Of a DNA stretch of 64,000 nucleotides, positions 1-64,000 are shown in pieces. A model generated the notes under the pieces. The model did no database searches. It was not told the origin of the DNA and saw only the letters and a program-made list of their open reading frames with translations. Source of the DNA: Hyunsoonleella ulvae (GTDB lineage Bacteria; Bacteroidota; Bacteroidia; Flavobacteriales; Flavobacteriaceae); contig NZ_JAEPJQ010000002.1 in assembly GCF_016827605.1 (NCBI RefSeq), positions 558,001 to 622,000 of the forward strand. Reading direction: 5' to 3'. Within the stretch, counting starts at the first letter, position 1. Each line of letters starts with the position of its first letter. The position numbers and the translations under genes are program-made.

Positions 1-1028
1 TCTTTAAACCATACATTTTTATGCATTAAGCCTTGGCTTCCTAACATTTCTCCATGGTCTGCTGAAAACACAATAATAGTATTTTCATATAAGCCTTTCT
101 CTTTTAATTTTTTGATAACACGACCTATTTGGTCATCAACCCCATTTACAGATGCGAAATAATCTTTGGCTTCATTTAAACGTTTTTCTACGCCATGGTC
201 GCCTCTTTTTAACTCGTAATTATCTTTAAACTGAACATTAGGTCTGTTTAACACTTCTTTATAATCTAAGCCTTCATAACGTTTTTGGTAACGTTCTGGC
301 ACTTGTTTAAATGGTGTATGTGGTGGATTGATAGACCAAAATAAAGCAAATGGCTCTTTACTTTTACGTTGATTCTCAGTATTGTCTAAATAATCGATAA
401 TAACATCAGCCTCATGTTCAGCAGACCATTTTTTAGGATACACCTTATCTTCTTCCCCGCCATCAGTGGTCCAATAATACGGGTCGTTATGCCTGTTATG
501 TGTTCCATACGCATACCAAAAAGAAAACCCATGCCTTCTATCTGGAGGACACCAAGTATCCCAAACGCGTTTTACATCTGGTGGTGTAGGTTCTGGACCA
601 TCTAAATGCCATTTCCCTACATAACCTGCACTATAGCCATTATCAACTAAAACATCTGAAATACAAACTTCACTCTTCTTCAAATAGTTACCCAATGCGG
701 TTCTTTGGGAATTACAGTTTTCTACAACACCTGTTGAAAGCGAATAACGCCCTGTCATTAACATGGCTCTATAAGGACTACACAATGGATTGTTTGCCAC
801 AGCTTCACTAAAAAACACGCCTTCTTTGGCGAGTTGGTCTATATTTGGTGTGTACACAGGGTCTTCTTTTAAAAACCCTAAAGAAGCTTGCCTATATTGA
901 TCTGCAAAAATGAAAAGAAGATTAGGTTTTTGTTCTATAGCCTTTTCTTTGGAAGTGTTGTGTTTACATGAAAAAACCATTAAAACTACGACAAGTAATA
1001 GATGTATTTTTGCCTTTAAAAAAGTCAT
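1..1028 (-). CDS. Lipoprotein sulfatase, S1 family (3' end off window)
   Basis: The frame reads from an ATG at 1028 leftwards off the window, giving about 342 N-terminal residues. A lipoprotein signal ends at Cys21 (MVFSC). The formylglycine motif CSPYR lies at residues 83-87, so Cys83 would become the catalytic formylglycine. An N-terminal metal-type Asp (FADQY, D43), GKWHLDG and FSADHGE further on also fit S1 sulfatases. It should remove sulfate esters from oligosaccharides, probably ulvan given the neighbours, in the periplasm or on the outer membrane. It follows rhaT by about 100 bp and is probably the distal gene of the unit starting at 11846. The S1 subfamily cannot be assigned by eye. 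Confidence 0.93.
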   Translation of the reverse strand, partial: MTFLKAKIHLLLVVVLMVFSCKHNTSKEKAIEQKPNLLFIFADQYRQASLGFLKEDPVYTPNIDQLAKEGVFFSEAVANNPLCSPYRAMLMTGRYSLSTGVVENCNSQRTALGNYLKKSEVCISDVLVDNGYSAGYVGKWHLDGPEPTPPDVKRVWDTWCPPDRRHGFSFWYAYGTHNRHNDPYYWTTDGGEEDKVYPKKWSAEHEADVIIDYLDNTENQRKSKEPFALFWSINPPHTPFKQVPERYQKRYEGLDYKEVLNRPNVQFKDNYELKRGDHGVEKRLNEAKDYFASVNGVDDQIGRVIKKLKEKGLYENTIIVFSADHGEMLGSQGLMHKNVWFK

Positions 1029-1131
1029 TTTTGAAATATCAATTTTTAAATGTTCTTATTTCATCTAAATTATAGAAAAGTAATTATTTGAATATCCTGT
1101 AGTAGAGGGTTTGAATTGCAGTAACAACTTG

Positions 1132-2184
1132 CTATAGTGAATTTCCAATACCGACCAACACCACAGAAAGTAAAATTACAACAATACCAAGTGTTATGGT
1201 TGTTTTGGTTTTTTTTGCTACACCATGCCATTCCTTTCGGTAAATACCCCAAAAGTTTGCTGTTAAAATGATAGTAGACATGTGTAAAATCCACGAGCTA
1301 GCACCATTACCCAACTTACTTTCGCCCATACCATAAAAGAAAAACTGTAAAAACCAGATGGTTCCTGCCAATGCAGAAAACAGTAAGTTTTTAGAAATAG
1401 GTGTTTCTTTATTTGTAAAATCTTTATAGGCTTTATTTTTTAAACTCAAATAGGTAGTCCACACAAAATTAGTGGCTAAACCTCCCCATAGAATTACCAC
1501 AAACGTCACATTATTTGCAAACAAATGGTCATAGCCTGCAGCTACAGCAGCATCAGCCAATGGTTTTCCGGCTTCTATTCCAAAACTAAAAAAGGAACTT
1601 AATATACCTGAAAGCACAGCTACAATTAACCCTTTTACGAGATTGAATTCTGCAACACTTTTCTTTTTTTCTTCTTCTGAGAGTTCGCCCTCTTTTAGCA
1701 TTCCTGCTTTTCCGCAAATTGCTATTCCAATCAAACATACTAAAACCCCAAATAAAACGACTTGCCCTCCAGTTGAGCTTATCATTTCTGTAAACGATGT
1801 TTTACCTTCCTCTGGATTAAAGTTATAATAAATAGAAGGCACTATAGCCCCAAATGCCGCACAAAACCCTAAGACCACTGAGTTTCCTAGAGACATGCCT
1901 AAGTATCGCACACCCAAACCGTAAGACAAACCACCAACTCCCCAAAGTAAGCCCATTAAAAAGGTAAATCCCAAGATGGTACTTGAGCTAGCCGAAATTA
2001 TATCGATAAAACCAGGCACTGTTAAATATGCTGCTATGGGAGGAACAATTAACCAAGACATGACGCCTCCTACCATCCAGTACGTTTCCCAAGACCAACC
2101 TTTAACTTTATTGTAAGGCATATAAAAACTACCTGCTGCTACACCTCCTAATGAATGAAATATTACACCTAATATTGCTTGCAT
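1132..2184 (-). CDS. rhaT: L-rhamnose/H+ symporter RhaT
   Basis: This 350-residue protein closely resembles enterobacterial RhaT along its length. Recognisable stretches are KVKGWSWETYWMVGG near residues 27-41, RYLGMSLGN near 93-101, and WFLQFFFYGMG with SWILHMS in the C-terminal half. About ten hydrophobic segments are visible and the length is typical. It would carry L-rhamnose across the inner membrane with protons. It lies 11 bp after the sulfatase gene at 2196-3611, so it is probably co-transcribed. It is the strongest single sign that free rhamnose is the end product imported by this locus. Confidence 0.95.
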   Translation of the reverse strand: MQAILGVIFHSLGGVAAGSFYMPYNKVKGWSWETYWMVGGVMSWLIVPPIAAYLTVPGFIDIISASSSTILGFTFLMGLLWGVGGLSYGLGVRYLGMSLGNSVVLGFCAAFGAIVPSIYYNFNPEEGKTSFTEMISSTGGQVVLFGVLVCLIGIAICGKAGMLKEGELSEEEKKKSVAEFNLVKGLIVAVLSGILSSFFSFGIEAGKPLADAAVAAGYDHLFANNVTFVVILWGGLATNFVWTTYLSLKNKAYKDFTNKETPISKNLLFSALAGTIWFLQFFFYGMGESKLGNGASSWILHMSTIILTANFWGIYRKEWHGVAKKTKTTITLGIVVILLSVVLVGIGNSL

Positions 2185-2195
2185 ATTTTTAAATT

Positions 2196-3611
2196 TTAAT
2201 TCTTATAAGTTTCCTTTGTTATATATTCGGGGTTTATCGTAGTTGGAATAGGTGCTTTTGTTACGTCCCACCATTTCTTAAGTTCTCCTAACAATTCTTC
2301 TTTTTTACTTGGATTTGCTGATGCCAAATTATTTAATTCTCCAATATCTTCAGATAAGTTGTACAATTCTATACCATCGTCTTCAAAATAATAATGCAAT
2401 TTCCAAGCGCCTTTGCGAATCACAGAACCTGGCCGTGTTCTAAATAAAGGGTCTCTATTTTCATTATCGTTTCTATAATAAGCCTGAAGATAGATAGGGA
2501 AATGCCAAAACAAAGGTCGTTCTAGTATTTCTGTTTTACCTTCTAAAACTGACGAAAGGTTATTTCCATCTAATTCAAGTTGCGCATTTTCAATCCCTGC
2601 ATACTCCAAAATTGTTGGAAATATATCCAGATTGGTTATCGGCACCTCACTTTTTATATTGGGTTTAATTTTGTCGTTATAAACGAAGAAAAAAGGTTCA
2701 CGAATACCGCCTTCATAGTAGCTTCCCTTTCCTGCTCTCAAGGGTTTTTGTTTAGTAATACCATACAAACCACCATTATCTGAGGTAAACACAATCATGG
2801 TATTATCAAAAAGATTTTTGTCTTTTAGAGTTTTGATGAGCAACCCAATATTTCTATCTAAATTATCTACCATAGAGGCATAATCCGGATTACCTTGACC
2901 ATTCCAAGGCGCCTTGTTTTTGTATTTAGGTAATAAACTATCTACTGGCATTATGGGGGTATGTACAGCATAAGGCGAATAATACAAAAAAAAGGGAGAT
3001 GAAATTGTATCTACAAATTCCAACGTGTTTTCCATGATTAAATCAGTTAAATACTCGCTTTTTCCTTTTTTAATTTTAACATTTTTGTACGGTGGATAAT
3101 AACTTCTTGGAAGGCCATTATGACCACCTCCTATATTCACATCAAAGCCATATTCTAAGGGATCGTGACTCAAGTGCCATTTCCCTGCATGACAGGTTTT
3201 ATAACCATTCTTTTTTAAAACCTTAGGAATGATTGCATGAGTTGGTGCTAATATGGTTGTATTTGGTGTTGGAATAAGTTTTCTGTCTTTTGATTGTCCT
3301 CTTTCAGAAGAATTTACCGTGTAAATTCCATGACGTGGTGTCCATAACCCCGTCATTAAACAAGCTCTACTTGGTGCACAATTTGCTGATGCTGCATAAC
3401 CATTGGTAAACACCATACCTTGAGCACAAAGCGCATCAATATTTGGCGTTTCGTAATATTCGCTACCCATGAAACCAACATCTCGCCAACCCATATCATC
3501 TACATTAATGATAACGATATTGGGTTTGGTATTTTGCTTTCGATTTGATTTGCTATTACAAGAGCTAATCAAGGTAATCAAAAGAGTGAACAGTATTAGA
3601 TGTATTCTCAT
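2196..3611 (-). CDS. Lipoprotein sulfatase (arylsulfatase type, S1)
   Basis: 471 residues. A lipoprotein signal ends with LISSC (Cys18). The alkaline-phosphatase-like fold is shown by the metal-binding start VDDMGW (around D38/D39), the formylglycine motif CAPSR at 78-82, GKWHL, and TSDNGG in the second half. It desulfates oligosaccharides outside the cytoplasm. It differs clearly in sequence from the sulfatases on both sides, so the three probably remove different sulfate groups, such as rhamnose-3-sulfate in different contexts. It is tightly packed with rhaT downstream and the 482-residue sulfatase gene upstream (19 bp gap). Exact specificity is unknown. Confidence 0.93.
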   Translation of the reverse strand: MRIHLILFTLLITLISSCNSKSNRKQNTKPNIVIINVDDMGWRDVGFMGSEYYETPNIDALCAQGMVFTNGYAASANCAPSRACLMTGLWTPRHGIYTVNSSERGQSKDRKLIPTPNTTILAPTHAIIPKVLKKNGYKTCHAGKWHLSHDPLEYGFDVNIGGGHNGLPRSYYPPYKNVKIKKGKSEYLTDLIMENTLEFVDTISSPFFLYYSPYAVHTPIMPVDSLLPKYKNKAPWNGQGNPDYASMVDNLDRNIGLLIKTLKDKNLFDNTMIVFTSDNGGLYGITKQKPLRAGKGSYYEGGIREPFFFVYNDKIKPNIKSEVPITNLDIFPTILEYAGIENAQLELDGNNLSSVLEGKTEILERPLFWHFPIYLQAYYRNDNENRDPLFRTRPGSVIRKGAWKLHYYFEDDGIELYNLSEDIGELNNLASANPSKKEELLGELKKWWDVTKAPIPTTINPEYITKETYKN

Positions 3612-3630
3612 ATTTAGGAGATGTCAATGA

Positions 3631-5079
3631 TTATTTTTTAAGCGTCTTTTTTATAAGAGGAAACTCCGGATGTTCTGTTCTAGAATTATTGATTAAATAT
3701 AATAACTCCTTGACCCTTTCAGGATAATGTTCTGCAATATTATTTTGCTCGCCTATATCATTACTTAAATCATATAACTCAACAGGTTTTTTATCGAACT
3801 TTACAGCTTTCCAATTGTTTTGTCTCACTGCTTGAATTGGGCCTTGTCTTTCGTTGAACTCCCAATACAAATAGTTGTGTTTTTGTTGTTGATTTTCATT
3901 TCCTAAAAGCGTTGGCGCATAAGAAATGCCATCAATTTTATCAGTTGGTGTTATACCTGCCAATTCGCATGCCGTTGGTAAAAAATCCCAAAAGGCAGAA
4001 ATATGATTGGTTTTAGAACCTGCTTTAATTTTATTTGGCCAATAGGCTACAAATGGTGTATGAATGCCTCCTTCGTACAAATCACGTTTATGCCCTTTAA
4101 AATGGCCATTACTGTTGAAAAATTCATTTTTTAAATCGTCGTATTCGTGCCCATTATCACTGGTAAACACAATTAAGGTATTATCAGCTACACCTAACTT
4201 TTCTAGTTGTCTAACAAGATTTCCAATATCTCTATCCATTGTAGATACCATGGCTGCATACGTGATATGTCCATGTTCATCATGTCGATAATGCCCTGGT
4301 GTCATCTTTCGTTTTGGCCAACCTAAATTCTTGTATTGTTCTTTTTCTTTTTCTAGAATGGTTAATTCAAAATGCGGAATAGTATAGGATAAATACAAAA
4401 AGAACGGTTCTTTATGGTTTTTATCAATAAATTCTGTTGCTTTTTCGGTTATTAAATAGTGAATGTGTTGCCCTTCTTTTGTTTGAGGATTATTACCATC
4501 TAAAGCAATTCTCTTCTCATTTTCGAAGATACTTTTAGGGTAATAATGATGCGCAGGCGAGTGTTGGTTAAATCCATAGAAATAATCAAATCCCTGTTTG
4601 TTTGGTATACCATCGTTTAAATTTTCAGCCAATCCCCATTTCCCAACAACTCCTGTCGTATAACCTGCTCGTTTTAATTCTTCTGCAACAGTAACATCTT
4701 CTGCATTAATATCTACTGGAGTTCCACTTGCTGTCCACCTTGGATTTCCTCTTACAGTGCTATGCCCTGTATGTTTACCCGTCATTAACACTGCACGTGA
4801 AGGACCACAAACCGAAGAACCTGTGTAATGGTTGGTAAAAACCATACCGTTTGTCGCAAGTTTATCAATGTTTGGGGTTTTGATTTTATCTTGCCCATTA
4901 AAGCCCACATCCCCATAGCCTAAATCATCTGCTAGAATAAAAATGATGTTTGGTTTTGTGGCTACTTCTAGATTTTCAATAGCCTCTTTATTTTCTACCA
5001 CTTGTTTTTTCTTGCAACTTACAATGATAGATATTAAAGTAATCAAAAGGATATTAAAAATTTCTATTTTGGGTTTCAT
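3631..5079 (-). CDS. Lipoprotein sulfatase (arylsulfatase A type, S1)
   Basis: 482 residues with a lipoprotein signal ending at Cys22 (IIVSC). The sulfatase core is clear: ADDLGYGDVG near 50-59, the formylglycine motif CGPSR at 91-95 followed by AVLMTGKHTG, GKWGLAE, and FTSDNGHE with the metal-type Asp/Asn. The CGPSR form and the region after it resemble arylsulfatase-A-like bacterial enzymes. It should act on sulfated oligosaccharides at the cell surface or in the periplasm. It sits between the GH106 gene and a second sulfatase gene with short gaps (25 and 19 bp), so it is part of one transcription unit. Confidence 0.93.
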   Translation of the reverse strand: MKPKIEIFNILLITLISIIVSCKKKQVVENKEAIENLEVATKPNIIFILADDLGYGDVGFNGQDKIKTPNIDKLATNGMVFTNHYTGSSVCGPSRAVLMTGKHTGHSTVRGNPRWTASGTPVDINAEDVTVAEELKRAGYTTGVVGKWGLAENLNDGIPNKQGFDYFYGFNQHSPAHHYYPKSIFENEKRIALDGNNPQTKEGQHIHYLITEKATEFIDKNHKEPFFLYLSYTIPHFELTILEKEKEQYKNLGWPKRKMTPGHYRHDEHGHITYAAMVSTMDRDIGNLVRQLEKLGVADNTLIVFTSDNGHEYDDLKNEFFNSNGHFKGHKRDLYEGGIHTPFVAYWPNKIKAGSKTNHISAFWDFLPTACELAGITPTDKIDGISYAPTLLGNENQQQKHNYLYWEFNERQGPIQAVRQNNWKAVKFDKKPVELYDLSNDIGEQNNIAEHYPERVKELLYLINNSRTEHPEFPLIKKTLKK

Positions 5080-5104
5080 GAATAGCTTCTAATTTATTTT
5101 CAAA

Positions 5105-8100
5105 TCAATACTGAATAGACTCAATAACCACAGGCCCTAGCAATCCTGATTTTTGCAATGGGGATTTTTGGGTAATATCATCTGTAACCAACCAAGTATA
5201 TTTTTCATCTTCTTTACGCGATTTATCTTTAATCAATTGATTTCGCCATAGATTTACCACTTCAATTTCTAATTGATTTTTTCCTTTTTTCAATGCTTCT
5301 GTAATATTTAAACGATAGGGTGCTATCCAAAGTCCTCCCAAATCTTTTCCATTTAGTTTTACCTTAGCCATGACAGATAGTTTACCTAAATTTAAATACA
5401 ATTCCTCATTTTCAGGAAGTGCATCTATAGTAAAAGTAGTGGTATACGTTGCTAAACCTGAATAATATTTTATTTGTTCATTTTCTAAGGCAGACCAATC
5501 TTTTAAATCATTAAAAACTACTGGATCTTTTGGTCCAATGTCTTTATTTAAAAAGTCTACTGTAAACGGTTCTTCTATTTCTTTTACTTTTTCAAAAGCA
5601 GGGAAGTTTGCGCTATTAGTTGGTTTTGTTAATGATTTATTTTCTTCAGTGAATACCACAAACCAACTCTGAGCACCCTCCATTTTTAAAAGTATTTTTA
5701 TTCCATTTTCAGTAACTTCAAAATCAGGTAAAACTCTAATTTCTCCTGAAACTGCATCCCAAAGTTGTGGTTTCCAATTTTTATCTACTCTAAATGTTGG
5801 TGCTATTTCTATTTGTTTATTACTTTGGTTGGTAATAAAGTAAAGCTCCATTTCTGGAGTTCTTCTATGTGTCCATAAAACTGGCGCATCATCTAAAACT
5901 TCAACATCTTTTGATAGGTTTACTATCTTAAAAACTTCTGACAAATCGTATCCATCAAATACTTTTCCATCTCCATAGCTGTTAGCCATTTTGCTACCTT
6001 CATAATCCCCACCCCACATCTTATTAGCAATACTTTTTACGATGTTATCACTTGTGGGATAATTTTCTAAACTTGGGGACTTTTCAGGTTGCTGCCCTAA
6101 AATGATTCCTCCTTGTTGTACCAAATTTTCTATCTTTTGCAATAATTCTGGACGCATGGTTTTAAAAGGAGGCAATACCATTACTTTATAAGACATGCCA
6201 TCTGGTAATACAAAACGTCCGTCTTTTACAGACAGTCTGTTTAAAATTACTTCTGCATTGATGTAATCGTAAGAATAGCCTTTTGGAATTTCTGGTATTC
6301 TACCTCCAGTCATGATAGGAGCATCTTCGCCAATAAAATAACAGACATCTGCCACGTATTTACCCTGTTGTAACAAATATTGACAACGACGCAAATAATC
6401 GAAATACGAATCGGCTTGATTGAACCACGTATTATGACGATTGAATTCTGTACCAAACCAAGCATTCATTCCCGGTTTTCTGTTGTCATCTGGTTGTTGA
6501 ATATACAAATGCAATACAAAATGATTGATTCCTTCTGTTAATGACCAATCGCCCCGTTTTTTAAGCATTGCTGGATGCCTCAAATAGGTTTTTCTAGCAG
6601 ATGTAAAAGCTTCTGCAGAAGTTATTGGTTTTCCGTAAGTATGTGCGGTTGAGGACGAAGCTTTGCATTCGATATTCCCTAAGGTTCCTTCGTTCCAAAA
6701 TTCTCCAGCTATTAAATCAGATTGACCTCCATACATCATAAATTCACTTGGAAAACCCCAATGTCCATAATTTTCCAGCCATGTTTTCAGGTTGCGTTTG
6801 TTACTTGCTTTTTTTAATGCGCCCACGTATTCGTAGGCTACATCATCAGCAATTGTTCGTCTTAAATCCCAAAGAAAACGTTCAGATTCTTCTACACTTC
6901 CTACAATTCTACCTGATAAGACTGGTAAATATTTTACAGGATTGTATCCATATTTTTCTTGGAATTTCACTTCATAATTGTCTGTCCAGTTTTGTGAACC
7001 CATTTCGTAACTATCTGCTATCACATATTTAAAAGCAGATTTGCTTTCTTCTGGAATTCGCTTTAACAATTCGCCCACAAAATTATCAAAATGGTATTGT
7101 ACCAATTCGCCATTCATTTTGTCAATTTCATACCCTACACCTTGTGGTGCAGCAGGTGCATTTTTAGTTCCTGTTGGTGTCATTCCAAGTCGCAAAACTG
7201 TCCAGTTTCCTTTGGGAGCATTCCATTTTAAGTTTCCGTTTTCATCAATTTTATCTGTAATATCAATTACATCATCAAGATTTACACTTAACTTTTTAGA
7301 CGGAAGTTCTTCTTGTTTGTTGAATGCATACGTATCCCAACTTGGAGTTGGAGTTGGATGCATTTTCCCCAATTGTTTTTCGATATATTTATCTAATACT
7401 GGTGCTTCTGAAATTGTAATTTCAGCAAAACCGAATGTTTTTTTACGAGAACTAAACTGACTACATTTTAATTTAAATTGCTGTGCTTTAACATCTGGTA
7501 ACGTTGTTGCATAAGCCCCTTTTAAAATTGGCCCCACATTTGATGTCATTTTAGAACGGTCGAAAGTTATTTTTTTTATGAATTGCTCTTTGCCTTTAAC
7601 AATTGCAGATATTTCTATTTGGCATTTAAATTCTTGACTTGGTACTATTGAAATGGAACGCGCTGATATAGGTTCCTCTAAATTGAATGTAATTTCTAAA
7701 TCTTGTTTCGGTTGAAGTTTAAAACGTGTATCAGTATCGACATTTCCATCAATCAAACCTTTTGTATCTACATCATCCCAATTTGCAGTAACTTTTGTTG
7801 GAATAAATTGTGTGCTTCTTTGCTCTGTCTCAGACGCTTTAAAAGCTAAGGTATGTGTGTCTTGAAACTTTTCGTTTGGCTGTTTTAGTTTAACATTCAC
7901 TAACTTACCTCCTTCCACTTTGGTTTCGCTAAACGTTAAATAACGCATCGCTTTTTTAGAATCTACCCAAGGCCCTCCACTTTGGCTCCAGCCTGGACAA
8001 TTAAAAACACCTATGTCTACGCCTATTCGTTTTCCTTCAACAACCGCATGTACCATGTGAGACCACCAATCTTCACTTAACATGGGTACTTTTCCATCTT

Positions 8101-8338
8101 TACGAGCTGGATTAATATTACCGATTAAAGCGCCTCCAATTCCCGCTTTTTTCATCGCCTCTAAATCTTTGGTAATACCGTCTTTAGAAATATCATCGTT
8201 AATCCAATACCAATAACACCAAAGGTTATTGCCTTCTGTTGGGTTTATAAAATTGGTTTTGATAATCTCATACCTTTGAGAGTTACTGCATCCAGTTAAA
8301 AACAGAAATAAACAAATAAGTGCTATTAATTTCTTCAT
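5105..8338 (-). CDS. GH106-type alpha-L-rhamnosidase (lipoprotein)
   Basis: 1077 residues with a lipoprotein signal ending at Cys17 (FLTGC). The N-terminal region WYWINDDISKDGITKDLEAM (43-62) and FNCPGWSQSGGPW (112-124) are typical of GH106. Two acidic candidates are E445 in DSYEMGSQNW and E576 in TSAEAF. Their spacing of 131 is close to that of the catalytic base/acid pair I recall for the Bacteroides GH106 enzyme BT0986 (E461/E593), so I infer they are catalytic. A discoidin-like insert seems to lie near 165-310 and a beta-sandwich at the C-terminus. It would release terminal L-rhamnose by inversion. The locus also encodes a second, diverged GH106 (34530-37997). Confidence 0.88.
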   Translation of the reverse strand: MKKLIALICLFLFLTGCSNSQRYEIIKTNFINPTEGNNLWCYWYWINDDISKDGITKDLEAMKKAGIGGALIGNINPARKDGKVPMLSEDWWSHMVHAVVEGKRIGVDIGVFNCPGWSQSGGPWVDSKKAMRYLTFSETKVEGGKLVNVKLKQPNEKFQDTHTLAFKASETEQRSTQFIPTKVTANWDDVDTKGLIDGNVDTDTRFKLQPKQDLEITFNLEEPISARSISIVPSQEFKCQIEISAIVKGKEQFIKKITFDRSKMTSNVGPILKGAYATTLPDVKAQQFKLKCSQFSSRKKTFGFAEITISEAPVLDKYIEKQLGKMHPTPTPSWDTYAFNKQEELPSKKLSVNLDDVIDITDKIDENGNLKWNAPKGNWTVLRLGMTPTGTKNAPAAPQGVGYEIDKMNGELVQYHFDNFVGELLKRIPEESKSAFKYVIADSYEMGSQNWTDNYEVKFQEKYGYNPVKYLPVLSGRIVGSVEESERFLWDLRRTIADDVAYEYVGALKKASNKRNLKTWLENYGHWGFPSEFMMYGGQSDLIAGEFWNEGTLGNIECKASSSTAHTYGKPITSAEAFTSARKTYLRHPAMLKKRGDWSLTEGINHFVLHLYIQQPDDNRKPGMNAWFGTEFNRHNTWFNQADSYFDYLRRCQYLLQQGKYVADVCYFIGEDAPIMTGGRIPEIPKGYSYDYINAEVILNRLSVKDGRFVLPDGMSYKVMVLPPFKTMRPELLQKIENLVQQGGIILGQQPEKSPSLENYPTSDNIVKSIANKMWGGDYEGSKMANSYGDGKVFDGYDLSEVFKIVNLSKDVEVLDDAPVLWTHRRTPEMELYFITNQSNKQIEIAPTFRVDKNWKPQLWDAVSGEIRVLPDFEVTENGIKILLKMEGAQSWFVVFTEENKSLTKPTNSANFPAFEKVKEIEEPFTVDFLNKDIGPKDPVVFNDLKDWSALENEQIKYYSGLATYTTTFTIDALPENEELYLNLGKLSVMAKVKLNGKDLGGLWIAPYRLNITEALKKGKNQLEIEVVNLWRNQLIKDKSRKEDEKYTWLVTDDITQKSPLQKSGLLGPVVIESIQY

Positions 8339-8353
8339 AATTATGTTGTAAAA

Positions 8354-10726
8354 TTATTTATAAGAAGCTGTTAACTGCCATGTACCGGGTTTAATCTGAA
8401 AAACTAAAAATTCATCATCTTCACTCTTAAAATCAAATCCTTCTAATTGTTTTTTCAACTTATTTTTTCTCCAAACATTTTTACCATTTACTAAAATCTT
8501 TACAATTTCTTTGTCTTCTTTAGGAATGTAAACAGTAGCTGTAGTTTTTTCAGGGGAGATTAAATCTAGTTGATAGTTGCTTTCTGTCTTATTTACTTCT
8601 AAAGTAATATCTCCTTTAACAGATGGTACAATCTGTTTTACAGAAGTCATATGTGCTAAATTTGGTTTTACTTCATACGAAGACCAAGCGATAGCTGTAG
8701 CTTTTATACCTGCAATGTATCTTGAAAGCACATAATTTGGTGCATTCCAAGCATGGTTGTAGGTACCTCGTAATTTTGGTAAAAACTTTTCATACAAAGT
8801 ACTTAGCCATTCCTTATTTACTTGTTCTTGATAACGGTCTTTCATACGCTGTAAACCTTTATCGTATTGACCTGTAATCATGATTGCTTCTTCTGCTATC
8901 CATTCCATGTGTGGACTTGACTTTTTTACAGGAACCAAAACACTATCTACTAAAGTATTGTAATGTTCTTTTTTAGCTAATCCACTAATAATAGCTAAGG
9001 CACTTACGCGTTCTTCTATGACTTTATTTTGAGAACCATAACGATTCCCTTGCCAATATTCTTTTTCAAAATTAGACTTGATGCTTGCAATGCGTTCATC
9101 ATACCAAGTAATATCTTTAGTTTCTCCTAATGCTATTGCCATTTTTTTAGCGGATTGTAACGCCATAAAATACAATACTACATTCGTTGCTACTGGGTCG
9201 GTATCTATACCCCAATCTACCCAATTGGCATAACCTTTTCTATGTTTTGGCAAACCATTAGCTTGCATACTCCACAATTTTAAATAGTTAAAAACGGCTA
9301 GATACGCATTTTCAAGTGTGGCTTTGTCTCCAGTATTATAGTAATATTGCCAAATACCTTGATCTATGTATTGTAAACTTTGTCCTGTTAGTTCACTACT
9401 TTTTCCACGATATGCTCCAAAGCCAGGTGCTAACCCTTGAATGGTATCTCCCGCTCTATAAGCTATGGTATTATCAATTCCTTTTTTCAATAATAAACGC
9501 CCTGGTTCATCCAATGTATAAAAAACAGCACCTGTTTGGTCAGCAACATCACCAATCCATAAACCACGCTCCCTATCTGGGCAGTCCATATAATTATTTC
9601 TAGCACAGACATATAAAGTGTTTCTAGCCATCCACCATAAGCGTGTAAAATAAGAATCACTCGTTTCAAATGTTCCTGTCATCTCTCCTACACCTGTCCA
9701 TCTGTATTTTAGTTCTAATACTTCTACTCCTGCAGGAATTGTATATTCCACAAAGTGACCATTTATCCATGAATAACCTTCAAATTCCTGTACACCATCT
9801 TTTGTTATGTAAATCCCCTTTAACATATTAAATGGATTATCCATATCTGCTACAATGGTTTTACCTGCTTTACTTTTTACTTTTAAATAGGGAGTTATTT
9901 GCTGATTAAAAGGCAATTTGGCACGAATTACAAGCGAAGAATCTTTTGTATTCTTAAAAGGTAGATGAATCTTCTCTTTATTAGATTTTAATGTAAGAGA
10001 TTCATAGTTTACCAAACCTCTATCATTCCATTGAGGAATGGCTCTTTTAACTAAAGTTCCCCAAGGTTTACCATTGGCATCACCTTTTACAATTGGTTTG
10101 TCCCAATTTTTATCATCGTAATTACTAGTGTACCAAGCATTATCTGACCAATCACCTAAACTTTTTTGGGCGTTAAATTTCACATTGTATGCATTGACAC
10201 GGTTGGCACTACCTCCACCACCACCGCTTTTTGGGTCGTAAGCAGGGTGCACTTTCATTTTCCAAGTTGTATCAGAAATAAGCTGCTGTTTTCCTAAATT
10301 GGCATGAAATAAGAGCCCTCCTTTTCCACTGTCATCATGCACTTTTCGGGTTCTACCCCAATACCAAACTAAAATAGCAATAGTATTTTGTCCTTCTTTT
10401 AAATACGACTTTAAATTGACTTCGTCATAATAGTTTGTGTTTGGTGCTGCTCCTCTAGCTAATCCACCTTCAAACAAAACCATTTTACCATTAACCCAAA
10501 GCCAGTATTTGGTATCTACAGCAATATTTGCCAAAGCTTTCTCTGGAATTTCATTAAGATTGAATGATTTTCGAAACGCCACCCAAGTATTTGCTGGTCC
10601 AGCTTCTTCTTGCCAAATCCATTGTGCATCTTGCCAATTAGACTTACTAGCAAATACTGAAACTGAAGACACGATAGCCATTAATAATGGAAATATAACT
10701 TTGTAGTATTTAAATTTTATTCTCAT
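8354..10726 (-). CDS. GH78-type alpha-L-rhamnosidase, secreted
   Basis: 790 residues with a classical signal peptide (cleavage after SVSVFA, about residue 26) and no lipobox. The catalytic loop DCPDRERGLWIGD spans 381-393. D381, E386 and D393 match the acidic triad pattern of GH78 enzymes such as Bacillus BsRhaB. A beta-sandwich with jelly-roll features comes before the all-helical barrel. An odd glycine run (SGGGGGS) occurs near residues 167-173. It is shorter than, and only distantly related to, the three other GH78 proteins here, so it may prefer another linkage or substituent. It lies 37 bp after the CBM9-like/PKD gene and 15 bp before the GH106 gene. Confidence 0.88.
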   Translation of the reverse strand: MRIKFKYYKVIFPLLMAIVSSVSVFASKSNWQDAQWIWQEEAGPANTWVAFRKSFNLNEIPEKALANIAVDTKYWLWVNGKMVLFEGGLARGAAPNTNYYDEVNLKSYLKEGQNTIAILVWYWGRTRKVHDDSGKGGLLFHANLGKQQLISDTTWKMKVHPAYDPKSGGGGGSANRVNAYNVKFNAQKSLGDWSDNAWYTSNYDDKNWDKPIVKGDANGKPWGTLVKRAIPQWNDRGLVNYESLTLKSNKEKIHLPFKNTKDSSLVIRAKLPFNQQITPYLKVKSKAGKTIVADMDNPFNMLKGIYITKDGVQEFEGYSWINGHFVEYTIPAGVEVLELKYRWTGVGEMTGTFETSDSYFTRLWWMARNTLYVCARNNYMDCPDRERGLWIGDVADQTGAVFYTLDEPGRLLLKKGIDNTIAYRAGDTIQGLAPGFGAYRGKSSELTGQSLQYIDQGIWQYYYNTGDKATLENAYLAVFNYLKLWSMQANGLPKHRKGYANWVDWGIDTDPVATNVVLYFMALQSAKKMAIALGETKDITWYDERIASIKSNFEKEYWQGNRYGSQNKVIEERVSALAIISGLAKKEHYNTLVDSVLVPVKKSSPHMEWIAEEAIMITGQYDKGLQRMKDRYQEQVNKEWLSTLYEKFLPKLRGTYNHAWNAPNYVLSRYIAGIKATAIAWSSYEVKPNLAHMTSVKQIVPSVKGDITLEVNKTESNYQLDLISPEKTTATVYIPKEDKEIVKILVNGKNVWRKNKLKKQLEGFDFKSEDDEFLVFQIKPGTWQLTASYK

Positions 10727-10763
10727 TCTTGTTTTATATTCTTTATTATGGTACTACTTCAAC

Positions 10764-11846
10764 CTATTTTGTAACCACATCCCAAACTTTAGAACGTATA
10801 GATTTACCATCTTTGTTTTCAATGGTTAGTACCACAGTCCAATGGTCTGCAGAATTATATTGATGCACTGGATTTTGTTCATTAGAAGTAATTCCATCTC
10901 CAAAATCCCAAGTCCACTTCTGAATATTACCCACAGATTCATCTTTAAAAGCGAAAACACGCTTATCTCTATCAACCTCGACAAAAGACCAATTTGCTTG
11001 TAATTCTGGTTTCAACTCTTTGATTAAAGGCATTAATCTAAAATGATTCATAAAATCGCCATCATGAATCATTTTAATATTATGTGCTAGGTTTATAAAA
11101 TCCTTTCTTTCCTTGTTATCGTCGTCATAGTCGAGAACGCTCCAAGACATAGCAATAATTTCATTCTCTTTCAAGGTTGAAACCGCAGAACGATCAAAAC
11201 CCTCAATAGCCGCATAATCAAATGGTGTTATCCAAAACTCCAGCTTAAGTGTACCTGATTTACCTTGTTCTAAATTATGCTCGTAAGCTGCGTTAGCATA
11301 AGGAAAGTCTTTAATCCAAGGGGTATTTCCCCAAACCATCGCCCAGTCTTTATTTTTTGCAGGGATGAAAACATGGTAGTTTTGTGCATGCGCGCCATGA
11401 CCTCTAAAATGTAATTCTTCAATAGGAATATGTTTTTTATTGGCGTTCCATTTTTTTATAAAATTACCTCCAGAAACATCAGCATCTACCACCAATTCAA
11501 AAATATCTTGTTTAATATCAAGTTGTTCAAATTCCCAGAAATCATCAAAAACCTCAACATAAAAATACAATCGGTTTAGGTCTTTGACCCAACCTACTTT
11601 TACCGAGATATCCAAATCGGTAGCATCTAGATTAAAACCTATACCATTAATAGATTCTTTCATTTGGTCTAAGCCTATAGCGAAGTTTTCTGAAACTAGA
11701 TTCCAATCTGAAAAGTCCCCATCTATTCTTGGGATTTTGTTCTGTGGAAACTGAAAAATAGGGTAAATAGTATCACGACTAGATTGCAAATAAGAGTTAC
11801 GCAAACCAAATCCAAGAACCAATACAAAACAAAAAAGTAACCGCAT
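10764..11846 (-). CDS. Secreted CBM9-like plus PKD protein
   Basis: 360 residues with an N-terminal signal-like segment. Residues about 30-270 look like a CBM9/DOMON-type beta-sandwich: the opening PRIDGDFSDWN, then alternating strands with LYFYVEVFDDFWEF and FELVVDAD, is typical of family-9-like sugar-binding domains. The C-terminal 80 residues form one PKD domain with WDFGDG. No catalytic motif is visible, so I infer a surface glycan-binding or accessory role. It is the first gene of a probable operon running left to position 1 and has a tandem CAKG-type site 113 bp upstream. No close homologue is recognised. Confidence 0.6.
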   Translation of the reverse strand: MRLLFCFVLVLGFGLRNSYLQSSRDTIYPIFQFPQNKIPRIDGDFSDWNLVSENFAIGLDQMKESINGIGFNLDATDLDISVKVGWVKDLNRLYFYVEVFDDFWEFEQLDIKQDIFELVVDADVSGGNFIKKWNANKKHIPIEELHFRGHGAHAQNYHVFIPAKNKDWAMVWGNTPWIKDFPYANAAYEHNLEQGKSGTLKLEFWITPFDYAAIEGFDRSAVSTLKENEIIAMSWSVLDYDDDNKERKDFINLAHNIKMIHDGDFMNHFRLMPLIKELKPELQANWSFVEVDRDKRVFAFKDESVGNIQKWTWDFGDGITSNEQNPVHQYNSADHWTVVLTIENKDGKSIRSKVWDVVTK

Positions 11847-11958
11847 ATTAGTCTATTTGATATTCAATTTAAGCCTTGTCGTTATTAAAAATATTGGGTT
11901 GAAACTACTTTGTTATTCATTGGAGTTATTAAATTTAACTCTAGTCCGCCTTTTAATT

Positions 11959-11975
11959 ATCCTGTAATGTCATGG
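11959..11975 (-). promoter_or_regulatory. Tandem CAKG box, degenerate copy
   Basis: In the direction of the downstream gene it reads CATGACATTACAGGATAA: two CAKG half-sites with a 10-bp period. It is 113 bp upstream of the CBM9-like/PKD gene. The half-site spacing and the trailing GATAA match the copies at 30552, 32713 and 38051. It is a candidate operator for the long unit 11846 to 1. Confidence 0.45.
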
Positions 11976-11988
11976 CGAAAATAAAATT

Positions 11989-13401
11989 CTAGCAAATTCT
12001 AACCACTCTGAGATTTAGTAAATTTCCTAACTTCTCAATCTTATTCGCTATGCGCCCTACACCTATGGCACAATGATGAGAAGGCCCTTGTTTAGACCAT
12101 TCGTTCATAAATGCTCTAGCACCAATAGAAAAACGATAACGGCTGTTGGTATTACCTATATGAAGTACAGGCCCTTCAACAGATTCTCCTTCTGCAACTA
12201 ACAAAAACACATCGTCTTTACCTTCTACCACAGATAACAAGGTCACTGGACCATGTTGCACCGTCATTTGAATAGATAAGCCTTTTCCTGGTTTACCATG
12301 ATAAACAGGAAGCGGAACTAATTGCACTTTTCCTTCAGCAATGGCAAAATGTGCTGGACCATCATGCCCTAACATGACGATATCATCATTAAAATCCATA
12401 GCATAGAACTCTGAGAACGAACCGCCAACCCCAAAGGCATCCATAATTTTCATAGCTTGAGCATTCTTCACTTCATACTCTCCTGCTACGGGCACATTTT
12501 TCCCTGTTAGAAGTGTATTTCCTGCGATAACAGAGGTAACAATATTTTCATATTCGTTGGCTGTTTCGCCTTCATAATAATAGGCCATAGAGCCCAAATT
12601 ATGGTTTTCAACCAATTTATCTAAAGCTATTGAAGTTTTTGCGGCACGTACCAATTCTGATTGTTCACAGGCATCAATTACTTCAAAAGTGTTTCTAAAT
12701 TCAGTAATTTTTTCTTCAACTTCAGCTTCGGTTACTGCATCTCTGTATTTTTTCACTTCACACATTTCAACAATTTCAATGTGTGTACCAAAGGCTGCTG
12801 ATTGTTTAGTTAAATCTGCGTAAACATCTAACATACCACAGTAATAATGCCCCAAAACACCTAAGCGATTATTCGCCATAACTTTAGCCACTTTGGCGGC
12901 ATCAATCCAATCTTGTATTTCTTCCCAAACTACTGACTCGTCTAAATACCCAGTTACAAATTCATAGCTGATGCCTGAACGATTAAAAACATTTGCCAAT
13001 TCTGGTACAGAACAGGCTTGACAATGTGCCAACCATTCGCCTGTCATTTTCCCTCTATCGCCCAGCTGATTAAAACTATCATAATCAATAGCAGCTACAG
13101 GTTGTATGTTTAAAATAATGGTTGGGCATTTCAATTTCTGTACTACGGGCAATACTGTAGAGGATAATGCGTAGGTAGATACATATAAAAATAAGAGGTC
13201 TACATCTTCTGTTTTTAAAATTTGTGCTTTTTCCCTTGCTACTTCTGGAGCATCTACAAGTCCTACATTTACCACCTGGGCTCCAAAACCTTCCATCTTA
13301 TTGGCTATTTGTTGTTGGTAGCCCTCTAGGCGTTCTAATAATCCTTCAAATTGGGGCCAATAGGTATCTAATCCAATACCAAATAATCCTACTTTTACCA
13401 T
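11989..13401 (-). CDS. L-arabinose/L-fucose-isomerase-fold sugar isomerase
   Basis: 470 residues, cytoplasmic (no signal). It resembles the L-arabinose isomerase family. The expected metal-ligand tetrad can be placed at E308 (AGEYE), E331 (GSFSEFYAMDF), H346 (LGHDGPAH) and H442 (GPSHHC), matching the E/E/H/H pattern of AraA. It would interconvert an aldose and a ketose. L-rhamnose, L-fucose, L-arabinose or xylose-type products of ulvan are possible; it is not the classical RhaA family. It appears to be a separate unit, with a 313-bp upstream region carrying the 33-bp element also found at the araC-type gene. The substrate is unassigned. Confidence 0.75.
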   Translation of the reverse strand: MVKVGLFGIGLDTYWPQFEGLLERLEGYQQQIANKMEGFGAQVVNVGLVDAPEVAREKAQILKTEDVDLLFLYVSTYALSSTVLPVVQKLKCPTIILNIQPVAAIDYDSFNQLGDRGKMTGEWLAHCQACSVPELANVFNRSGISYEFVTGYLDESVVWEEIQDWIDAAKVAKVMANNRLGVLGHYYCGMLDVYADLTKQSAAFGTHIEIVEMCEVKKYRDAVTEAEVEEKITEFRNTFEVIDACEQSELVRAAKTSIALDKLVENHNLGSMAYYYEGETANEYENIVTSVIAGNTLLTGKNVPVAGEYEVKNAQAMKIMDAFGVGGSFSEFYAMDFNDDIVMLGHDGPAHFAIAEGKVQLVPLPVYHGKPGKGLSIQMTVQHGPVTLLSVVEGKDDVFLLVAEGESVEGPVLHIGNTNSRYRFSIGARAFMNEWSKQGPSHHCAIGVGRIANKIEKLGNLLNLRVVRIC

Positions 13402-13714
13402 TATTACATTGATTTATTTTTAAACTTAAATTAAAGAACAACAAGGCTTATAATTTACCTCAGAAAAGATTTTGAGGTGCCTTAAGCATGTTCATTATCT
13501 TATTTCCTAAACAACTTAGGAATAACACATAAATGCCTATTTAAAACAAATAGGAATGTAAAATACGTGGATACTCTTTAAAAACACAATTCATGTTTTG
13601 ATATATTTATTGCACAAAATGATATCAAAATATACTAAACACGGGACTATTACACCTAGTATATTTAACAAACAACCATATATTATGCATGTAAATAATG
13701 CCTATTTTGATTAA
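13402..13714. other. 313-bp intergenic region upstream of the isomerase gene
   Basis: No coding sequence is seen. It holds the 33-bp element at 13598-13630. The rest is AT-rich with no clear terminator or exact TAnnTTTG box. Confidence 0.6.
13596..13630. promoter_or_regulatory. 33-bp element with inverted repeat, shared with araC start region
   Basis: Perfect 9-bp inverted arms TTTTGATAT (13596-13604) and ATATCAAAA (13622-13630) flank a 17-nt centre containing TTGCACAAAATG. Positions 13598-13630 match 27602-27634 at 30 of 33 bases. It lies about 195-230 bp upstream of the isomerase start. I infer a binding site for the locus AraC-type regulator or another sugar-responsive factor. Confidence 0.55.
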
Positions 13715-14566
13715 CTATTGAGGGGTTTTCTCTATATAGTTTAATAACATATCTTTTACCTGATATACGGCTGGTTGTATTTCTCCGTCATTTACATTGG
13801 CACCTGTTATCCAATAATATATCATTCCTGCATCAGAACAATCCCATTTGCCTTTTTGGAATTTTACAACATTATCAACCTCGGCAATCTTACCCATTAA
13901 CCAAATCCAGTTTAAGCGACTATCTTTATGATTTTTGGCCCAATCCCATTGTGCTTCATCAACTTTAAGTAAGATGTTTTGGTCAGGAATGCGAACTTCT
14001 TCCACTCCAAATTCTAAAATTTCTTCCCATGCATAGAATTTTCCTGTTTGGTCGTTTGCTGGATGGTGGGTAATTACTTTTACGTATTTATGCTTAGACT
14101 TTAGAGATACATCTAAAGCCATTCCTATTAAATCTGGTTCTCCTGCTTCTACTATCCATAGGGGATTTTCTTTTGTAGATGCATTAATGGCTTTAGCTAA
14201 ATCTTTTACAGCCTTATCTAAATTCCATTTTACATCAATAAACGTTAAATGCTCAAAGCCTCCCCAACGTCTGGCAGTGCCATCGCACGTAGTTTGCATT
14301 AATGCGTGACGTTCATGCTCTGCTTCTTTTGAGATTCTCTTGGTTGGAACTATATCACAACTATGCGAATAATGTACCAACCTATCTTCCAGACCTGCTG
14401 CACGAATTATAGCAAGTGAAACCGCTGTACCACCAAGGTCATCGGGGTCTGGCGAATTACCATCTGCTACTACAGCTATGCGACCAGCTGGAGGGTTTAC
14501 TTGCTGGGAAAAACCATTACTAGTGATTGCAAAACAAGTTAGTATCGTAAAAAATATTTTAGCCAT
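13715..14566 (-). CDS. Secreted nucleoside-hydrolase-like protein (DUF1593-like)
   Basis: 283 residues with a signal peptide (about 20 residues, ending NGFSQ). The mature start GRIAVVADGNSPDPDDLGG resembles the Asp-rich metal/ribose loop at the N-terminus of nucleoside-hydrolase-fold proteins, including DUF1593 proteins often found with polysaccharide-degrading enzymes. WIVEAGEPDLIG near 130-142 also fits that fold. A hydrolase acting on a glycoside is possible, but the substrate is unknown and I do not claim activity on nucleosides. It is 19 bp after the 422-residue secreted protein gene, so the two are probably co-expressed and may work together. Confidence 0.5.
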   Translation of the reverse strand: MAKIFFTILTCFAITSNGFSQQVNPPAGRIAVVADGNSPDPDDLGGTAVSLAIIRAAGLEDRLVHYSHSCDIVPTKRISKEAEHERHALMQTTCDGTARRWGGFEHLTFIDVKWNLDKAVKDLAKAINASTKENPLWIVEAGEPDLIGMALDVSLKSKHKYVKVITHHPANDQTGKFYAWEEILEFGVEEVRIPDQNILLKVDEAQWDWAKNHKDSRLNWIWLMGKIAEVDNVVKFQKGKWDCSDAGMIYYWITGANVNDGEIQPAVYQVKDMLLNYIEKTPQ

Positions 14567-14585
14567 TTTAATTCTGTTTTAAATT

Positions 14586-15854
14586 TTAGTTTTGAGAATA
14601 GGTTGATGGTGCATCTAGTATTTTTTTTCCCTTACCTGATGGGGTAAAGATGATACCTGCCCATCTCCCTCTCGTAAATTCTTTTCCATCTGTACCTACT
14701 TTAGCTTTCACAGTGATTTTATCGCCTTTATTCAATTTTACTTTTTTCCATATTTTGGTGGAATTTTTACCTTCTTCAAACATATACCCTGATATTTGTG
14801 GTTGATAGGTCCCTAATAACTTCCCGTTGATTGACAACTGAAATGTAGAACTACCATCGCTCTCTGCTACACCAACAAATACTATATCATAAACTCCACT
14901 CTTAAATTGAAATGCCGTACTTGATATGGCTTTTTTATGGGTTTTGGGATTTATTGCCATCCAATTATTGCCATTTTTATAAAAATCTGTTCCTAACGCA
15001 GGAAATTCTTGAGATGCTATCCACTTATTATCTGGTAATGCCGTAGCTATTGTTTTAAAGTAATTCTTTTTAATAACTGGTGCTGCTACGGTTGGATAAG
15101 GTTTCGGTAAAGTTTTATTAGCTTTTACCGTAGTCCCTTTACCCTTCGGGATATAGAATTTATCTGTTGTTAAAATAAATTTATCAAATTCAAAACCGTC
15201 TTCACGCATACTAAACTGAATATCGTGTACTCCAGCTTTTTTAATATCTAAATAAATATCGTGAGGAATACCACAATGTATTTCCTTGGTACGTTGTTTA
15301 CTTGCCCATGTCCATTTATTTTTACCTTCACACCATTGCATGCGTTGTCCACTTTCTGGCCATTCATCATTTAACCCAACATGTATCCCATTATCTTCAC
15401 TTCCTGTGCTAAATACTCGTGCCCAAACATAATAGCGTCCTGGACTATTAAATTTAACTTTATAATGTACTGTAGCTACAGCCCCTGGCACATCACTAAA
15501 ATTATTACCTTTTACCAATGCATCATCATGTGTAATTCTGGTATCAGGCAAAACCTCTATGTAGGCATTATTGCTAGCCCCATAAACATGTAAAGTATCT
15601 GCATCCCTTCCTGCATTGGCTTCTTCAAACTTAGAGGCTCGGTACCATTGTCGTACATCTGTTTTTGACTGTTTATAGAAAAACTCAGCTTCTACTGCTA
15701 CTATGCCTGACTTTTCTTCAAATATTACACTTTCACTAACAATTGGTTCGATCAATTTTTTAGATTGCGCTTTTAATATATAGCTCACACCAATAAGCAT
15801 CAAGAATAGTATTTGTTTCTTTTTTATTGATCTGATTTGTTTTAATTTGTTCAT
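14586..15854 (-). CDS. Secreted two-domain beta-sandwich protein, probable glycan-binding
   Basis: 422 residues with an N-terminal hydrophobic signal after a long basic stretch (IRSIKKKQ). Residues about 40-235 read like a CBM6/35-like or GH115-C-terminal-like domain: VAVEAEFFYKQ at the start, GRYYVWARVFSTGSEDNG in the middle, and HDIQFSMREDGFEFDKFILT at the end. A second beta-rich domain covers about 270-410. No catalytic signature is recognised. I infer a carbohydrate-binding or accessory surface protein. It heads a two-gene unit with the DUF1593-like gene and has a tandem CATG copy of the CAKG box 100 bp upstream. Confidence 0.5.
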   Translation of the reverse strand: MNKLKQIRSIKKKQILFLMLIGVSYILKAQSKKLIEPIVSESVIFEEKSGIVAVEAEFFYKQSKTDVRQWYRASKFEEANAGRDADTLHVYGASNNAYIEVLPDTRITHDDALVKGNNFSDVPGAVATVHYKVKFNSPGRYYVWARVFSTGSEDNGIHVGLNDEWPESGQRMQWCEGKNKWTWASKQRTKEIHCGIPHDIYLDIKKAGVHDIQFSMREDGFEFDKFILTTDKFYIPKGKGTTVKANKTLPKPYPTVAAPVIKKNYFKTIATALPDNKWIASQEFPALGTDFYKNGNNWMAINPKTHKKAISSTAFQFKSGVYDIVFVGVAESDGSSTFQLSINGKLLGTYQPQISGYMFEEGKNSTKIWKKVKLNKGDKITVKAKVGTDGKEFTRGRWAGIIFTPSGKGKKILDAPSTYSQN

Positions 15855-15953
15855 GCTTAATTGTAAATTATTATTGAAGGCTTGGTGGAATACGCCTAGT
15901 TAAATATCTACCATTCCTTAAGAACAATAATAATGGTTTTCAATACTTTTTGT

Positions 15954-15970
15954 ATCATGTACTCTCATGT
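15954..15970 (-). promoter_or_regulatory. Tandem CATG copy of the CAKG box
   Basis: In the gene direction it reads ACATGAGAGTACATGATAC: two CATG half-sites exactly 10 bp apart, followed by GATAC as in the copy at 32713. It lies about 100 bp upstream of the 422-residue protein gene, just past the stop of the preceding GH78 gene. Confidence 0.45.
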
Positions 15971-15976
15971 CTTTGT

Positions 15977-18900
15977 TTACTTATAAAAAATTTTCAATTC
16001 TTTGATAGAAGGTGCTTTTTTAGCATCTAATATGAGTAGTCTACATTTTACAGTTGTCACACTATCAAAATCATGTGTTTTATTTGCTCCACAAGTGGTT
16101 CCTTCTGCTATATCTTTCCACTCGTTATTTTTCCAATATTGTAGTTTGTATGATGTGATATTATTTTCAAACTCATCAATAATTATCTGATTGAACGTTT
16201 GTGGTTGTATCCACTCAAATTCTAAATATTGATTTTTTGTTTCAGTAGCCAACCAGCGAGTTTCATCATTGTCATCATTCACTCTAAACGCCTCAAAAAC
16301 AGGTAATTTTTCTGTTTGAATAAACATAGATGATGCGTTTAACCTTGCTAGTTTAGATAGGTTTTTAATTCTTCCAAGTGGTCTAGGGAATTGTGTGTCT
16401 GGTAACTTACCTACCTTAAAATCATAAACGCCAGAAGCCACATTGTGTATTACATAATTACCAACAGCTTCACTATTTTCGCTACCTATATATACTATAC
16501 CTTCTGAACTTTCAGCTAATTGTCCGCCCTCGTTTATTTCATCTTTGTTATTTGCAGGTAGATATACTTTTGCAGTAGTGTTCACAGGAATTTCTATGTG
16601 AAATACTGCGCCACCATCTTCTTTTTTCCAATTTACAACTACATTACCGTACATAGATTGGTAAGATGTATTGGCATACTCTAAATCTTTTACTGGTGTT
16701 GGTTTAATAAGCATGTTTTGCATGCCCAATTGTTCTGGATTAGGGCGAATACCCGCAAAACCTTTTACAAAATAACCACCAATACCAGTATAACAGGTAT
16801 GTATTTGGCTATTTCCTATGGCAGACCAACGTTCTGGCCACACCGTTTTACCTTGCTCTAAAAAGTACCCATAGCTTGGGTGGTGTTTGTCTTTTAGTAA
16901 TTCATGAATTAAATCCATACGCTCTCCATATTCGGTAAAATATCGCGTGTAGAGTGCTTGTCCAGAGCTTCCTGTATCGTAATATGGAAATTTATATAAT
17001 ACGTTATCTGCTAAATGCGCTTCTACTTTTTTCTTTTCTGATTCTGGTGTAACACCTGCTAACAGAGCAAAGGCTTGGTCTACCTGTTGCCCATTACCAT
17101 AAGTACCTGCTTCTGGGTTATAAAACAGTTTATGTGTAGCCTCTCGTTGTACTTTTAAACGCTGTGCATATTGTGTTGCATCTTCTGTTTTACCTAGTGT
17201 TGTTGCAATATTTTGTGCGTTTTCTAACATAAAGGCATATAAGCAATTGTTAAAATGAAGTGCTTCAGGCGAGTTACTGCTCGTCCAAAAATTACCTCGT
17301 GGTGTACACCAATCGCCTAGTCCTGGAAATTGTCTTGCACCTTGCTCTCCCGCTTTTAGCGCCCCTCCTGTTTCGTAGTTGGAATTCTTATACAGCCATG
17401 TCATCCACCTTGTCATAGACTCATAATTGTCCTCTAATATTTTTTTATCGCCCAACATTCTGTAGGTTTCCCAAATGGTTAACGGGCTATTGGCTTTCCA
17501 CATTAAAAATGGTCGGTCTTCTTCATTGATAACCGCACGTATTTTCCCATCGTCAAATTGCGCATCTCTGGTATATTGTAAATATTGGTCCATATAGGCA
17601 CCACTTTCGTAATTAGGTAAAGCGTCGCCGTACATGGCCGCAACGGTTACTTCTCCCCAACCACGTCTTTCTCGGTGTGGGCAATCTACCAAAATTCCAT
17701 CCATAGTATTGGCTAAATACGTATCTAAGTTTACCTTGTAAATCTTATTAAGTAAGGCATCAGAAGATTTAAATTGGCTTATTTGCTTTCTATCGTTGGT
17801 TACCACGTAGCCTTTTGCATCATAAACTCTAGGCTCATTCTTTAAACCATACACGGTTATCCATCTTCCTCCTGCAACATTAAAACGGTTGGTAAACTTA
17901 CCTTTTCCAGATTTTCCAAAAATGTACTTGCTTTTTTGGTTCCAATTCATGACCACTTCTTTTCTGTCGCTTATCTCAAAAAGCACCGAATCGCCCTCAA
18001 CACCATTGTAAAGATTCATCTCAAAAAAGCCAGTGTAATTTCTTCCCATATCAATAAGGTAAGTTCCATCTTTATTAGCTCTAACCGCAATAGGCTTTAT
18101 TTCTTCAAACTTTACTTGAGGCTCTACTATTTGCGCACTTAATTTGGCTTTTATCGGGGTATATTCTGCCCGTACTTCTCTATTTTTATTGCTGTTTAGC
18201 GCAAAACTTATATTATTCCCCTCTGGTACTTTTTTATTCAATTCGTTATGATTGTATACGGTTGCGTTTATCCAATTAGAATCGTCATAATCTGCCGTAT
18301 TCCAATCATCCTCTCGTTTTCTATCATCTATAGTTTCGCCTCCAAAACGCAAAATATCCCAATCGCCATAATATTCTGAATAACTCTTTTTAGTTTTCCA
18401 AGAGGTGTCTGTTTTTAATGTAATATGCTCGCCTCCTGCTACAATTTCAGCTTGAGCTTTAAATACAAATGGAATTTGGCGATACTCGCGAATACGCCTC
18501 CATCTAGACCATCCTGCTGCATGCCATATAGCAATTACGTTATCGCCTTCTTTTAATTTATCCGTGACATCGTAGGTTAAATACGGGATACGTTTTTTCA
18601 TATATGAAGACACAGGATTCAAGACATTATCTGTGATTTTTTCACCATTTACATACAATTCATGGTAACCAAAAGATCCTACGAATACAAATGCTGATTC
18701 TGCGTTTTCCTTAAGCTCAAAATTCTTTCTATACCAGTTGTGGTCTGTTTTTTTTTGGTCTGCTTTCATAATCCAATCGCCTTTCCAATCGGCTTGCTTT
18801 AACAAACCCATTGAAAAATATGCAGGCTCGCTCCAATTGGAAACCGCACCATCTTTATCCCATACTTTTACCTTCCAGAAATATTTTTTTGCAGATGCTA

Positions 18901-19222
18901 AAGAGGTGCCTTGGTAGGTGTTATTTACCGACTGATTTGAGCTTACTTTACCAGAATCCCAGATGTCTCCAGTATTTTTATTTAAATTCTCTAAACTACT
19001 GGCTACAAGTATTTGATAAGCAGTTTGCTTTTGTCCTCTGGTTGTTGCTTCATCAAGCAGTTTCCAACTTAATCTAGGTGCCACATTATCTATACCTAGC
19101 GGATTTATTTTGTACTCACAACGTAAATCGTTTGCTTTTAAAGATGAAGGTTGACAACTAATTAAAGTACTTAGTACTACTGCTAAACTTAGGAAAATTG
19201 TTATACTCCTTTTCATTTTCAT
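15977..19222 (-). CDS. GH78 alpha-L-rhamnosidase with C-terminal discoidin domain (lipoprotein)
   Basis: 1081 residues with a lipoprotein signal ending LISC (Cys23). Order of parts: Fn3-like rhamnosidase N domain (about 33-140), jelly-roll domains, helical barrel, C-terminal beta-sandwich, then an F5/8-type-C (CBM32-like) domain in the last 140 residues. The catalytic loop DCPHRERRGWGE spans 513-524; D513 and E518 fit the GH78 pattern, with Glu524 where many GH78 enzymes have Asp. It should hydrolyse terminal alpha-L-rhamnose at the outer membrane or in the periplasm. It is a clear paralogue of the 1088-residue protein at 24181-27447 and ends the unit starting at 27447. Confidence 0.9.
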   Translation of the reverse strand: MKMKRSITIFLSLAVVLSTLISCQPSSLKANDLRCEYKINPLGIDNVAPRLSWKLLDEATTRGQKQTAYQILVASSLENLNKNTGDIWDSGKVSSNQSVNNTYQGTSLASAKKYFWKVKVWDKDGAVSNWSEPAYFSMGLLKQADWKGDWIMKADQKKTDHNWYRKNFELKENAESAFVFVGSFGYHELYVNGEKITDNVLNPVSSYMKKRIPYLTYDVTDKLKEGDNVIAIWHAAGWSRWRRIREYRQIPFVFKAQAEIVAGGEHITLKTDTSWKTKKSYSEYYGDWDILRFGGETIDDRKREDDWNTADYDDSNWINATVYNHNELNKKVPEGNNISFALNSNKNREVRAEYTPIKAKLSAQIVEPQVKFEEIKPIAVRANKDGTYLIDMGRNYTGFFEMNLYNGVEGDSVLFEISDRKEVVMNWNQKSKYIFGKSGKGKFTNRFNVAGGRWITVYGLKNEPRVYDAKGYVVTNDRKQISQFKSSDALLNKIYKVNLDTYLANTMDGILVDCPHRERRGWGEVTVAAMYGDALPNYESGAYMDQYLQYTRDAQFDDGKIRAVINEEDRPFLMWKANSPLTIWETYRMLGDKKILEDNYESMTRWMTWLYKNSNYETGGALKAGEQGARQFPGLGDWCTPRGNFWTSSNSPEALHFNNCLYAFMLENAQNIATTLGKTEDATQYAQRLKVQREATHKLFYNPEAGTYGNGQQVDQAFALLAGVTPESEKKKVEAHLADNVLYKFPYYDTGSSGQALYTRYFTEYGERMDLIHELLKDKHHPSYGYFLEQGKTVWPERWSAIGNSQIHTCYTGIGGYFVKGFAGIRPNPEQLGMQNMLIKPTPVKDLEYANTSYQSMYGNVVVNWKKEDGGAVFHIEIPVNTTAKVYLPANNKDEINEGGQLAESSEGIVYIGSENSEAVGNYVIHNVASGVYDFKVGKLPDTQFPRPLGRIKNLSKLARLNASSMFIQTEKLPVFEAFRVNDDNDETRWLATETKNQYLEFEWIQPQTFNQIIIDEFENNITSYKLQYWKNNEWKDIAEGTTCGANKTHDFDSVTTVKCRLLILDAKKAPSIKELKIFYK

Positions 19223-19228
19223 TTTATT

Positions 19229-21559
19229 CTATTCTATTATTTTTAAATTATCAAAAAGATTTTCATCATAAGAACTTGCAAGCATTACATACCCCTTATG
19301 TTTTATATTCGATAACTTAACAATTGATTTTCCATTTACAAAAGCTTCGATGGATTTATCTTGAAATGTAAGCTTAAGGTTATTCCATTTTTTGCCTTTA
19401 AATTTTTTAATCCTTCCACTTTCTAGCACTTCTTTATGAAACATAAGCTTCCATTCGCCATTTTTAGCCAGTTGAAAACGATAGCCTTTTAAATAGCTAG
19501 TTGTTGCACGACCACCTAATTCCACATTGCCATCTTTAATAAACACATCTACACTACAGGTATAATTTTTCCAGTTAACATCGCCAATTAAAGTATTGGG
19601 TTTAATATTTGAGCGCCTATAAACACGCATCCAATCATAGCCTTGTTCTGGAACAATTTGTTTTAAACATTGCGACCCATCTTCTTTTAAAGCTATTTCA
19701 AAACTTCCTGTTTGGTCTGAATGATATTTGGGTAAATCTCCTGCTTCCCTATTCTCGTAATTTTCTGAATAAGGAAAAGGAAATGCGGTTTCTGTTGGTA
19801 CTTTATAAGTCCCCTTTTGCTGTCCTGAAGTTGTGGTTAATGAATAAATACTCTTTGGCTCTAATGTTAGTTTTAATATCCCGTTTTGAGGCATCACAGA
19901 TTCTTGTTGTATGAACTGTTCGGCTTCATCAGATTTCCAAACGTTAACCTTTCCATTGGATAAACCTTTACCAATATTAATTTCTAAGTGCTCTTTGTTC
20001 TCTGTACATATAATCATACTCCAGTTGTTACTACCTTTTTCTTTTAATGTTACACAACTCCCTTTGTAGGTTGATGCTTCAAAAAGGCCACAAGCATTAT
20101 TTAAATATTGCCAAGTATGGGGCTCAACAAATTGCGTGGTATGTGCTGTAGCCCAAATTGTTGGCCATACTTCATAATAACCACTCCACGGGCTATTCGC
20201 TTTCATAGCTCCTGCCTTATCCCATGTTACTGATTTGTAAATAGACCCTATGGGTGCCCAAATTAAGGTTTTAGTAATTCTGTCGCGTATATAAAATTTA
20301 TTGTAGATACGTGCTAGATTTAGCGCTCCTGCACCTCCCCAGTCTTTTCCTGTCCAACTCCAATCTTCACTTGCCCATAAAGATTTTCCACTACTTTTGG
20401 CTTTTTCGGTTGTTGGGCGCCCTCTGCCGTCCACCATATTTTCATTAAACTCACGCCCAGTAACATAATGGTACCCTACCGCTTCAACAATGTTATTTAA
20501 GGCTTTATTCTTTTCAAATTCGTTAAAAATCTTCCAATCTCCACTATTGTCGTCAGGCCCTTGAATTTTCACATTTGTATATCCTCGCTTATCTAAAAGC
20601 GGACGAACTTTATGTACCAGCCAATCTTCATTGGTATAATTTTCATTTTCCGCAGCCGCTACCCAGTCAATATCCAAACCCCAATGTTTTTTGGCCACAT
20701 CTAAAAAAGATACGAAATATTCAGCAGATTCATCAGTGTAAATGTTTGGTTTTAAATAATATGGAAAACTCCAAGGTAAATACTCTAAAATAATATTAGG
20801 GTTTCGGTTATGTGCTTCTTTCATCAACCAAAACTCATAACCTCTTGATACAGGATTTTTTAGCTCATCTCTAGTTATGGCATGTGATGGCTCAGAACCA
20901 CATGTGGAGTTTTCCCCTCCGCCCATTTCTACTTTTAGATGTTGAAAACCAGCTCCAAACTTAGGTTTAAATAAGAGGTCTAGTATCTCACTTCTTACAG
21001 GATTTTCATAATCGTACAACAAGTCTGTAGAAGCCCCAGCACTTACCCCGCCAATACCTTCAAAGGTTCTTCCTATATCATTACCACTTAAAGTGATTTG
21101 CACAACACCTCCTTTTTTTGAAAATACATAGGGTTGAAATGGGGTTTCGGGATTTTTGATATGTCCCATTTCAAACCAAGCAGGTTCGCTATGTGTTACA
21201 CCCCGATTATTACCCCAAGCGGTTACCTTCCAATATATGCGCTGACCAGACTTCAAGGGTTCTCCACAATATTCAAAAGGTCCTGTCTCGGATGTACTTG
21301 TTGGCCCTGTATCCCAAATATCTGGATACTTTAATTTTTCAATCGATGTCGCCATCATAATACGATAACCACCCTGTTTTGGGCTATTAGTATCGCCAAT
21401 AAACGTCCAACTAAATTCTGGTCTTACGTCAATAATACCTGTCGGATTGACCTGCCCATTACATTTTAAATTTAGAACCTCTGTTGCCCAAGCAGAAGTT
21501 GCTAATAGCATCAAATTAAAAAGAAATAAAACAATGTTTCTAAATTTTAAATATTCCAT
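19229..21559 (-). CDS. GH59-like beta-glycosidase with rhamnosidase-type N domain
   Basis: 776 residues, signal peptide to about residue 26 (TSAWA). Residues 28-132 look like the Fn3-like N domain of GH78 proteins (LKCNGQVNPTGI, SGQRIYWKVTAW). From about 160 on it follows GH59 galactocerebrosidase: FEGIGGVSAGAST, GSEPSH (221-226), LPWSFP, DIDW near 296-299, LWASEDWSW (394-402) and AHTTQF. By comparison with GALC, E306 would be the acid/base and E398 the nucleophile. The last 170 residues form a lectin-like beta-sandwich, as in GALC. The GH59 call is firm on motifs; the substrate here (a beta-linked ulvan side unit?) is unknown. It is 6 bp upstream of the GH78 gene. Confidence 0.8.
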   Translation of the reverse strand: MEYLKFRNIVLFLFNLMLLATSAWATEVLNLKCNGQVNPTGIIDVRPEFSWTFIGDTNSPKQGGYRIMMATSIEKLKYPDIWDTGPTSTSETGPFEYCGEPLKSGQRIYWKVTAWGNNRGVTHSEPAWFEMGHIKNPETPFQPYVFSKKGGVVQITLSGNDIGRTFEGIGGVSAGASTDLLYDYENPVRSEILDLLFKPKFGAGFQHLKVEMGGGENSTCGSEPSHAITRDELKNPVSRGYEFWLMKEAHNRNPNIILEYLPWSFPYYLKPNIYTDESAEYFVSFLDVAKKHWGLDIDWVAAAENENYTNEDWLVHKVRPLLDKRGYTNVKIQGPDDNSGDWKIFNEFEKNKALNNIVEAVGYHYVTGREFNENMVDGRGRPTTEKAKSSGKSLWASEDWSWTGKDWGGAGALNLARIYNKFYIRDRITKTLIWAPIGSIYKSVTWDKAGAMKANSPWSGYYEVWPTIWATAHTTQFVEPHTWQYLNNACGLFEASTYKGSCVTLKEKGSNNWSMIICTENKEHLEINIGKGLSNGKVNVWKSDEAEQFIQQESVMPQNGILKLTLEPKSIYSLTTTSGQQKGTYKVPTETAFPFPYSENYENREAGDLPKYHSDQTGSFEIALKEDGSQCLKQIVPEQGYDWMRVYRRSNIKPNTLIGDVNWKNYTCSVDVFIKDGNVELGGRATTSYLKGYRFQLAKNGEWKLMFHKEVLESGRIKKFKGKKWNNLKLTFQDKSIEAFVNGKSIVKLSNIKHKGYVMLASSYDENLFDNLKIIE

Positions 21560-21634
21560 AGGAGTTTATTCATATAATTGAAAAAAATTCGTAATTCAGT
21601 TTGAAGTTTGTTTAACTTCTTAAAATAAAATCTA

Positions 21635-24163
21635 CTATAATTTAATGGTAATTATATGCTTACCTGGATTTAACTTAAAAGTATTAGCTACAACCTTATC
21701 TTTATTTAACAATATTTGTTCCTTTTCGTAACGAGGTAATTGCACTACTGCCATAGAGGCTTGGGGAACAAACACAATCCATTCTATTTTATTATTATCT
21801 TTTTTCCAATGGCTTTTAATTTTACCATGAGGTGATTTAAAATCGACCTCACACCATTGCAAGCCCGATAAAAAAGTTGGCCTTAAAATAAATCGCTCAA
21901 ATCCTGGAAAATTTTCGTCAGGTCTTATACCGCCTAAACTTTCATGAAAAGCCGCTGCAAAACCACTTTGCATGGGATGGTTAAATGAATGTCTATAATA
22001 CCGCTCCTTTTTATCCCAATTGCTAACACCTTCTGGCCATACGGTTAAATCGTGCTCCTCGGTCATAAATCCTAAACTCGGATAATCGGTAATGCTCCAT
22101 AAGTGCTTTGTCACAGCATCATGCCCGTAGTCATTCAATACGGTATATAACGGACGATGCCCAAAAATACCCGTACTGTAATGCCCATTTTTATCTTTCA
22201 TAATAAGGTTTGCCAAATTATCGGCAACCAACTGCTTTAAACCTTCAGGAACCAAACCAGAATACAATGCAAATGCATTACCCGTTTGGGAACCATATGA
22301 TTTAGTTTCTACATTAAAAAAAGTTTGATTAAAAGCCTTTTTGACCAATTTCGCTTTTTCAGCATAACTATAAGCAACTTCTTTCTTATCCAACACCAAT
22401 GCCATTTTTTCCATAGATACCAAAGACTGATAATACAACGCAGTTGACGTCAAAGCCGGTGGTGTATCCATTTCTGGATTACCTCCTGGGGGGCACCAAT
22501 CGCCAAATCCGCCATTAATAATCCCATCTTCTTGCACCTTTTCATCTAGGTAAGCCATCCAACCTTCCATCATATCCCAAGCACCTTCAATAATGGTCTT
22601 ATCTCCATAATACACATATGAAAACCATGGTACCATAATTGTGGCAGCTCCCCAATCTGGTCGCGCCTGTAAACAGAGCCGTTTTCCAACGGAAATATTA
22701 GACGGCGCTCGCGAATCATAAGGAAAAGGATCTTTAAAATGTGCCTTAGACACCCCTAAAACTGTTTCCATATCTGAGGATGTTTTTTGCCACAAGTGCT
22801 TTAAATCAAAATTAAAACTAGCTGCTTCAGCCACCACATAAGCATCACCCATCCACGCACAACGTTCACGGTGCGGACAATCACTCAACAACCCTTGAAT
22901 ATTATCTTCTATAGTCCACATAGACACCTCGTAAAACTTATTTATTAGTGGGTCTGAACATTTAAAAGTTCCTATTCGTTCTGCATCGGTGCGCACCAGC
23001 CAACCCGTAAATTGACTCAAATCTGGTTCTTTACTTAATCCTTCAATTTGAACATAACGAAAGGCATGATAGGTAAAACGTGGCTCCCAAGTTTCAGTCC
23101 CATCACCCTTACAGATATACACATCGGTTTGCGTATTTCCAGTTACGTGAATTCCAGTAGATGCGGGGTCTATGTTTTGTTTATCGGGCATGAGATGTTC
23201 AGCAAAACGCATTTTTACAACAGTACCTGCTTTTTCTTTTACAGAAATGGCCAACCAACCTGTCATGTTTTGTCCCATATCCAATAACCAACCTTTTTCT
23301 GCTTTCCATACAGCTATAGGTTTAACTGTTCTAATCTTTCGCATGGGTTCTAAATCCTGCTCTATCAATTTCTCGGTTGGATTATCCATAATTTCAGCCG
23401 CTTCCCAAGCTGTATCTTCAAACTTAAAGGTACTCCAATCGCTCAACTCCGCTCGCGCATCATGAGTTTCACCTAAGTAAATATTATCAAAAAGTATTGG
23501 ACCACTATGTGCTTTCCAGCTTTCATCGGTAACAATTTGTTCTTTAGTTCCGTTTTTGTAGAGGATACTTAATACCATAATTGCACGTGGTTTTCCATAA
23601 GCTAGCCCTGGCCAAAACGCCATATTTTGACCATAAAACCCATTGCCCAATATTAACCCTAAACTGTTGTTTTTACTAATCGCTTCTGTAATATCATGAC
23701 GCACATAAAAAGCCCGCTTGTTATATGAGGTTTGGGCGGGGTCGAGCACACGGTCCCCCACTTTTTTCCCGTTTAAATACAGCTCATAAAGCCCTAATCC
23801 ACAAATAGCTACTTCTGCTAATGCCACCTCTTTAGTTATTGAAAACGATTTTCTTAAAAGAACTGAAGGATGGGTTTTGCGTCTGGTTACTTTCAAATCT
23901 TCCTCAGTAAGCTCCCAAGTATTAATATTCATGGGTGGCTGGTTACGTACCAAATCTCTAGCTGCCCATGCTTCAGGGCGATGGTCTTTGGTGTAGCCAA
24001 TCCATTTTGCTTGTTCCCAAGCTATTGAAGTCATTGGGCTATCATTTAACGCAATCTCTGCACCTTTTTTGTCTGATTGCAAACAACCACTTAAAAGACA
24101 CGTTAATACCCCAAAAAGTATAGGTCCAATTATGTTTTTCTGTAAATACATTTTATTGCGCAC
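21635..24163 (-). CDS. GH78 alpha-L-rhamnosidase (lipoprotein)
   Basis: 842 residues with a lipoprotein signal ending LLSGC (Cys27). GH78 architecture: an N-terminal jelly roll with LYELYLNGKKVGDRVLDPA around 125-143, DMGQNMTGW near 295-303, then the catalytic loop DCPHRERCAWMGD at 428-440. D428, E433 and D440 match the acidic residues of characterised GH78 enzymes. The helical barrel contains GGFGDWCPPGG, and WPEGVSNW comes before the C-terminal sandwich. It lacks the discoidin domain of its two larger neighbours and keeps Asp440 where they have Glu. It lies 17 bp after the 1088-residue GH78 gene. Confidence 0.9.
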   Translation of the reverse strand: MRNKMYLQKNIIGPILFGVLTCLLSGCLQSDKKGAEIALNDSPMTSIAWEQAKWIGYTKDHRPEAWAARDLVRNQPPMNINTWELTEEDLKVTRRKTHPSVLLRKSFSITKEVALAEVAICGLGLYELYLNGKKVGDRVLDPAQTSYNKRAFYVRHDITEAISKNNSLGLILGNGFYGQNMAFWPGLAYGKPRAIMVLSILYKNGTKEQIVTDESWKAHSGPILFDNIYLGETHDARAELSDWSTFKFEDTAWEAAEIMDNPTEKLIEQDLEPMRKIRTVKPIAVWKAEKGWLLDMGQNMTGWLAISVKEKAGTVVKMRFAEHLMPDKQNIDPASTGIHVTGNTQTDVYICKGDGTETWEPRFTYHAFRYVQIEGLSKEPDLSQFTGWLVRTDAERIGTFKCSDPLINKFYEVSMWTIEDNIQGLLSDCPHRERCAWMGDAYVVAEAASFNFDLKHLWQKTSSDMETVLGVSKAHFKDPFPYDSRAPSNISVGKRLCLQARPDWGAATIMVPWFSYVYYGDKTIIEGAWDMMEGWMAYLDEKVQEDGIINGGFGDWCPPGGNPEMDTPPALTSTALYYQSLVSMEKMALVLDKKEVAYSYAEKAKLVKKAFNQTFFNVETKSYGSQTGNAFALYSGLVPEGLKQLVADNLANLIMKDKNGHYSTGIFGHRPLYTVLNDYGHDAVTKHLWSITDYPSLGFMTEEHDLTVWPEGVSNWDKKERYYRHSFNHPMQSGFAAAFHESLGGIRPDENFPGFERFILRPTFLSGLQWCEVDFKSPHGKIKSHWKKDNNKIEWIVFVPQASMAVVQLPRYEKEQILLNKDKVVANTFKLNPGKHIITIKL

Positions 24164-24180
24164 TTCAATTTTGAAAATTT

Positions 24181-27100
24181 TTAGTTTGAATAATATATTT
24201 CTAATTCTGAAATTTCAGGAATAGCATTAGAAGCTTCTATTAAAATTCTAAATTTTGAAGCGGTTACCTGTTGAAATTGATGCTTTTTACTAGAACCACA
24301 TGATGTATCTTCGGCTAAATTCATCCATTGTTCATTTTCAAAATATTGAATTTTATAGTTTGAAATATGGCTACCCCTTTCATGAATCACGATTTCATTG
24401 AACGTTTGCGGTTTAAACCATTCCACTTCCAACCATTCGTTCGATTTTGAACTCGCTTTCCAGTGTGTTTCTAACTTTTCATCATTTACCCTAAATGCTT
24501 CAAAAAGTGGTAGTTTTTCAGAATCTATAGTCATTGAAGACGCATTCATACGCCCAATTAATGCCAAATTACTGGGTGTATTTAAAGGTTCTGGATAGCT
24601 TACTTTTGGTAGCTCAGTTACTTCAAAATTATATTTACCTGATGCCACTTCAAAAATGATATAATTACCTACCGCATCGCTTTTCTCTGAACCTATATAT
24701 TTAATGCCTTCAGACTTTTCAGCATGCATTCCACCTTCAAAAACTGATTCTATTGCATTAGCGGGGATGTAAACTTTAGCCGAAGTATTTATAGGGATTT
24801 CTATATGAAACGTTGCTGTTTCATTAGCGATTTTCCAATTTGAAACGACATCTCCATAAGGCGATTGATAACTTGCATTTACATAGGTTAAATCTCCTAC
24901 TGGTGCTGGCTTCACCATGAATCGTTGCATTCCTGGTTGCTCTGGATCTGGTCTAATTCCAGCAAAACCTTTAATAAAATAACCACCAATACCCGTGTAA
25001 CAGGTATGAATTTGGCTGTTCCCAATGGCAGACCAACGTTCTGGCCATACCGTTTTACCTTGCTCTAAAAAGTAGCCATAACTTGGGTGTCGTTTGTCTT
25101 TTAGCAATTCGTAAATTAAATCCATACGCTCCCCATGTTCTATAAAATAGCGTGTATACAATGCTTGCCCAGAACTACCAGTATCGTAATACGGAAATTT
25201 ATACAATACTTGGTCCACTAAATTATTGTAAACCTTTTGTTTTTCTAAGTCTGGCGTGACTCCGGAAAGTAGCGCAAAAGCCTGATTTACTTGATGCCCT
25301 TCTCCATATTTACCTGTGTTTGCATTATATATTTTTTTGTGTGTGGCTTTACATTGTACCTCTAAACGGTTTGTATACATTTTAGCATCTTCTTCTTTCC
25401 CTAAAGCATTTGCTATTTGAACCGCAGACTCTAGCATAAATGCGTACACACAGTTATTAAAATGTTCGGATTCTGGAGAGTTACTAGAAGTCCAAAAATT
25501 TCCTCTTGGTGTACACCAGTCGCCTAAACCTGGAAATTCTAATGTACCTCTTGTACCAATCTTTAGAGCTCCTCCTGTTTCATAATCTGAATGCTCATAC
25601 AACCATTGCATCCATTTTTTTAACGTTGGATAATGGTTTTCTAACAATGCCTTATCGCCTAACATGCGATAAGTTTCCCAAATGGTAATAGGGCTATTTG
25701 CCATCCACATTAAAAACTCAAAATCATCTCCATTTATAACGGCTCTCATCTTACCATCATCGGCCTGGGCATCTTGCATAAATTGGGCATATTGACCCAT
25801 ATATGCACCACTTTCAAAATTTGGTAAAGCGTCTCCATACATGGCAGCCACGGTTACTTCTCCCCAACCTCTACGTTCACGATGCGGACAATCTACCAAA
25901 ATACCATCTATTGTATTGGCGATGTAGGTATTAAGATTAACTTGATACATCTTATTTAACAACTCACTGGAGCTTTCAAATTGACTTATTTGTTTACGAT
26001 TATTAGTAATTACATAACCTTTAATGTCTTTTAATTCAGGCTTATAATTAATACCGTATACTGTTACGTAACGCCCTCCTGCTAAATTAAAACGGTTAGT
26101 AAAATGTCCCGTACCTGATTCATCAAAAATGTATTTACTGCGTTGTTCCCAAGATGTGGAGACCTCTTTATGGTCGGCAACTTCAAAAGTAACCGTATCT
26201 CCTTCTTTTCCATTAAACAGGTTCATTTCGAAAAAGCCTGTATAATTTTCGCCCATATCAATCACATAATGGCCTTCCTTATTTTTAGTGACACCAATTG
26301 GGTTAACTTGTTTATATTTTACTTGAGGTTCTACAATTTGCGCACTTAAAGTTGCTGTAATTTTACTTGTTGGTGGGTTAGCATCCGTACTTGGTGCTCT
26401 TACTGCGCCTTTGGGACCTAAATTGATATTGGCTATATCTACCTCTTTCATTTCAGCTTCATCAAAAACAACAGCATTGTCCCAATTATTATCGTTGTAT
26501 GTAACAGTATTCAAATTATCTTCGCGCAAACGTTCATCAATAATTTCACCGCCAAAATCTAAAATATCCCAAGAGCTATAGTATGAGCTATAGCTTTTTT
26601 TACATTTCCATGACGTGTCTGAAACCAATGTTATTGTATTGTCTCCAACCTCAATATTTGCTTGTGCTTTGAATACGAAAGGTGGATCGTAATAGGCTTT
26701 TACCCTTCCCCATCTTGTCCAACCAGCAGCATGCCAAATACCTATAACATTATCACCTTCTTCTAAAAACGCCTTTAAATCGTAAGTAAGGTAGGGCAAA
26801 CGCTTCTTTAGAAAAGAGTTTACTGGGTTCATAACTGCTTCACTTACTTTTTTGCCATTTACGTAAACCTCGTGATACCCAAAAGAAGCTACATGGATAA
26901 ATGCTGAATTGGGAGTAGCATCTAAAGAAAAGTTTTTTCTATACCAATTATGGTCTTTTTTATTTTGATTTTTTTTATAAATCCATTTGCCTTTCCAATC
27001 TTTAGGATTTAACAATCCCATTGAAAATTTTGCTGTTGTACTCCATTTAGATTCTAAACCTGAAACGTCCCAAATTTTTACCTTCCAAAAGTATTGTTTC

Positions 27101-27447
27101 CCTGACTCTAGGGTGTTTCCAGAAAATGCGTTATTTACTGATTTATTAGTTAATACCTTACCAGAATCCCATACGTCTCCTTTATTATTCTCTAGTGATT
27201 CTAAATTACTTGATACTAAAACTTGATACGCTGTTTGCTTTTGTCCCCTAACCTGATTCTTATCAATAATTTTCCAGCTAAACCTAGGGGCTTTATTGTC
27301 AATTCCCATGGGGTTAGCCTTATACTCACACTTTGGTTCAACGATAGAAACAGTAGATTGTTTACACGACATGCAGCACAATCCAAGTATCATATATACA
27401 AACAAAAGTGAGCATGAAAACGTAGTGGTGTTACGTAATAGTTTCAT
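24181..27447 (-). CDS. GH78 alpha-L-rhamnosidase with C-terminal discoidin domain (lipoprotein), paralogue
   Basis: 1088 residues with a lipoprotein-type signal (CMSC, Cys28 most likely). It has the same domain order as the 1081-residue protein at 15977-19222, and long stretches are identical, including GILVDCPHRERRGWGEVTVA and VWPERWSAIGNSQIHTCYTG. Catalytic-loop residues are D519 and E524, with E530 in the third position. The C-terminal 140 residues form a CBM32-like domain. It is the first gene of a four-gene unit (GH78, GH78, GH59-like, GH78). A CAKG-type site lies about 70 bp upstream, in the region shared with the divergent araC-type gene. Confidence 0.9.
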   Translation of the reverse strand: MKLLRNTTTFSCSLLFVYMILGLCCMSCKQSTVSIVEPKCEYKANPMGIDNKAPRFSWKIIDKNQVRGQKQTAYQVLVSSNLESLENNKGDVWDSGKVLTNKSVNNAFSGNTLESGKQYFWKVKIWDVSGLESKWSTTAKFSMGLLNPKDWKGKWIYKKNQNKKDHNWYRKNFSLDATPNSAFIHVASFGYHEVYVNGKKVSEAVMNPVNSFLKKRLPYLTYDLKAFLEEGDNVIGIWHAAGWTRWGRVKAYYDPPFVFKAQANIEVGDNTITLVSDTSWKCKKSYSSYYSSWDILDFGGEIIDERLREDNLNTVTYNDNNWDNAVVFDEAEMKEVDIANINLGPKGAVRAPSTDANPPTSKITATLSAQIVEPQVKYKQVNPIGVTKNKEGHYVIDMGENYTGFFEMNLFNGKEGDTVTFEVADHKEVSTSWEQRSKYIFDESGTGHFTNRFNLAGGRYVTVYGINYKPELKDIKGYVITNNRKQISQFESSSELLNKMYQVNLNTYIANTIDGILVDCPHRERRGWGEVTVAAMYGDALPNFESGAYMGQYAQFMQDAQADDGKMRAVINGDDFEFLMWMANSPITIWETYRMLGDKALLENHYPTLKKWMQWLYEHSDYETGGALKIGTRGTLEFPGLGDWCTPRGNFWTSSNSPESEHFNNCVYAFMLESAVQIANALGKEEDAKMYTNRLEVQCKATHKKIYNANTGKYGEGHQVNQAFALLSGVTPDLEKQKVYNNLVDQVLYKFPYYDTGSSGQALYTRYFIEHGERMDLIYELLKDKRHPSYGYFLEQGKTVWPERWSAIGNSQIHTCYTGIGGYFIKGFAGIRPDPEQPGMQRFMVKPAPVGDLTYVNASYQSPYGDVVSNWKIANETATFHIEIPINTSAKVYIPANAIESVFEGGMHAEKSEGIKYIGSEKSDAVGNYIIFEVASGKYNFEVTELPKVSYPEPLNTPSNLALIGRMNASSMTIDSEKLPLFEAFRVNDEKLETHWKASSKSNEWLEVEWFKPQTFNEIVIHERGSHISNYKIQYFENEQWMNLAEDTSCGSSKKHQFQQVTASKFRILIEASNAIPEISELEIYYSN

Positions 27448-27515
27448 TTTAATTGACTTATTTAGTTTTTATGGATTTAGAAATAATAAATAAAGTAAAA
27501 CCTTTTTTAAAAAGT

Positions 27516-27532
27516 GTCATGCAATTACCTGT
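27516..27532 (-). promoter_or_regulatory. Tandem CAKG box in the divergent GH78/araC region
   Basis: In the GH78 direction it reads ACAGGTAATTGCATGACAC: half-sites CAGG and CATG with a 10-bp period. It is about 70 bp from the GH78 start and about 100 bp from the araC-type start, so it could serve either gene. Confidence 0.45.
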
Positions 27533-27601
27533 AATGCTATTCTACCTATTTACTACTCTTCGTAAATTTCTTTTAAAATATCCTGATTCACAATTAACAA
27601 A

Positions 27602-27634
27602 TTGATATATTAGTTGCACAAAATGATATGAAAA
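27602..27634. promoter_or_regulatory. 33-bp element overlapping the araC-type start codon
   Basis: It matches 13598-13630 at 30 of 33 bases; only positions 11, 12 and 29 of the element differ. Arms here are TTGATAT and ATATGAA, one mismatch from a palindrome. The ATG at 27628 lies inside the right arm. Placement over the start codon suggests autoregulation; this is inference. Confidence 0.55.
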
Positions 27635-28515
27635 ATAACTATAAAAAATATCAAATCACTACTTCTAATGATGTTTCATGGGGATTTTACATAAATGATT
27701 TAGGACGAAATGTTATTAAAAAATACTCTGAATATCCCTCTAAAGACCATCCAGACCAATACAGTTTTACATGGAATACAGGGCGTGTTTTAAATGAATT
27801 TCATTTGGTACTCATCACAAAAGGGCAAGGTGTTTTTCAAAGTAAAGCTACAGGAAAAGTAAATATTACTGATGGTGATGTGTTTTTGCTGTTTCCCGGA
27901 GTTTGGCATCGCTATAAACCAAAAAAAAGTACAGGTTGGACAGAACGATGGGTAGGTTTTTCTGGGGAGATTGCTTCCCAATTCCTTTCAAATGGATTCT
28001 TTAGTGCCGAGGCCCCAATTATTTCTAAATGTAACAAACCGTCTGTTTTAAATCATTTTAATACACTTTTCAAATTGTTTGATGAAGAACATTATGGGTA
28101 CCAGCGTTTAGCTTCTGGTATTTGCCTGCAGCTTATGGCAGAACTTTATAACATTAAAACAGGTGGTAATAATATTGATCACCTAAACTCCATGACATCT
28201 CGCGCAAAAGGTATTATGTATAAAAACATCAACCAGACTATTGATTTAACTACTATTGCATCAGAACTAGGGATTAGTTATTCTAAATTTAGATTAGACT
28301 TTAAAAAACAAACGGGTGTCTCTCCTTTGCAATATTTTTTATTATTAAAAATTGAAAAGGCAAAAGAGTTACTTTTGAATACGAAAAAACCCCAAAAGGA
28401 AATAGCTTTCGAATTAGGGTTTGAATCGGATTATTATTTCAATCGTTTATTTAAAGGAAAAACTGGTTTAGCTCCCGGTAAATTTAGAGCTTTGAGTAAA
28501 ACAGCTTCTTTATAA
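27628..28515 (+). CDS. AraC-family transcriptional regulator
   Basis: 295 residues. The N-terminal 150 residues look like a cupin-type sugar-sensing domain (FHLVLITKGQGVFQS near 59-73, DGDVFLLFPGVWHRYKP). The C-terminal 100 residues hold two helix-turn-helix units: IDLTTIASELGISYSKFRLDF, then KEIAFELGFESDYYFNRLFK with the usual family spacing. It is the only plus-strand gene in the carbohydrate locus and diverges from the GH78 operon. By position it is the likely local activator, responding to rhamnose or an ulvan product. No two-component hybrid sensor is present in the window. Confidence 0.92.
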   Translation: MKNNYKKYQITTSNDVSWGFYINDLGRNVIKKYSEYPSKDHPDQYSFTWNTGRVLNEFHLVLITKGQGVFQSKATGKVNITDGDVFLLFPGVWHRYKPKKSTGWTERWVGFSGEIASQFLSNGFFSAEAPIISKCNKPSVLNHFNTLFKLFDEEHYGYQRLASGICLQLMAELYNIKTGGNNIDHLNSMTSRAKGIMYKNINQTIDLTTIASELGISYSKFRLDFKKQTGVSPLQYFLLLKIEKAKELLLNTKKPQKEIAFELGFESDYYFNRLFKGKTGLAPGKFRALSKTASL

Positions 28516-28579
28516 AATAAATAATTTCTGTAGCGATACACTGATAAGCATTTCTTCCAAATTTAATATCTCATTTTGT

Positions 28580-30499
28580 TTAACTCACACGTATCGTTAT
28601 CACAATCCCCTCTTTATGGTCTTTATCAAAATAAGCTTCAATGGGAACAGCTTCTACTCCCGGCACCATATTAAACGTTCTGTTTTTAGCCATTTCCTTT
28701 ATATTTAAAGGTACATTGGCTTTTATAGACACCAATCCTTCTGGTTTTTGAATTGTGATTTCATGGTCTCCAACCACTGATACTTTCTCATGGTTAGGTG
28801 AGGCCACTGGCAATATAAAGGCTGTTCTCTCAACTATAGGTTGATTTGTTTTAACATAAATTTGCATGTCATCAACAGTACATTTGTAGGCAATTTCAAA
28901 ATCTGAAGCGGTGTCAGCTACAATATCACGCGTCTCGTTTTTAAGCTGAATCTCAGATTTCAACTTTATTTCCCCATCAACGTCAGACGATTCAATAATT
29001 GCAGTTAAATCGAATAAATTGGTATACCAAACATCGTCTTTAAAAGTTTCCACTCGTGGAGTTAAAGCAAAATCCTCCCCGGGTTGTACTTGCTGATTAT
29101 TCTTTTCTACCATATAATACACAGCCATACTTGCTGCGCACAATAAGCCTACTTTATTATGATACAATACTCCTAATGCACCTCCAGTAGCTTGACGATA
29201 ATCATTTTTGTAATGGTACTCCGCATCATATGCACTAACTGTTCCCCTCCAATCTCCTCTTGCAAAAAGAGACACATCTAAATCTTTAAAATGCGTTATA
29301 CCATCTGCAGTTACTCTTGGTAAGGCTGTATTTTTATTAATTTCTGGTAAATGCTCCCAATGGTCTAGTAAAAAAGTTAATGGCTTTGCATGTGTAAAAG
29401 TGTGGTGTATACATGGCAGTATTCCTGCTGAAACATAATGCGGACCTCCATGAATTAACCCACCTGAAGTGCATTGTTTTAACAGCTCTGAATTTTTTAC
29501 TGCTGCTGTACCAAAAGTAGGATTAATATGAGCCATTAAACCAAATGCGAGCTGGCTGCCATCACAGGTTCTACTGCCCCAGTAACTCCACTTATACATT
29601 CTGTTACCCCAGCTATTGTCCCAAGCTCCATCTGGTAACATAAACTCCAAATGGCTATTTAAAGATTTGGTTAGAATTTGCAGTAGCTCTTCGTCATTTT
29701 TTTTGAGTGCATACATTACCAAACTATTTAAAGTCTCCTCGACATTATACCCCAAATCTACACCGTGTAGGCCTTTTGCGCTTAATTTACTTGAACTCTT
29801 TTTACATTCTCCAAACAACAAACCTTCATTGGCTGTAAAATAGGCTTTTACCTCTGATGCCAATGTTTTACTCTTGGCTTTAAAGTCACCTCTACCTACT
29901 ACACCTCCAATTAAGTCCAGCCCATAAACCGCTGTTCCTGGATAATTAATATTAGTAAAGTCTATTGTAAACGTATCGTAAATATATTGCCCAGCCTTTT
30001 CAAGGCGTTCTGTCCATGCCACTCGCGTGCTTTCACCTAAAACATGTCCGTGATAATGCAGGGCTTCGGCCAAAGCAATAGCACCAAAAACAGTTATACC
30101 TTTCCACGATTTAGGGTTTTTGATAACTGTCCATGAGCCATCTTCTTGAGACACGTTATTTTCTGCCCAAAGCATTACTAATTTAGCACCCTCTACATAT
30201 TTTTGATCTCCTGTTTTATCTGCCATGTATAAAAATGGATAAACTGCATCCATACAGCGACCATGTATGTGCTCACAAGAGGGGCAATCTAACGCGCCGT
30301 GTAATTCTAAGTTTGAGGGGTTTATAATTTGTTGTTTTAACATGGCATCACTCCAGTCTTTTAACAAATCGGTAATTAAACTTTTAAATTCTAAAGAATG
30401 TTCTGGGTGGTTTTCGCAGGCATTAAATAATCCTGCAATTGGCAATGATAAACCTACACCTGCTAATGTTGATAGCTGAAGGAAGTTACGTCTTTTCAT
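28580..30499 (-). CDS. Tat-type lipoprotein, ulvan lyase/dehydratase-like (candidate)
   Basis: 639 residues. The N-terminus has a twin-arginine motif (KRRNFLQ) and a lipobox (LFNAC, Cys28), so it is probably exported folded and lipid-anchored. The first 400 residues look all-helical (toroid-like), with HGALDCPSCEHIHGRC near 67-82 and HHTFTHAK further on. The last 220 residues look like a beta-sandwich, as in heparinase-II/III-fold lyases. Beside two PL28 genes, it may correspond to the PL40 lyase or the oligosaccharide dehydratase (PDnc type) described for Formosa ulvan loci. That is recall plus context, not a demonstrated match. It has its own CAKG site 53 bp upstream. Confidence 0.5.
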   Translation of the reverse strand: MKRRNFLQLSTLAGVGLSLPIAGLFNACENHPEHSLEFKSLITDLLKDWSDAMLKQQIINPSNLELHGALDCPSCEHIHGRCMDAVYPFLYMADKTGDQKYVEGAKLVMLWAENNVSQEDGSWTVIKNPKSWKGITVFGAIALAEALHYHGHVLGESTRVAWTERLEKAGQYIYDTFTIDFTNINYPGTAVYGLDLIGGVVGRGDFKAKSKTLASEVKAYFTANEGLLFGECKKSSSKLSAKGLHGVDLGYNVEETLNSLVMYALKKNDEELLQILTKSLNSHLEFMLPDGAWDNSWGNRMYKWSYWGSRTCDGSQLAFGLMAHINPTFGTAAVKNSELLKQCTSGGLIHGGPHYVSAGILPCIHHTFTHAKPLTFLLDHWEHLPEINKNTALPRVTADGITHFKDLDVSLFARGDWRGTVSAYDAEYHYKNDYRQATGGALGVLYHNKVGLLCAASMAVYYMVEKNNQQVQPGEDFALTPRVETFKDDVWYTNLFDLTAIIESSDVDGEIKLKSEIQLKNETRDIVADTASDFEIAYKCTVDDMQIYVKTNQPIVERTAFILPVASPNHEKVSVVGDHEITIQKPEGLVSIKANVPLNIKEMAKNRTFNMVPGVEAVPIEAYFDKDHKEGIVITIRVS

Positions 30500-30551
30500 T
30501 TAGTAAATATTTAAACAGGTTGAATTTAAAAAGATAACTTTTATAAGCTAT

Positions 30552-30568
30552 CCTGTTTTGTCCTGTTA
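30552..30568 (-). promoter_or_regulatory. Tandem CAGG box
   Basis: In the gene direction it reads ACAGGACAAAACAGGATAG: two CAGG half-sites with a 10-bp period, 53 bp upstream of the Tat-type lipoprotein gene and directly beyond the terminator of the PL28 gene. Confidence 0.55.
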
Positions 30569-30572
30569 AAAA

Positions 30573-30609
30573 CTAAAAAAGCCAGAAACAAATTTGCTCT
30601 GGCTTTTAC
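30573..30609 (-). terminator. Rho-independent terminator of the long PL28 gene
   Basis: Inverted arms AAAAGCCAGA (30579-30588) and TCTGGCTTTT (30600-30609) form a stem that, on the minus strand, ends in a run of T. It sits 20 bp after the stop of the 669-residue lyase gene. Confidence 0.8.
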
Positions 30610-30629
30610 TTTCAATACTTTGAATATTT

Positions 30630-32639
30630 TTATTTAATAACAAGCTTTGTATGATATACTTTATTATCATCTGCAATAGCTTTCACTAAATAAACACCTG
30701 TTTTAAAAGTAGTACTTTCAACTTCCAAATCACTTCCGTTTGACTCATTTTGATAAATACGTTTTCCTAAAATACTATAAATTTCTACAGTCTTAACATT
30801 GTTGATGTTTTTTAATACAATTGTAAACCTTTCTTTTGCTGGATTAGGATATATATTCATTGAAGGAGTTTTTAGTTCTGCTCCAGAAACACTTAAAGTT
30901 TGACTAGTTGAAATAGCTTGCCATACACTTCTAGTATCTGATTCTGGAACTATACTATGTGTAACAGTTCCATCTACCTCTTGATACAAATATCTGCCAG
31001 CAGTCCTAGATTCGAATCTGTAGGTATCGTCGACATCATTATATTCAATCGTCCAAGTTTTATCTGTATCACTTGATGGTGCAGCTGCTCCTGTACTAAC
31101 AACACGATAGGCTCCTCCAGAAAAACCAGCACCCGTTGCACGTAATATTCCAACAGTTTCACTATCAATATTATAATACGCACCACTTTCAACGAAAGTC
31201 CAATGTGTGTTTTGAGCCTCACCTGAATTGGTCATGATAACTGGTTCAGCACTTGAACCTACAGCTGTGAGAAATTCCCCTGTGGCAACATTTCTTAATC
31301 TAAAAACGTCATCAGAAGGCGGTGTACCAGAATTGTCTACAACTTCCTCTCTTTGATAGGTTGTATTTGCCCATCTTATTTGAGCGCGACCTCCTCTTAC
31401 TCTATATACTCCATATCTTATACCAGATTCTGTACCTCTCTCTGGATCTGGAATATTAAAATTAAAAGCGTCTCCACCTATTATTGCATCGCAATAATGA
31501 ATTTTCTTTGTAGCATCACTTGGATCCACCCTAAAACCAACTTCTAGTTCAAAATCAATTTCCGCATTTTTGTCTACTCTCTTTAGAAAAACAACTTCCC
31601 GACCACTACCTGATCCGCCACGTTCCAAGATACGCTCGGCATAAATATCAAATGCTACTTGCTTGTCTGCATTTATTCCAGTGCCATAAACAGGATGTGC
31701 TCTATATAAACAAATGGCAGGATCTGGTGGACCACCACCTCCTGTATGTTTACCTTTGGCTTGCGCAATGTATGTTCCATCTTGACTAAAACTGCCAGCA
31801 TCGCCTACCTCTAAAATCCTAAATGTTCCCGTGAATCTTGCATAACTCCCTACACCCGTTTCTCCAGATCTAGGTAAAGAACGTTCTATTCTAGGCTGTA
31901 AGGTGTTTGGTGCATCCCAATGGTTGGAGCCAGCAGTAATATTATAAACACCCCAATCTTTCCCATTAACATTACTTTCTGAGTAATCGGAGTAACAACT
32001 TCTATCATCCGCAGTCCCCACGTTAACAGACCCTGGTATATCTACATTTCTGGTACTATTGTTTTCGAACTCACCAGAAGCTGGGCAATTTAAATCTGTG
32101 CTCGTATCTTCATCTGGAGCTATAACTACAGGGATTTCCACAAAAGGAATGAGCTCCCAATTACTTCTATCATCTGTTGCTGCAACTGAAACATGAGTTA
32201 CCGTTCCATTAGCATCATGATACATAAACCTACCACTATTACCTGATTGAAATCTATAGGTGTCATCCGTTGTATTATGTTGTATCGTCCACACTTTATC
32301 AGCATCAGTTGCTGGAGAAGCTTTAGTTGTACTAACAACTACAAAAGGGCCTCCTGGACCTCCAGAACCTGGTGCACGTAATATTCCTAAGATTTCGCTG
32401 TCAATGTTATAAAATGCTCCGGTTTCCACAAACGTAAAATGAGTGCTTTGATCTTCTTCTCCTAAATTTGTCATAGTAACTGCAGTGGCACTTGAACCTG
32501 TATCTGTTAAAAATAGCCCAGTTTCTACATTTCTTAATCTAAAGATGTCATCAGAAGGTGGCGCATCTTGAGCTGTTATGGAAAGTGAACATAACGTAGA
32601 AAAGAAAAACAATATTGGTTTAAAGGTAATTTTTTTCAT
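30630..32639 (-). CDS. PL28 ulvan lyase, long form with two beta-trefoil-like modules and T9SS tail
   Basis: 669 residues. Parts in order: signal peptide (to about 23), a beta-trefoil/ricin-like module (about 32-163), the PL28 catalytic domain (about 174-430), a second module (about 445-575), and a T9SS type-A sorting tail (about 594-669, starting [12 protein letters not shown]). The catalytic domain carries the landmarks I recall for PL28 ulvan lyases of Nonlabens and Formosa: [33 protein letters not shown] and [14 protein letters not shown]. It should cleave ulvan endolytically by beta-elimination between rhamnose-3-sulfate and uronate. The modules probably bind polysaccharide. It has its own upstream CAGG site and downstream terminator. 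Confidence 0.88.
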
Positions 32640-32712
32640 AACTGTTGAGCATTTATTATGTTGATATTAAAACAAATAGCACGTAAAACTATTGACTGCA
32701 GATTAAAAAGGT

Positions 32713-32729
32713 ATCCTGACCTATCCTGC
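32713..32729 (-). promoter_or_regulatory. Tandem CAGG box
   Basis: In the gene direction it reads GCAGGATAGGTCAGGATAC: CAGGAT twice, 10 bp apart. It lies about 74 bp upstream of the long PL28 gene. Confidence 0.55.
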
Positions 32730-32799
32730 TCATTGACAACTGAACTTATAACTCAAAAGAAAAAATCAATTTAACAGACAACCATATTAGATGGTAGAA

Positions 32800-34368
32800 T
32801 TATTGTAAAATCAATTTAGAATAGAACACTTTATTATCTACTGAAAAAGCTTCAACCAAATAAATGCCTGTTTCAAATCCGGAGTTCTCAACTTCTAAAA
32901 CATTACTATTTGGTAAGTTTTGATACACTCGTTTTCCTAAAATATTATAAATATGAACACGCTTCATAGTATTAATATTTTGAAAGATTATAGTAAATCT
33001 ATCTTGTGCTGGGTTAGGATATATTTTTATTGAAGCGGATAGTTTTTCTTGATTAGAAACACCCAATGGCTCATTTTTTAAATTAGCTTTCCATTTACTT
33101 CTACTATCAGTTTCTGAAGCAAAAGAATGGGTAACATCCCCATTTGTATCATGGTATAAGAATCTACCGCTACCAGATTCAAACCTAAATGTATCATCTG
33201 AGTTGTTGTAATGAATTATCCAAATTTTATCACTTGTACTTTCTGGAGAAGGTCTTTCAGTACTTAAAATAACATAAGGGCCTCCTGGACCTCCAGAACC
33301 TGGAGCACGCAATATCCCCAAAGTTTCACTATCAATATTAAAAAATGCACCACTGTTAACAAAAGTCCAATGTGTGTTTTGCGCTTCATCAGAATCACTC
33401 ATTGTAACTGGTGTAGCGGGTAGTCCTGCATCGGTTAAAAATTGACCACTAGCAACATTTTCCAAACTATAAATCCCTTCTGTTAAATCTGGATCATCAT
33501 TTTCTATAGGTTCTGCTTCTACTTCCTCCATCTCGTAAGTTGTATTGGCCCACCTGATTTGAGCTCTACCGCCTTTAACCCTGTAGGCTCCATATCTAAT
33601 ACCTGACTGCAAACCCCTTTCTGGCTCTGGAATGTTCCAATTAAAAACTTGCCCGCCAATAACGGCATCAGCATAATGTATTTTTTTTGAAGGATTGTTT
33701 GGGTCTGCCCTAAAACCTACCTCCAGTTCAACATTAGTGGGTACATCTCTGGGAATATTGGTTAAATAAGTATATTCTCTAAACCCTTCTCGGTTAACAA
33801 TTTGCTCTCTATAAATATCGAAAGACACCTGTACATTACTGTTAACTCCTGTACCATATATTGGTAACGCCAAATATAAACAAATAGCAGGATCGGGTGA
33901 TCCTCCGCCTCCTGTATGCTTCCCTTTGGCTTGCATGAAATAACTACCATCTTGACTTAGAACACCTCCTCCAAAAACATTACCGACTTCAAGGATTCTA
34001 ACTGTTCCTGTAAATCTTGCATAACTACCTACGCCTGTAGTTTGAGATCTGGGTAAAGAACGTTCTATTCTAGGTTGTAAAGATTCAGGAAAATGGTTTG
34101 AATCTACTGTTATGTTGTATACTCCCCAAGTATTGTTATAAACATTACTTTCTGAATAATCAGCATAACAACTTCTATCATCAATAGTCCCTACATTAAC
34201 AGGGTTTGGTAAATCTGATGAGGTTCTAGTTTCATTTCTAAATTCATTAGATGCTGGACAGCTGAGATCTGAACTCGTATCTTCATCAGGGGCTGTTTGT
34301 GCTGTAAGACAAAGTGAAGAGATTTTAAAACCACAAAACAATAAAAATCTAAAAGTATTTTTTTTCAT
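32800..34368 (-). CDS. PL28 ulvan lyase, short form with one beta-trefoil-like module and T9SS tail
   Basis: 522 residues: signal peptide to about 23, PL28 catalytic domain (about 25-275), one beta-trefoil-like module (about 290-435), and a T9SS type-A tail (from [12 protein letters not shown]). The catalytic landmarks match the 669-residue neighbour: [33 protein letters not shown] and [14 protein letters not shown]. Unlike the neighbour there is no N-terminal module. Its single module is closest to the N-terminal module of the long form, and a 26-bp DNA stretch is identical between them (32347-32372 and 33278-33303). It is probably secreted to the surface. No CAKG-type box was found in its 161-bp upstream region. 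Confidence 0.88.
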
Positions 34369-34529
34369 AGCTGCCTAAGTATGCTGTTCAAAAACAGTGA
34401 GTATTGTAAAATTCATACAAACCTATTAAAATAGTAGACTTAGCTTTAATATTTTAGTTTAATGAGCCAATATTTCGCTAAAAAACAAAACTTTAACAAA
34501 TCTTACTTAAAACAACCATAAACGAATGA

Positions 34530-37500
34530 TTAATACGTTATTTGCCTCAAAACCACAGGCCCAATTAATCCAGAAGCCTCTAGTTCAGTTTCATTTCTCT
34601 TAGGTGGATTGGTCGTCCAAGTTTTCTTTTGATCCTTTGATCTGGAGTTATCAAAAATGAGTTGATTACGCCACGTATTGGTTACCTTAATTTCAAAAGT
34701 ATTTTCTCCTTTTCGGACAAACTCTGAGATGTTGAATTCAAACGGTGGTGACCATTTTACACCAACCTTTTTATCATTACACCAAATTTCTGCTATGTTT
34801 GCCACATCTCCTAAATCTAGAATTGTATGTTTACCAATCTCATCTAAATTGATTGCTTTTGAATAAGTCACTGTACCTGAATAATGTTTTACAGCCTCAT
34901 TTTCAAGTGCAGTTAAAGATTTTAATTCAGAGACTTCTAAGATATTTGGAGTGTCCCAACCTCCTTCAAAAGATAGTTTCCAATTATTTTGAAGCAATAT
35001 TTCTTCAACAGAAATTTCTTTTCTTGCTTCTTTTTCATTTTGATGAAATACATACTTACCAGACATAGACGCCACAAAATCGTCATCCTTCCAAGTTAAT
35101 TGAGGAACAACTTCCTGCTCTTGAATTTTAGACCACCCCGTTTCAGTATTTAATATAACTTTACTATTGTGAGCTACTTTTGAAGCCAAAGGCTTTTTAT
35201 CATTTTTTGAAAACACTACGATAGCACTTCCATTTGATGCCAATGGTAATGCTATATTAGTTCTGTCTTCTGAAGTTTTCCAAATTTTAGCATCTTGTTG
35301 TTCTCCTGTAAATGCATCCCAAATTTGAGGAGAGAGGTCATTAACTCTAAAACTCAACGCTAAATTTACAGGTTTATCTTCTTTTGAAGCTACAAAATAA
35401 ATATTAGCATCATCTATTTCTCGATGTATCCAATTAACATCTATACCTTGAGGCACAATCACATCTGGAGCAATACTTTCTTCCTTTAAAACAGCCTCCA
35501 GAGTTTTACCCCAATACACTTTTCCTTTGCCTACTTGTTTCACACCACTTTTAGAGGTTCCCCATAGTTTATCCGAAATAGACTTAAGTTCTTTTAAATC
35601 ATCCTCATCATCCATCAAACTAGGAGAATCCACAGGTTTGTTACCTAAAATTACTGCACCGCCTTCAACTAATTCCCCTAACTTCTTTATTGTGGACAAT
35701 AACATTTCTTCAGAGTCCCTCAACATAATAATACGATAATCCCCAGCATCTTCAACATGTATCTTATTATCGCTTACACTTAACTTCTCCTGTAAAATTT
35801 CAGCATTTAAATAATCAAATCGATAACCTTCAGGAAAATCATCTAAATCAAAAGGTGGACGCTCATAATGATCGCCATAATACCATAACACGTCTGCCAC
35901 ATATTCGCCTTGTTGCAATACGTATTGGTTTCTGCTTAAATAATCTATCCAATATGGCATATATTTCCACCACGTTTGCTGCCTTACCAAAGGAAACCCA
36001 ATATGTCCACCAAAACTAGAGCCAGGATATACATCTGTTTGCGGTGTATGCGAAAAGGTATGAAATACGAGATGGTTCACACCTTTAGCAAAATTATAAT
36101 CTATTAAATATTTTACAGAAAAAGGATGCTCATTCCACTTTACACCAACTTGTGTACACGCCTCTGCTGCCAAGACAGGCTTGTTGTACAAATGTGTAGC
36201 CGAAGCGGCGTTGTATATTGGTTTTGCATATTCATTTTGTACAGATGGTGCTGAAGGATACCAAAACTCAGTCATTGGCACATCACTTACGCCATAATAT
36301 CGCATTGGGTCTATGGGCAATACTTCACCTCCAGCACCTTCGGTATATACCTCAGCACCCATATCGTGAGCCACAGTTGCAAAATGCTTGAAAAAATTAT
36401 CAATAAACACCTCATCCATGGTATGGCGTAAATCTCTTAAAAACTTAGTTGTTTTTTCAGGACTTTCTACAATATATCCCATTGTAGCTGGCAAATAAGA
36501 TTTCATACTGTAACCTCTACGTGATTCAAATTCGGTAAACATATCTTCAGAATTCATCGTCCAAGTAGGCACATGACTTTCCCAACTATCTATTAACAAC
36601 CCATGCAACTTTCCATTACCTATTGGTCCACCATCTTTAATTAAATCTCCAATCATACCATTACGCAAATGGTTTTCTATAGCTAATTTATCTAGTTTAC
36701 TAGATTCCCAACCAGTAGCTTCAGGAACTGCTGGTTTATTGGTTAAGCGCATATTTATATGCCCAAAACGTACAATAGTCCAATTGCCTTCTGGAACATC
36801 CCAAATTAATTTACCATCAGCAGACAGATTATTAGTTAAGTTGATGATGTTTTCAGTATTTATAATCGTATTTTCAGCATAATCATATTGTACATCTTTT
36901 TCAAGACGTCTTAAAACTTTAGCTGCTTTGGCTTCGCGATTGTGTAATTTTGGTTTTGCACTTAATCGGATAAATTCTGGAGCTATTTTATGCTTCCCTT
37001 CAAAAGTGAAAATGAATTCTGATGAAGTTGTTTCTGGGATCGTTAAGGTAAGATGCTTACGCCTATCATTCCAATTGGCATCAGGTAAATTTATAGTTGC
37101 TACTTCTGTTAATTTATTTTCAATATATGCTTCCACCTTAAGATCTACATCTATCACAGGATATTCTGTACCCATGATAATATGGCGTAATTGTGGAAAT
37201 TTGATAGTTCTTAAAGTTACTGGACTATCAAAAGTTGTTTTTACCCAAGTATCTTGACTATTTACTTTTGAAATACCTTGAGCCCTGTACTCTTCTAAAA
37301 GTTTATCTAATCGCGTTGATTTGCGTGTTACTATGATTGTTGAATTGGGGTTAAAAATATCCTTCCATGGCACTACCTTATTATTCGTTTCTATTTTAGA
37401 AGGATTAAAAGGTTTTATATCATCACCTTCAACTGTTGGGAAAGCCAATACTTGAATATCTTTATAATCGTAATCTGGAGTATGGTACAAAGTATCTATT

Positions 37501-37997
37501 TGTAAAACGTCTTCAAACTTTTGATTTCCAGAAACATGATACGTTGTTTCCACAATTTCACGTTGTGCTTCTTCAACAGGTACCCAAGGTCCTCCCGTCA
37601 TAGACCAACCTGGGCAATTTTGCATAGTAAATTTTAAACCCAAACGTTCACATTCATTTGCAGCATGACGAATCATATCTTCCCATTCAGGCGATAATAT
37701 TTTTATAGGCTGCACATTAGGGTAAGGCCTACCCGCTTTATTAAACAAGTGAACACCTTGTAATCCTGCATCTTTTATAGCTTCTAAATCTAGCGTTAAG
37801 CCTTGTTTACTAATATTATTTCCATTTAGGTGAAACCAAGTTTCTGGTCGGTATTGTAATGCGGGCGATTTAAAATTTATTGATAATTCTTTTAAACCAA
37901 TAGAAGATAACTCCTTATTATCCTTACTAGAATGGTTACATCCTAAAAGTAAAATTTGCAACAGTAAAAACAGAATAAAGGAAAAGTAAAATTTCAT
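34530..37997 (-). CDS. GH106-type alpha-L-rhamnosidase (lipoprotein), second copy
   Basis: 1155 residues with a lipoprotein signal ending LLLGC (Cys20). GH106 landmarks: ETWFHLNGNNISKQGLTLDL (52-71), QNCPGWSMTGGPW (126-138), and the candidate catalytic pair E473 (DSWESHVPTW) and E612 (LAAEACT). The C-terminus carries a galactose-binding-like sandwich (WCNDKKVGVKWSPPFEFNIS). It is well diverged from the GH106 at 5105-8338, so different linkages or sulfation states are likely targets. It is the right-most gene of the carbohydrate locus and has a CAGG site 54 bp upstream. Confidence 0.88.
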   Translation of the reverse strand: MKFYFSFILFLLLQILLLGCNHSSKDNKELSSIGLKELSINFKSPALQYRPETWFHLNGNNISKQGLTLDLEAIKDAGLQGVHLFNKAGRPYPNVQPIKILSPEWEDMIRHAANECERLGLKFTMQNCPGWSMTGGPWVPVEEAQREIVETTYHVSGNQKFEDVLQIDTLYHTPDYDYKDIQVLAFPTVEGDDIKPFNPSKIETNNKVVPWKDIFNPNSTIIVTRKSTRLDKLLEEYRAQGISKVNSQDTWVKTTFDSPVTLRTIKFPQLRHIIMGTEYPVIDVDLKVEAYIENKLTEVATINLPDANWNDRRKHLTLTIPETTSSEFIFTFEGKHKIAPEFIRLSAKPKLHNREAKAAKVLRRLEKDVQYDYAENTIINTENIINLTNNLSADGKLIWDVPEGNWTIVRFGHINMRLTNKPAVPEATGWESSKLDKLAIENHLRNGMIGDLIKDGGPIGNGKLHGLLIDSWESHVPTWTMNSEDMFTEFESRRGYSMKSYLPATMGYIVESPEKTTKFLRDLRHTMDEVFIDNFFKHFATVAHDMGAEVYTEGAGGEVLPIDPMRYYGVSDVPMTEFWYPSAPSVQNEYAKPIYNAASATHLYNKPVLAAEACTQVGVKWNEHPFSVKYLIDYNFAKGVNHLVFHTFSHTPQTDVYPGSSFGGHIGFPLVRQQTWWKYMPYWIDYLSRNQYVLQQGEYVADVLWYYGDHYERPPFDLDDFPEGYRFDYLNAEILQEKLSVSDNKIHVEDAGDYRIIMLRDSEEMLLSTIKKLGELVEGGAVILGNKPVDSPSLMDDEDDLKELKSISDKLWGTSKSGVKQVGKGKVYWGKTLEAVLKEESIAPDVIVPQGIDVNWIHREIDDANIYFVASKEDKPVNLALSFRVNDLSPQIWDAFTGEQQDAKIWKTSEDRTNIALPLASNGSAIVVFSKNDKKPLASKVAHNSKVILNTETGWSKIQEQEVVPQLTWKDDDFVASMSGKYVFHQNEKEARKEISVEEILLQNNWKLSFEGGWDTPNILEVSELKSLTALENEAVKHYSGTVTYSKAINLDEIGKHTILDLGDVANIAEIWCNDKKVGVKWSPPFEFNISEFVRKGENTFEIKVTNTWRNQLIFDNSRSKDQKKTWTTNPPKRNETELEASGLIGPVVLRQITY

Positions 37998-38050
37998 AAT
38001 TATAGTCTGGATTCTAGCATAACAAGATTATCAATAATTTACTAAAAACC

Positions 38051-38067
38051 ATCCTGTATAGACCTGT
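38051..38067 (-). promoter_or_regulatory. Tandem CAGG box
   Basis: In the gene direction it reads ACAGGTCTATACAGGATGG: two CAGG half-sites with a 10-bp period, 54 bp upstream of the GH106 gene. A near-match to the -7 box (TAATCTTG) follows about 20 bp downstream. Confidence 0.55.
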
Positions 38068-38110
38068 AAGCCTTGAATAAACAGGTAAGTTAGAATTATA
38101 AATAAGTATG

Positions 38111-38186
38111 AAGGGGTTAAGGATAAATCCCCCCTTTACTTTATATATTGGAAAAGGTATAGGATACTGATACATCTTCAGTATCC
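38111..38186. repeat. Two short inverted repeats between tRNA-Pro and GH106 gene
   Basis: AAGGGG (38111-38116) pairs with CCCCTT (38131-38136). A perfect 9-bp pair, GGATACTGA (38162-38170) and TCAGTATCC (38178-38186), has a 7-nt loop. Neither is followed by a T run in a direction that would end a known gene, so their role is unclear. Confidence 0.5.
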
Positions 38187-38230
38187 ATATTGATGTGTGA
38201 TAAACGACTCATCTGTGGTACTGATACAAA

Positions 38231-38262
38231 TAAAAATGCCCAACTTCTATGAAGCCGGGCAT
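38231..38262 (-). terminator. Terminator of tRNA-Pro
   Basis: The arms at 38236-38247 and 38251-38262 form a stem (10 of 12 pairs) with a 3-nt loop. On the minus strand it is followed by TTTTTA. It starts 8 bp after the tRNA 3' end. Confidence 0.8.
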
Positions 38263-38269
38263 CTGGTTG

Positions 38270-38344
38270 TCGGGATGACAGGATTTGAACCTGCGACCAC
38301 ACGGCCCCCAGCCGTGTACGCTAACCGGACTGCGCCACATCCCG
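38270..38344 (-). tRNA. tRNA-Pro (anticodon GGG)
   Basis: The minus strand folds as a cloverleaf. The acceptor stem CGGGATG (38344-38338) pairs with CATCCCG (38277-38271), with discriminator A at 38270. The anticodon arm is CACGG, loop CTGGGGG, CCGTG, giving anticodon GGG. The T arm contains GGTTCAAATCC. The CCA end is not encoded. The 75-nt length is normal. Confidence 0.96.
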
Positions 38345-38543
38345 TTTTAAAATCAGCTTTCAAAGAAACTATTTTTTTAAATAATTACAAACTTGTATGT
38401 TGTTTAAATTGCAAATAAGTCACAGAAAAATTTTAGCTTGAAGTGACTTTGGCAAATAGGCACGCTTAGGGATTGCAGCGGTATCCTTTTGTTTATTTAT
38501 TAATAAGACTAACTTGAAACCTTACACTGTAAACATATTATGG

Positions 38544-38563
38544 ATTCCTGCCTTCGCAGGAAT
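38544..38563. repeat. Hairpin repeat ending GGAATGACA
   Basis: ATTCCTGC and GCAGGAAT pair around a CTTC loop, followed by GACA. The same design (ATTCCCGT, TTTC, ACGGGAAT, then GACA) occurs at 59553-59572. It looks like a dispersed palindromic intergenic repeat. Confidence 0.6.
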
Positions 38564-38660
38564 GACAAAACAAAAGACCTACCGGCAGGAAGGCCCGACC
38601 GAAGCGATTCTGCAAGGTTTACTAAAAAATCTTATAGGTGTGAGCGTAGAAAACGCCCAA

Positions 38661-38696
38661 AAACAAAAAAGCCAAAGCTATTAAAACTTTGGCTTT
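38661..38696 (-). terminator. Terminator of trxB
   Basis: Arms AAAGCCAAAG (38668-38677) and CTTTGGCTTT (38687-38696) form a perfect 10-bp stem. On the minus strand it is followed by a T-rich run. It lies 20 bp after the trxB stop. Confidence 0.85.
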
Positions 38697-38715
38697 AATA
38701 ATTCTAATTAATTTC

Positions 38716-39696
38716 CTAATTATAAGTCGAGGTAGACACTTCAAAAGAGGTGTCTTTAGCTGCTAAGTAACGTTCGGCATCTAAAGCCGCCATACAGCCT
38801 GTTCCTGCAGCGGTTACTGCTTGTCTATACACATGGTCTGCTGCATCTCCTGATACAAAAACACCTTCTACGTTAGTTTTGGAAGACCCTGGTACATTTA
38901 TAATGTAACCTGTTTCATCTAAATCTAAGTAATCCTTAAATATATCCGTGTTAGGCTTATGCCCAATTGCCACAAAAAATCCTGTAGCTGGAATATCGTG
39001 CTTTTCATTTGTTTTATTATTAAACACACGAACCCCATTTACCACTTGTCCATCTCCTAAAACCTCATCAGTTTCCGTATTGAATAAAATCTCAATATTC
39101 TCTGTGTTTCTAACTCTAGCTTCCATGATTTTAGATGCCCTAAACTCATCACGTCTTACCAACATGGTAACCTTTTTACATAATTTAGATAAGTAATGTG
39201 CTTCCTCACATGCTGAATCTCCTGCACCTACAATAACCACTTCTTGATTTCTGTAAAAGAAGCCATCACAAACTGCACAAGCTGAAACACCTCCACCTAA
39301 TTTTAAATATTTCTGTTCAGAATCTAAGCCCAAGTATTTTGCCGATGCTCCTGTAGAAATAATTACAGTATCTGCATGTATTTCTTTGGTATCGTTTACC
39401 CAAACTTTGTGAACATCACCTGAGAAATCAACTTTAGTTACCCAGCCATCTCGTACATCAGTTTCAAAACGCTGTGCTTGCGCCTGCAATTGCATCATCA
39501 TTTCTGGCCCTGTAACACCTTCAGGGTATCCTGGGAAATTTTCAACTTCATTAGTAGTAGTTAACTGTCCCCCGGGTTGCGTACCTTGGTACAATACAGG
39601 ATTCATATTTGCTCTAGCAGCATAAATCGCTGCGGTATAGCCCGCAGGCCCAGAGCCTATTATTAAACATTTTAATTTTTCTATATCTTCTGCCAT
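38716..39696 (-). CDS. trxB: Thioredoxin reductase
   Basis: 326 residues, cytoplasmic. The FAD-binding motif GSGPAG is at 14-19, the redox-active CAVC at 140-143, and the NADPH-binding GAGDSA near 157-162. The C-terminal GVFVSGDAADHVYRQAVTAAGTG is the usual FAD-contact region. It uses NADPH to reduce thioredoxin. Length and motif order are standard. It is monocistronic, with a strong terminator and an upstream TACTTTTG box, and diverges from the radical-SAM gene. Confidence 0.97.
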   Translation of the reverse strand: MAEDIEKLKCLIIGSGPAGYTAAIYAARANMNPVLYQGTQPGGQLTTTNEVENFPGYPEGVTGPEMMMQLQAQAQRFETDVRDGWVTKVDFSGDVHKVWVNDTKEIHADTVIISTGASAKYLGLDSEQKYLKLGGGVSACAVCDGFFYRNQEVVIVGAGDSACEEAHYLSKLCKKVTMLVRRDEFRASKIMEARVRNTENIEILFNTETDEVLGDGQVVNGVRVFNNKTNEKHDIPATGFFVAIGHKPNTDIFKDYLDLDETGYIINVPGSSKTNVEGVFVSGDAADHVYRQAVTAAGTGCMAALDAERYLAAKDTSFEVSTSTYN

Positions 39697-39717
39697 AATC
39701 TTATCAATTTAGTAGAA

Positions 39718-39725
39718 CAAAAGTA
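39718..39725 (-). promoter_or_regulatory. -7 promoter box of trxB
   Basis: On the minus strand TACTTTTG fits the Bacteroidetes -7 consensus TAnnTTTG exactly, 22 bp before the start codon. The -33 element is not clear. Confidence 0.4.
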
Positions 39726-39840
39726 GAATTTTTGATGTAAACCTTACACATAAGTTATTAACACTACCTATAAAGCGATAAGCCTACACTATTACAGAAA
39801 AGACAAATCAATTTTAACATAATTCAACTTTTATTTTTTT

Positions 39841-39848
39841 TATATTTG
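39841..39848 (+). promoter_or_regulatory. -7 promoter box of the radical-SAM gene
   Basis: TATATTTG matches TAnnTTTG exactly, 52 bp upstream of the ATG at 39900. A good -33 TTTG is not visible. Confidence 0.4.
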
Positions 39849-39899
39849 GGTATTCAGGTTTTCCAAATCTACATTCAATCCTTTTAATTCATCCAACTT

Positions 39900-41162
39900 A
39901 TGTCTTTCGAACGTATTCGGGAAAAACTTAATATACTTGCTGATGCCGCAAAGTATGATGTTTCTTGCGCTTCCAGTGGCAGTAATAGAAAAAACACCAA
40001 TAAAGGTTTAGGGAATGCCACAAGTATGGGCATTTGCCATACATACACAAAAGATGGCCGTTGTGTGTCTCTTTTAAAAATCCTATTGACCAACCACTGT
40101 ATTTTTGATTGTGCCTATTGTGTTACAAGAAAAAGCAACGACATAAAACGTGCTGCATTTAAAGTACAAGAAGTGGTAGACTTAACTATTAATTTTTACA
40201 GAAGAAATTATATTGAAGGCCTATTTTTAAGTTCTGGTATTTTTAAGAATGCTGATTATACTATGGAACGTTTGGTAGCCGTTGCTAAAAAATTACGTTT
40301 AGAAGAAAATTTTAATGGTTATATACATTTAAAATCTATCCCGGGAGCATCTGATGAATTAATGCGGGAAGCTGGACTTTATGCAGATAGATTGAGCGTT
40401 AATATTGAAATCCCTACCAAAGAGGGCTTGAAAAAATTAGCACCAGATAAACATCAAGAAGACTTCATTAAGCCCATGAAAAAGGTTAAAAATGAAATCA
40501 TTCAATATAAATCTGAAAAGAAAATTATTAAAAGCACACCTAAATATGCACCTGCAGGGCAAAGCACACAAATGATTATAGGGGCTAGTGGCGAGAATGA
40601 TATGCAAATTATGTATACCTCTAATTATTTGTATAATAAATTCGATTTAAAACGTGTGTATTATTCTGGATATATACCCATAAGTTATGATAAACGTTTG
40701 CCCATGATAGGCACCGAAGTTCCTGTTTTACGCGAGAATAGATTATACCAAACCGATTGGTTATTGCGTTTTTATGGATTTGATGTTCGCGAAATCCTTA
40801 ATCCAAAACATCCTAACTTAGACTTAGATATAGACCCAAAGCTATCTTGGGCTCTACGCAACCTACATCAATTTCCCGTAAATGTTAATAAAGCTGACAA
40901 AATGATGTTGGCAAGAGTGCCAGGACTTGGCATTACATCAGTACATAAAATTATAAATGCCCGTCGTTTTAGAAATTTAAATTGGGAACATTTAAAAACC
41001 ATAGGAGTAAAACTAAACCGAGCAAAATATTTTATCACTTGTAATTCTAGATATTTTGAAACCAAAGACTATTCGGCCTCTAAACTTAAAGAAATACTAA
41101 TACATAATTCTACTGGCAAACATAAAAAAGCGTTTACAGGTCAATTAGCATTATTTACCTAA
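39900..41162 (+). CDS. Radical-SAM protein, putative DNA modification/repair (TIGR03916-like)
   Basis: 420 residues, cytoplasmic. The radical-SAM cluster motif is CIFDCAYC (C67, C71, C74). The N-terminal LNILADAAKYDVSC and the paired downstream gene are hallmarks of the family annotated as putative DNA modification/repair radical SAM protein. A helix-hairpin-helix DNA-binding motif (ARVPGLGITSVHKI) lies near residues 338-351. The chemistry is not established. It is translationally coupled to the next gene by a TAATG overlap, which supports a two-protein unit. Family members are often linked to a uracil-DNA-glycosylase-related protein. Confidence 0.85.
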   Translation: MSFERIREKLNILADAAKYDVSCASSGSNRKNTNKGLGNATSMGICHTYTKDGRCVSLLKILLTNHCIFDCAYCVTRKSNDIKRAAFKVQEVVDLTINFYRRNYIEGLFLSSGIFKNADYTMERLVAVAKKLRLEENFNGYIHLKSIPGASDELMREAGLYADRLSVNIEIPTKEGLKKLAPDKHQEDFIKPMKKVKNEIIQYKSEKKIIKSTPKYAPAGQSTQMIIGASGENDMQIMYTSNYLYNKFDLKRVYYSGYIPISYDKRLPMIGTEVPVLRENRLYQTDWLLRFYGFDVREILNPKHPNLDLDIDPKLSWALRNLHQFPVNVNKADKMMLARVPGLGITSVHKIINARRFRNLNWEHLKTIGVKLNRAKYFITCNSRYFETKDYSASKLKEILIHNSTGKHKKAFTGQLALFT

Positions 41163-41917
41163 TGCAGCATATCACGTTTACATACGATGGTTCTTTTGAT
41201 GGTTTTTTAACTGCCGTCTTTGAAATATATGAGCGTCGCTTATCGAATGTTATTATTAAAAATGAGCTTCAATTTGAAAGTGAACTTTTTGGTATACACG
41301 AACACATTATTACAGACAACAATAAATCTAAACGTGTTTTTGATGGATTAAAAAAACGCATTGGCACTAAAGGCTGCACAATGCTATACTATTCATTTTT
41401 AAGTGAATTGGAAGGTATCGAAAACACAATGCTAAGCGTTGCTAAATACACTTTTAAAAGTCAAAAAAACATAATTTCAGATTATAGCCATCCCGATGTA
41501 TTACACCTGTCTAAAGTTGTAAAAAAAGTTAGAAGGGAAAAACATAGAATGGAAGCCTTTGTTAGGTTTCAACAAACAAAAGACAATATTTATTTTGCTA
41601 ATGTAGAACCTGATTTTAATGTATTACCGCTAATAAAAAACCATTTTACAAAACGATATGCCAATCAAAAATGGATTATTTATGATTTAAAACGCAAATA
41701 TGGCTTGTTTTATAATCTAGAAAGTACAGAAGTAATTCATATAGATTTTAATATAGATACAAAACAAGATTGGTTTACCGAAAACGAAAAAACATACGAA
41801 ACGCTTTGGAAAGATTATTTTGAAAGCACAAATATAGAAGAACGCATCAATACTAAATTACATGTTAGGCATGTTCCAAAACGGTATTGGAAATACCTAA
41901 GTGAAAAACAACCTTAA
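41162..41917 (+). CDS. DUF4130/TIGR03915-type putative DNA-repair partner
   Basis: 251 residues, no signal or membrane segment. The opening ITFTYDGSFDGFLTAVFEIY and MEAFVRFQQTKDNIYFANVEPDFNVLP in the middle are typical of the TIGR03915 family (DUF4130). This family occurs with, or fused to, uracil-DNA-glycosylase-like domains and with the radical-SAM protein encoded just upstream. No fused glycosylase domain is present, so this is the short form. It overlaps the upstream stop by one base. Function is inferred from family association only. Confidence 0.82.
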   Translation: MQHITFTYDGSFDGFLTAVFEIYERRLSNVIIKNELQFESELFGIHEHIITDNNKSKRVFDGLKKRIGTKGCTMLYYSFLSELEGIENTMLSVAKYTFKSQKNIISDYSHPDVLHLSKVVKKVRREKHRMEAFVRFQQTKDNIYFANVEPDFNVLPLIKNHFTKRYANQKWIIYDLKRKYGLFYNLESTEVIHIDFNIDTKQDWFTENEKTYETLWKDYFESTNIEERINTKLHVRHVPKRYWKYLSEKQP

Positions 41918-41983
41918 ACAGAAATAGGATTGATAGGCGAAATTAGGTTGTTATAAGTTATATTTATCATTTATTTTTAAAAC

Positions 41984-42946
41984 ATGAAGATAGTAGTATT
42001 AGATGGTTATACCCTTAACCCTGGCGATTTAAATTGGGATGGTATGTCTCAATTTGGAGACTTAACAGTTTATAATAGAACAACCTATGACGATGAAGTG
42101 ATTATTAAAAATATAGGCAATGCAGATATTGTGTTTACCAACAAAACCCCTATTAATAAACATGTGTTATCAAAAGTAACATCATTAAAATATATTGGCG
42201 TATTAGCAACTGGATACAATGTAGTAGATATCAAAACCGCTAAGCAGCACAATGTAGTTGTAACGAATGTGCCAGATTACAGCTCAGTATCAGTTGCACA
42301 ATTTACCATGGCTTTAATGTTAGAGTTATGCCATCATGTAGGAGCTCATAATGATGCAGTACAAAAAGGAGATTGGATAAAAAGTGAGGATTTTTCCTTT
42401 TGGAATTACCCATTAATTGAGCTAGCAGGTAAAACATTAGGGCTAGTTGGTTTTGGAAAAATAGGTAGAGCTACTGCAAAATTAGCTGAAGCGTTTGGTA
42501 TGCACATTTTGGTATATAACAGAACCATCTATCCGGAGTTTGAAAATAGCAACTTAAAATTTGTTACACTGGATGAGCTATTAAAGACCTCTGACTTTAT
42601 TAGTTTACATAGTCCTCTAACCGATGAGACAAATGGTATTATCAATAAGAATGCAATAGGTAAAATGAAACAAGGGTCGTTTTTAATTAATACCTCTCGT
42701 GGTCCGTTAGTAAATGAAAGTGATCTTGCCGAAGCTTTAAACAAAGGCAATTTAGCTGGTGCTGCACTAGACGTGATATCTAAGGAACCTATGCAGGAGA
42801 ACAATCCGTTATTGGGAGCAAAAAATTGTATTATCACACCCCATATTGCCTGGGCACCCAAAGAGGCGCGACAACGTTTAATGCAAATTACAGTAGATAA
42901 TTTAAATGCCTTTTTAAATGGCAACCCTGTAAATGCTGTAAACTAA
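41984..42946 (+). CDS. D-2-hydroxyacid dehydrogenase (glycerate/hydroxypyruvate type)
   Basis: 320 residues. The NAD-binding motif is GFGKIG with glycines 156, 158 and 161. The catalytic Arg is R239 in NTSRG, the Glu E268 (ISKEP) and the His H287 (TPHIAW), the standard triad of the family. The N-terminal VLDGYTLNPGDLNWD is typical of glycerate/hydroxypyruvate reductases. It would interconvert a 2-ketoacid such as hydroxypyruvate with its D-hydroxy form using NAD(P)H. It stands alone 66 bp after the DUF4130 gene, before a bidirectional terminator. Confidence 0.9.
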   Translation: MKIVVLDGYTLNPGDLNWDGMSQFGDLTVYNRTTYDDEVIIKNIGNADIVFTNKTPINKHVLSKVTSLKYIGVLATGYNVVDIKTAKQHNVVVTNVPDYSSVSVAQFTMALMLELCHHVGAHNDAVQKGDWIKSEDFSFWNYPLIELAGKTLGLVGFGKIGRATAKLAEAFGMHILVYNRTIYPEFENSNLKFVTLDELLKTSDFISLHSPLTDETNGIINKNAIGKMKQGSFLINTSRGPLVNESDLAEALNKGNLAGAALDVISKEPMQENNPLLGAKNCIITPHIAWAPKEARQRLMQITVDNLNAFLNGNPVNAVN

Positions 42947-42984
42947 CCAGAGACAACGCATTTTGTTCTTAAAACCTATAATCA

Positions 42985-43016
42985 TAAAAAAATAAATCCC
43001 GCCAATGGCGGGATTT
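42985..43016 (-). terminator. Rho-independent terminator, probably bidirectional
   Basis: Arms AAATCCCGCC (42994-43003) and GGCGGGATTT (43007-43016) form a perfect stem with an AAT loop. The minus strand follows with TATTTTTTT, which suits the porin gene; on the plus strand it also lies after the dehydrogenase gene. Confidence 0.85.
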
Positions 43017-43093
43017 AAAAATTGGAATATCAAACTAAATTAACACTATACATTATGAAAATTTATTCCCAATTTATGTGTTAAAACCTATTC

Positions 43094-44359
43094 TTACTTA
43101 GCCGTATTTAAAAATTTAGGTTTAATAATTAACATAGCCCATGCCCAGTTTTGAGTTGACTTCACACCAGGTAAATCAGCGATTTCACTTGGCTCAAAGA
43201 AGTGAGAGTAACCACCAACTAACTTAAATTCTTTAAACTTCTTAGCGATTACTAAATCTATTTCAGAACCTAGATCCTTTCCATCAAAACCATTTACATC
43301 TTCAACTTCTGTAAAGTAGTGTCCTGTTAAGGTTACCGCTAAACCTGCAATTTTAGTGGCAAGAGATACTTGTAAATCATTTAAACCACCAGCGTTTGCA
43401 TGGTTACCTACATAAAATCTATCAATTAAACCGTTAAAGGCATGGTTTGTACCATATAATGGAAAGAATGCTGCAGAATCATCTGTTCTACCAGAAATGG
43501 TTTCGTAACCAGCCCCTAAAGTTACTTTATCAGAAACCTTATACTTCGCTAAAATACTTGCCAATATGGCACCTTTTACATCTAATCCACCTACTCTCTC
43601 TCCTTCTTGTAAGAATAGATTAGCAGCTAAAGACAATGCTCCTGTTTTATAATCAGCATGTACACCAGTAGTTAATAAAGTTGCTTTTCTATCCGTAGTT
43701 GGAGGTGTTGCAGGATTGTTATCTCCTCCATTTTGGAATGTATTTAATAATGCTAAGAACGAAAAGTTTAATTTTTCCCCTTTAGTATTTAACCTGGTAA
43801 ATACCATATCTCTATAAGAGAATAAGTTTGCTGTAAAATAAATTTCATCAACCGTAGTATTTAAAGCACCACCAATATCTAAGCTAAGCTTGTTCTTTTT
43901 GTATTTGTAGACTGCAGCATCATGCGTACGTGCCTGTTGTGCCCATCCTAAACCACCAAGAATTCTTTGGTCATCATAAGATAGTTGTTGGCGACCAAGT
44001 TTTAAACTAGAAAATTCGCCTAGTTTTAAATCTGCCCAAGCTTCCTGTACTCTAAAGTTTCCATTTCCAGCAGTTGCAATTTGTGGTCTATCACCAAAAG
44101 CAAATACCTCTTGAAAATTAATGAATACCTTGTAAGTTTCAGCAGTATAAGCAGCTTTTAAGGCTGCTCTTACAGTAGTTCTTATAAAGCCTTCATCAGC
44201 ATCCGTTGCTGTTTGGGCAGGAAATGTACCTCCTGTAAAGTTACCACCATTGCCAAAGTATTCACTACGTGGTCTAAATTCCCCTTCTAATGTAAACTGT
44301 GCCTGTGCAAATTGAACTATCAATGCCATTAGGCCTATTAAAACATATTGCTTTCTCAT
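43094..44359 (-). CDS. Outer-membrane porin, alginate-export-like, linked to nitrate uptake
   Basis: 421 residues with a signal peptide (cleavage near AQAQ, residue 20). The mature protein is made of alternating amphipathic strands typical of a beta-barrel, with landmarks FRPRSEYFG near 28-36 and LKLGRQQLSYDDQRILGG, as in the alginate-export (PF13372) family. It is the last gene of the nitrate-transport cluster, 145 bp downstream of an ATPase gene. I infer a diffusion channel for nitrate or nitrite across the outer membrane rather than for alginate. A terminator follows. Confidence 0.75.
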   Translation of the reverse strand: MRKQYVLIGLMALIVQFAQAQFTLEGEFRPRSEYFGNGGNFTGGTFPAQTATDADEGFIRTTVRAALKAAYTAETYKVFINFQEVFAFGDRPQIATAGNGNFRVQEAWADLKLGEFSSLKLGRQQLSYDDQRILGGLGWAQQARTHDAAVYKYKKNKLSLDIGGALNTTVDEIYFTANLFSYRDMVFTRLNTKGEKLNFSFLALLNTFQNGGDNNPATPPTTDRKATLLTTGVHADYKTGALSLAANLFLQEGERVGGLDVKGAILASILAKYKVSDKVTLGAGYETISGRTDDSAAFFPLYGTNHAFNGLIDRFYVGNHANAGGLNDLQVSLATKIAGLAVTLTGHYFTEVEDVNGFDGKDLGSEIDLVIAKKFKEFKLVGGYSHFFEPSEIADLPGVKSTQNWAWAMLIIKPKFLNTAK

Positions 44360-44504
44360 TTTTTACTTGTTTTTACGTTTAATTTGTGTTTGAGTTTTTA
44401 ATTAATTGTTTTGTTTTTAGGTTGTGTTTATCCTGTGTTTATGGGAATCTAATATCCCACAAACATGTTGTAATTCTATTTGCTTAGTGTGGTTTACGTA
44501 ACTT

Positions 44505-45329
44505 CTAGTGTTCTAAGAAGTCTATTAAGTGTTTTCTATATTTATAATAATCGTCGTGTTCTAATACCGATTTACGCGAACGAGGCCTTTCAAAATCTAT
44601 ATCTAAAACGTCTCCAATTTTTGCTCGAGGACCACTAGTCATCATTACTACGCGATCTGCTAAAAATATGGCCTCATCCACATCGTGGGTAATCATTACC
44701 GCCGTAATTTTTTCTTTATTCCAAATCTCTATTAATATATCTTGTAATTCGCCTCGTGTTAAGGAATCTAACATTCCAAAAGGCTCGTCTAACAATAAAA
44801 CTTTTGGTTTAATAGCAAATGCCCTTGCTATACCAACACGTTGTTGCATACCTTGAGATAAGTCAGAAGCACGTTTATTAAACGCATCTTCCAGACCTAC
44901 TTTTTGCAAGTAATATTTAGCGATATCGTTACGTTGTGCTTTGGTAGCATGAGGAAACACTTGGTTTACACCCAACAATACATTTTGTAAAGCCGTCATC
45001 CAAGGCATTAAACTAGGTGCCTGAAATATAACACCCCTATCTGGCCCTGGCCCTTTTATGTGCTTTCCTAAAACCGAGATGTTTCCGCCAGAAATAGGGT
45101 TTAATCCAGCAATCATAGAAAGCATTGTAGTTTTACCACATCCAGAATGCCCAATAATAGTAACAAATTCTTCTTTTCTAATTTGAAGATTTAAATGCTC
45201 CAAAACCACATAATCTCCTTTTGGTGTTGGATAAACCTTCTTTAAATCATTTAAATCAAGCATTACTTCGTTAGAAGGGAAAATGCCATTATGTCCTTTT
45301 GTAGCTGTATCTGTAATAATAGTGCTCAT
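44505..45329 (-). CDS. Nitrate-type ABC transporter ATPase (NrtD-like)
   Basis: 274 residues. Walker A GHSGCGKT (60-67), signature DLSQGMQQR near 157-163 (SQG instead of SGG), Walker B LLLDEP, and H-loop ITHDVDEA with H215 present. It belongs to the nitrate/sulfonate/taurine group of ABC ATPases; the binding protein and neighbouring reductase favour nitrate or nitrite. It lies 9 bp after the second ATPase gene. The pair probably forms a heterodimer in which this subunit keeps the catalytic histidine. Confidence 0.88.
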   Translation of the reverse strand: MSTIITDTATKGHNGIFPSNEVMLDLNDLKKVYPTPKGDYVVLEHLNLQIRKEEFVTIIGHSGCGKTTMLSMIAGLNPISGGNISVLGKHIKGPGPDRGVIFQAPSLMPWMTALQNVLLGVNQVFPHATKAQRNDIAKYYLQKVGLEDAFNKRASDLSQGMQQRVGIARAFAIKPKVLLLDEPFGMLDSLTRGELQDILIEIWNKEKITAVMITHDVDEAIFLADRVVMMTSGPRAKIGDVLDIDFERPRSRKSVLEHDDYYKYRKHLIDFLEH

Positions 45330-45338
45330 AGCTGATCT

Positions 45339-46187
45339 TTATCTAAATTGGTTTACAAAATCTTTTGGTGCTAAATCTGGAAGTACAATTTCTTCCGAGG
45401 CTTGTGCCTTACGCTCCGCTCCTATATCCATTAAATACTCAATAATAGCATTTCTGGTTTTTTTGTAATTAGGGTTGTCGTTCATTTCGGTCTTGTCACG
45501 AGGACGCTCAATGTCAATCTTAAACTCAGGCCCCAAGGTTGCGTTTGGCCCAGGTCGTAATGGGATAATACGGTCTGCCATGTAAATACCTTCATCTACA
45601 TCGTTCGTAATCAATAAAGCGGTACGCTTATCTTTTCCCCAAATATTTAATATCTGGTCTTGAAGCGTACCTCGCGTTAATGCGTCTAGCGCCCCTAAAG
45701 GTTCATCCATAATAATCATATCCGGTTTCATAGATAAGGCTCTAGCTACAGCCACACGCTGGCGCATACCTCCTGATAATTCTTTAGGTAACTTATTAAT
45801 AGCAGGTGTTAAACCTACCATGTCAATATAGTGTGCCGCCTTACGCTTATACACCGCTTTTTCTCGTTTTGGAAACGCTTCCTTTACCGCCATCATTACA
45901 TTTTGCTCAACGGTTAACCACGGTAATAATGAGTAATTCTGAAAAATCACACCACGTTCATGGCTCGTGCCTTCTACAGGCTTTCCTTTAAACAACACTT
46001 CGCCTTTGGTGGGTTCCAGTAATCCGTTTATTAAATTTACCAGTGTGGTTTTTCCACTTCCAGTAAAGCCTACAATTGCTACAAACTCACCTTCCTCTAT
46101 TGATAAATTAATATCAGATAGCACCTCGGTTGCATTCTCATCATTCCCGTAGGTTTTGTAAATATTTTTTAATTCTAAGTATGCCAT
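45339..46187 (-). CDS. Nitrate-type ABC transporter ATPase with Asn in the H-loop
   Basis: 282 residues. Walker A GFTGSGKT (40-47), signature LSGGM (137-141) and Walker B MDEP (D161, E162) are intact. The switch (H-loop) histidine is replaced: LLITNDVDEG has N195 where the neighbouring ATPase has His. A C-terminal extension after FKIDIERPR reaches 282 residues. I infer a heterodimer with one weakened site, as in asymmetric ABC transporters. It is encoded between the permease and the other ATPase, on the same strand. Confidence 0.88.
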   Translation of the reverse strand: MAYLELKNIYKTYGNDENATEVLSDINLSIEEGEFVAIVGFTGSGKTTLVNLINGLLEPTKGEVLFKGKPVEGTSHERGVIFQNYSLLPWLTVEQNVMMAVKEAFPKREKAVYKRKAAHYIDMVGLTPAINKLPKELSGGMRQRVAVARALSMKPDMIIMDEPLGALDALTRGTLQDQILNIWGKDKRTALLITNDVDEGIYMADRIIPLRPGPNATLGPEFKIDIERPRDKTEMNDNPNYKKTRNAIIEYLMDIGAERKAQASEEIVLPDLAPKDFVNQFR

Positions 46188-46261
46188 TTCTTTATTGTTT
46201 AAGTGTTTATTTGTTGATGCGTTTAATCGATTCCACGATTAAACATTTAAACAATTCAACA

Positions 46262-47368
46262 TTATATCGCGTCTGTTTTTTCAAAAGACACTGCATTTTG
46301 AATGGCTAACATGAGGCGATCTAACAAGAAGCCTATAATACCAATAACAAACATGGCAACTATAATTTTGGCGTTCGAGTCGTTGGCACCATTTTGGAAT
46401 TCCTCCCAAACAAACAATCCTAAACCAGGGCTCTGTGCTAGTAATTCAATAGCAATTAATACCATCCACGCCACAGACAATGTAATTTTTAAACCCGTAA
46501 AAATTAAAGGCAAAGACGATGGCAATACCACTTTAAACACTTTTTGGAAATTCCCAAGTTTTAAGACCTTGGCAACATTGATGTAATCTTTATCTACCGA
46601 TGATACACCCATAGACGTATTTACCAAAGTGGCCCACATAGAACATAAACCAACTGCTATAAACGAGATGGTAAACGAACTATCCTCACTAGAATCTATC
46701 AATAATGTTTTTACAATCATAAACACAAGCAAGTACCAAACCACTGGTGATACAGGCTTAAAAATTTGAATAAACCAGTTAAACGCACTTTTTAGCGTTG
46801 GACTTAATCCTATAAAAATACCAAGAGGCACTGCAATAAGTAAAGCCAAAAAGAAACCTGCAAATACCGTTTTTAAACTTCTAAAGATTTGATCAACAAA
46901 AGAAGGTCTACCCGTATACACGATAGGATCTTTACCTTCAGCCACTCTCTTTTCGTTTAACGCCGCTGTTTTTTCAGCAAAAGCAGCTTTATCAGCACTA
47001 ATTAAGGCGTGATCGTTTAATAACGATTGGAACGATGCCCAAACCTGTGAAGGAGATGGCAGCGTGTTTGGCTGACAGCTTATATCTCCCGAAGCAATAC
47101 AAGCAGCCATTTCATCAGCGGCAGCCTGCCCTTGTTCGTTTAATGCTTTTTCTATTCTAAACTCAGCCTCAACATTGTATAGCGCCTTAGCCCCTAAATG
47201 CCATAAACCTAAGAACAATAGAACAGAAGCAATAGGTACAACTATTTTACGTAAAAAGGCTTTGTAATCGTCCTTCTCTAGCTTCCCTGTAAATAGGTCT
47301 TTAAACGAGCTTAAAAAGCCTAAGCCCATAAATTTGGTTACTTTTCCTAGTGTTAAACTTTGCTTCAT
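46262..47368 (-). CDS. Nitrate-type ABC transporter permease (NrtB-like)
   Basis: A membrane protein of 368 residues from the preferred start at 47368 (MKQSLTLGKVTKF). The longer frame from 47416 would add 16 residues that run into an inverted repeat, so the inner ATG, preceded by an A-rich stretch, is favoured. One N-terminal membrane segment is followed by an unusually long extracytoplasmic insert of about 100 residues (with CIASGDISCQ, a possible disulfide). The BPD-transport domain then carries SVAWMVLIAIELLAQSPGLG near its conserved loop. It moves nitrate through the inner membrane with the two ATPases. Confidence 0.85.
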   Translation of the reverse strand: MKQSLTLGKVTKFMGLGFLSSFKDLFTGKLEKDDYKAFLRKIVVPIASVLLFLGLWHLGAKALYNVEAEFRIEKALNEQGQAAADEMAACIASGDISCQPNTLPSPSQVWASFQSLLNDHALISADKAAFAEKTAALNEKRVAEGKDPIVYTGRPSFVDQIFRSLKTVFAGFFLALLIAVPLGIFIGLSPTLKSAFNWFIQIFKPVSPVVWYLLVFMIVKTLLIDSSEDSSFTISFIAVGLCSMWATLVNTSMGVSSVDKDYINVAKVLKLGNFQKVFKVVLPSSLPLIFTGLKITLSVAWMVLIAIELLAQSPGLGLFVWEEFQNGANDSNAKIIVAMFVIGIIGFLLDRLMLAIQNAVSFEKTDAI

Positions 47369-47410
47369 GACTCTTTTATTTAATGTGTGTTTAGTGTTTG
47401 TGTTTACTAG

Positions 47411-47474
47411 TGTCATACTGAACTAGTTTCAGCTTCACAGCCTAACTAGATTCTGAAACAAGTTCAGAATGACA
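47411..47474. repeat. Inverted repeat between binding-protein and permease genes
   Basis: A 22-bp left arm (47411-47432) pairs with a right arm (47453-47474) with two mismatches around a 20-nt loop. The arm TGTCATTCTGAACTTGTTTC is a design common in flavobacterial intergenic repeats. In the polycistronic mRNA it would fold just after the nrtA-like stop and could tune expression of the distal genes. Confidence 0.65.
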
Positions 47475-47486
47475 GATAAATTTTGA

Positions 47487-48878
47487 TTACTTTACCGCTT
47501 TATCTTTATTTCCAATTGAGAAACTGTTGATGTATCCTATTGGGTCTTTAGCATCATAGGCATTTCCATCAATAAAGTCTGTTGTTGCAGGCTTGTAACC
47601 ATCAGTTTCTGGAATATCGCTTGCAGGAATGTTACCCTCTTCCACTAAAAGCTTAGCTGCTTTTGTCCAAATATCAGGTCTGTAAATATCCTTAATTGTC
47701 TCAGCATACCAAGACGCAGGCTTCGCTTCAGGAATTTGCCCCCAACGTCTCATTTGTGTTAAAAACCAGATACCATCAGAGTAGAATGGGTATGTAGCAT
47801 TGTACTTGTAGAATACGTTAAAGTCTGGCATCTCACGCTTATCGCCTTTTTCAAATTCAAACGTACCAGTCATAGAGTTTGCCAATACAGCCTCATCAGC
47901 TCCTACATATTGAGACATAGATAATATTTTTACAGCCTCAGCTCTATTTCCTGGCTCATCTAACCACTTACCAGCTCTAATCAATGCTTTAGTTACAGCA
48001 ATTGCAGTGTTAGGGTTTTCATCCACAAATTTCTTTGTCATTACAAATACTTTCTCTGGATTGTTTTTCCAGATATCATAGTTGGTAGTTACTGGGACAC
48101 CAATACCTTTAAATACCGCCTGTTGGTTCCATGGCTCTCCTACACAGTAGCCGTAAATTGTACCAGCTTCTAGTGTAGCAGGCATCTGTGGTGGAGGCGT
48201 TACAGATAATAATACCTCAGCATCAATCTGTCCTTGTACGTTATCAGCAGTATACATACCTGGGTGGATGCCCGCTGCTGCTAACCAATATCTTATTTCG
48301 TAGTTATGCGTAGATACAGGGAATACCATACCCATTTTAAAAGCTTTACCGCTGTTTTTGTAATCTGCAATTACTGGCTTAAGCGCATCTGCTTTTATAG
48401 GGTGTACCGGCTTACCATCTGCACCTTTAGGTACGTTTGGCTTCATTTTGCTCCATACATCATTAGATACTGTAATACCATTACCATTTAAATCCATTGA
48501 GAATGGTGTTACCAATTCTGCTTGACGGCCAAATCCTGCACCTGCTGCAATTGGCTGACCCGCTAGCATGTGGGAACCATCTAACTGACCATCGATTACA
48601 CGATCTAATACATTTTTCCAGTTAGATTGTGCCTCAACTGAAACAAATAAGCCTTCATCTTCAAAAAAGCCTTTTTCTTTTGCAATAGCTAAAGGTGCCA
48701 TATCTGTTAACTTTATAAAACCAAAGGTTAACTGTGGCTTTTCTATTTCTAAAGTTTTTGTTGTTGATGCCGCTGCTTTTTCAGCTACAACTGTTTCCTT
48801 TTTCTTTTCTCCACCACAAGCAAATAGTAGCACTGCCACAGGTAAAATCCAAGATGTGCGTTTTAATAAAGATTTCAT
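47487..48878 (-). CDS. Nitrate-binding lipoprotein (NrtA-like)
   Basis: 463 residues with a lipoprotein signal ending LLFACGG (Cys21). The fold is that of NrtA/SsuA-type binding proteins: [20 protein letters not shown] near 50-69, then [11 protein letters not shown] and the hinge segments typical of nitrate/bicarbonate-binding members. The length (about 440 mature) fits NrtA rather than the shorter taurine proteins. It captures nitrate or nitrite in the periplasm for the permease downstream. It is the first gene of the transport operon; a -7 box and a palindrome precede it. Confidence 0.88.
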
Positions 48879-48901
48879 ATTCTAAGTTTTAAAAGTTTTT
48901 C

Positions 48902-48934
48902 TAAGTATTTATACTTAATTTTTAAGCAAATATA
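48902..48934 (-). promoter_or_regulatory. nrtA-like promoter with palindromic operator
   Basis: On the minus strand TATATTTG (48934-48927) fits the -7 consensus. Just downstream, at 48917-48902, lies the palindrome with 7-bp arms TAAGTAT and ATACTTA and a 2-bp centre. The palindrome would cover the transcription start. The same 16-bp core occurs before the globin gene (58495-58514). Confidence 0.6.
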
Positions 48935-49390
48935 TAAGTACCTTTAAATTTAACCCCTATGATTCCCCATAAACACACCTCTTTTTACCCATAAACTAAC
49001 CTGCTAAAACACAGGTTTAAAACATAATTAACTTAAAAACAATTGTTTATATATTAAAAAAACGCATATGCATCTACTTATTTAGCTACGTATAAACAGG
49101 TGTTTGTTAATAACATTTTACGTATGTTTTACTTAAATAAGGAAAGTTTAAACAGAAAATTTAAGGGTTTTAGTAAAAACTACGTAGTTATATGGTGTTT
49201 ATTATGCTTTTGGGCTGAATTAGTATTTGGGTGTATAATTTAGAATGTGGTTAGGACACTTTATGGAGAGTTGAACTTATTGGTCTTCTTTACAATTAAC
49301 AGAAGAAAAGAGGAGGAGAACTAAAACGGTCTTTAAGTTAACGGCTTATGAGAACTGTATTTCTTAAATTAGCTTAGAAATACTTGTTTT
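48935..49390. other. AT-rich region upstream of the nitrate-transport operon
   Basis: No coding sequence, RNA gene or clear terminator is seen. It separates the transport operon from the 248-residue protein gene. Confidence 0.5.
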
Positions 49391-50137
49391 TTAAATCAGT
49401 TCTTTGTTGGCACAAGTATTTTTGTTGGATATAAATTTAAAAATAGAACTTTCATTTAGTTCATAAATTTCAATTTCTATAGTGTCAAAATACCTTTTGA
49501 TTATATCTTTTAATCTTTTATATTTAGTTTCAGCATTTTGCCCATTTTTTGAATAAAAAATATCTTTTTCATAAAATATAGAATGAATAGGTTTTCGACT
49601 TTTATTTCTCAGGACAATAAAACTGCCATTTTCAATATTAAGTTTATTTATTTTACTTTTCTTTTTAGTAGAAAATCGTTTAACTAAAGCAAACGAATTG
49701 TTTAAGATTTTTTCAAAACTTGACATATCGACAATGGACGTTGAATCGTTAAAAATTTTGTTAAAATTCAAATTTTTAAATTCAAAATAATGTTCTAATG
49801 CGTTACTGTAGCAATTCTGCGCGGCAATTTTTTTTCTGATTAGAATTCCTTGCTTTTCCATTTCAGAAGGGAACCAATCAGTGATTCTGGCCGCTTTTTT
49901 AAATTCAACGAGTGCAGAATCAATATTTAAGTCATAAGTCCATTTTCGTATTTGTATAGTATCAGAAATCCATTTCACATTGACTGTAACATAAGGTTTA
50001 CTTACTTTTAATGTATCCAGAAAACAATAAAATTTAGATTCATGACCTTTCAGAATAAGTTTATTTTGACCGCTAGTTGTTTTCGAAAATAAAGTCAAAA
50101 CACAAAAAAAAGAACTTATTAATAGACGTGATTTCAT
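49391..50137 (-). CDS. Secreted protein of unknown function
   Basis: 248 residues with a clear signal peptide (FFCVLTLFSKTTSGQ, about 24 residues). The rest is rich in Lys, Asn, Ile, Phe and Ser, with no domain I recognise. It looks more AT-rich than its neighbours. It stands alone between the nitrate-transport promoter region and the PorP/SprF gene. Expression and function are unknown; the start is chosen because it gives an intact signal peptide. Confidence 0.55.
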   Translation of the reverse strand: MKSRLLISSFFCVLTLFSKTTSGQNKLILKGHESKFYCFLDTLKVSKPYVTVNVKWISDTIQIRKWTYDLNIDSALVEFKKAARITDWFPSEMEKQGILIRKKIAAQNCYSNALEHYFEFKNLNFNKIFNDSTSIVDMSSFEKILNNSFALVKRFSTKKKSKINKLNIENGSFIVLRNKSRKPIHSIFYEKDIFYSKNGQNAETKYKRLKDIIKRYFDTIEIEIYELNESSIFKFISNKNTCANKELI

Positions 50138-50607
50138 ATTTGCACCAACGGTTAGATATAGCTTCGTTCTTGATGAACTATATAATTCGGTAAGCGAAGT
50201 TCGAGTTTTTATATCAGAAAATCAATACGTATTTATACGTAGTTTTCAATAATACATCATTTAAGAGAAGTTAGTTACGAGCGACGTAGCTACCTTAATT
50301 AACAAAGGGGTTGCAACAACTCCCTTTTGTTTTACATTGATAATACGGGAATTAATAACTTTCTGTAATTGTGTTGTGGATAGCTTGCCTACCGGCAGGC
50401 AAGCCCGACTTCTCCTGCCCTAAACCTGTAGAGGGTAGCGCCCAAAATATTTAAAAAATGATGTGAATATACTTCTAAATCACTTAAAAAAACACGATGA
50501 AATACACGTTTTTAACGTTTTTTTGCATTTTTTATTCCAAAAAACATCCAGACGCAAAAAAATGAGCGTACATAACGTTACCTAATCTCATTAAGCACTA
50601 ACCAATT
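50138..50607. other. 470-bp intergenic region with a palindromic repeat
   Basis: It separates two divergent genes. An inverted repeat GCTTGCCT (50383-50390) / AGGCAAGC (50397-50404) encloses ACCGGC, and it resembles the ACCGGCAGG fragment near 38581. No gene is seen. Confidence 0.5.
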
Positions 50608-51612
50608 TTGAACACCTACTGTTTTAAAGTACCTAAGTGGCGTTGTATAACACCAACTAAATTTATTGCTCCTTTTACATTTTTTTGCATTGCTATACTT
50701 GCAAACCTAACGATACATGCGCAGCAAAACCCACAGTTTTCACAGTATTTACAAAATCCTTTTGTTTTAAATCCTGCCATGGCTGGTGTTGAGGATTATG
50801 TTGATGTAAACGTAGCATACCGCAACCAATGGACGGGTATTAATGGCGCTCCTAGAACTACTACGTTTAGTATAAACAGCGCTTTATACCCTAACAGGGC
50901 TGGCTATTTACCTAATGATGGTGCGACCCACCAAGGGATAGGTGCTTTTTTGTATACCGATGATGTTGGCCCTATTAAACAAAGTGGTTTTTATGGCAGT
51001 TACGCCTACCATTTAAAAGTTACCAACGATTGGTTTTTATCTGTAGGTACATTTATTGGTGCTACCCAATTTAAATTTGACGATAGTGATGTAGTTTTAA
51101 TTGATAACCCAAATGATGTGCTTGTACAAAACGTGTCTAATTTAAATTTTGATATGAGCTTGGGGCTGTATGCCTATTCCAAATATCTATTTTTTGGTGT
51201 GGCGGCTAATCAAATTTTTAATAATGATATTCAGTTCTCCGAAACTAATACTGGCGGTACCTTACTACCAAATTACAATATGCTTTTGGGGAGTAGAATT
51301 GCTGTAAATGAAGTGACGGAGTTTGTGCCTTTTACACTACTTAAAACTGTAAAAAACGCGCCTTTGCGTTGGGATATTGGTGCCAAACTGGTATACGACA
51401 ATAAATTTTGGGGCGGCTTAGCATACCGTAATGAAGATGCAGTTGCGGGCTTTTTTGGTTTACGCCTTACAGAAAATCTACTACTTAGTTATTCTTACGA
51501 TTGGGTTACCACCCAGTTTAGCGGACAACAAACTGGAACTCATGAAATTGTTATTGGTTACCGATTTAATATTAGAAAACAAAATTGTGCTTGCCCTAAA
51601 TACTCCTTATAA
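50608..51612 (+). CDS. PorP/SprF-family outer-membrane protein
   Basis: 334 residues. It opens with a TTG at 50608; no in-frame ATG lies upstream after the last stop, and the next Met falls inside the conserved domain. A signal peptide ends near IHAQ (about residue 39). The mature start QQNPQFSQYLQNPFVLNPAMAG is characteristic of the PorP/SprF family, which forms outer-membrane barrels that assist surface delivery of adhesins by type IX secretion. Its stop overlaps the ATG of the large PKD protein (TAATG), so the two should be a matched pair like SprF/SprB. Confidence 0.88.
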   Translation: MNTYCFKVPKWRCITPTKFIAPFTFFCIAILANLTIHAQQNPQFSQYLQNPFVLNPAMAGVEDYVDVNVAYRNQWTGINGAPRTTTFSINSALYPNRAGYLPNDGATHQGIGAFLYTDDVGPIKQSGFYGSYAYHLKVTNDWFLSVGTFIGATQFKFDDSDVVLIDNPNDVLVQNVSNLNFDMSLGLYAYSKYLFFGVAANQIFNNDIQFSETNTGGTLLPNYNMLLGSRIAVNEVTEFVPFTLLKTVKNAPLRWDIGAKLVYDNKFWGGLAYRNEDAVAGFFGLRLTENLLLSYSYDWVTTQFSGQQTGTHEIVIGYRFNIRKQNCACPKYSL

Positions 51613-54600
51613 TGTTACAAAAACTAAAAATACTTATAATTTGTGTGGTGTGCGTTTTAACAACCTCTGCCACATTTGCGCAAACTGAAAACATGAATTT
51701 TGAGTTTGGTAATTTTGATAACTGGATTTTAGATACTGGTGTAAGGCCAAATATTATGGGAATTGACTGGAACCCAAGACCAGCGGCTGACATAGATGTA
51801 CAAATTGAGCTTACAAGTCCTGCTAGTCCGTTATTTGATGCAAACGGACTTGACTGTTTACCTACAGCACTTAATATTCCTTCGGTTTACCCTGGTGGTC
51901 AGTTTTCTGCGCGTATAGGTAATATTGAAGGTGGTAGACGAACCGCAAGAATAAGCAGGACGTTTACCGTTACTGCTGATGAAACGTTTTTGCAATACAG
52001 TTATGCTATAGTTCTGGACGACCCAAGCCATACCCAAGAAGAACAACCCAAATTTGTAGTAAACATTAAAGATGCTACTGATAGCATTGTAACTTGTGGA
52101 CAATTTGAGGCTTTTGCTGGCCCCAATGCAGCTGATAAGGGATTTACCAGATGTGAGCGTTCTAACTATCAAATTTTACCTTGGACTACTGCTGGGGCAG
52201 ATTTAACACCGTTTATTGGACAACAAATTACTATAGAATTTTTGTCTTTAGACTGTACAAGAGGTGCACATGGTGGTTATGCCTATGTTGAAGCTTCCTT
52301 ACAACCTTTAGAAATTCAGGTTGAAAATTTATGTGTTAGTGGAGATACCATAACCTTAACTGCTCCTTTAGGATTTACCGAATATTTGTGGTCTAACGGC
52401 GAAACCACACGAAGTATTACGGTAACCAATGCACAATTTGGGGATATGTATAGTGTTGATCTTATTTCTAACACAGGCTGTAATAGTTCTGCATCCATTA
52501 CTTTAGAACCTGTTGAAGCTGCAACTATAGACGCCATACCAGATCAGGAGATTTGTTTAGGAGGTAACGCTTTTGTTCAACCTACTGGAACAAACTTTGG
52601 CGATTTTAGATATGTAATTCCTGATCCTGCAAACCCTGGCAATTTTAATGATGTTGTACCTCCTGGAATTTCTGCAGTGTTAAGCCCTACCGTTGATACC
52701 ACGTATACTGTAATTGCTAGAGACGAAAATGGTTGTGATGGCCCATCTACTACATTTACAGTTACCGTTTTACAATCTAACGAACCGCCTTTCCCAACCG
52801 CTGATTTTGAAATAGAACCTGTAATAACTGCAGATGACAATCCTTGCAATACCATACAATTGATAAATTTATCGGGGTATTGTAAAGGTGGGCTCTCGTA
52901 TCTTTGGGATTTTGGCGATGGCACTACTAGTACTGAAGTAGAGCCCTTACATACATTTCCGCTAACTACTGATGAGGAAACTTATGTTATTACGTTAACC
53001 GTTACCGCTGCAGATGGTTTAACGGATTCTAAATCGTTGGAATACACGACTTCTTCTATCACAGCGCAGTTTAGCACATTACCACCAGATTGTGAAACTG
53101 TAACGCTTACAAATACAAGTCGTATTTGTGGTGCTTCCATAGCCGATTTCCCTTCTTTTGTGTATACTTGGGATTTTGGAGACGGTAGCCCTAATACAAC
53201 TACAGACAACTCTGAAGTTAACGTTACACATAATTACACGGTTTCTGGCATGTACACCATTACACTTACTATATCTAACACGGATAACCCTAGTTTAAGC
53301 GTACCTGTATACACCGATACTGTAGATATTACCGTAGAAACTAACGTGGATTTTAACCTAACCATCGATTGTTTTGATGTTACTTTTGAAGATATTTCAA
53401 CACTTTGCGATCCCATAGTAAGTTTAGCTTGGGATTTTGGGGACGGTAGCCCAATAAGTAGCGAAGCAATGCCAACCCATACTTATACGACTATTGGACC
53501 ACATAGTGTTACGCTTACTATAAATGATGGTAGCCAAGATTTTTCTCAAACTCTTGATGTTTTTCTTAGCCCAAGTACCACACTACCAGATTTTGAATTT
53601 GAAATAAACTGTGAGGTTGTAAACTTTACAGACCTTACTAATAGTTGTAACGACCTCAGCTACCAATGGGATTTTGGAGATGGCTCTCCTTTAAACACCT
53701 CGCAAAACCCTAGTCATACTTACGCGCCTGATACCACATACGATGTGACACTCACGGTAAATGACGGCACTGAAGATTTTAGTATTACTAAGTCTGTGGC
53801 TTTAGTGAGTCCGTTTATGTATGAAACGCCTCAGGATTTAATAGGATGTGCCGAACCAAATATGCCGAATGTAGCTACTTTTGATCTAGCTGCACAACGG
53901 GATTTTATTTTACAAAACGTAGCTCCTGATACTCCAGAATTTCCTGTAGTGAGTTTTCATAATAGTGCTGCTGAAGCTGAAATGAATACTGGTGCCTTAC
54001 CCTTGGAATTTATGAATGCTTCAAACCCACAAACGCTACATGTAAGAGTGGAAGATAATGATGGATGCACACGCTTTTTTTCGTTTTCACTAAGCGTATT
54101 TGATACACCAATAGTAAATGCTGTGGACGATATCTTTCTTTGTTATTTAAAAGAAAATACTGTTGGATATGATTTGTCTCAGTTAAATGCTCGTGTTTTT
54201 GAAGGCATAGAACAATCTAACATCAACCTAAGCTATCATCTTTTTGAAAATGATGCTTTGTTAGGCGAAAATGATGTTACACAAATAAACCTAAATGCTG
54301 GTATAGATACCACAATTTATGTACGTGCGGAAAATGCTATGGCTAACGTATGTTTTTCTATCAGTACATTTTTGATTAGAATGGATAATGAAAACACTGA
54401 TGTAGAAGACCGTTGTATGCCATTTTTTGCTAATACTATGACACCAAATGGAGATGGCGCCAATGACACCTTTTTTATTAAAAACATAGAAACGTTTCCT
54501 AATAACAGGCTTACCATTTATAACCGTTGGGGGAATATCGTTTATGAAGCTTCAGGATATAATAACTCTTGGGGCGGTACTTATAAAGGCGAACCTTTAC

Positions 54601-54683
54601 CTGTTGGTAATTACTACTATTACATGGAGTTAAATGATAACGACAATAGGTCTCATTCTGGATATATTACGATTTTGAGGTAA
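51612..54683 (+). CDS. Large PKD-repeat surface protein with T9SS type-B tail
   Basis: 1023 residues with a signal peptide (TSATFAQ, about 24). The N-terminal 230 residues are beta-rich and lectin-like (FEFGNFDNW, GGYAYVEASL). Four PKD-type repeats with WDFGDG follow in the middle third. The last 90 residues are the gliding-motility C-terminal domain (TPNGDGANDTFFI, YNRWGNIVYEASGY), which directs type IX secretion without a lipobox. It is likely an adhesin or gliding-related surface filament partnered by the upstream PorP/SprF protein. Its ligand is unknown. Confidence 0.88.
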   Translation: MLQKLKILIICVVCVLTTSATFAQTENMNFEFGNFDNWILDTGVRPNIMGIDWNPRPAADIDVQIELTSPASPLFDANGLDCLPTALNIPSVYPGGQFSARIGNIEGGRRTARISRTFTVTADETFLQYSYAIVLDDPSHTQEEQPKFVVNIKDATDSIVTCGQFEAFAGPNAADKGFTRCERSNYQILPWTTAGADLTPFIGQQITIEFLSLDCTRGAHGGYAYVEASLQPLEIQVENLCVSGDTITLTAPLGFTEYLWSNGETTRSITVTNAQFGDMYSVDLISNTGCNSSASITLEPVEAATIDAIPDQEICLGGNAFVQPTGTNFGDFRYVIPDPANPGNFNDVVPPGISAVLSPTVDTTYTVIARDENGCDGPSTTFTVTVLQSNEPPFPTADFEIEPVITADDNPCNTIQLINLSGYCKGGLSYLWDFGDGTTSTEVEPLHTFPLTTDEETYVITLTVTAADGLTDSKSLEYTTSSITAQFSTLPPDCETVTLTNTSRICGASIADFPSFVYTWDFGDGSPNTTTDNSEVNVTHNYTVSGMYTITLTISNTDNPSLSVPVYTDTVDITVETNVDFNLTIDCFDVTFEDISTLCDPIVSLAWDFGDGSPISSEAMPTHTYTTIGPHSVTLTINDGSQDFSQTLDVFLSPSTTLPDFEFEINCEVVNFTDLTNSCNDLSYQWDFGDGSPLNTSQNPSHTYAPDTTYDVTLTVNDGTEDFSITKSVALVSPFMYETPQDLIGCAEPNMPNVATFDLAAQRDFILQNVAPDTPEFPVVSFHNSAAEAEMNTGALPLEFMNASNPQTLHVRVEDNDGCTRFFSFSLSVFDTPIVNAVDDIFLCYLKENTVGYDLSQLNARVFEGIEQSNINLSYHLFENDALLGENDVTQINLNAGIDTTIYVRAENAMANVCFSISTFLIRMDNENTDVEDRCMPFFANTMTPNGDGANDTFFIKNIETFPNNRLTIYNRWGNIVYEASGYNNSWGGTYKGEPLPVGNYYYYMELNDNDNRSHSGYITILR

Positions 54684-54806
54684 GCGCCTTGTATCCTTTT
54701 AAACAAACTACTCAAACTTACCTTCTGAAATGATAGTATGATAAGGAAGTATTTACCAATGAGAAGGCTCAACTACTTGTGAGTAACGTCTAAAAATAGT
54801 AGTTAC

Positions 54807-55514
54807 CTATTCCTCTAGAGTTTTAAGCCATTCTTCTTGGGAAAGGGCTATATACTTTTTATCTGTACCATAAGGATCTTCTCCTCCATCAAAATAAGCT
54901 TGTATGGCTTTCATTGGAATGGTATCGCTTAGTTTTTCTGGTACCTCGTATCTGTGATTGCCATGAAAATCGTGACATTGTATACAGGTAAACCATTCTT
55001 CTTTTGCTATCAGGGCTTCGTGAGAAATATCCAGAGGATCGTTTTCTACCACTAAATCCTGATGGCAGTTCATACAATAATTGATATTTGCTACCGATAC
55101 ACGCTCTTCCTCATGCTCTGTATGGCAGGTAATACAAGTAGTAGCATCGATGTGTTTTATAGCATCTTTAAATCGTGGTTCTGAGAAACGATACGTAGGA
55201 TGCCTATCGTTAGGACGATCGTGACATTGTAAACAATTATCTACGGTAACGTCTTGAGTACCAAAATCTACACTACTTTCGCGTGCTCCAAAAGCATGAG
55301 ACATATTAGATTGTACTTGCTGCATTAAATTGCCTTTAGCATCGGCATGACATGCGAAGCAATTAAGCTGTTCATGTCCAGTATTCATAGGACCAATAGA
55401 GACGTAATCTTCGGTAGCATCTAGCGTGAAGATATAGAACAAAGAAACTCCTAGCACTAAGCCTATAATGCCTCCTATAACTTGCCTTTTTCGTAACGGA
55501 CTTACTTTAAACAT
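54807..55514 (-). CDS. Membrane-anchored pentaheme c-type cytochrome
   Basis: 235 residues with one N-terminal membrane anchor (about 12-31). Five CXXCH motifs bind heme c: residues 52-56, 94-98, 127-131, 147-151 and 177-181. It resembles tetra/pentaheme cytochrome c3-like or NapC/NirT-related periplasmic electron carriers but matches no named enzyme I recognise. It is the last gene of the globin cluster, 8 bp after the reductase gene. I infer it receives electrons at the periplasmic side of the membrane. Whether it reduces a substrate itself or passes electrons on is open. Confidence 0.82.
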   Translation of the reverse strand: MFKVSPLRKRQVIGGIIGLVLGVSLFYIFTLDATEDYVSIGPMNTGHEQLNCFACHADAKGNLMQQVQSNMSHAFGARESSVDFGTQDVTVDNCLQCHDRPNDRHPTYRFSEPRFKDAIKHIDATTCITCHTEHEEERVSVANINYCMNCHQDLVVENDPLDISHEALIAKEEWFTCIQCHDFHGNHRYEVPEKLSDTIPMKAIQAYFDGGEDPYGTDKKYIALSQEEWLKTLEE

Positions 55515-55522
55515 ACTTTAAA

Positions 55523-56554
55523 CTATATTTCTATTACTACTTTTTCACTTACTGGATAGGTTACACAGGTTAGGATACTACCACCTTCTACCTCATCATC
55601 TGGTAATATGTGACCTTCCGTCATTTGTACTTCTCCTTCAACACATTTCCCTTTACAAGTAGAACACATTCCAGATCTGCAAGAATACGGAATAACAATA
55701 TTGTGTGACATCGCTTGATTTAAAATGGATTTATCCCCACGAACTTTGAAGTTATATTCCTCTCCTTTATGTTTTAGGGTTACATCTGCTAAAAGATTTT
55801 TACCCGTAACCTTAACCGTTGGACTTTTAAATACCTCCACCTTTATTTTTTCTCGGGTAATACCGTTCTCCCCCAAGATTTCTTTTATCTTTTCCATATA
55901 ACCAAACGGGCCACAAATCATATACACATGATCATCTTGATAGGTTATACCGTGTTTTATAAAAATGCGATCTACAACCAATTTTGTGGCTAATCCAGGA
56001 TGGTAATTGCCTTTATAAGTTGTGTTTCCAGAAACAATGTGGTCTACCTTAAATTGCTCTGAGTATTGGGCCGATAAAGCTTTTATTTCCTCATGGAATA
56101 TGATAGATTCCATAGTTTGGTTGGCATAAATTAACAGGATCTTAGATTTAGGCTCCTCTGTTAATACTGACTTTACTATAGAAAACATAGGTGTTACACC
56201 ACTTCCTCCTGCAAATAAAACATACTGTTTTTGATGGTTGTTTTTAGGTTCTATACAAAATGTACCAGCTGGATCATCCACTTGTAGTTTATCACCTATT
56301 TTAAGATTATCATGTACATAATTAGACACCAACCCCTTCTCTACACGCTTTACAGTAATTTTTAAGTCTTTATCAGTATAAGGATTACTACTAAAGGAAT
56401 ACGCTCGTTTTTGTATCACACCATCAATAGGTACATGAATGGTTAAAAACTGCCCTGGCTTATATTTCAATTTCTTAAAAAGGTTTCCATTTTTAAAGCA
56501 AATACTCATCGCATCATCAGTTTCTTTTATGATGTCTTTTACCAATAATTTCAT
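55523..56554 (-). CDS. FAD/NAD(P)H oxidoreductase with C-terminal 2Fe-2S ferredoxin domain
   Basis: 343 residues, cytoplasmic. Three modules: FAD-binding barrel with RAYS (50-53), NAD(P)-binding domain with GGSGVTP (116-122) and YMICGPFGYM, and a plant-type 2Fe-2S domain with C292, C297, C300 and C330. This is the PaaE/Hcr-type order. It takes electrons from NAD(P)H and passes them on through the 2Fe-2S centre. By context the acceptor is the four-His membrane protein encoded 8 bp downstream of the gene before it, or the globin in the same cluster, which has no reductase domain of its own. Confidence 0.9.
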   Translation of the reverse strand: MKLLVKDIIKETDDAMSICFKNGNLFKKLKYKPGQFLTIHVPIDGVIQKRAYSFSSNPYTDKDLKITVKRVEKGLVSNYVHDNLKIGDKLQVDDPAGTFCIEPKNNHQKQYVLFAGGSGVTPMFSIVKSVLTEEPKSKILLIYANQTMESIIFHEEIKALSAQYSEQFKVDHIVSGNTTYKGNYHPGLATKLVVDRIFIKHGITYQDDHVYMICGPFGYMEKIKEILGENGITREKIKVEVFKSPTVKVTGKNLLADVTLKHKGEEYNFKVRGDKSILNQAMSHNIVIPYSCRSGMCSTCKGKCVEGEVQMTEGHILPDDEVEGGSILTCVTYPVSEKVVIEI

Positions 56555-56562
56555 AAGCTTTT

Positions 56563-57075
56563 CTATTTATAATAAAACACCATTGTAATATGAAACAACA
56601 TCATTATAGATACCACCAACGATAGTGCTACATGAGTAATCATCCATCCTTTAAACAGGGCATCACTATTATTTTTCATTACATCTAAATTGAAATACCC
56701 CAATAAGGTGTTAGCGAAAAAGATGTAAGATAGCAACAGCAAATAACCATAGCCCATACCCATACTGTGTACATAAAAGAAAATAGGACTTAATGCCCCT
56801 ACCCACTTATGGATAGCTTGCATTTTCATGGCGTACTTTTTCCACTTTTTTACAGTTCTGGTTAAAGACAACACCCATTGAAATACAATAAAAATGGCCA
56901 AAAACAGTCCAGACCAACGCTTGTACATTTCTTCTTCTTGTAGCGCATATAACCAGCCCCATTCCAGTTTTAAAAAAAACTGAAGCAAAAACGCTGATAA
57001 TAGTACTAATCCAACAATGGTAAATTTATTATTATTTAGAACCATAAAGGAAAAATTGATGATAAACAATTGCAA
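56563..57075 (-). CDS. Membrane protein with two H-x13-H helices, candidate diheme cytochrome b
   Basis: 170 residues, about five hydrophobic segments. H89 and H103 lie 14 apart around the third segment; H148 and H162 lie 14 apart in the last. Two helices each with two His at this spacing is how ferric-reductase/NADPH-oxidase proteins hold two stacked hemes, so I infer a diheme b-type cytochrome. No annotation is recalled for this small family. M11 is a possible alternative start. Placed between the DUF3365 and reductase genes with an 8-bp gap to the latter, it could carry electrons from the cytoplasmic reductase to the periplasmic cytochromes. Confidence 0.55.
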   Translation of the reverse strand: MQLFIINFSFMVLNNNKFTIVGLVLLSAFLLQFFLKLEWGWLYALQEEEMYKRWSGLFLAIFIVFQWVLSLTRTVKKWKKYAMKMQAIHKWVGALSPIFFYVHSMGMGYGYLLLLSYIFFANTLLGYFNLDVMKNNSDALFKGWMITHVALSLVVSIMMLFHITMVFYYK

Positions 57076-57132
57076 CTCGCTGGATTAAAAGGAAAAATAC
57101 CAGCGAGATTGCAATCTTAACACTAAACAAAA

Positions 57133-57942
57133 TTATTTGGCAGCCACCAGATGTTTCATAGTTTCATAAGAAGACAGTTTACGCACACTGTCTAGGAACA
57201 CTTCTGGTGTTGGAAGGTATTTCCCTTCTGCTGGCCATTTATCTCCTATTTCAGGTTTTTCACTTTCTTTAAAAGCTTCTATTTCATCTAAATACTCCAT
57301 GTAGATATCCACTGTACCTTTTGCATAAGAATTAAGCACAGCTACAGTTTCCTTATAGGTTAAGGAGTCCTTTGGATATTGCCATGTGGTTGCCCCCATT
57401 ACATCTCCTAATTCCCAATCAGACTTTGTGGTTTGTGGATGCTTGTTATGACATGTTACACAAGCCCCTGCACTAGCTAAATCTGCAAACATAGCTGTGT
57501 GCAGTTTTTGCTCTTCATCATAGAAAAATTGTGGTTTTTGATCTTTTTTAATTTGAGCAAACAACTCCGCTTGTTTACCCTCAAACTTATTAGCAGCATT
57601 TACTGGGAAATCAGACCCTAGATACAACCCTAAAGGCACAGGACCTTTTCTGATACTTGTTGCAACCCCCCTTAAAAACAATGCAGGTAAAGGTCCCGCT
57701 TCAACATCATCCTTTCTCCAGTCTTCATCAAACTTCATTCCCTGTTTTTTACCTTTACCAACAATAGCTTTGGTATACAATGTTCTTGTAACATCGTTTT
57801 CTTTTGCTACCATTTCTAAAACCTCTTCTACCGCAAATACTTTTTCTTCTCCTGCTTGGTCTGATTTTTCTTCAGGTACTCCTCCACAAGAATAAAATAC
57901 TAATGCTAAAGCTGATACGAATAATAATTTAGTAATTTTCAT
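57133..57942 (-). CDS. DUF3365-like monoheme c-type lipoprotein
   Basis: 269 residues with a lipoprotein signal ending FYSCGG (Cys19). One heme c site, CVTCH, at 161-165. The region around it (FADLASAGACVTCHNKHP) and the preceding helix/strand pattern resemble DUF3365 (Tll0287-like) periplasmic heme domains, sensors or electron carriers of unsettled role. It is 107 bp after the globin gene and 57 bp before the four-His membrane protein gene. I infer a periplasmic electron carrier or redox sensor in the same system. Heme ligation is by motif only. Confidence 0.78.
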   Translation of the reverse strand: MKITKLLFVSALALVFYSCGGVPEEKSDQAGEEKVFAVEEVLEMVAKENDVTRTLYTKAIVGKGKKQGMKFDEDWRKDDVEAGPLPALFLRGVATSIRKGPVPLGLYLGSDFPVNAANKFEGKQAELFAQIKKDQKPQFFYDEEQKLHTAMFADLASAGACVTCHNKHPQTTKSDWELGDVMGATTWQYPKDSLTYKETVAVLNSYAKGTVDIYMEYLDEIEAFKESEKPEIGDKWPAEGKYLPTPEVFLDSVRKLSSYETMKHLVAAK

Positions 57943-58049
57943 CTGTTAATTTTTATTGTTAGATATGAGTGTGATTTAATTTGCCATGAAACATGTTGGC
58001 TAGCATTTTAAATGCTACGCTTATGGCACACCATTAATTTTTGAGCTGA

Positions 58050-58463
58050 TTAATATGCTGCTTCAATCATTACACTAGACATTACGCCATAAACGTCTGT
58101 CCAAGCAGTTTTAACTTCTGGAGTAAAATCGTCTCCTAATCCAGCTTCCAGAGTTCCTAGTAAAGCAGCTCCCACTGTGTCATAATGAAAAGCCTCTACC
58201 TTATAATCCACATGTCTTTTAGCAAGATCTTTTAATACAGGTATTAACGCCTCCAAATTACTTAATCCTGCTACTGCTGCTGCTAGCATAGACATTAGTT
58301 TATTCCCTTGGGTTTTCATAGCTTCATCACTACTTGGAAATAATGGTTTTAAATTTGGATCTAGCTCGAACAGTTTAGTGTAAAATATTTCAGCTGCTTG
58401 GGGCGCAATGGGTTTTACCTTTTCAAAAGAATCTTGTACTAATGTTACTGTTTTTGCTTCCAT
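58050..58463 (-). CDS. Single-domain globin (flavohemoglobin/Vgb type)
   Basis: 137 residues, no signal. The proximal heme ligand is H84 in AKRHVDYKVEAFHY, the same context as in Vitreoscilla hemoglobin and flavohemoglobins. Tyr28 in IFYTKLF is the B10 tyrosine and Gln52 the E7-type residue, both common in O2/NO-binding bacterial globins. The reductase half of a flavohemoglobin is missing, but a separate FAD/2Fe-2S reductase is encoded in the same cluster. NO detoxification is the likely role (inferred). The gene heads the cluster under a promoter with the 20-bp palindrome. Confidence 0.9.
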   Translation of the reverse strand: MEAKTVTLVQDSFEKVKPIAPQAAEIFYTKLFELDPNLKPLFPSSDEAMKTQGNKLMSMLAAAVAGLSNLEALIPVLKDLAKRHVDYKVEAFHYDTVGAALLGTLEAGLGDDFTPEVKTAWTDVYGVMSSVMIEAAY

Positions 58464-58494
58464 AATTATAATAAGTTAGTCTGTTTATTTAAAA

Positions 58495-58527
58495 AGTAAG
58501 TATTAATACTTACTGTAAACAAAAATA
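58495..58527 (-). promoter_or_regulatory. Globin promoter with 20-bp perfect palindrome
   Basis: On the minus strand TATTTTTG (58527-58520) fits the -7 consensus. The perfect palindrome AGTAAGTATTAATACTTACT (58514-58495) begins 6 bp further on, covering the expected start of transcription. Its core TAAGTAT-N2-ATACTTA is also in front of the nitrate-transport operon. Confidence 0.65.
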
Positions 58528-58653
58528 AAGTGTATAACTCTAACTAATTATGAAATACTACAGTAGCAAAACATCTTTTACAACATTACAAAAACTGATA
58601 AAACGCAGGAAAATCAATAATTGAATAAAAAAAGGGGTAAAAACTAAGTATAA

Positions 58654-59385
58654 TTAACTATCTAAGAAATAGTTATGGTCGCTTATTTCTTTTCTAAGCA
58701 TTTGAATGTTATTGATACCTATCTTTTTACCTTGGGCAGAAATTAACTTTTCTTTCTTTAAAGCTGAGAATACACGAATAACTTGCTCTTCAGTAGTACC
58801 AGAATAATCAGCATATTCTCTGCGGCTAAGTGGTAAGTTTAAAAAACCGTTTAACTCTCCAAACTTTCTGTGAATGTATAACAAAGAATCGATAACACGC
58901 TCTCGAACCGTCATTTGTGAAATAGATTTCACTTTATTCTCACTTCTATTAAGTTCGTTAGCATAAAACATCATCATATCATAAGTAAGCTTGGGATTAG
59001 CCATTAGGGTTTCCTGCAAATGTTCTTTTGAAAAATAGTGCAACTTTACATCTTGCAGTGCAATGGCTCCGATGGAATAGAACTCTTGTGTACCAAAACC
59101 ACGATGACCGATAATTTCGCATGGTTTGGCAAAGCGTACTATTTGCTCTCTTCCATTAATTCCTGTTCTAAATACTTTTACCGTACCACTTTTTAGAAAG
59201 AAAAGACCGTTTACAGGAGCTCCCTCCATAATAAACTGTTGTCCTTTTTTACATTTTAATACAGTACTTTGTTGCGCTAAACTTGAACTAAACAATACTT
59301 CGTAGTGGTTGTTTATGAGACAGTTTGGATTTTCGCATGTATCACATGCGCCTTCTTTTCTTTGTTCTATTTTACCACTAATCAC
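58654..59385 (-). CDS. CRP/FNR-family regulator with N-terminal cysteine cluster
   Basis: 243 residues. The N-terminus has C14, C17 and C22 (CDTCENPNC), an FNR-like spacing; C45 or C89 could be the fourth ligand of an iron-sulfur cluster. The cyclic-nucleotide-fold domain (GQQFIMEGAPVNGLFFL) spans about 45-150. The C-terminal winged helix has RREYADYSGTTEEQVIRVFS as the HTH. I infer an oxygen- or NO-sensing regulator of the nearby nitrate and globin genes, possibly through the TAAGTATTWATACTTA palindrome. No copy of that palindrome is seen at its own promoter. Confidence 0.85.
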   Translation of the reverse strand: MISGKIEQRKEGACDTCENPNCLINNHYEVLFSSSLAQQSTVLKCKKGQQFIMEGAPVNGLFFLKSGTVKVFRTGINGREQIVRFAKPCEIIGHRGFGTQEFYSIGAIALQDVKLHYFSKEHLQETLMANPKLTYDMMMFYANELNRSENKVKSISQMTVRERVIDSLLYIHRKFGELNGFLNLPLSRREYADYSGTTEEQVIRVFSALKKEKLISAQGKKIGINNIQMLRKEISDHNYFLDS

Positions 59386-59552
59386 AATACTAAAAATTGG
59401 TTATTCATATAATTCAAACTAAGCAACACTGTGCTTTTATTTTACACCTAATAAAGAATTTCTTGAAACTTACTATCCCTAGGGCAAGCCACAGGAGTAT
59501 TTCACTGGTTTCATTTTGGCTTTAGGCCAAAAATCGAAATTCTGTATTTTAG

Positions 59553-59572
59553 ATTCCCGTTTTCACGGGAAT
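59553..59572. repeat. Hairpin repeat ending GGAATGACA
   Basis: ATTCCCGT and ACGGGAAT pair around TTTC, followed by GACA. It is the same design as the repeat at 38544-38563 and lies between the FNR-like gene and the rubredoxin-tailed gene. Confidence 0.6.
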
Positions 59573-59630
59573 GACAATTTCAACGGAAACCCCGATGCAA
59601 GCATACGGGGAATTCTTTTCGATTAAACAG

Positions 59631-61070
59631 CTAAGTATTATTTACAAGTTGCAATGTTTTCTTCACAAAACTCTGTTTTGGTGACTCACATAGTGAACAT
59701 CTATAGGTGTCTGGTAATTTCTCAAATGGGGTATTTGGTGGAATATTTTGCGTAACATCTCCATAAGCATCACTATACACTGTTAAACATTCTGAACATT
59801 GGTGCACCTCTTCCTCCCTACTTACTTTTGATACTTCTGGTTGCGTTCCTTCCTCATTTTCATCACCTAAACGTTCAAAATACAATTTACTTAACTCCAT
59901 TAACAAGCCTGGTAACTCTACCTTATCCACATCCTGAACATGTACAATGTATTCGCGTGTATTTGGATCAAAATTTTTCGCATACAGTAGGTTGTAGGTA
60001 TCTCGTATTTTAAAGCCTCTTTCTACTTCTGGTTGCCTGTTCTTCTCTACAACAATTGATGTAAAGTTGTAGGTATCACTATCGTAACTGGTAATTCCAA
60101 AAGTAAGTCCGTAAGTACTTATATCATTTTGGTCAAAATTTGTTACTAAGTACTTTTTTAAATTTAGCGCTTCTTTATCATTCACAGGAAGGTGCCAATT
60201 CATTTCAAGCATAGAATGACGAACATTAATCCCATATTTACCTAAAAACTTTTCCCATTTCAATTTGGAGTGTAGTGGGATACCTTTAACTATAAATGAT
60301 TTCCAAGGTGTGATGGATATTTTTCCTATTTTATTTTCTGAACACAAATCGCACATGGCTTTTAAAAATGGTAAGTCGTAACGATTGTTTCTCCAATATA
60401 GCCCTAACCAGTAGCGATCTGGACCAATACGGTTCATCCCTTCATAATACGGGAAAGGGTAAAAAGGCACTTCTAAAGGTTTATCTACGGTTCTATTATT
60501 GGTTTCTACGGCATCATTTACCAAATCAAAAACCATATCTACAGTTTCGGGCTCTTCAATTAAAATATTCTCTACAGCTAGTTCTACCTTATCCATATCC
60601 CAACTATAAATCAAAGCTGGATACATTTTGGTTTTTTCCCAACCTGGCAATCGTAAGTATAGATACCAATAATCCTCATGCTCTGAAGCTATAAAATTTA
60701 CATTACCCGTAAATAATGGTACTAAACGTTGCTTGGGATCTATAACATTAATCCTGAGTTTTGGATCGTGCTTAAACTGTTCTAAAACATACAGGTAACG
60801 ATCGCTTGTTAACCATGAGGTACTTGGTAAAATTTCTGAAGACACATAGGAAGACGCTATGTTTTCCACACCGTCTCGCTTAGGTTTTACAAATTTTATT
60901 TTATCAAATTGACTAAACTTACTTTCATCAATTTGCTCTGGAAAAATGATGTCTTGTCGAGACCCAAAGGATATGGCATCCAAACCTAAACCTTCAGCCG
61001 CTTCACATATATACTTTAATTCCCCTGGCGATAATACTCCACCATTAATCATTAATCTGTACGGTTCCAT
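59631..61070 (-). CDS. Nitrite/sulfite-reductase-like protein with C-terminal rubredoxin domain
   Basis: 479 residues, cytoplasmic. The first 400 residues resemble the ferredoxin-like half-domains of nitrite/sulfite reductases (MINGGVLSPGELKYICEAAE at the start), but the four cysteines expected for siroheme/4Fe-4S binding are not visible. The C-terminus is a rubredoxin-type domain with C425, C428, C458 and C461. I infer a partner that passes electrons to nitrate or nitrite reductase rather than a full siroheme enzyme. Its ATG overlaps the stop of the nitrate reductase gene by one base (TAATG), implying co-translation. Confidence 0.7.
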   Translation of the reverse strand: MEPYRLMINGGVLSPGELKYICEAAEGLGLDAISFGSRQDIIFPEQIDESKFSQFDKIKFVKPKRDGVENIASSYVSSEILPSTSWLTSDRYLYVLEQFKHDPKLRINVIDPKQRLVPLFTGNVNFIASEHEDYWYLYLRLPGWEKTKMYPALIYSWDMDKVELAVENILIEEPETVDMVFDLVNDAVETNNRTVDKPLEVPFYPFPYYEGMNRIGPDRYWLGLYWRNNRYDLPFLKAMCDLCSENKIGKISITPWKSFIVKGIPLHSKLKWEKFLGKYGINVRHSMLEMNWHLPVNDKEALNLKKYLVTNFDQNDISTYGLTFGITSYDSDTYNFTSIVVEKNRQPEVERGFKIRDTYNLLYAKNFDPNTREYIVHVQDVDKVELPGLLMELSKLYFERLGDENEEGTQPEVSKVSREEEVHQCSECLTVYSDAYGDVTQNIPPNTPFEKLPDTYRCSLCESPKQSFVKKTLQLVNNT

Positions 61071-64000
61071 TATGCTAATACTTTTGAATTTTGAAGTATT
61101 TCCCTAACTTCTGTTTTACAACTTCCACAGCCTATACCTGCTCCGGTTTTATTACATAACTCTGTAAAATCTGTACACCCTTTAGCTATGGTTTCCTCTA
61201 TATTTCCTTGCCCTACCTGACTACATGAACATACAAGCTTTCCTATTATTGGTGCATCATTGGATGCCCCCCTAAGCAGAGTATTTCGCTTATCTGCCAT
61301 TTCAATTTTACTCTCAATCATGGTTTTAAATTCGGCAAATTCGTTTTTATCACCCATTAAAACTGCTCCTACCAAAAGGTCATCTTTTACGATACATTTT
61401 TTGTAATAGCGCTTCTTGATGTCTGTGAAAATAATTTCTTCGTAGCTATCATCATGCTCTGGCACACTAATATCACCTATACTACATAAATTCAAATCAT
61501 TGAATTTTAAGATATTCATTAATACAGAACCATTATAGGAACTACTAATGTCTCCAGCTATAAAATTAGCTAAAATATTAGCTTGTTCTTCTGCTGCTGA
61601 TGTAATACCAAACAATTGATTGTTGTATTCGGCAATCTCTCCTATGGCAAAAATATCTGAATGGGACGACTGTAAATGTTGGTTTACCTTAACACCCCTA
61701 CTACACTCTATTCCATTTGCCCTAGCAATATCTACATTAGGAATTGTACCTATGGCGTACACAATGGCATTGGCTGTAATGTACTTTCCGCTTTTTAAAG
61801 TAATGTTTAGTTCTCCTGTATCTTCATCATCAAACACTGTACTTACTTCATTATCAAAATAAATTTGAATGCCGCGTTCTTGCACATCCAAAGCTAACAG
61901 CTTACTAGAAACTTTATCCAGCTGACGCTCCATTAAACGCGATGCACGTTGTATAATGGTTATTTTGGCATTTTTATGCTTCATGGCCGCTGCTAACTCT
62001 AAACCAAGTAATCCACCTCCCACAATAACCACATGTTGTTCCTCTGGAGGCAAACCTGTGGCATCTAAGTGTTTTTTAAACTTATCTGCATCAATTTTAT
62101 TACGCATGGTAAATCGCCCTGGCAAATCTATCTGCACATCTTTTGGTACAAAAGCCCGGCTTCCCGTGGCTAAAATTAATTTATCAAACGCATGCGCTAA
62201 CCCCTTACTATCGGTGACTACCTTATTTTCCTTATCTATCTTTGAAATTGTGGTTTCAGGGTATAGGTTTATATTAAGTTTCTCTAACTCTGCTTTTTTA
62301 ATTTTTAGAAGCTGTTCCCATGATAATTCCTCTGTGACATACTCTGGCAACAGTACCCTATTGTAAAATAGGTTAGGTTCCTTTGAAAACACATGAATTT
62401 CGTCAGTTGCATTTTGTTCCCTGTAATTCTGAACAAAACGAAATGCAGCAGCTCCAGCACCTGCTATGATAATTTTTTCGGCTTTCTTTTTATATTTTGA
62501 AACTATTACACGCGTAAACTTAAAGTCTGGCTCTTTGGATGTTGGGTCTACGTGTGTGTTAGTTAAATTATTCGTACGGTTTAAGGTACTCTGTAATTGT
62601 TTTCCCCAGTGCATTGGCAAGAACACCACGCCTTTTTTTATGTTATCGGTAACTTTAGCACGCACCCTTACTTCTCCATTTTCGCTTTTTATTTCTGCGA
62701 TATCTCCATCTTCGATTTTATATAAATAGGCATCTACCGGGTGAACCTCCAATACTGGCTTGGGGTAATGCGTTTTTAAACGCGACACTTTACCAGTTTT
62801 AGTCATGGTATGCCATTGATCTCTGATACGTCCTGTTGTTAAAATTAATGGATAGTCATCGTTTGGCAATACCGATGTATTCTCTATGGTACTTGGCACA
62901 TTAAACTTTGCTTTTTGAGATGGTGTGTAAAATTTTTTATCTTCAAACAGTCTGGATGTACCTTGATGTTTATGCTCTGGAACTGGCCACTGGAACGTAC
63001 CTTCGTTTTTAAGCCTGTCGTAATTTAAGTAAGACACATCAATATTTGTACCCTTTGTCATGGAAGCGTACTCATCATAAATCTCACTAGCACTATTAAA
63101 GTTAAAGCCTCTAAAGCCCATTCGTTGTGCGAAATCGCAGAAAATTTCTACATCTGGCCTTGCTTCTCCTGGAGCTTCAATCTCTTTTGGTAGGTAGGAA
63201 ATTCGTCGTTCAGAATTCGTCATCGTACCTTCTTTCTCCAGCCATGCTGCTGCTGGTAGTACTAAATCACCAAAAGCAACTGTATCTGATTTATGAGATA
63301 TATCTTGAACCACAACAAACTTTGCGTTTTTCATGGCTTTTTCTACACGATTTAAATTTGGTAAGCTTACTAGAGGGTTTGTACATGCAATCCAAACCGC
63401 TTTCATTTTACCACTTTCCAAAGCATCGAACATTTCGGTTGCGGTTAATCCTGGTTTAGGATTAATTTGTTCTACACCCCAAAACTGAGCTACTTCCCTA
63501 CGATGCTCTTCGTTCATTAAATCTTTATGAACTGCTAAAAGATTTGCCATTCCCCCTACTTCTCGTCCACCCATAGCATTGGGCTGTCCTGTTAACGAAA
63601 ATGGCCCCGCTCCTGGTTTTCCAACTTGACCTGTAATCAGGGATAAATTTAATAACGATACATTTTTATCAGTACCCACGACACTTTGGTTTAGCCCCAT
63701 GGCCCACATACTGATAAACCCTTTAGACAGCCCAATGATATCAGCTGCTTTTCGTATGTCTTTCTCTGAAACACCACATAGTTTTGACGCTTGCTTAAGT
63801 GATGTTTTAAAGATTAAATCTTTATAATCTTGGAAGCCTTCTGTGTAATTTTTGATAAAATCTTCATCTATTAAACCACGCTTGTATAAACATCTTCCAA
63901 TGGCATTATACAATACCACATCAGTTCCTGGCAATAGTTGTAAATGTAAATCTGCAAAGTTAGCTGTATCTGTTTTTCTAGGGTCTACAACTATAATTTT
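61070..64000 (-). CDS. Assimilatory nitrate reductase fused to NirB-like FAD domain and BFD cluster (5' end off window)
   Basis: 976 residues are visible and the frame stays open to the right edge; the TTG at 63934 is internal. Parts in order: molybdopterin-binding nitrate reductase (NasA-type, about the first 500 visible residues, with WAMGLNQSVVGTDKN and GQPNAMGGREVGG), an FAD/NAD(P) oxidoreductase domain like the N-terminal part of NirB (IIIAGAGAAAFRF, VIVGGGLLGLELA), and a C-terminal BFD-type 2Fe-2S segment (CSCSQVGQG and GAGIGCGSCK). It should reduce nitrate to nitrite with NAD(P)H as the donor in one polypeptide. The missing N-terminus would carry the Fe4S4 motif of NasA. Confidence 0.88.
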   Translation of the reverse strand, partial: KIIVVDPRKTDTANFADLHLQLLPGTDVVLYNAIGRCLYKRGLIDEDFIKNYTEGFQDYKDLIFKTSLKQASKLCGVSEKDIRKAADIIGLSKGFISMWAMGLNQSVVGTDKNVSLLNLSLITGQVGKPGAGPFSLTGQPNAMGGREVGGMANLLAVHKDLMNEEHRREVAQFWGVEQINPKPGLTATEMFDALESGKMKAVWIACTNPLVSLPNLNRVEKAMKNAKFVVVQDISHKSDTVAFGDLVLPAAAWLEKEGTMTNSERRISYLPKEIEAPGEARPDVEIFCDFAQRMGFRGFNFNSASEIYDEYASMTKGTNIDVSYLNYDRLKNEGTFQWPVPEHKHQGTSRLFEDKKFYTPSQKAKFNVPSTIENTSVLPNDDYPLILTTGRIRDQWHTMTKTGKVSRLKTHYPKPVLEVHPVDAYLYKIEDGDIAEIKSENGEVRVRAKVTDNIKKGVVFLPMHWGKQLQSTLNRTNNLTNTHVDPTSKEPDFKFTRVIVSKYKKKAEKIIIAGAGAAAFRFVQNYREQNATDEIHVFSKEPNLFYNRVLLPEYVTEELSWEQLLKIKKAELEKLNINLYPETTISKIDKENKVVTDSKGLAHAFDKLILATGSRAFVPKDVQIDLPGRFTMRNKIDADKFKKHLDATGLPPEEQHVVIVGGGLLGLELAAAMKHKNAKITIIQRASRLMERQLDKVSSKLLALDVQERGIQIYFDNEVSTVFDDEDTGELNITLKSGKYITANAIVYAIGTIPNVDIARANGIECSRGVKVNQHLQSSHSDIFAIGEIAEYNNQLFGITSAAEEQANILANFIAGDISSSYNGSVLMNILKFNDLNLCSIGDISVPEHDDSYEEIIFTDIKKRYYKKCIVKDDLLVGAVLMGDKNEFAEFKTMIESKIEMADKRNTLLRGASNDAPIIGKLVCSCSQVGQGNIEETIAKGCTDFTELCNKTGAGIGCGSCKTEVREILQNSKVLA

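Follow-up and report, generated by a model that had tools for sequence, protein, structure and literature searches.

Five consecutive genes in the 64 000-nt stretch of the Hyunsoonleella ulvae genome analysed here (the window) form a conserved cassette, which marine flavobacteria importing nitrate often carry; on balance, the cassette appears to encode a transmembrane electron relay and a cytoplasmic globin, made with the nitrate machinery and likely guarding the cell against reactive nitrogen by-products. The genes, all on the minus strand at 54807–58463, code for a globin, a Tll0287/DUF3365 lipoprotein, a membrane protein, a reductase and a pentaheme cytochrome (order glb-tll-mem-red-penta; Table 1). 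The same composition was given in a preliminary description made from the sequence alone; all five ORFs were indeed present, with domain assignments backed by Pfam. A phrase search of the open-access literature did not find the gene set described, and DUF3365 was named there in only three papers.

Table 1. Features of the cassette and its surroundings (window coordinates)
Feature	Coordinates	Strand	Basis
NrtABC-type nitrate ABC transporter	44505..48878	-	annotated homologues CmpA/NrtA
Second copy of palindrome core, TAAGTATTTATACTTA, upstream of nrtA	48902..48917	.	sequence
Pentaheme c-type cytochrome, N-terminal membrane helix at residues 6–30	54807..55514	-	five CxxCH
FAD/NAD(P)H/2Fe-2S reductase, PaaE/Hcr-like, cytoplasmic	55523..56554	-	Pfam FAD_binding_6, NAD_binding_1, Fer2
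Diheme-type membrane protein, 160 aa from ATG, H79/H93/H138/H152	56563..57045	-	invariant His
Intergenic RNA hairpin in lipoprotein/membrane-protein gap, -24.4 kcal/mol	57046..57132	-	folding energy
Tll0287/DUF3365 (sCache_heme) lipoprotein, one CxxCH	57133..57942	-	Pfam PF11845
Single-domain globin of 137 aa: heme domain of flavohemoglobin type, no reductase	58050..58463	-	Pfam Globin
Perfect 20-bp palindrome, AGTAAGTATTAATACTTACT, upstream of globin	58495..58514	.	sequence
Crp/Fnr-family regulator next to the cassette on its upstream side	58654..59385	-	Pfam cNMP_binding and HTH_Crp_2; neighbour conserved
NirA-like half domains fused to rubredoxin	59631..61070	-	context
NasA-like assimilatory nitrate reductase fused to NirB-like reductase domains, running past the window	61070..64000	-	context

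Conservation and link to nitrate transport

That the genes make up a unit, as had been proposed, was borne out by synteny: the order glb-tll-mem-red-penta was kept in nearly every one of the 80 named Flavobacteriaceae loci and, in a blind sample of the family, in 21 of the 22 genomes with the cassette. Synteny and conservation rule out chance ORFs and isolated gene neighbours. Median intergenic gaps in relatives, 23, 54, 8 and 10 bp in the above order, are operon-like. Where the gap between the lipoprotein and membrane protein genes was at least 25 bp (59 relatives), an RNA hairpin below -8 kcal/mol was seen in 31.

The cassette was carried by 22 of the 249 Flavobacteriaceae genomes sampled. 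All 22 had nrtA, and the cassette was present in none of the 200 family genomes without nrtA (Fisher p 2.8e-18); 27 of the 49 genomes with nrtA did not have the cassette. Samples of the phylum and the order outside the family yielded no additional clear carriers. A syntenic cassette was seen in Flammeovirga, on a plasmid, where it lies apart from nitrate genes and has no palindrome of the kind described below; as it surfaced solely via a plasmid collection, the range of the cassette is probably wider than sampled.

Globin and relay part company in some genomes: G229 and L102 had no globin near the cassette, G213 had the globin without the rest, and the globin can occur on its own beside nrtA. 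Globin and reductase were inherited together in 21 of the 22 cassette genomes.

The putative palindrome regulon comes from pattern searches. Exact TAAGTA-N4-TACTTA was found at two window sites only, 58497–58512 (globin) and 48902–48917 (nrtA); copies with one mismatch precede nirB, nasA and the gene of a NarL-type regulator. In relatives, the palindrome (allowing one mismatch) was located within 150 bp upstream of 66 of 75 globin genes and of 54 of 55 nrtA genes, so the control site noted earlier as shared is present in exact copies here and recurs elsewhere. Of the link to nitrate or NO that had been drawn from it, the nitrate part stands, given the shared site and the presence of nrtA in every carrier; the best reading is that the cassette belongs to nitrate assimilation and is made together with the nitrate machinery. 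The NO part we infer from three things: a characterised parallel in Bradyrhizobium japonicum (see below), the nitrate setting and the residues of the globin active site.

Membrane protein

A TTG start at 57075 would give a membrane protein of 170 aa and the His numbering used originally, H89/H103/H148/H162. This start was rejected: relatives begin at the internal ATG at 57045, from which the same residues become H79/H93/H138/H152. The two H-x13-H motifs themselves were present in 80 of 80 named relatives, and the four His were invariant in 58 aligned members; the double pattern is not a product of chance. Poor conservation of these residues had been named as what would refute the preliminary description, whose likening of the pattern to the diheme arrangement of ferric reductases and NOX is supported, at the level of sequence, by these counts.

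Among Pfam families, PF01794 (Ferric_reduct) was the top match in 56 of the 58 members (best E 6.3e-6), with those members that were scanned singly scoring at most 25.8 bits against a gathering score of 28 bits. The AlphaFold2 model (pLDDT 81.6) has five long helices, with the His in the third and fifth; six transmembrane helices, with His in TM3 and TM5, are expected for proteins of the ferric reductase domain (FRD) family. The two His pairs shared between two helices fit the 12–14 residue spacing of FRD.

Structural comparison gave Z scores of 8.2 for SpNOX (8qta), up to 8.9 for cytochrome b6 and 7.7 for b561, all within the noise range of helical bundles. In the SpNOX match each end of the model was shifted by 10 residues; with this shift the four His fall on, or within one residue of, H69/H82/H129/H142, the heme ligands of SpNOX (PMC11031084), in a match that is itself within helical-bundle noise. 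Foldseek with the model returned nothing at E <= 0.001, hhalign of the family against single sequences, E. coli MsrQ on the one hand and YodB on the other, gave no useful signal, and profile searches of solved structures with either the membrane family or the lipoprotein family gave nothing meaningful.

Reductase, cytochromes and globin

The best NCBIfam match of the reductase was PaaE (E 8.9e-76, under the cut-off). Its RxYS motif and ferredoxin Cys are invariant, and its FNR part is related to the reductase domain of Hmp. In G229 a single ORF of 571 aa joins the reductase, a membrane helix and the pentaheme, and no globin was detectable in this genome at E <= 1e-5. As the fusion combines reductase and pentaheme with no globin, the main partner of the reductase is probably the membrane relay rather than the globin. 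The path from NAD(P)H to the periplasm that had been suggested is made plausible by this fusion; the accompanying suggestion that the reductase also serves the globin finds no such support, with no globin detected in the fusion genome and the globin able to stand alone elsewhere.

The pentaheme has exactly five CxxCH motifs, as have 80 of 80 relatives, and matched cytochrome c3-type families of Pfam. Since additional invariant His are present (H47, H105, H134, H165, H184 and H187), bis-His ligation of all five c hemes is possible. Its AlphaFold2 model was confident in helix 6–30 and poor overall, too poor (mean pLDDT 56.6) to serve a fold search. It resembles decaheme DmsE-type cytochromes, below the cut-off, and scored 28.2 bits against NrfH (TIGR03153; cut-off 134.2 bits).

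The lipoprotein matched PF11845 (Tll0287-like) with 30.4 bits at a cut-off of 24.1, which places it in the family. Its CxxCH was invariant in 27 aligned members; no Cys was conserved among them beyond the CxxCH and the lipobox, and a conserved axial Cys appears to be missing, as judged from the members themselves.

The globin (Pfam Globin, E 2.6e-20) has Hell's Gate globin I and Vitreoscilla Hb as its closest solved relatives. It is of flavohemoglobin type by its Tyr B10, Gln E7 and His F8, with the corresponding motifs in 75, 76 and 68 of 76 relatives; no Hmp-type fusion to the reductase was found, and NF009805 was matched below its cut-off.

Proposed electron path and alternatives

The natural fusion, together with the heme-ligand pattern and the order of the genes, leads us to infer how reductase, membrane protein and pentaheme are wired. 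Electrons from NAD(P)H would pass through FAD and 2Fe-2S within the cytoplasmic reductase, then, as in MsrQ and NOX, to two predicted b hemes of the membrane protein, first the inner one (H79/H138) and then the outer one (H93/H152). The outer heme would deliver them to the anchored pentaheme, whose own acceptor could be the Tll0287-type lipoprotein or a different periplasmic component. In the cytoplasm, NO would be oxidised by the globin; on the periplasmic side, the relay may reduce or sense NO or species derived from nitrite. Defence against NO or nitrite by-products of nitrate use is the most likely role. One could speculate further, and this we put forward tentatively, that the cassette is a previously undescribed trans-membrane NO-defence system: the NAD(P)H reductase would drive a split NOX/MsrQ-like diheme protein, and this would power c-heme reactions with NO or nitrite in the periplasm. 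Made along with a globin acting as cytoplasmic NO dioxygenase, such a relay would help to protect the cell on both faces of the membrane while nitrate is assimilated.

MsrQ passes electrons from the flavin reductase Fre to periplasmic MsrP (PMC11031084), and the core of the cassette exists without globin in G229; the relay might then be an MsrQ-type path of periplasmic repair or oxidant defence, feeding an unlinked periplasmic reductase (acting, for example, on oxidised or nitrated proteins), with the globin merely co-regulated. We regard this as unlikely, for the cassette has no MsrP-like molybdoenzyme and the strict tie to nrtA would be unexpected for general repair. It is similarly improbable that the reductase chiefly keeps the globin reduced, as a split flavohemoglobin, with the membrane hemes and cytochromes forming a separate redox-sensing branch: the joint inheritance of globin and reductase and the relation to Hmp would agree with it, but the reductase gene lies between those of the membrane protein and the pentaheme (gaps of 8–10 bp), not adjoining the globin gene, and in G229 it is fused to the latter cytochrome in a genome with no detectable globin.

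The periplasmic heme proteins could also sense NO, nitrite or the redox state, with gas binding by the lipoprotein and little flow of electrons. Tight NO binding is known for Tll0287-family domains that are joined to signalling parts and have no axial Cys (PMC12889525), and the lipoprotein likewise appears to have no conserved one; however, stand-alone members of the family have been assigned redox roles (PMC12889525), no signalling output is encoded, and a pentaheme with a dedicated reductase would be unusual for a sensor, which makes this reading quite improbable. As to export of surplus electrons to oxygen, metals or some other acceptor, balancing redox during growth on nitrate, SpNOX, whose hemes are spaced similarly, reduces both oxygen and cytochrome c (PMC5676040, PMC11031084), and the DmsE-type resemblance of the pentaheme, albeit below cut-off, points the same way. 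Yet the cassette includes no outer-membrane conduit, and the porin-like gene nearby (Alginate_exp) is part of the nrt block; we give this possibility very little credence.

Relation to known systems

Like E. coli MsrQ-Fre (MsrPQ) and the bacterial NOX SpNOX, the proposed relay would combine an NAD(P)H flavin reductase with a membrane protein holding two bis-His b hemes in two helices and delivering electrons at the outer face. It differs in the extra 2Fe-2S domain of the reductase, in its predicted acceptors (the pentaheme and the Tll0287-type lipoprotein instead of MsrP or oxygen) and in a membrane protein of five helices, not six, whose similarity remains under the Pfam cut-off. An MsrP molybdoenzyme partner is absent among the five genes, and the neighbours are nitrate genes. 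No prokaryotic FRD protein other than MsrQ is reported to have a clear physiological function (PMC11031084); the cassette, if our reading is true, would be a second prokaryotic FRD-type relay with a biological context, having a dedicated reductase and defined cytochrome partners.

Bjgb and Flp of B. japonicum guard against NO arising in nitrate assimilation (PMC4724949). The narK-bjgb-flp-nasC genes, like the cassette, encode a single-domain globin and an NAD(P)H flavoprotein alongside nitrate assimilation, and Flp has been proposed to keep Bjgb reduced. Protection against NO was shown there; for that system no counterpart of the diheme membrane protein, the pentaheme or the Tll0287-type lipoprotein has been described. 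The cassette is also relevant to the question of how marine bacteria living aerobically deal with NO and nitrite while nitrate is their nitrogen source.

With NrfB, NrfH and DmsE-type cytochromes the pentaheme shares five CxxCH, spare His and weak profile similarity; in contrast to them it falls under every such NCBIfam cut-off, is anchored, and is paired with a putative b-type relay and a reductase. The lipoprotein is a DUF3365/Tll0287 (sCache_heme) member by profile and invariant CxxCH, set apart by the apparent lack of a conserved axial Cys and by its fixed gene partners; a stand-alone protein of this family thereby gains partners with which it can be tested.

Genes and gene order

The five open reading frames of the cassette (see table) follow each other in the order globin, lipoprotein, membrane protein, reductase and pentaheme cytochrome, as the preliminary description had observed. 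Profile searches assigned them to the globin, Tll0287-like (Tll0287/DUF3365), FAD/NAD/2Fe-2S reductase and c3-type multiheme cytochrome families, except for the membrane protein, which has no accepted family (Ferric_reduct was its best, sub-threshold match). The nearest solved structures to the globin were Hell's Gate globin I (we take structure 3S1I to be HGbI) and other flavohemoglobin-type globins; nearly all relatives retain the active-site residues typical of flavohemoglobins (Tyr B10, Gln E7 and His F8). The parts are of known kinds; no description of their combination was found in the papers searched.

Coordinates of features
Feature	Location	Remark
Five-gene cassette	window 54807-58463	minus strand
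RNA hairpin	window 57046-57132	between lipoprotein and membrane-protein genes; -24.4 kcal/mol
NarL-type regulator and NarX-like kinase with PilJ domain	L121:2142-5088	beside nasA; adjoins the window's right end
Lone globin, genome G213	L138:6622-7038	between fnr and nrtABC; no relay genes
Second single-domain globin	L137:4914-5369 (G000 C1)	elsewhere in the genome; about 60% identical; alone, without palindrome
Rubredoxin fusion of nitrite-reductase half domains; NasA fusion with NirB-like reductase domains	window 59631-64000	
Long putative polysaccharide-degradation run	window 3-38000	sulfatases, rhamnosidase-like and others

Of 249 Flavobacteriaceae genomes sampled blind, 22 had the membrane protein, and 21 of these carried the complete set of five with its order unchanged. 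The cassette was almost always complete among 80 named loci; the globin lies a few kb off in some Aquimarina loci (L086, L100, L101), and no globin was seen near the genes at locus L102. A Flammeovirga kamogawensis plasmid has the order hemA-globin-DUF3365-membrane-reductase-cytochrome. Median intergenic gaps are 23, 54, 8 and 10 bp (in cassette order); judged from sequence, the five genes form one unit. The strong hairpin, found in many long-gap relatives and mostly absent from Aquimarina, suggests that the two halves of the cassette may differ in expression level. A genus-mate that has nrtA but not the cassette carries unrelated sequence at the corresponding place.

Proposed membrane relay

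The proposal that reductase, membrane protein and pentaheme cytochrome act as a transmembrane electron relay is well supported by comparative evidence. Residues H79, H93, H138 and H152 were invariant across 58 aligned membrane proteins, and both H-x13-H motifs were found at all 80 named loci as well as in Flammeovirga. In the structure model, which shows five long helices, the His sit on helices 3 and 5; likewise, TM3 and TM5 carry the heme-ligand His in the FRD family (PMC11031084), whose norm, however, is six helices. The four His would land on or beside the SpNOX ligands H69, H82, H129 and H142 (PMC11031084), with inner positions deduced from alignment end points; the alignment offset is ten residues at both ends. 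Taken by itself, this match does not exceed the noise seen with helical bundles, and FRD proteins normally have six helices, so the protein is a candidate member of the family that likely works in a similar manner. The pentaheme cytochrome keeps five CxxCH motifs and six more invariant His, a set that would suit five low-spin electron-transfer hemes.

In genome G229 (locus L110) a single 571-aa ORF unites reductase, membrane helix and pentaheme; it is followed by a lipoprotein homologue with a plain membrane anchor, then by the membrane protein. No globin was detected in this genome at E <= 1e-5. In the fusion, known from one genome, the reductase would face the cytoplasm and be tethered to the cytochrome in the periplasm, given that the reductase has no signal peptide, c hemes are attached outside and a basic loop lies between helices 2 and 3. 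This single case argues for the membrane relay as the reductase's main partner.

Nitrate link and palindrome

The suggested nitrate link proved strong. All 22 cassette genomes of the Flavobacteriaceae sample had nrtA, compared with 27 of the 227 others (Fisher p 2.8e-18, kinship ignored); none of the nrtA-less genomes among the 249 had the cassette, and over half of nrtA genomes were missing it. An orthologous globin occurred in 21/22 nrtA genomes with the cassette and in 2/27 without it.

The exact palindrome TAAGTA-N4-TACTTA has six copies in the 4.06-Mb genome (reversed control: one), two of them in this cluster; one-mismatch sites precede nasA, the NarL-type response regulator gene and nirB. 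Five sites, exact and one-mismatch, fall within about 23 kb, compared with 39 genome-wide. Since one-mismatch sites are no commoner genome-wide than in the control (39 versus 35), the case rests on clustering and on conservation in relatives (66/75 globin genes, 54/55 nrtA genes) rather than on totals. Three of the four remaining exact copies (L115, L118 and L119 of G000) either precede TCA-cycle genes or lie next to them (sdhC; acnB; between eno and gltA); a regulator may join carbon and nitrogen metabolism.

Possible function

NasC of B. japonicum is capable of NO generation, and Bjgb and Flp, encoded with NasC, shield the bacterium from NO (PMC4724949). By this parallel NO is the favoured purpose and our best guess: the globin would cover the cytoplasm and the relay the periplasm. 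The lipoprotein's family has NO-binding members without the axial Cys, and redox roles are thought likely for stand-alone members (PMC12889525); no conserved axial Cys was seen in an alignment of the cassette lipoproteins with one another. As globin and relay are separable in G229, L102 and G213, they may be two co-regulated solutions.

Elsewhere in the window, the nitrite-reductase and NasA fusions form an unusual-looking, self-contained assimilation pair. The polysaccharide-degradation run is unrelated to the cassette.
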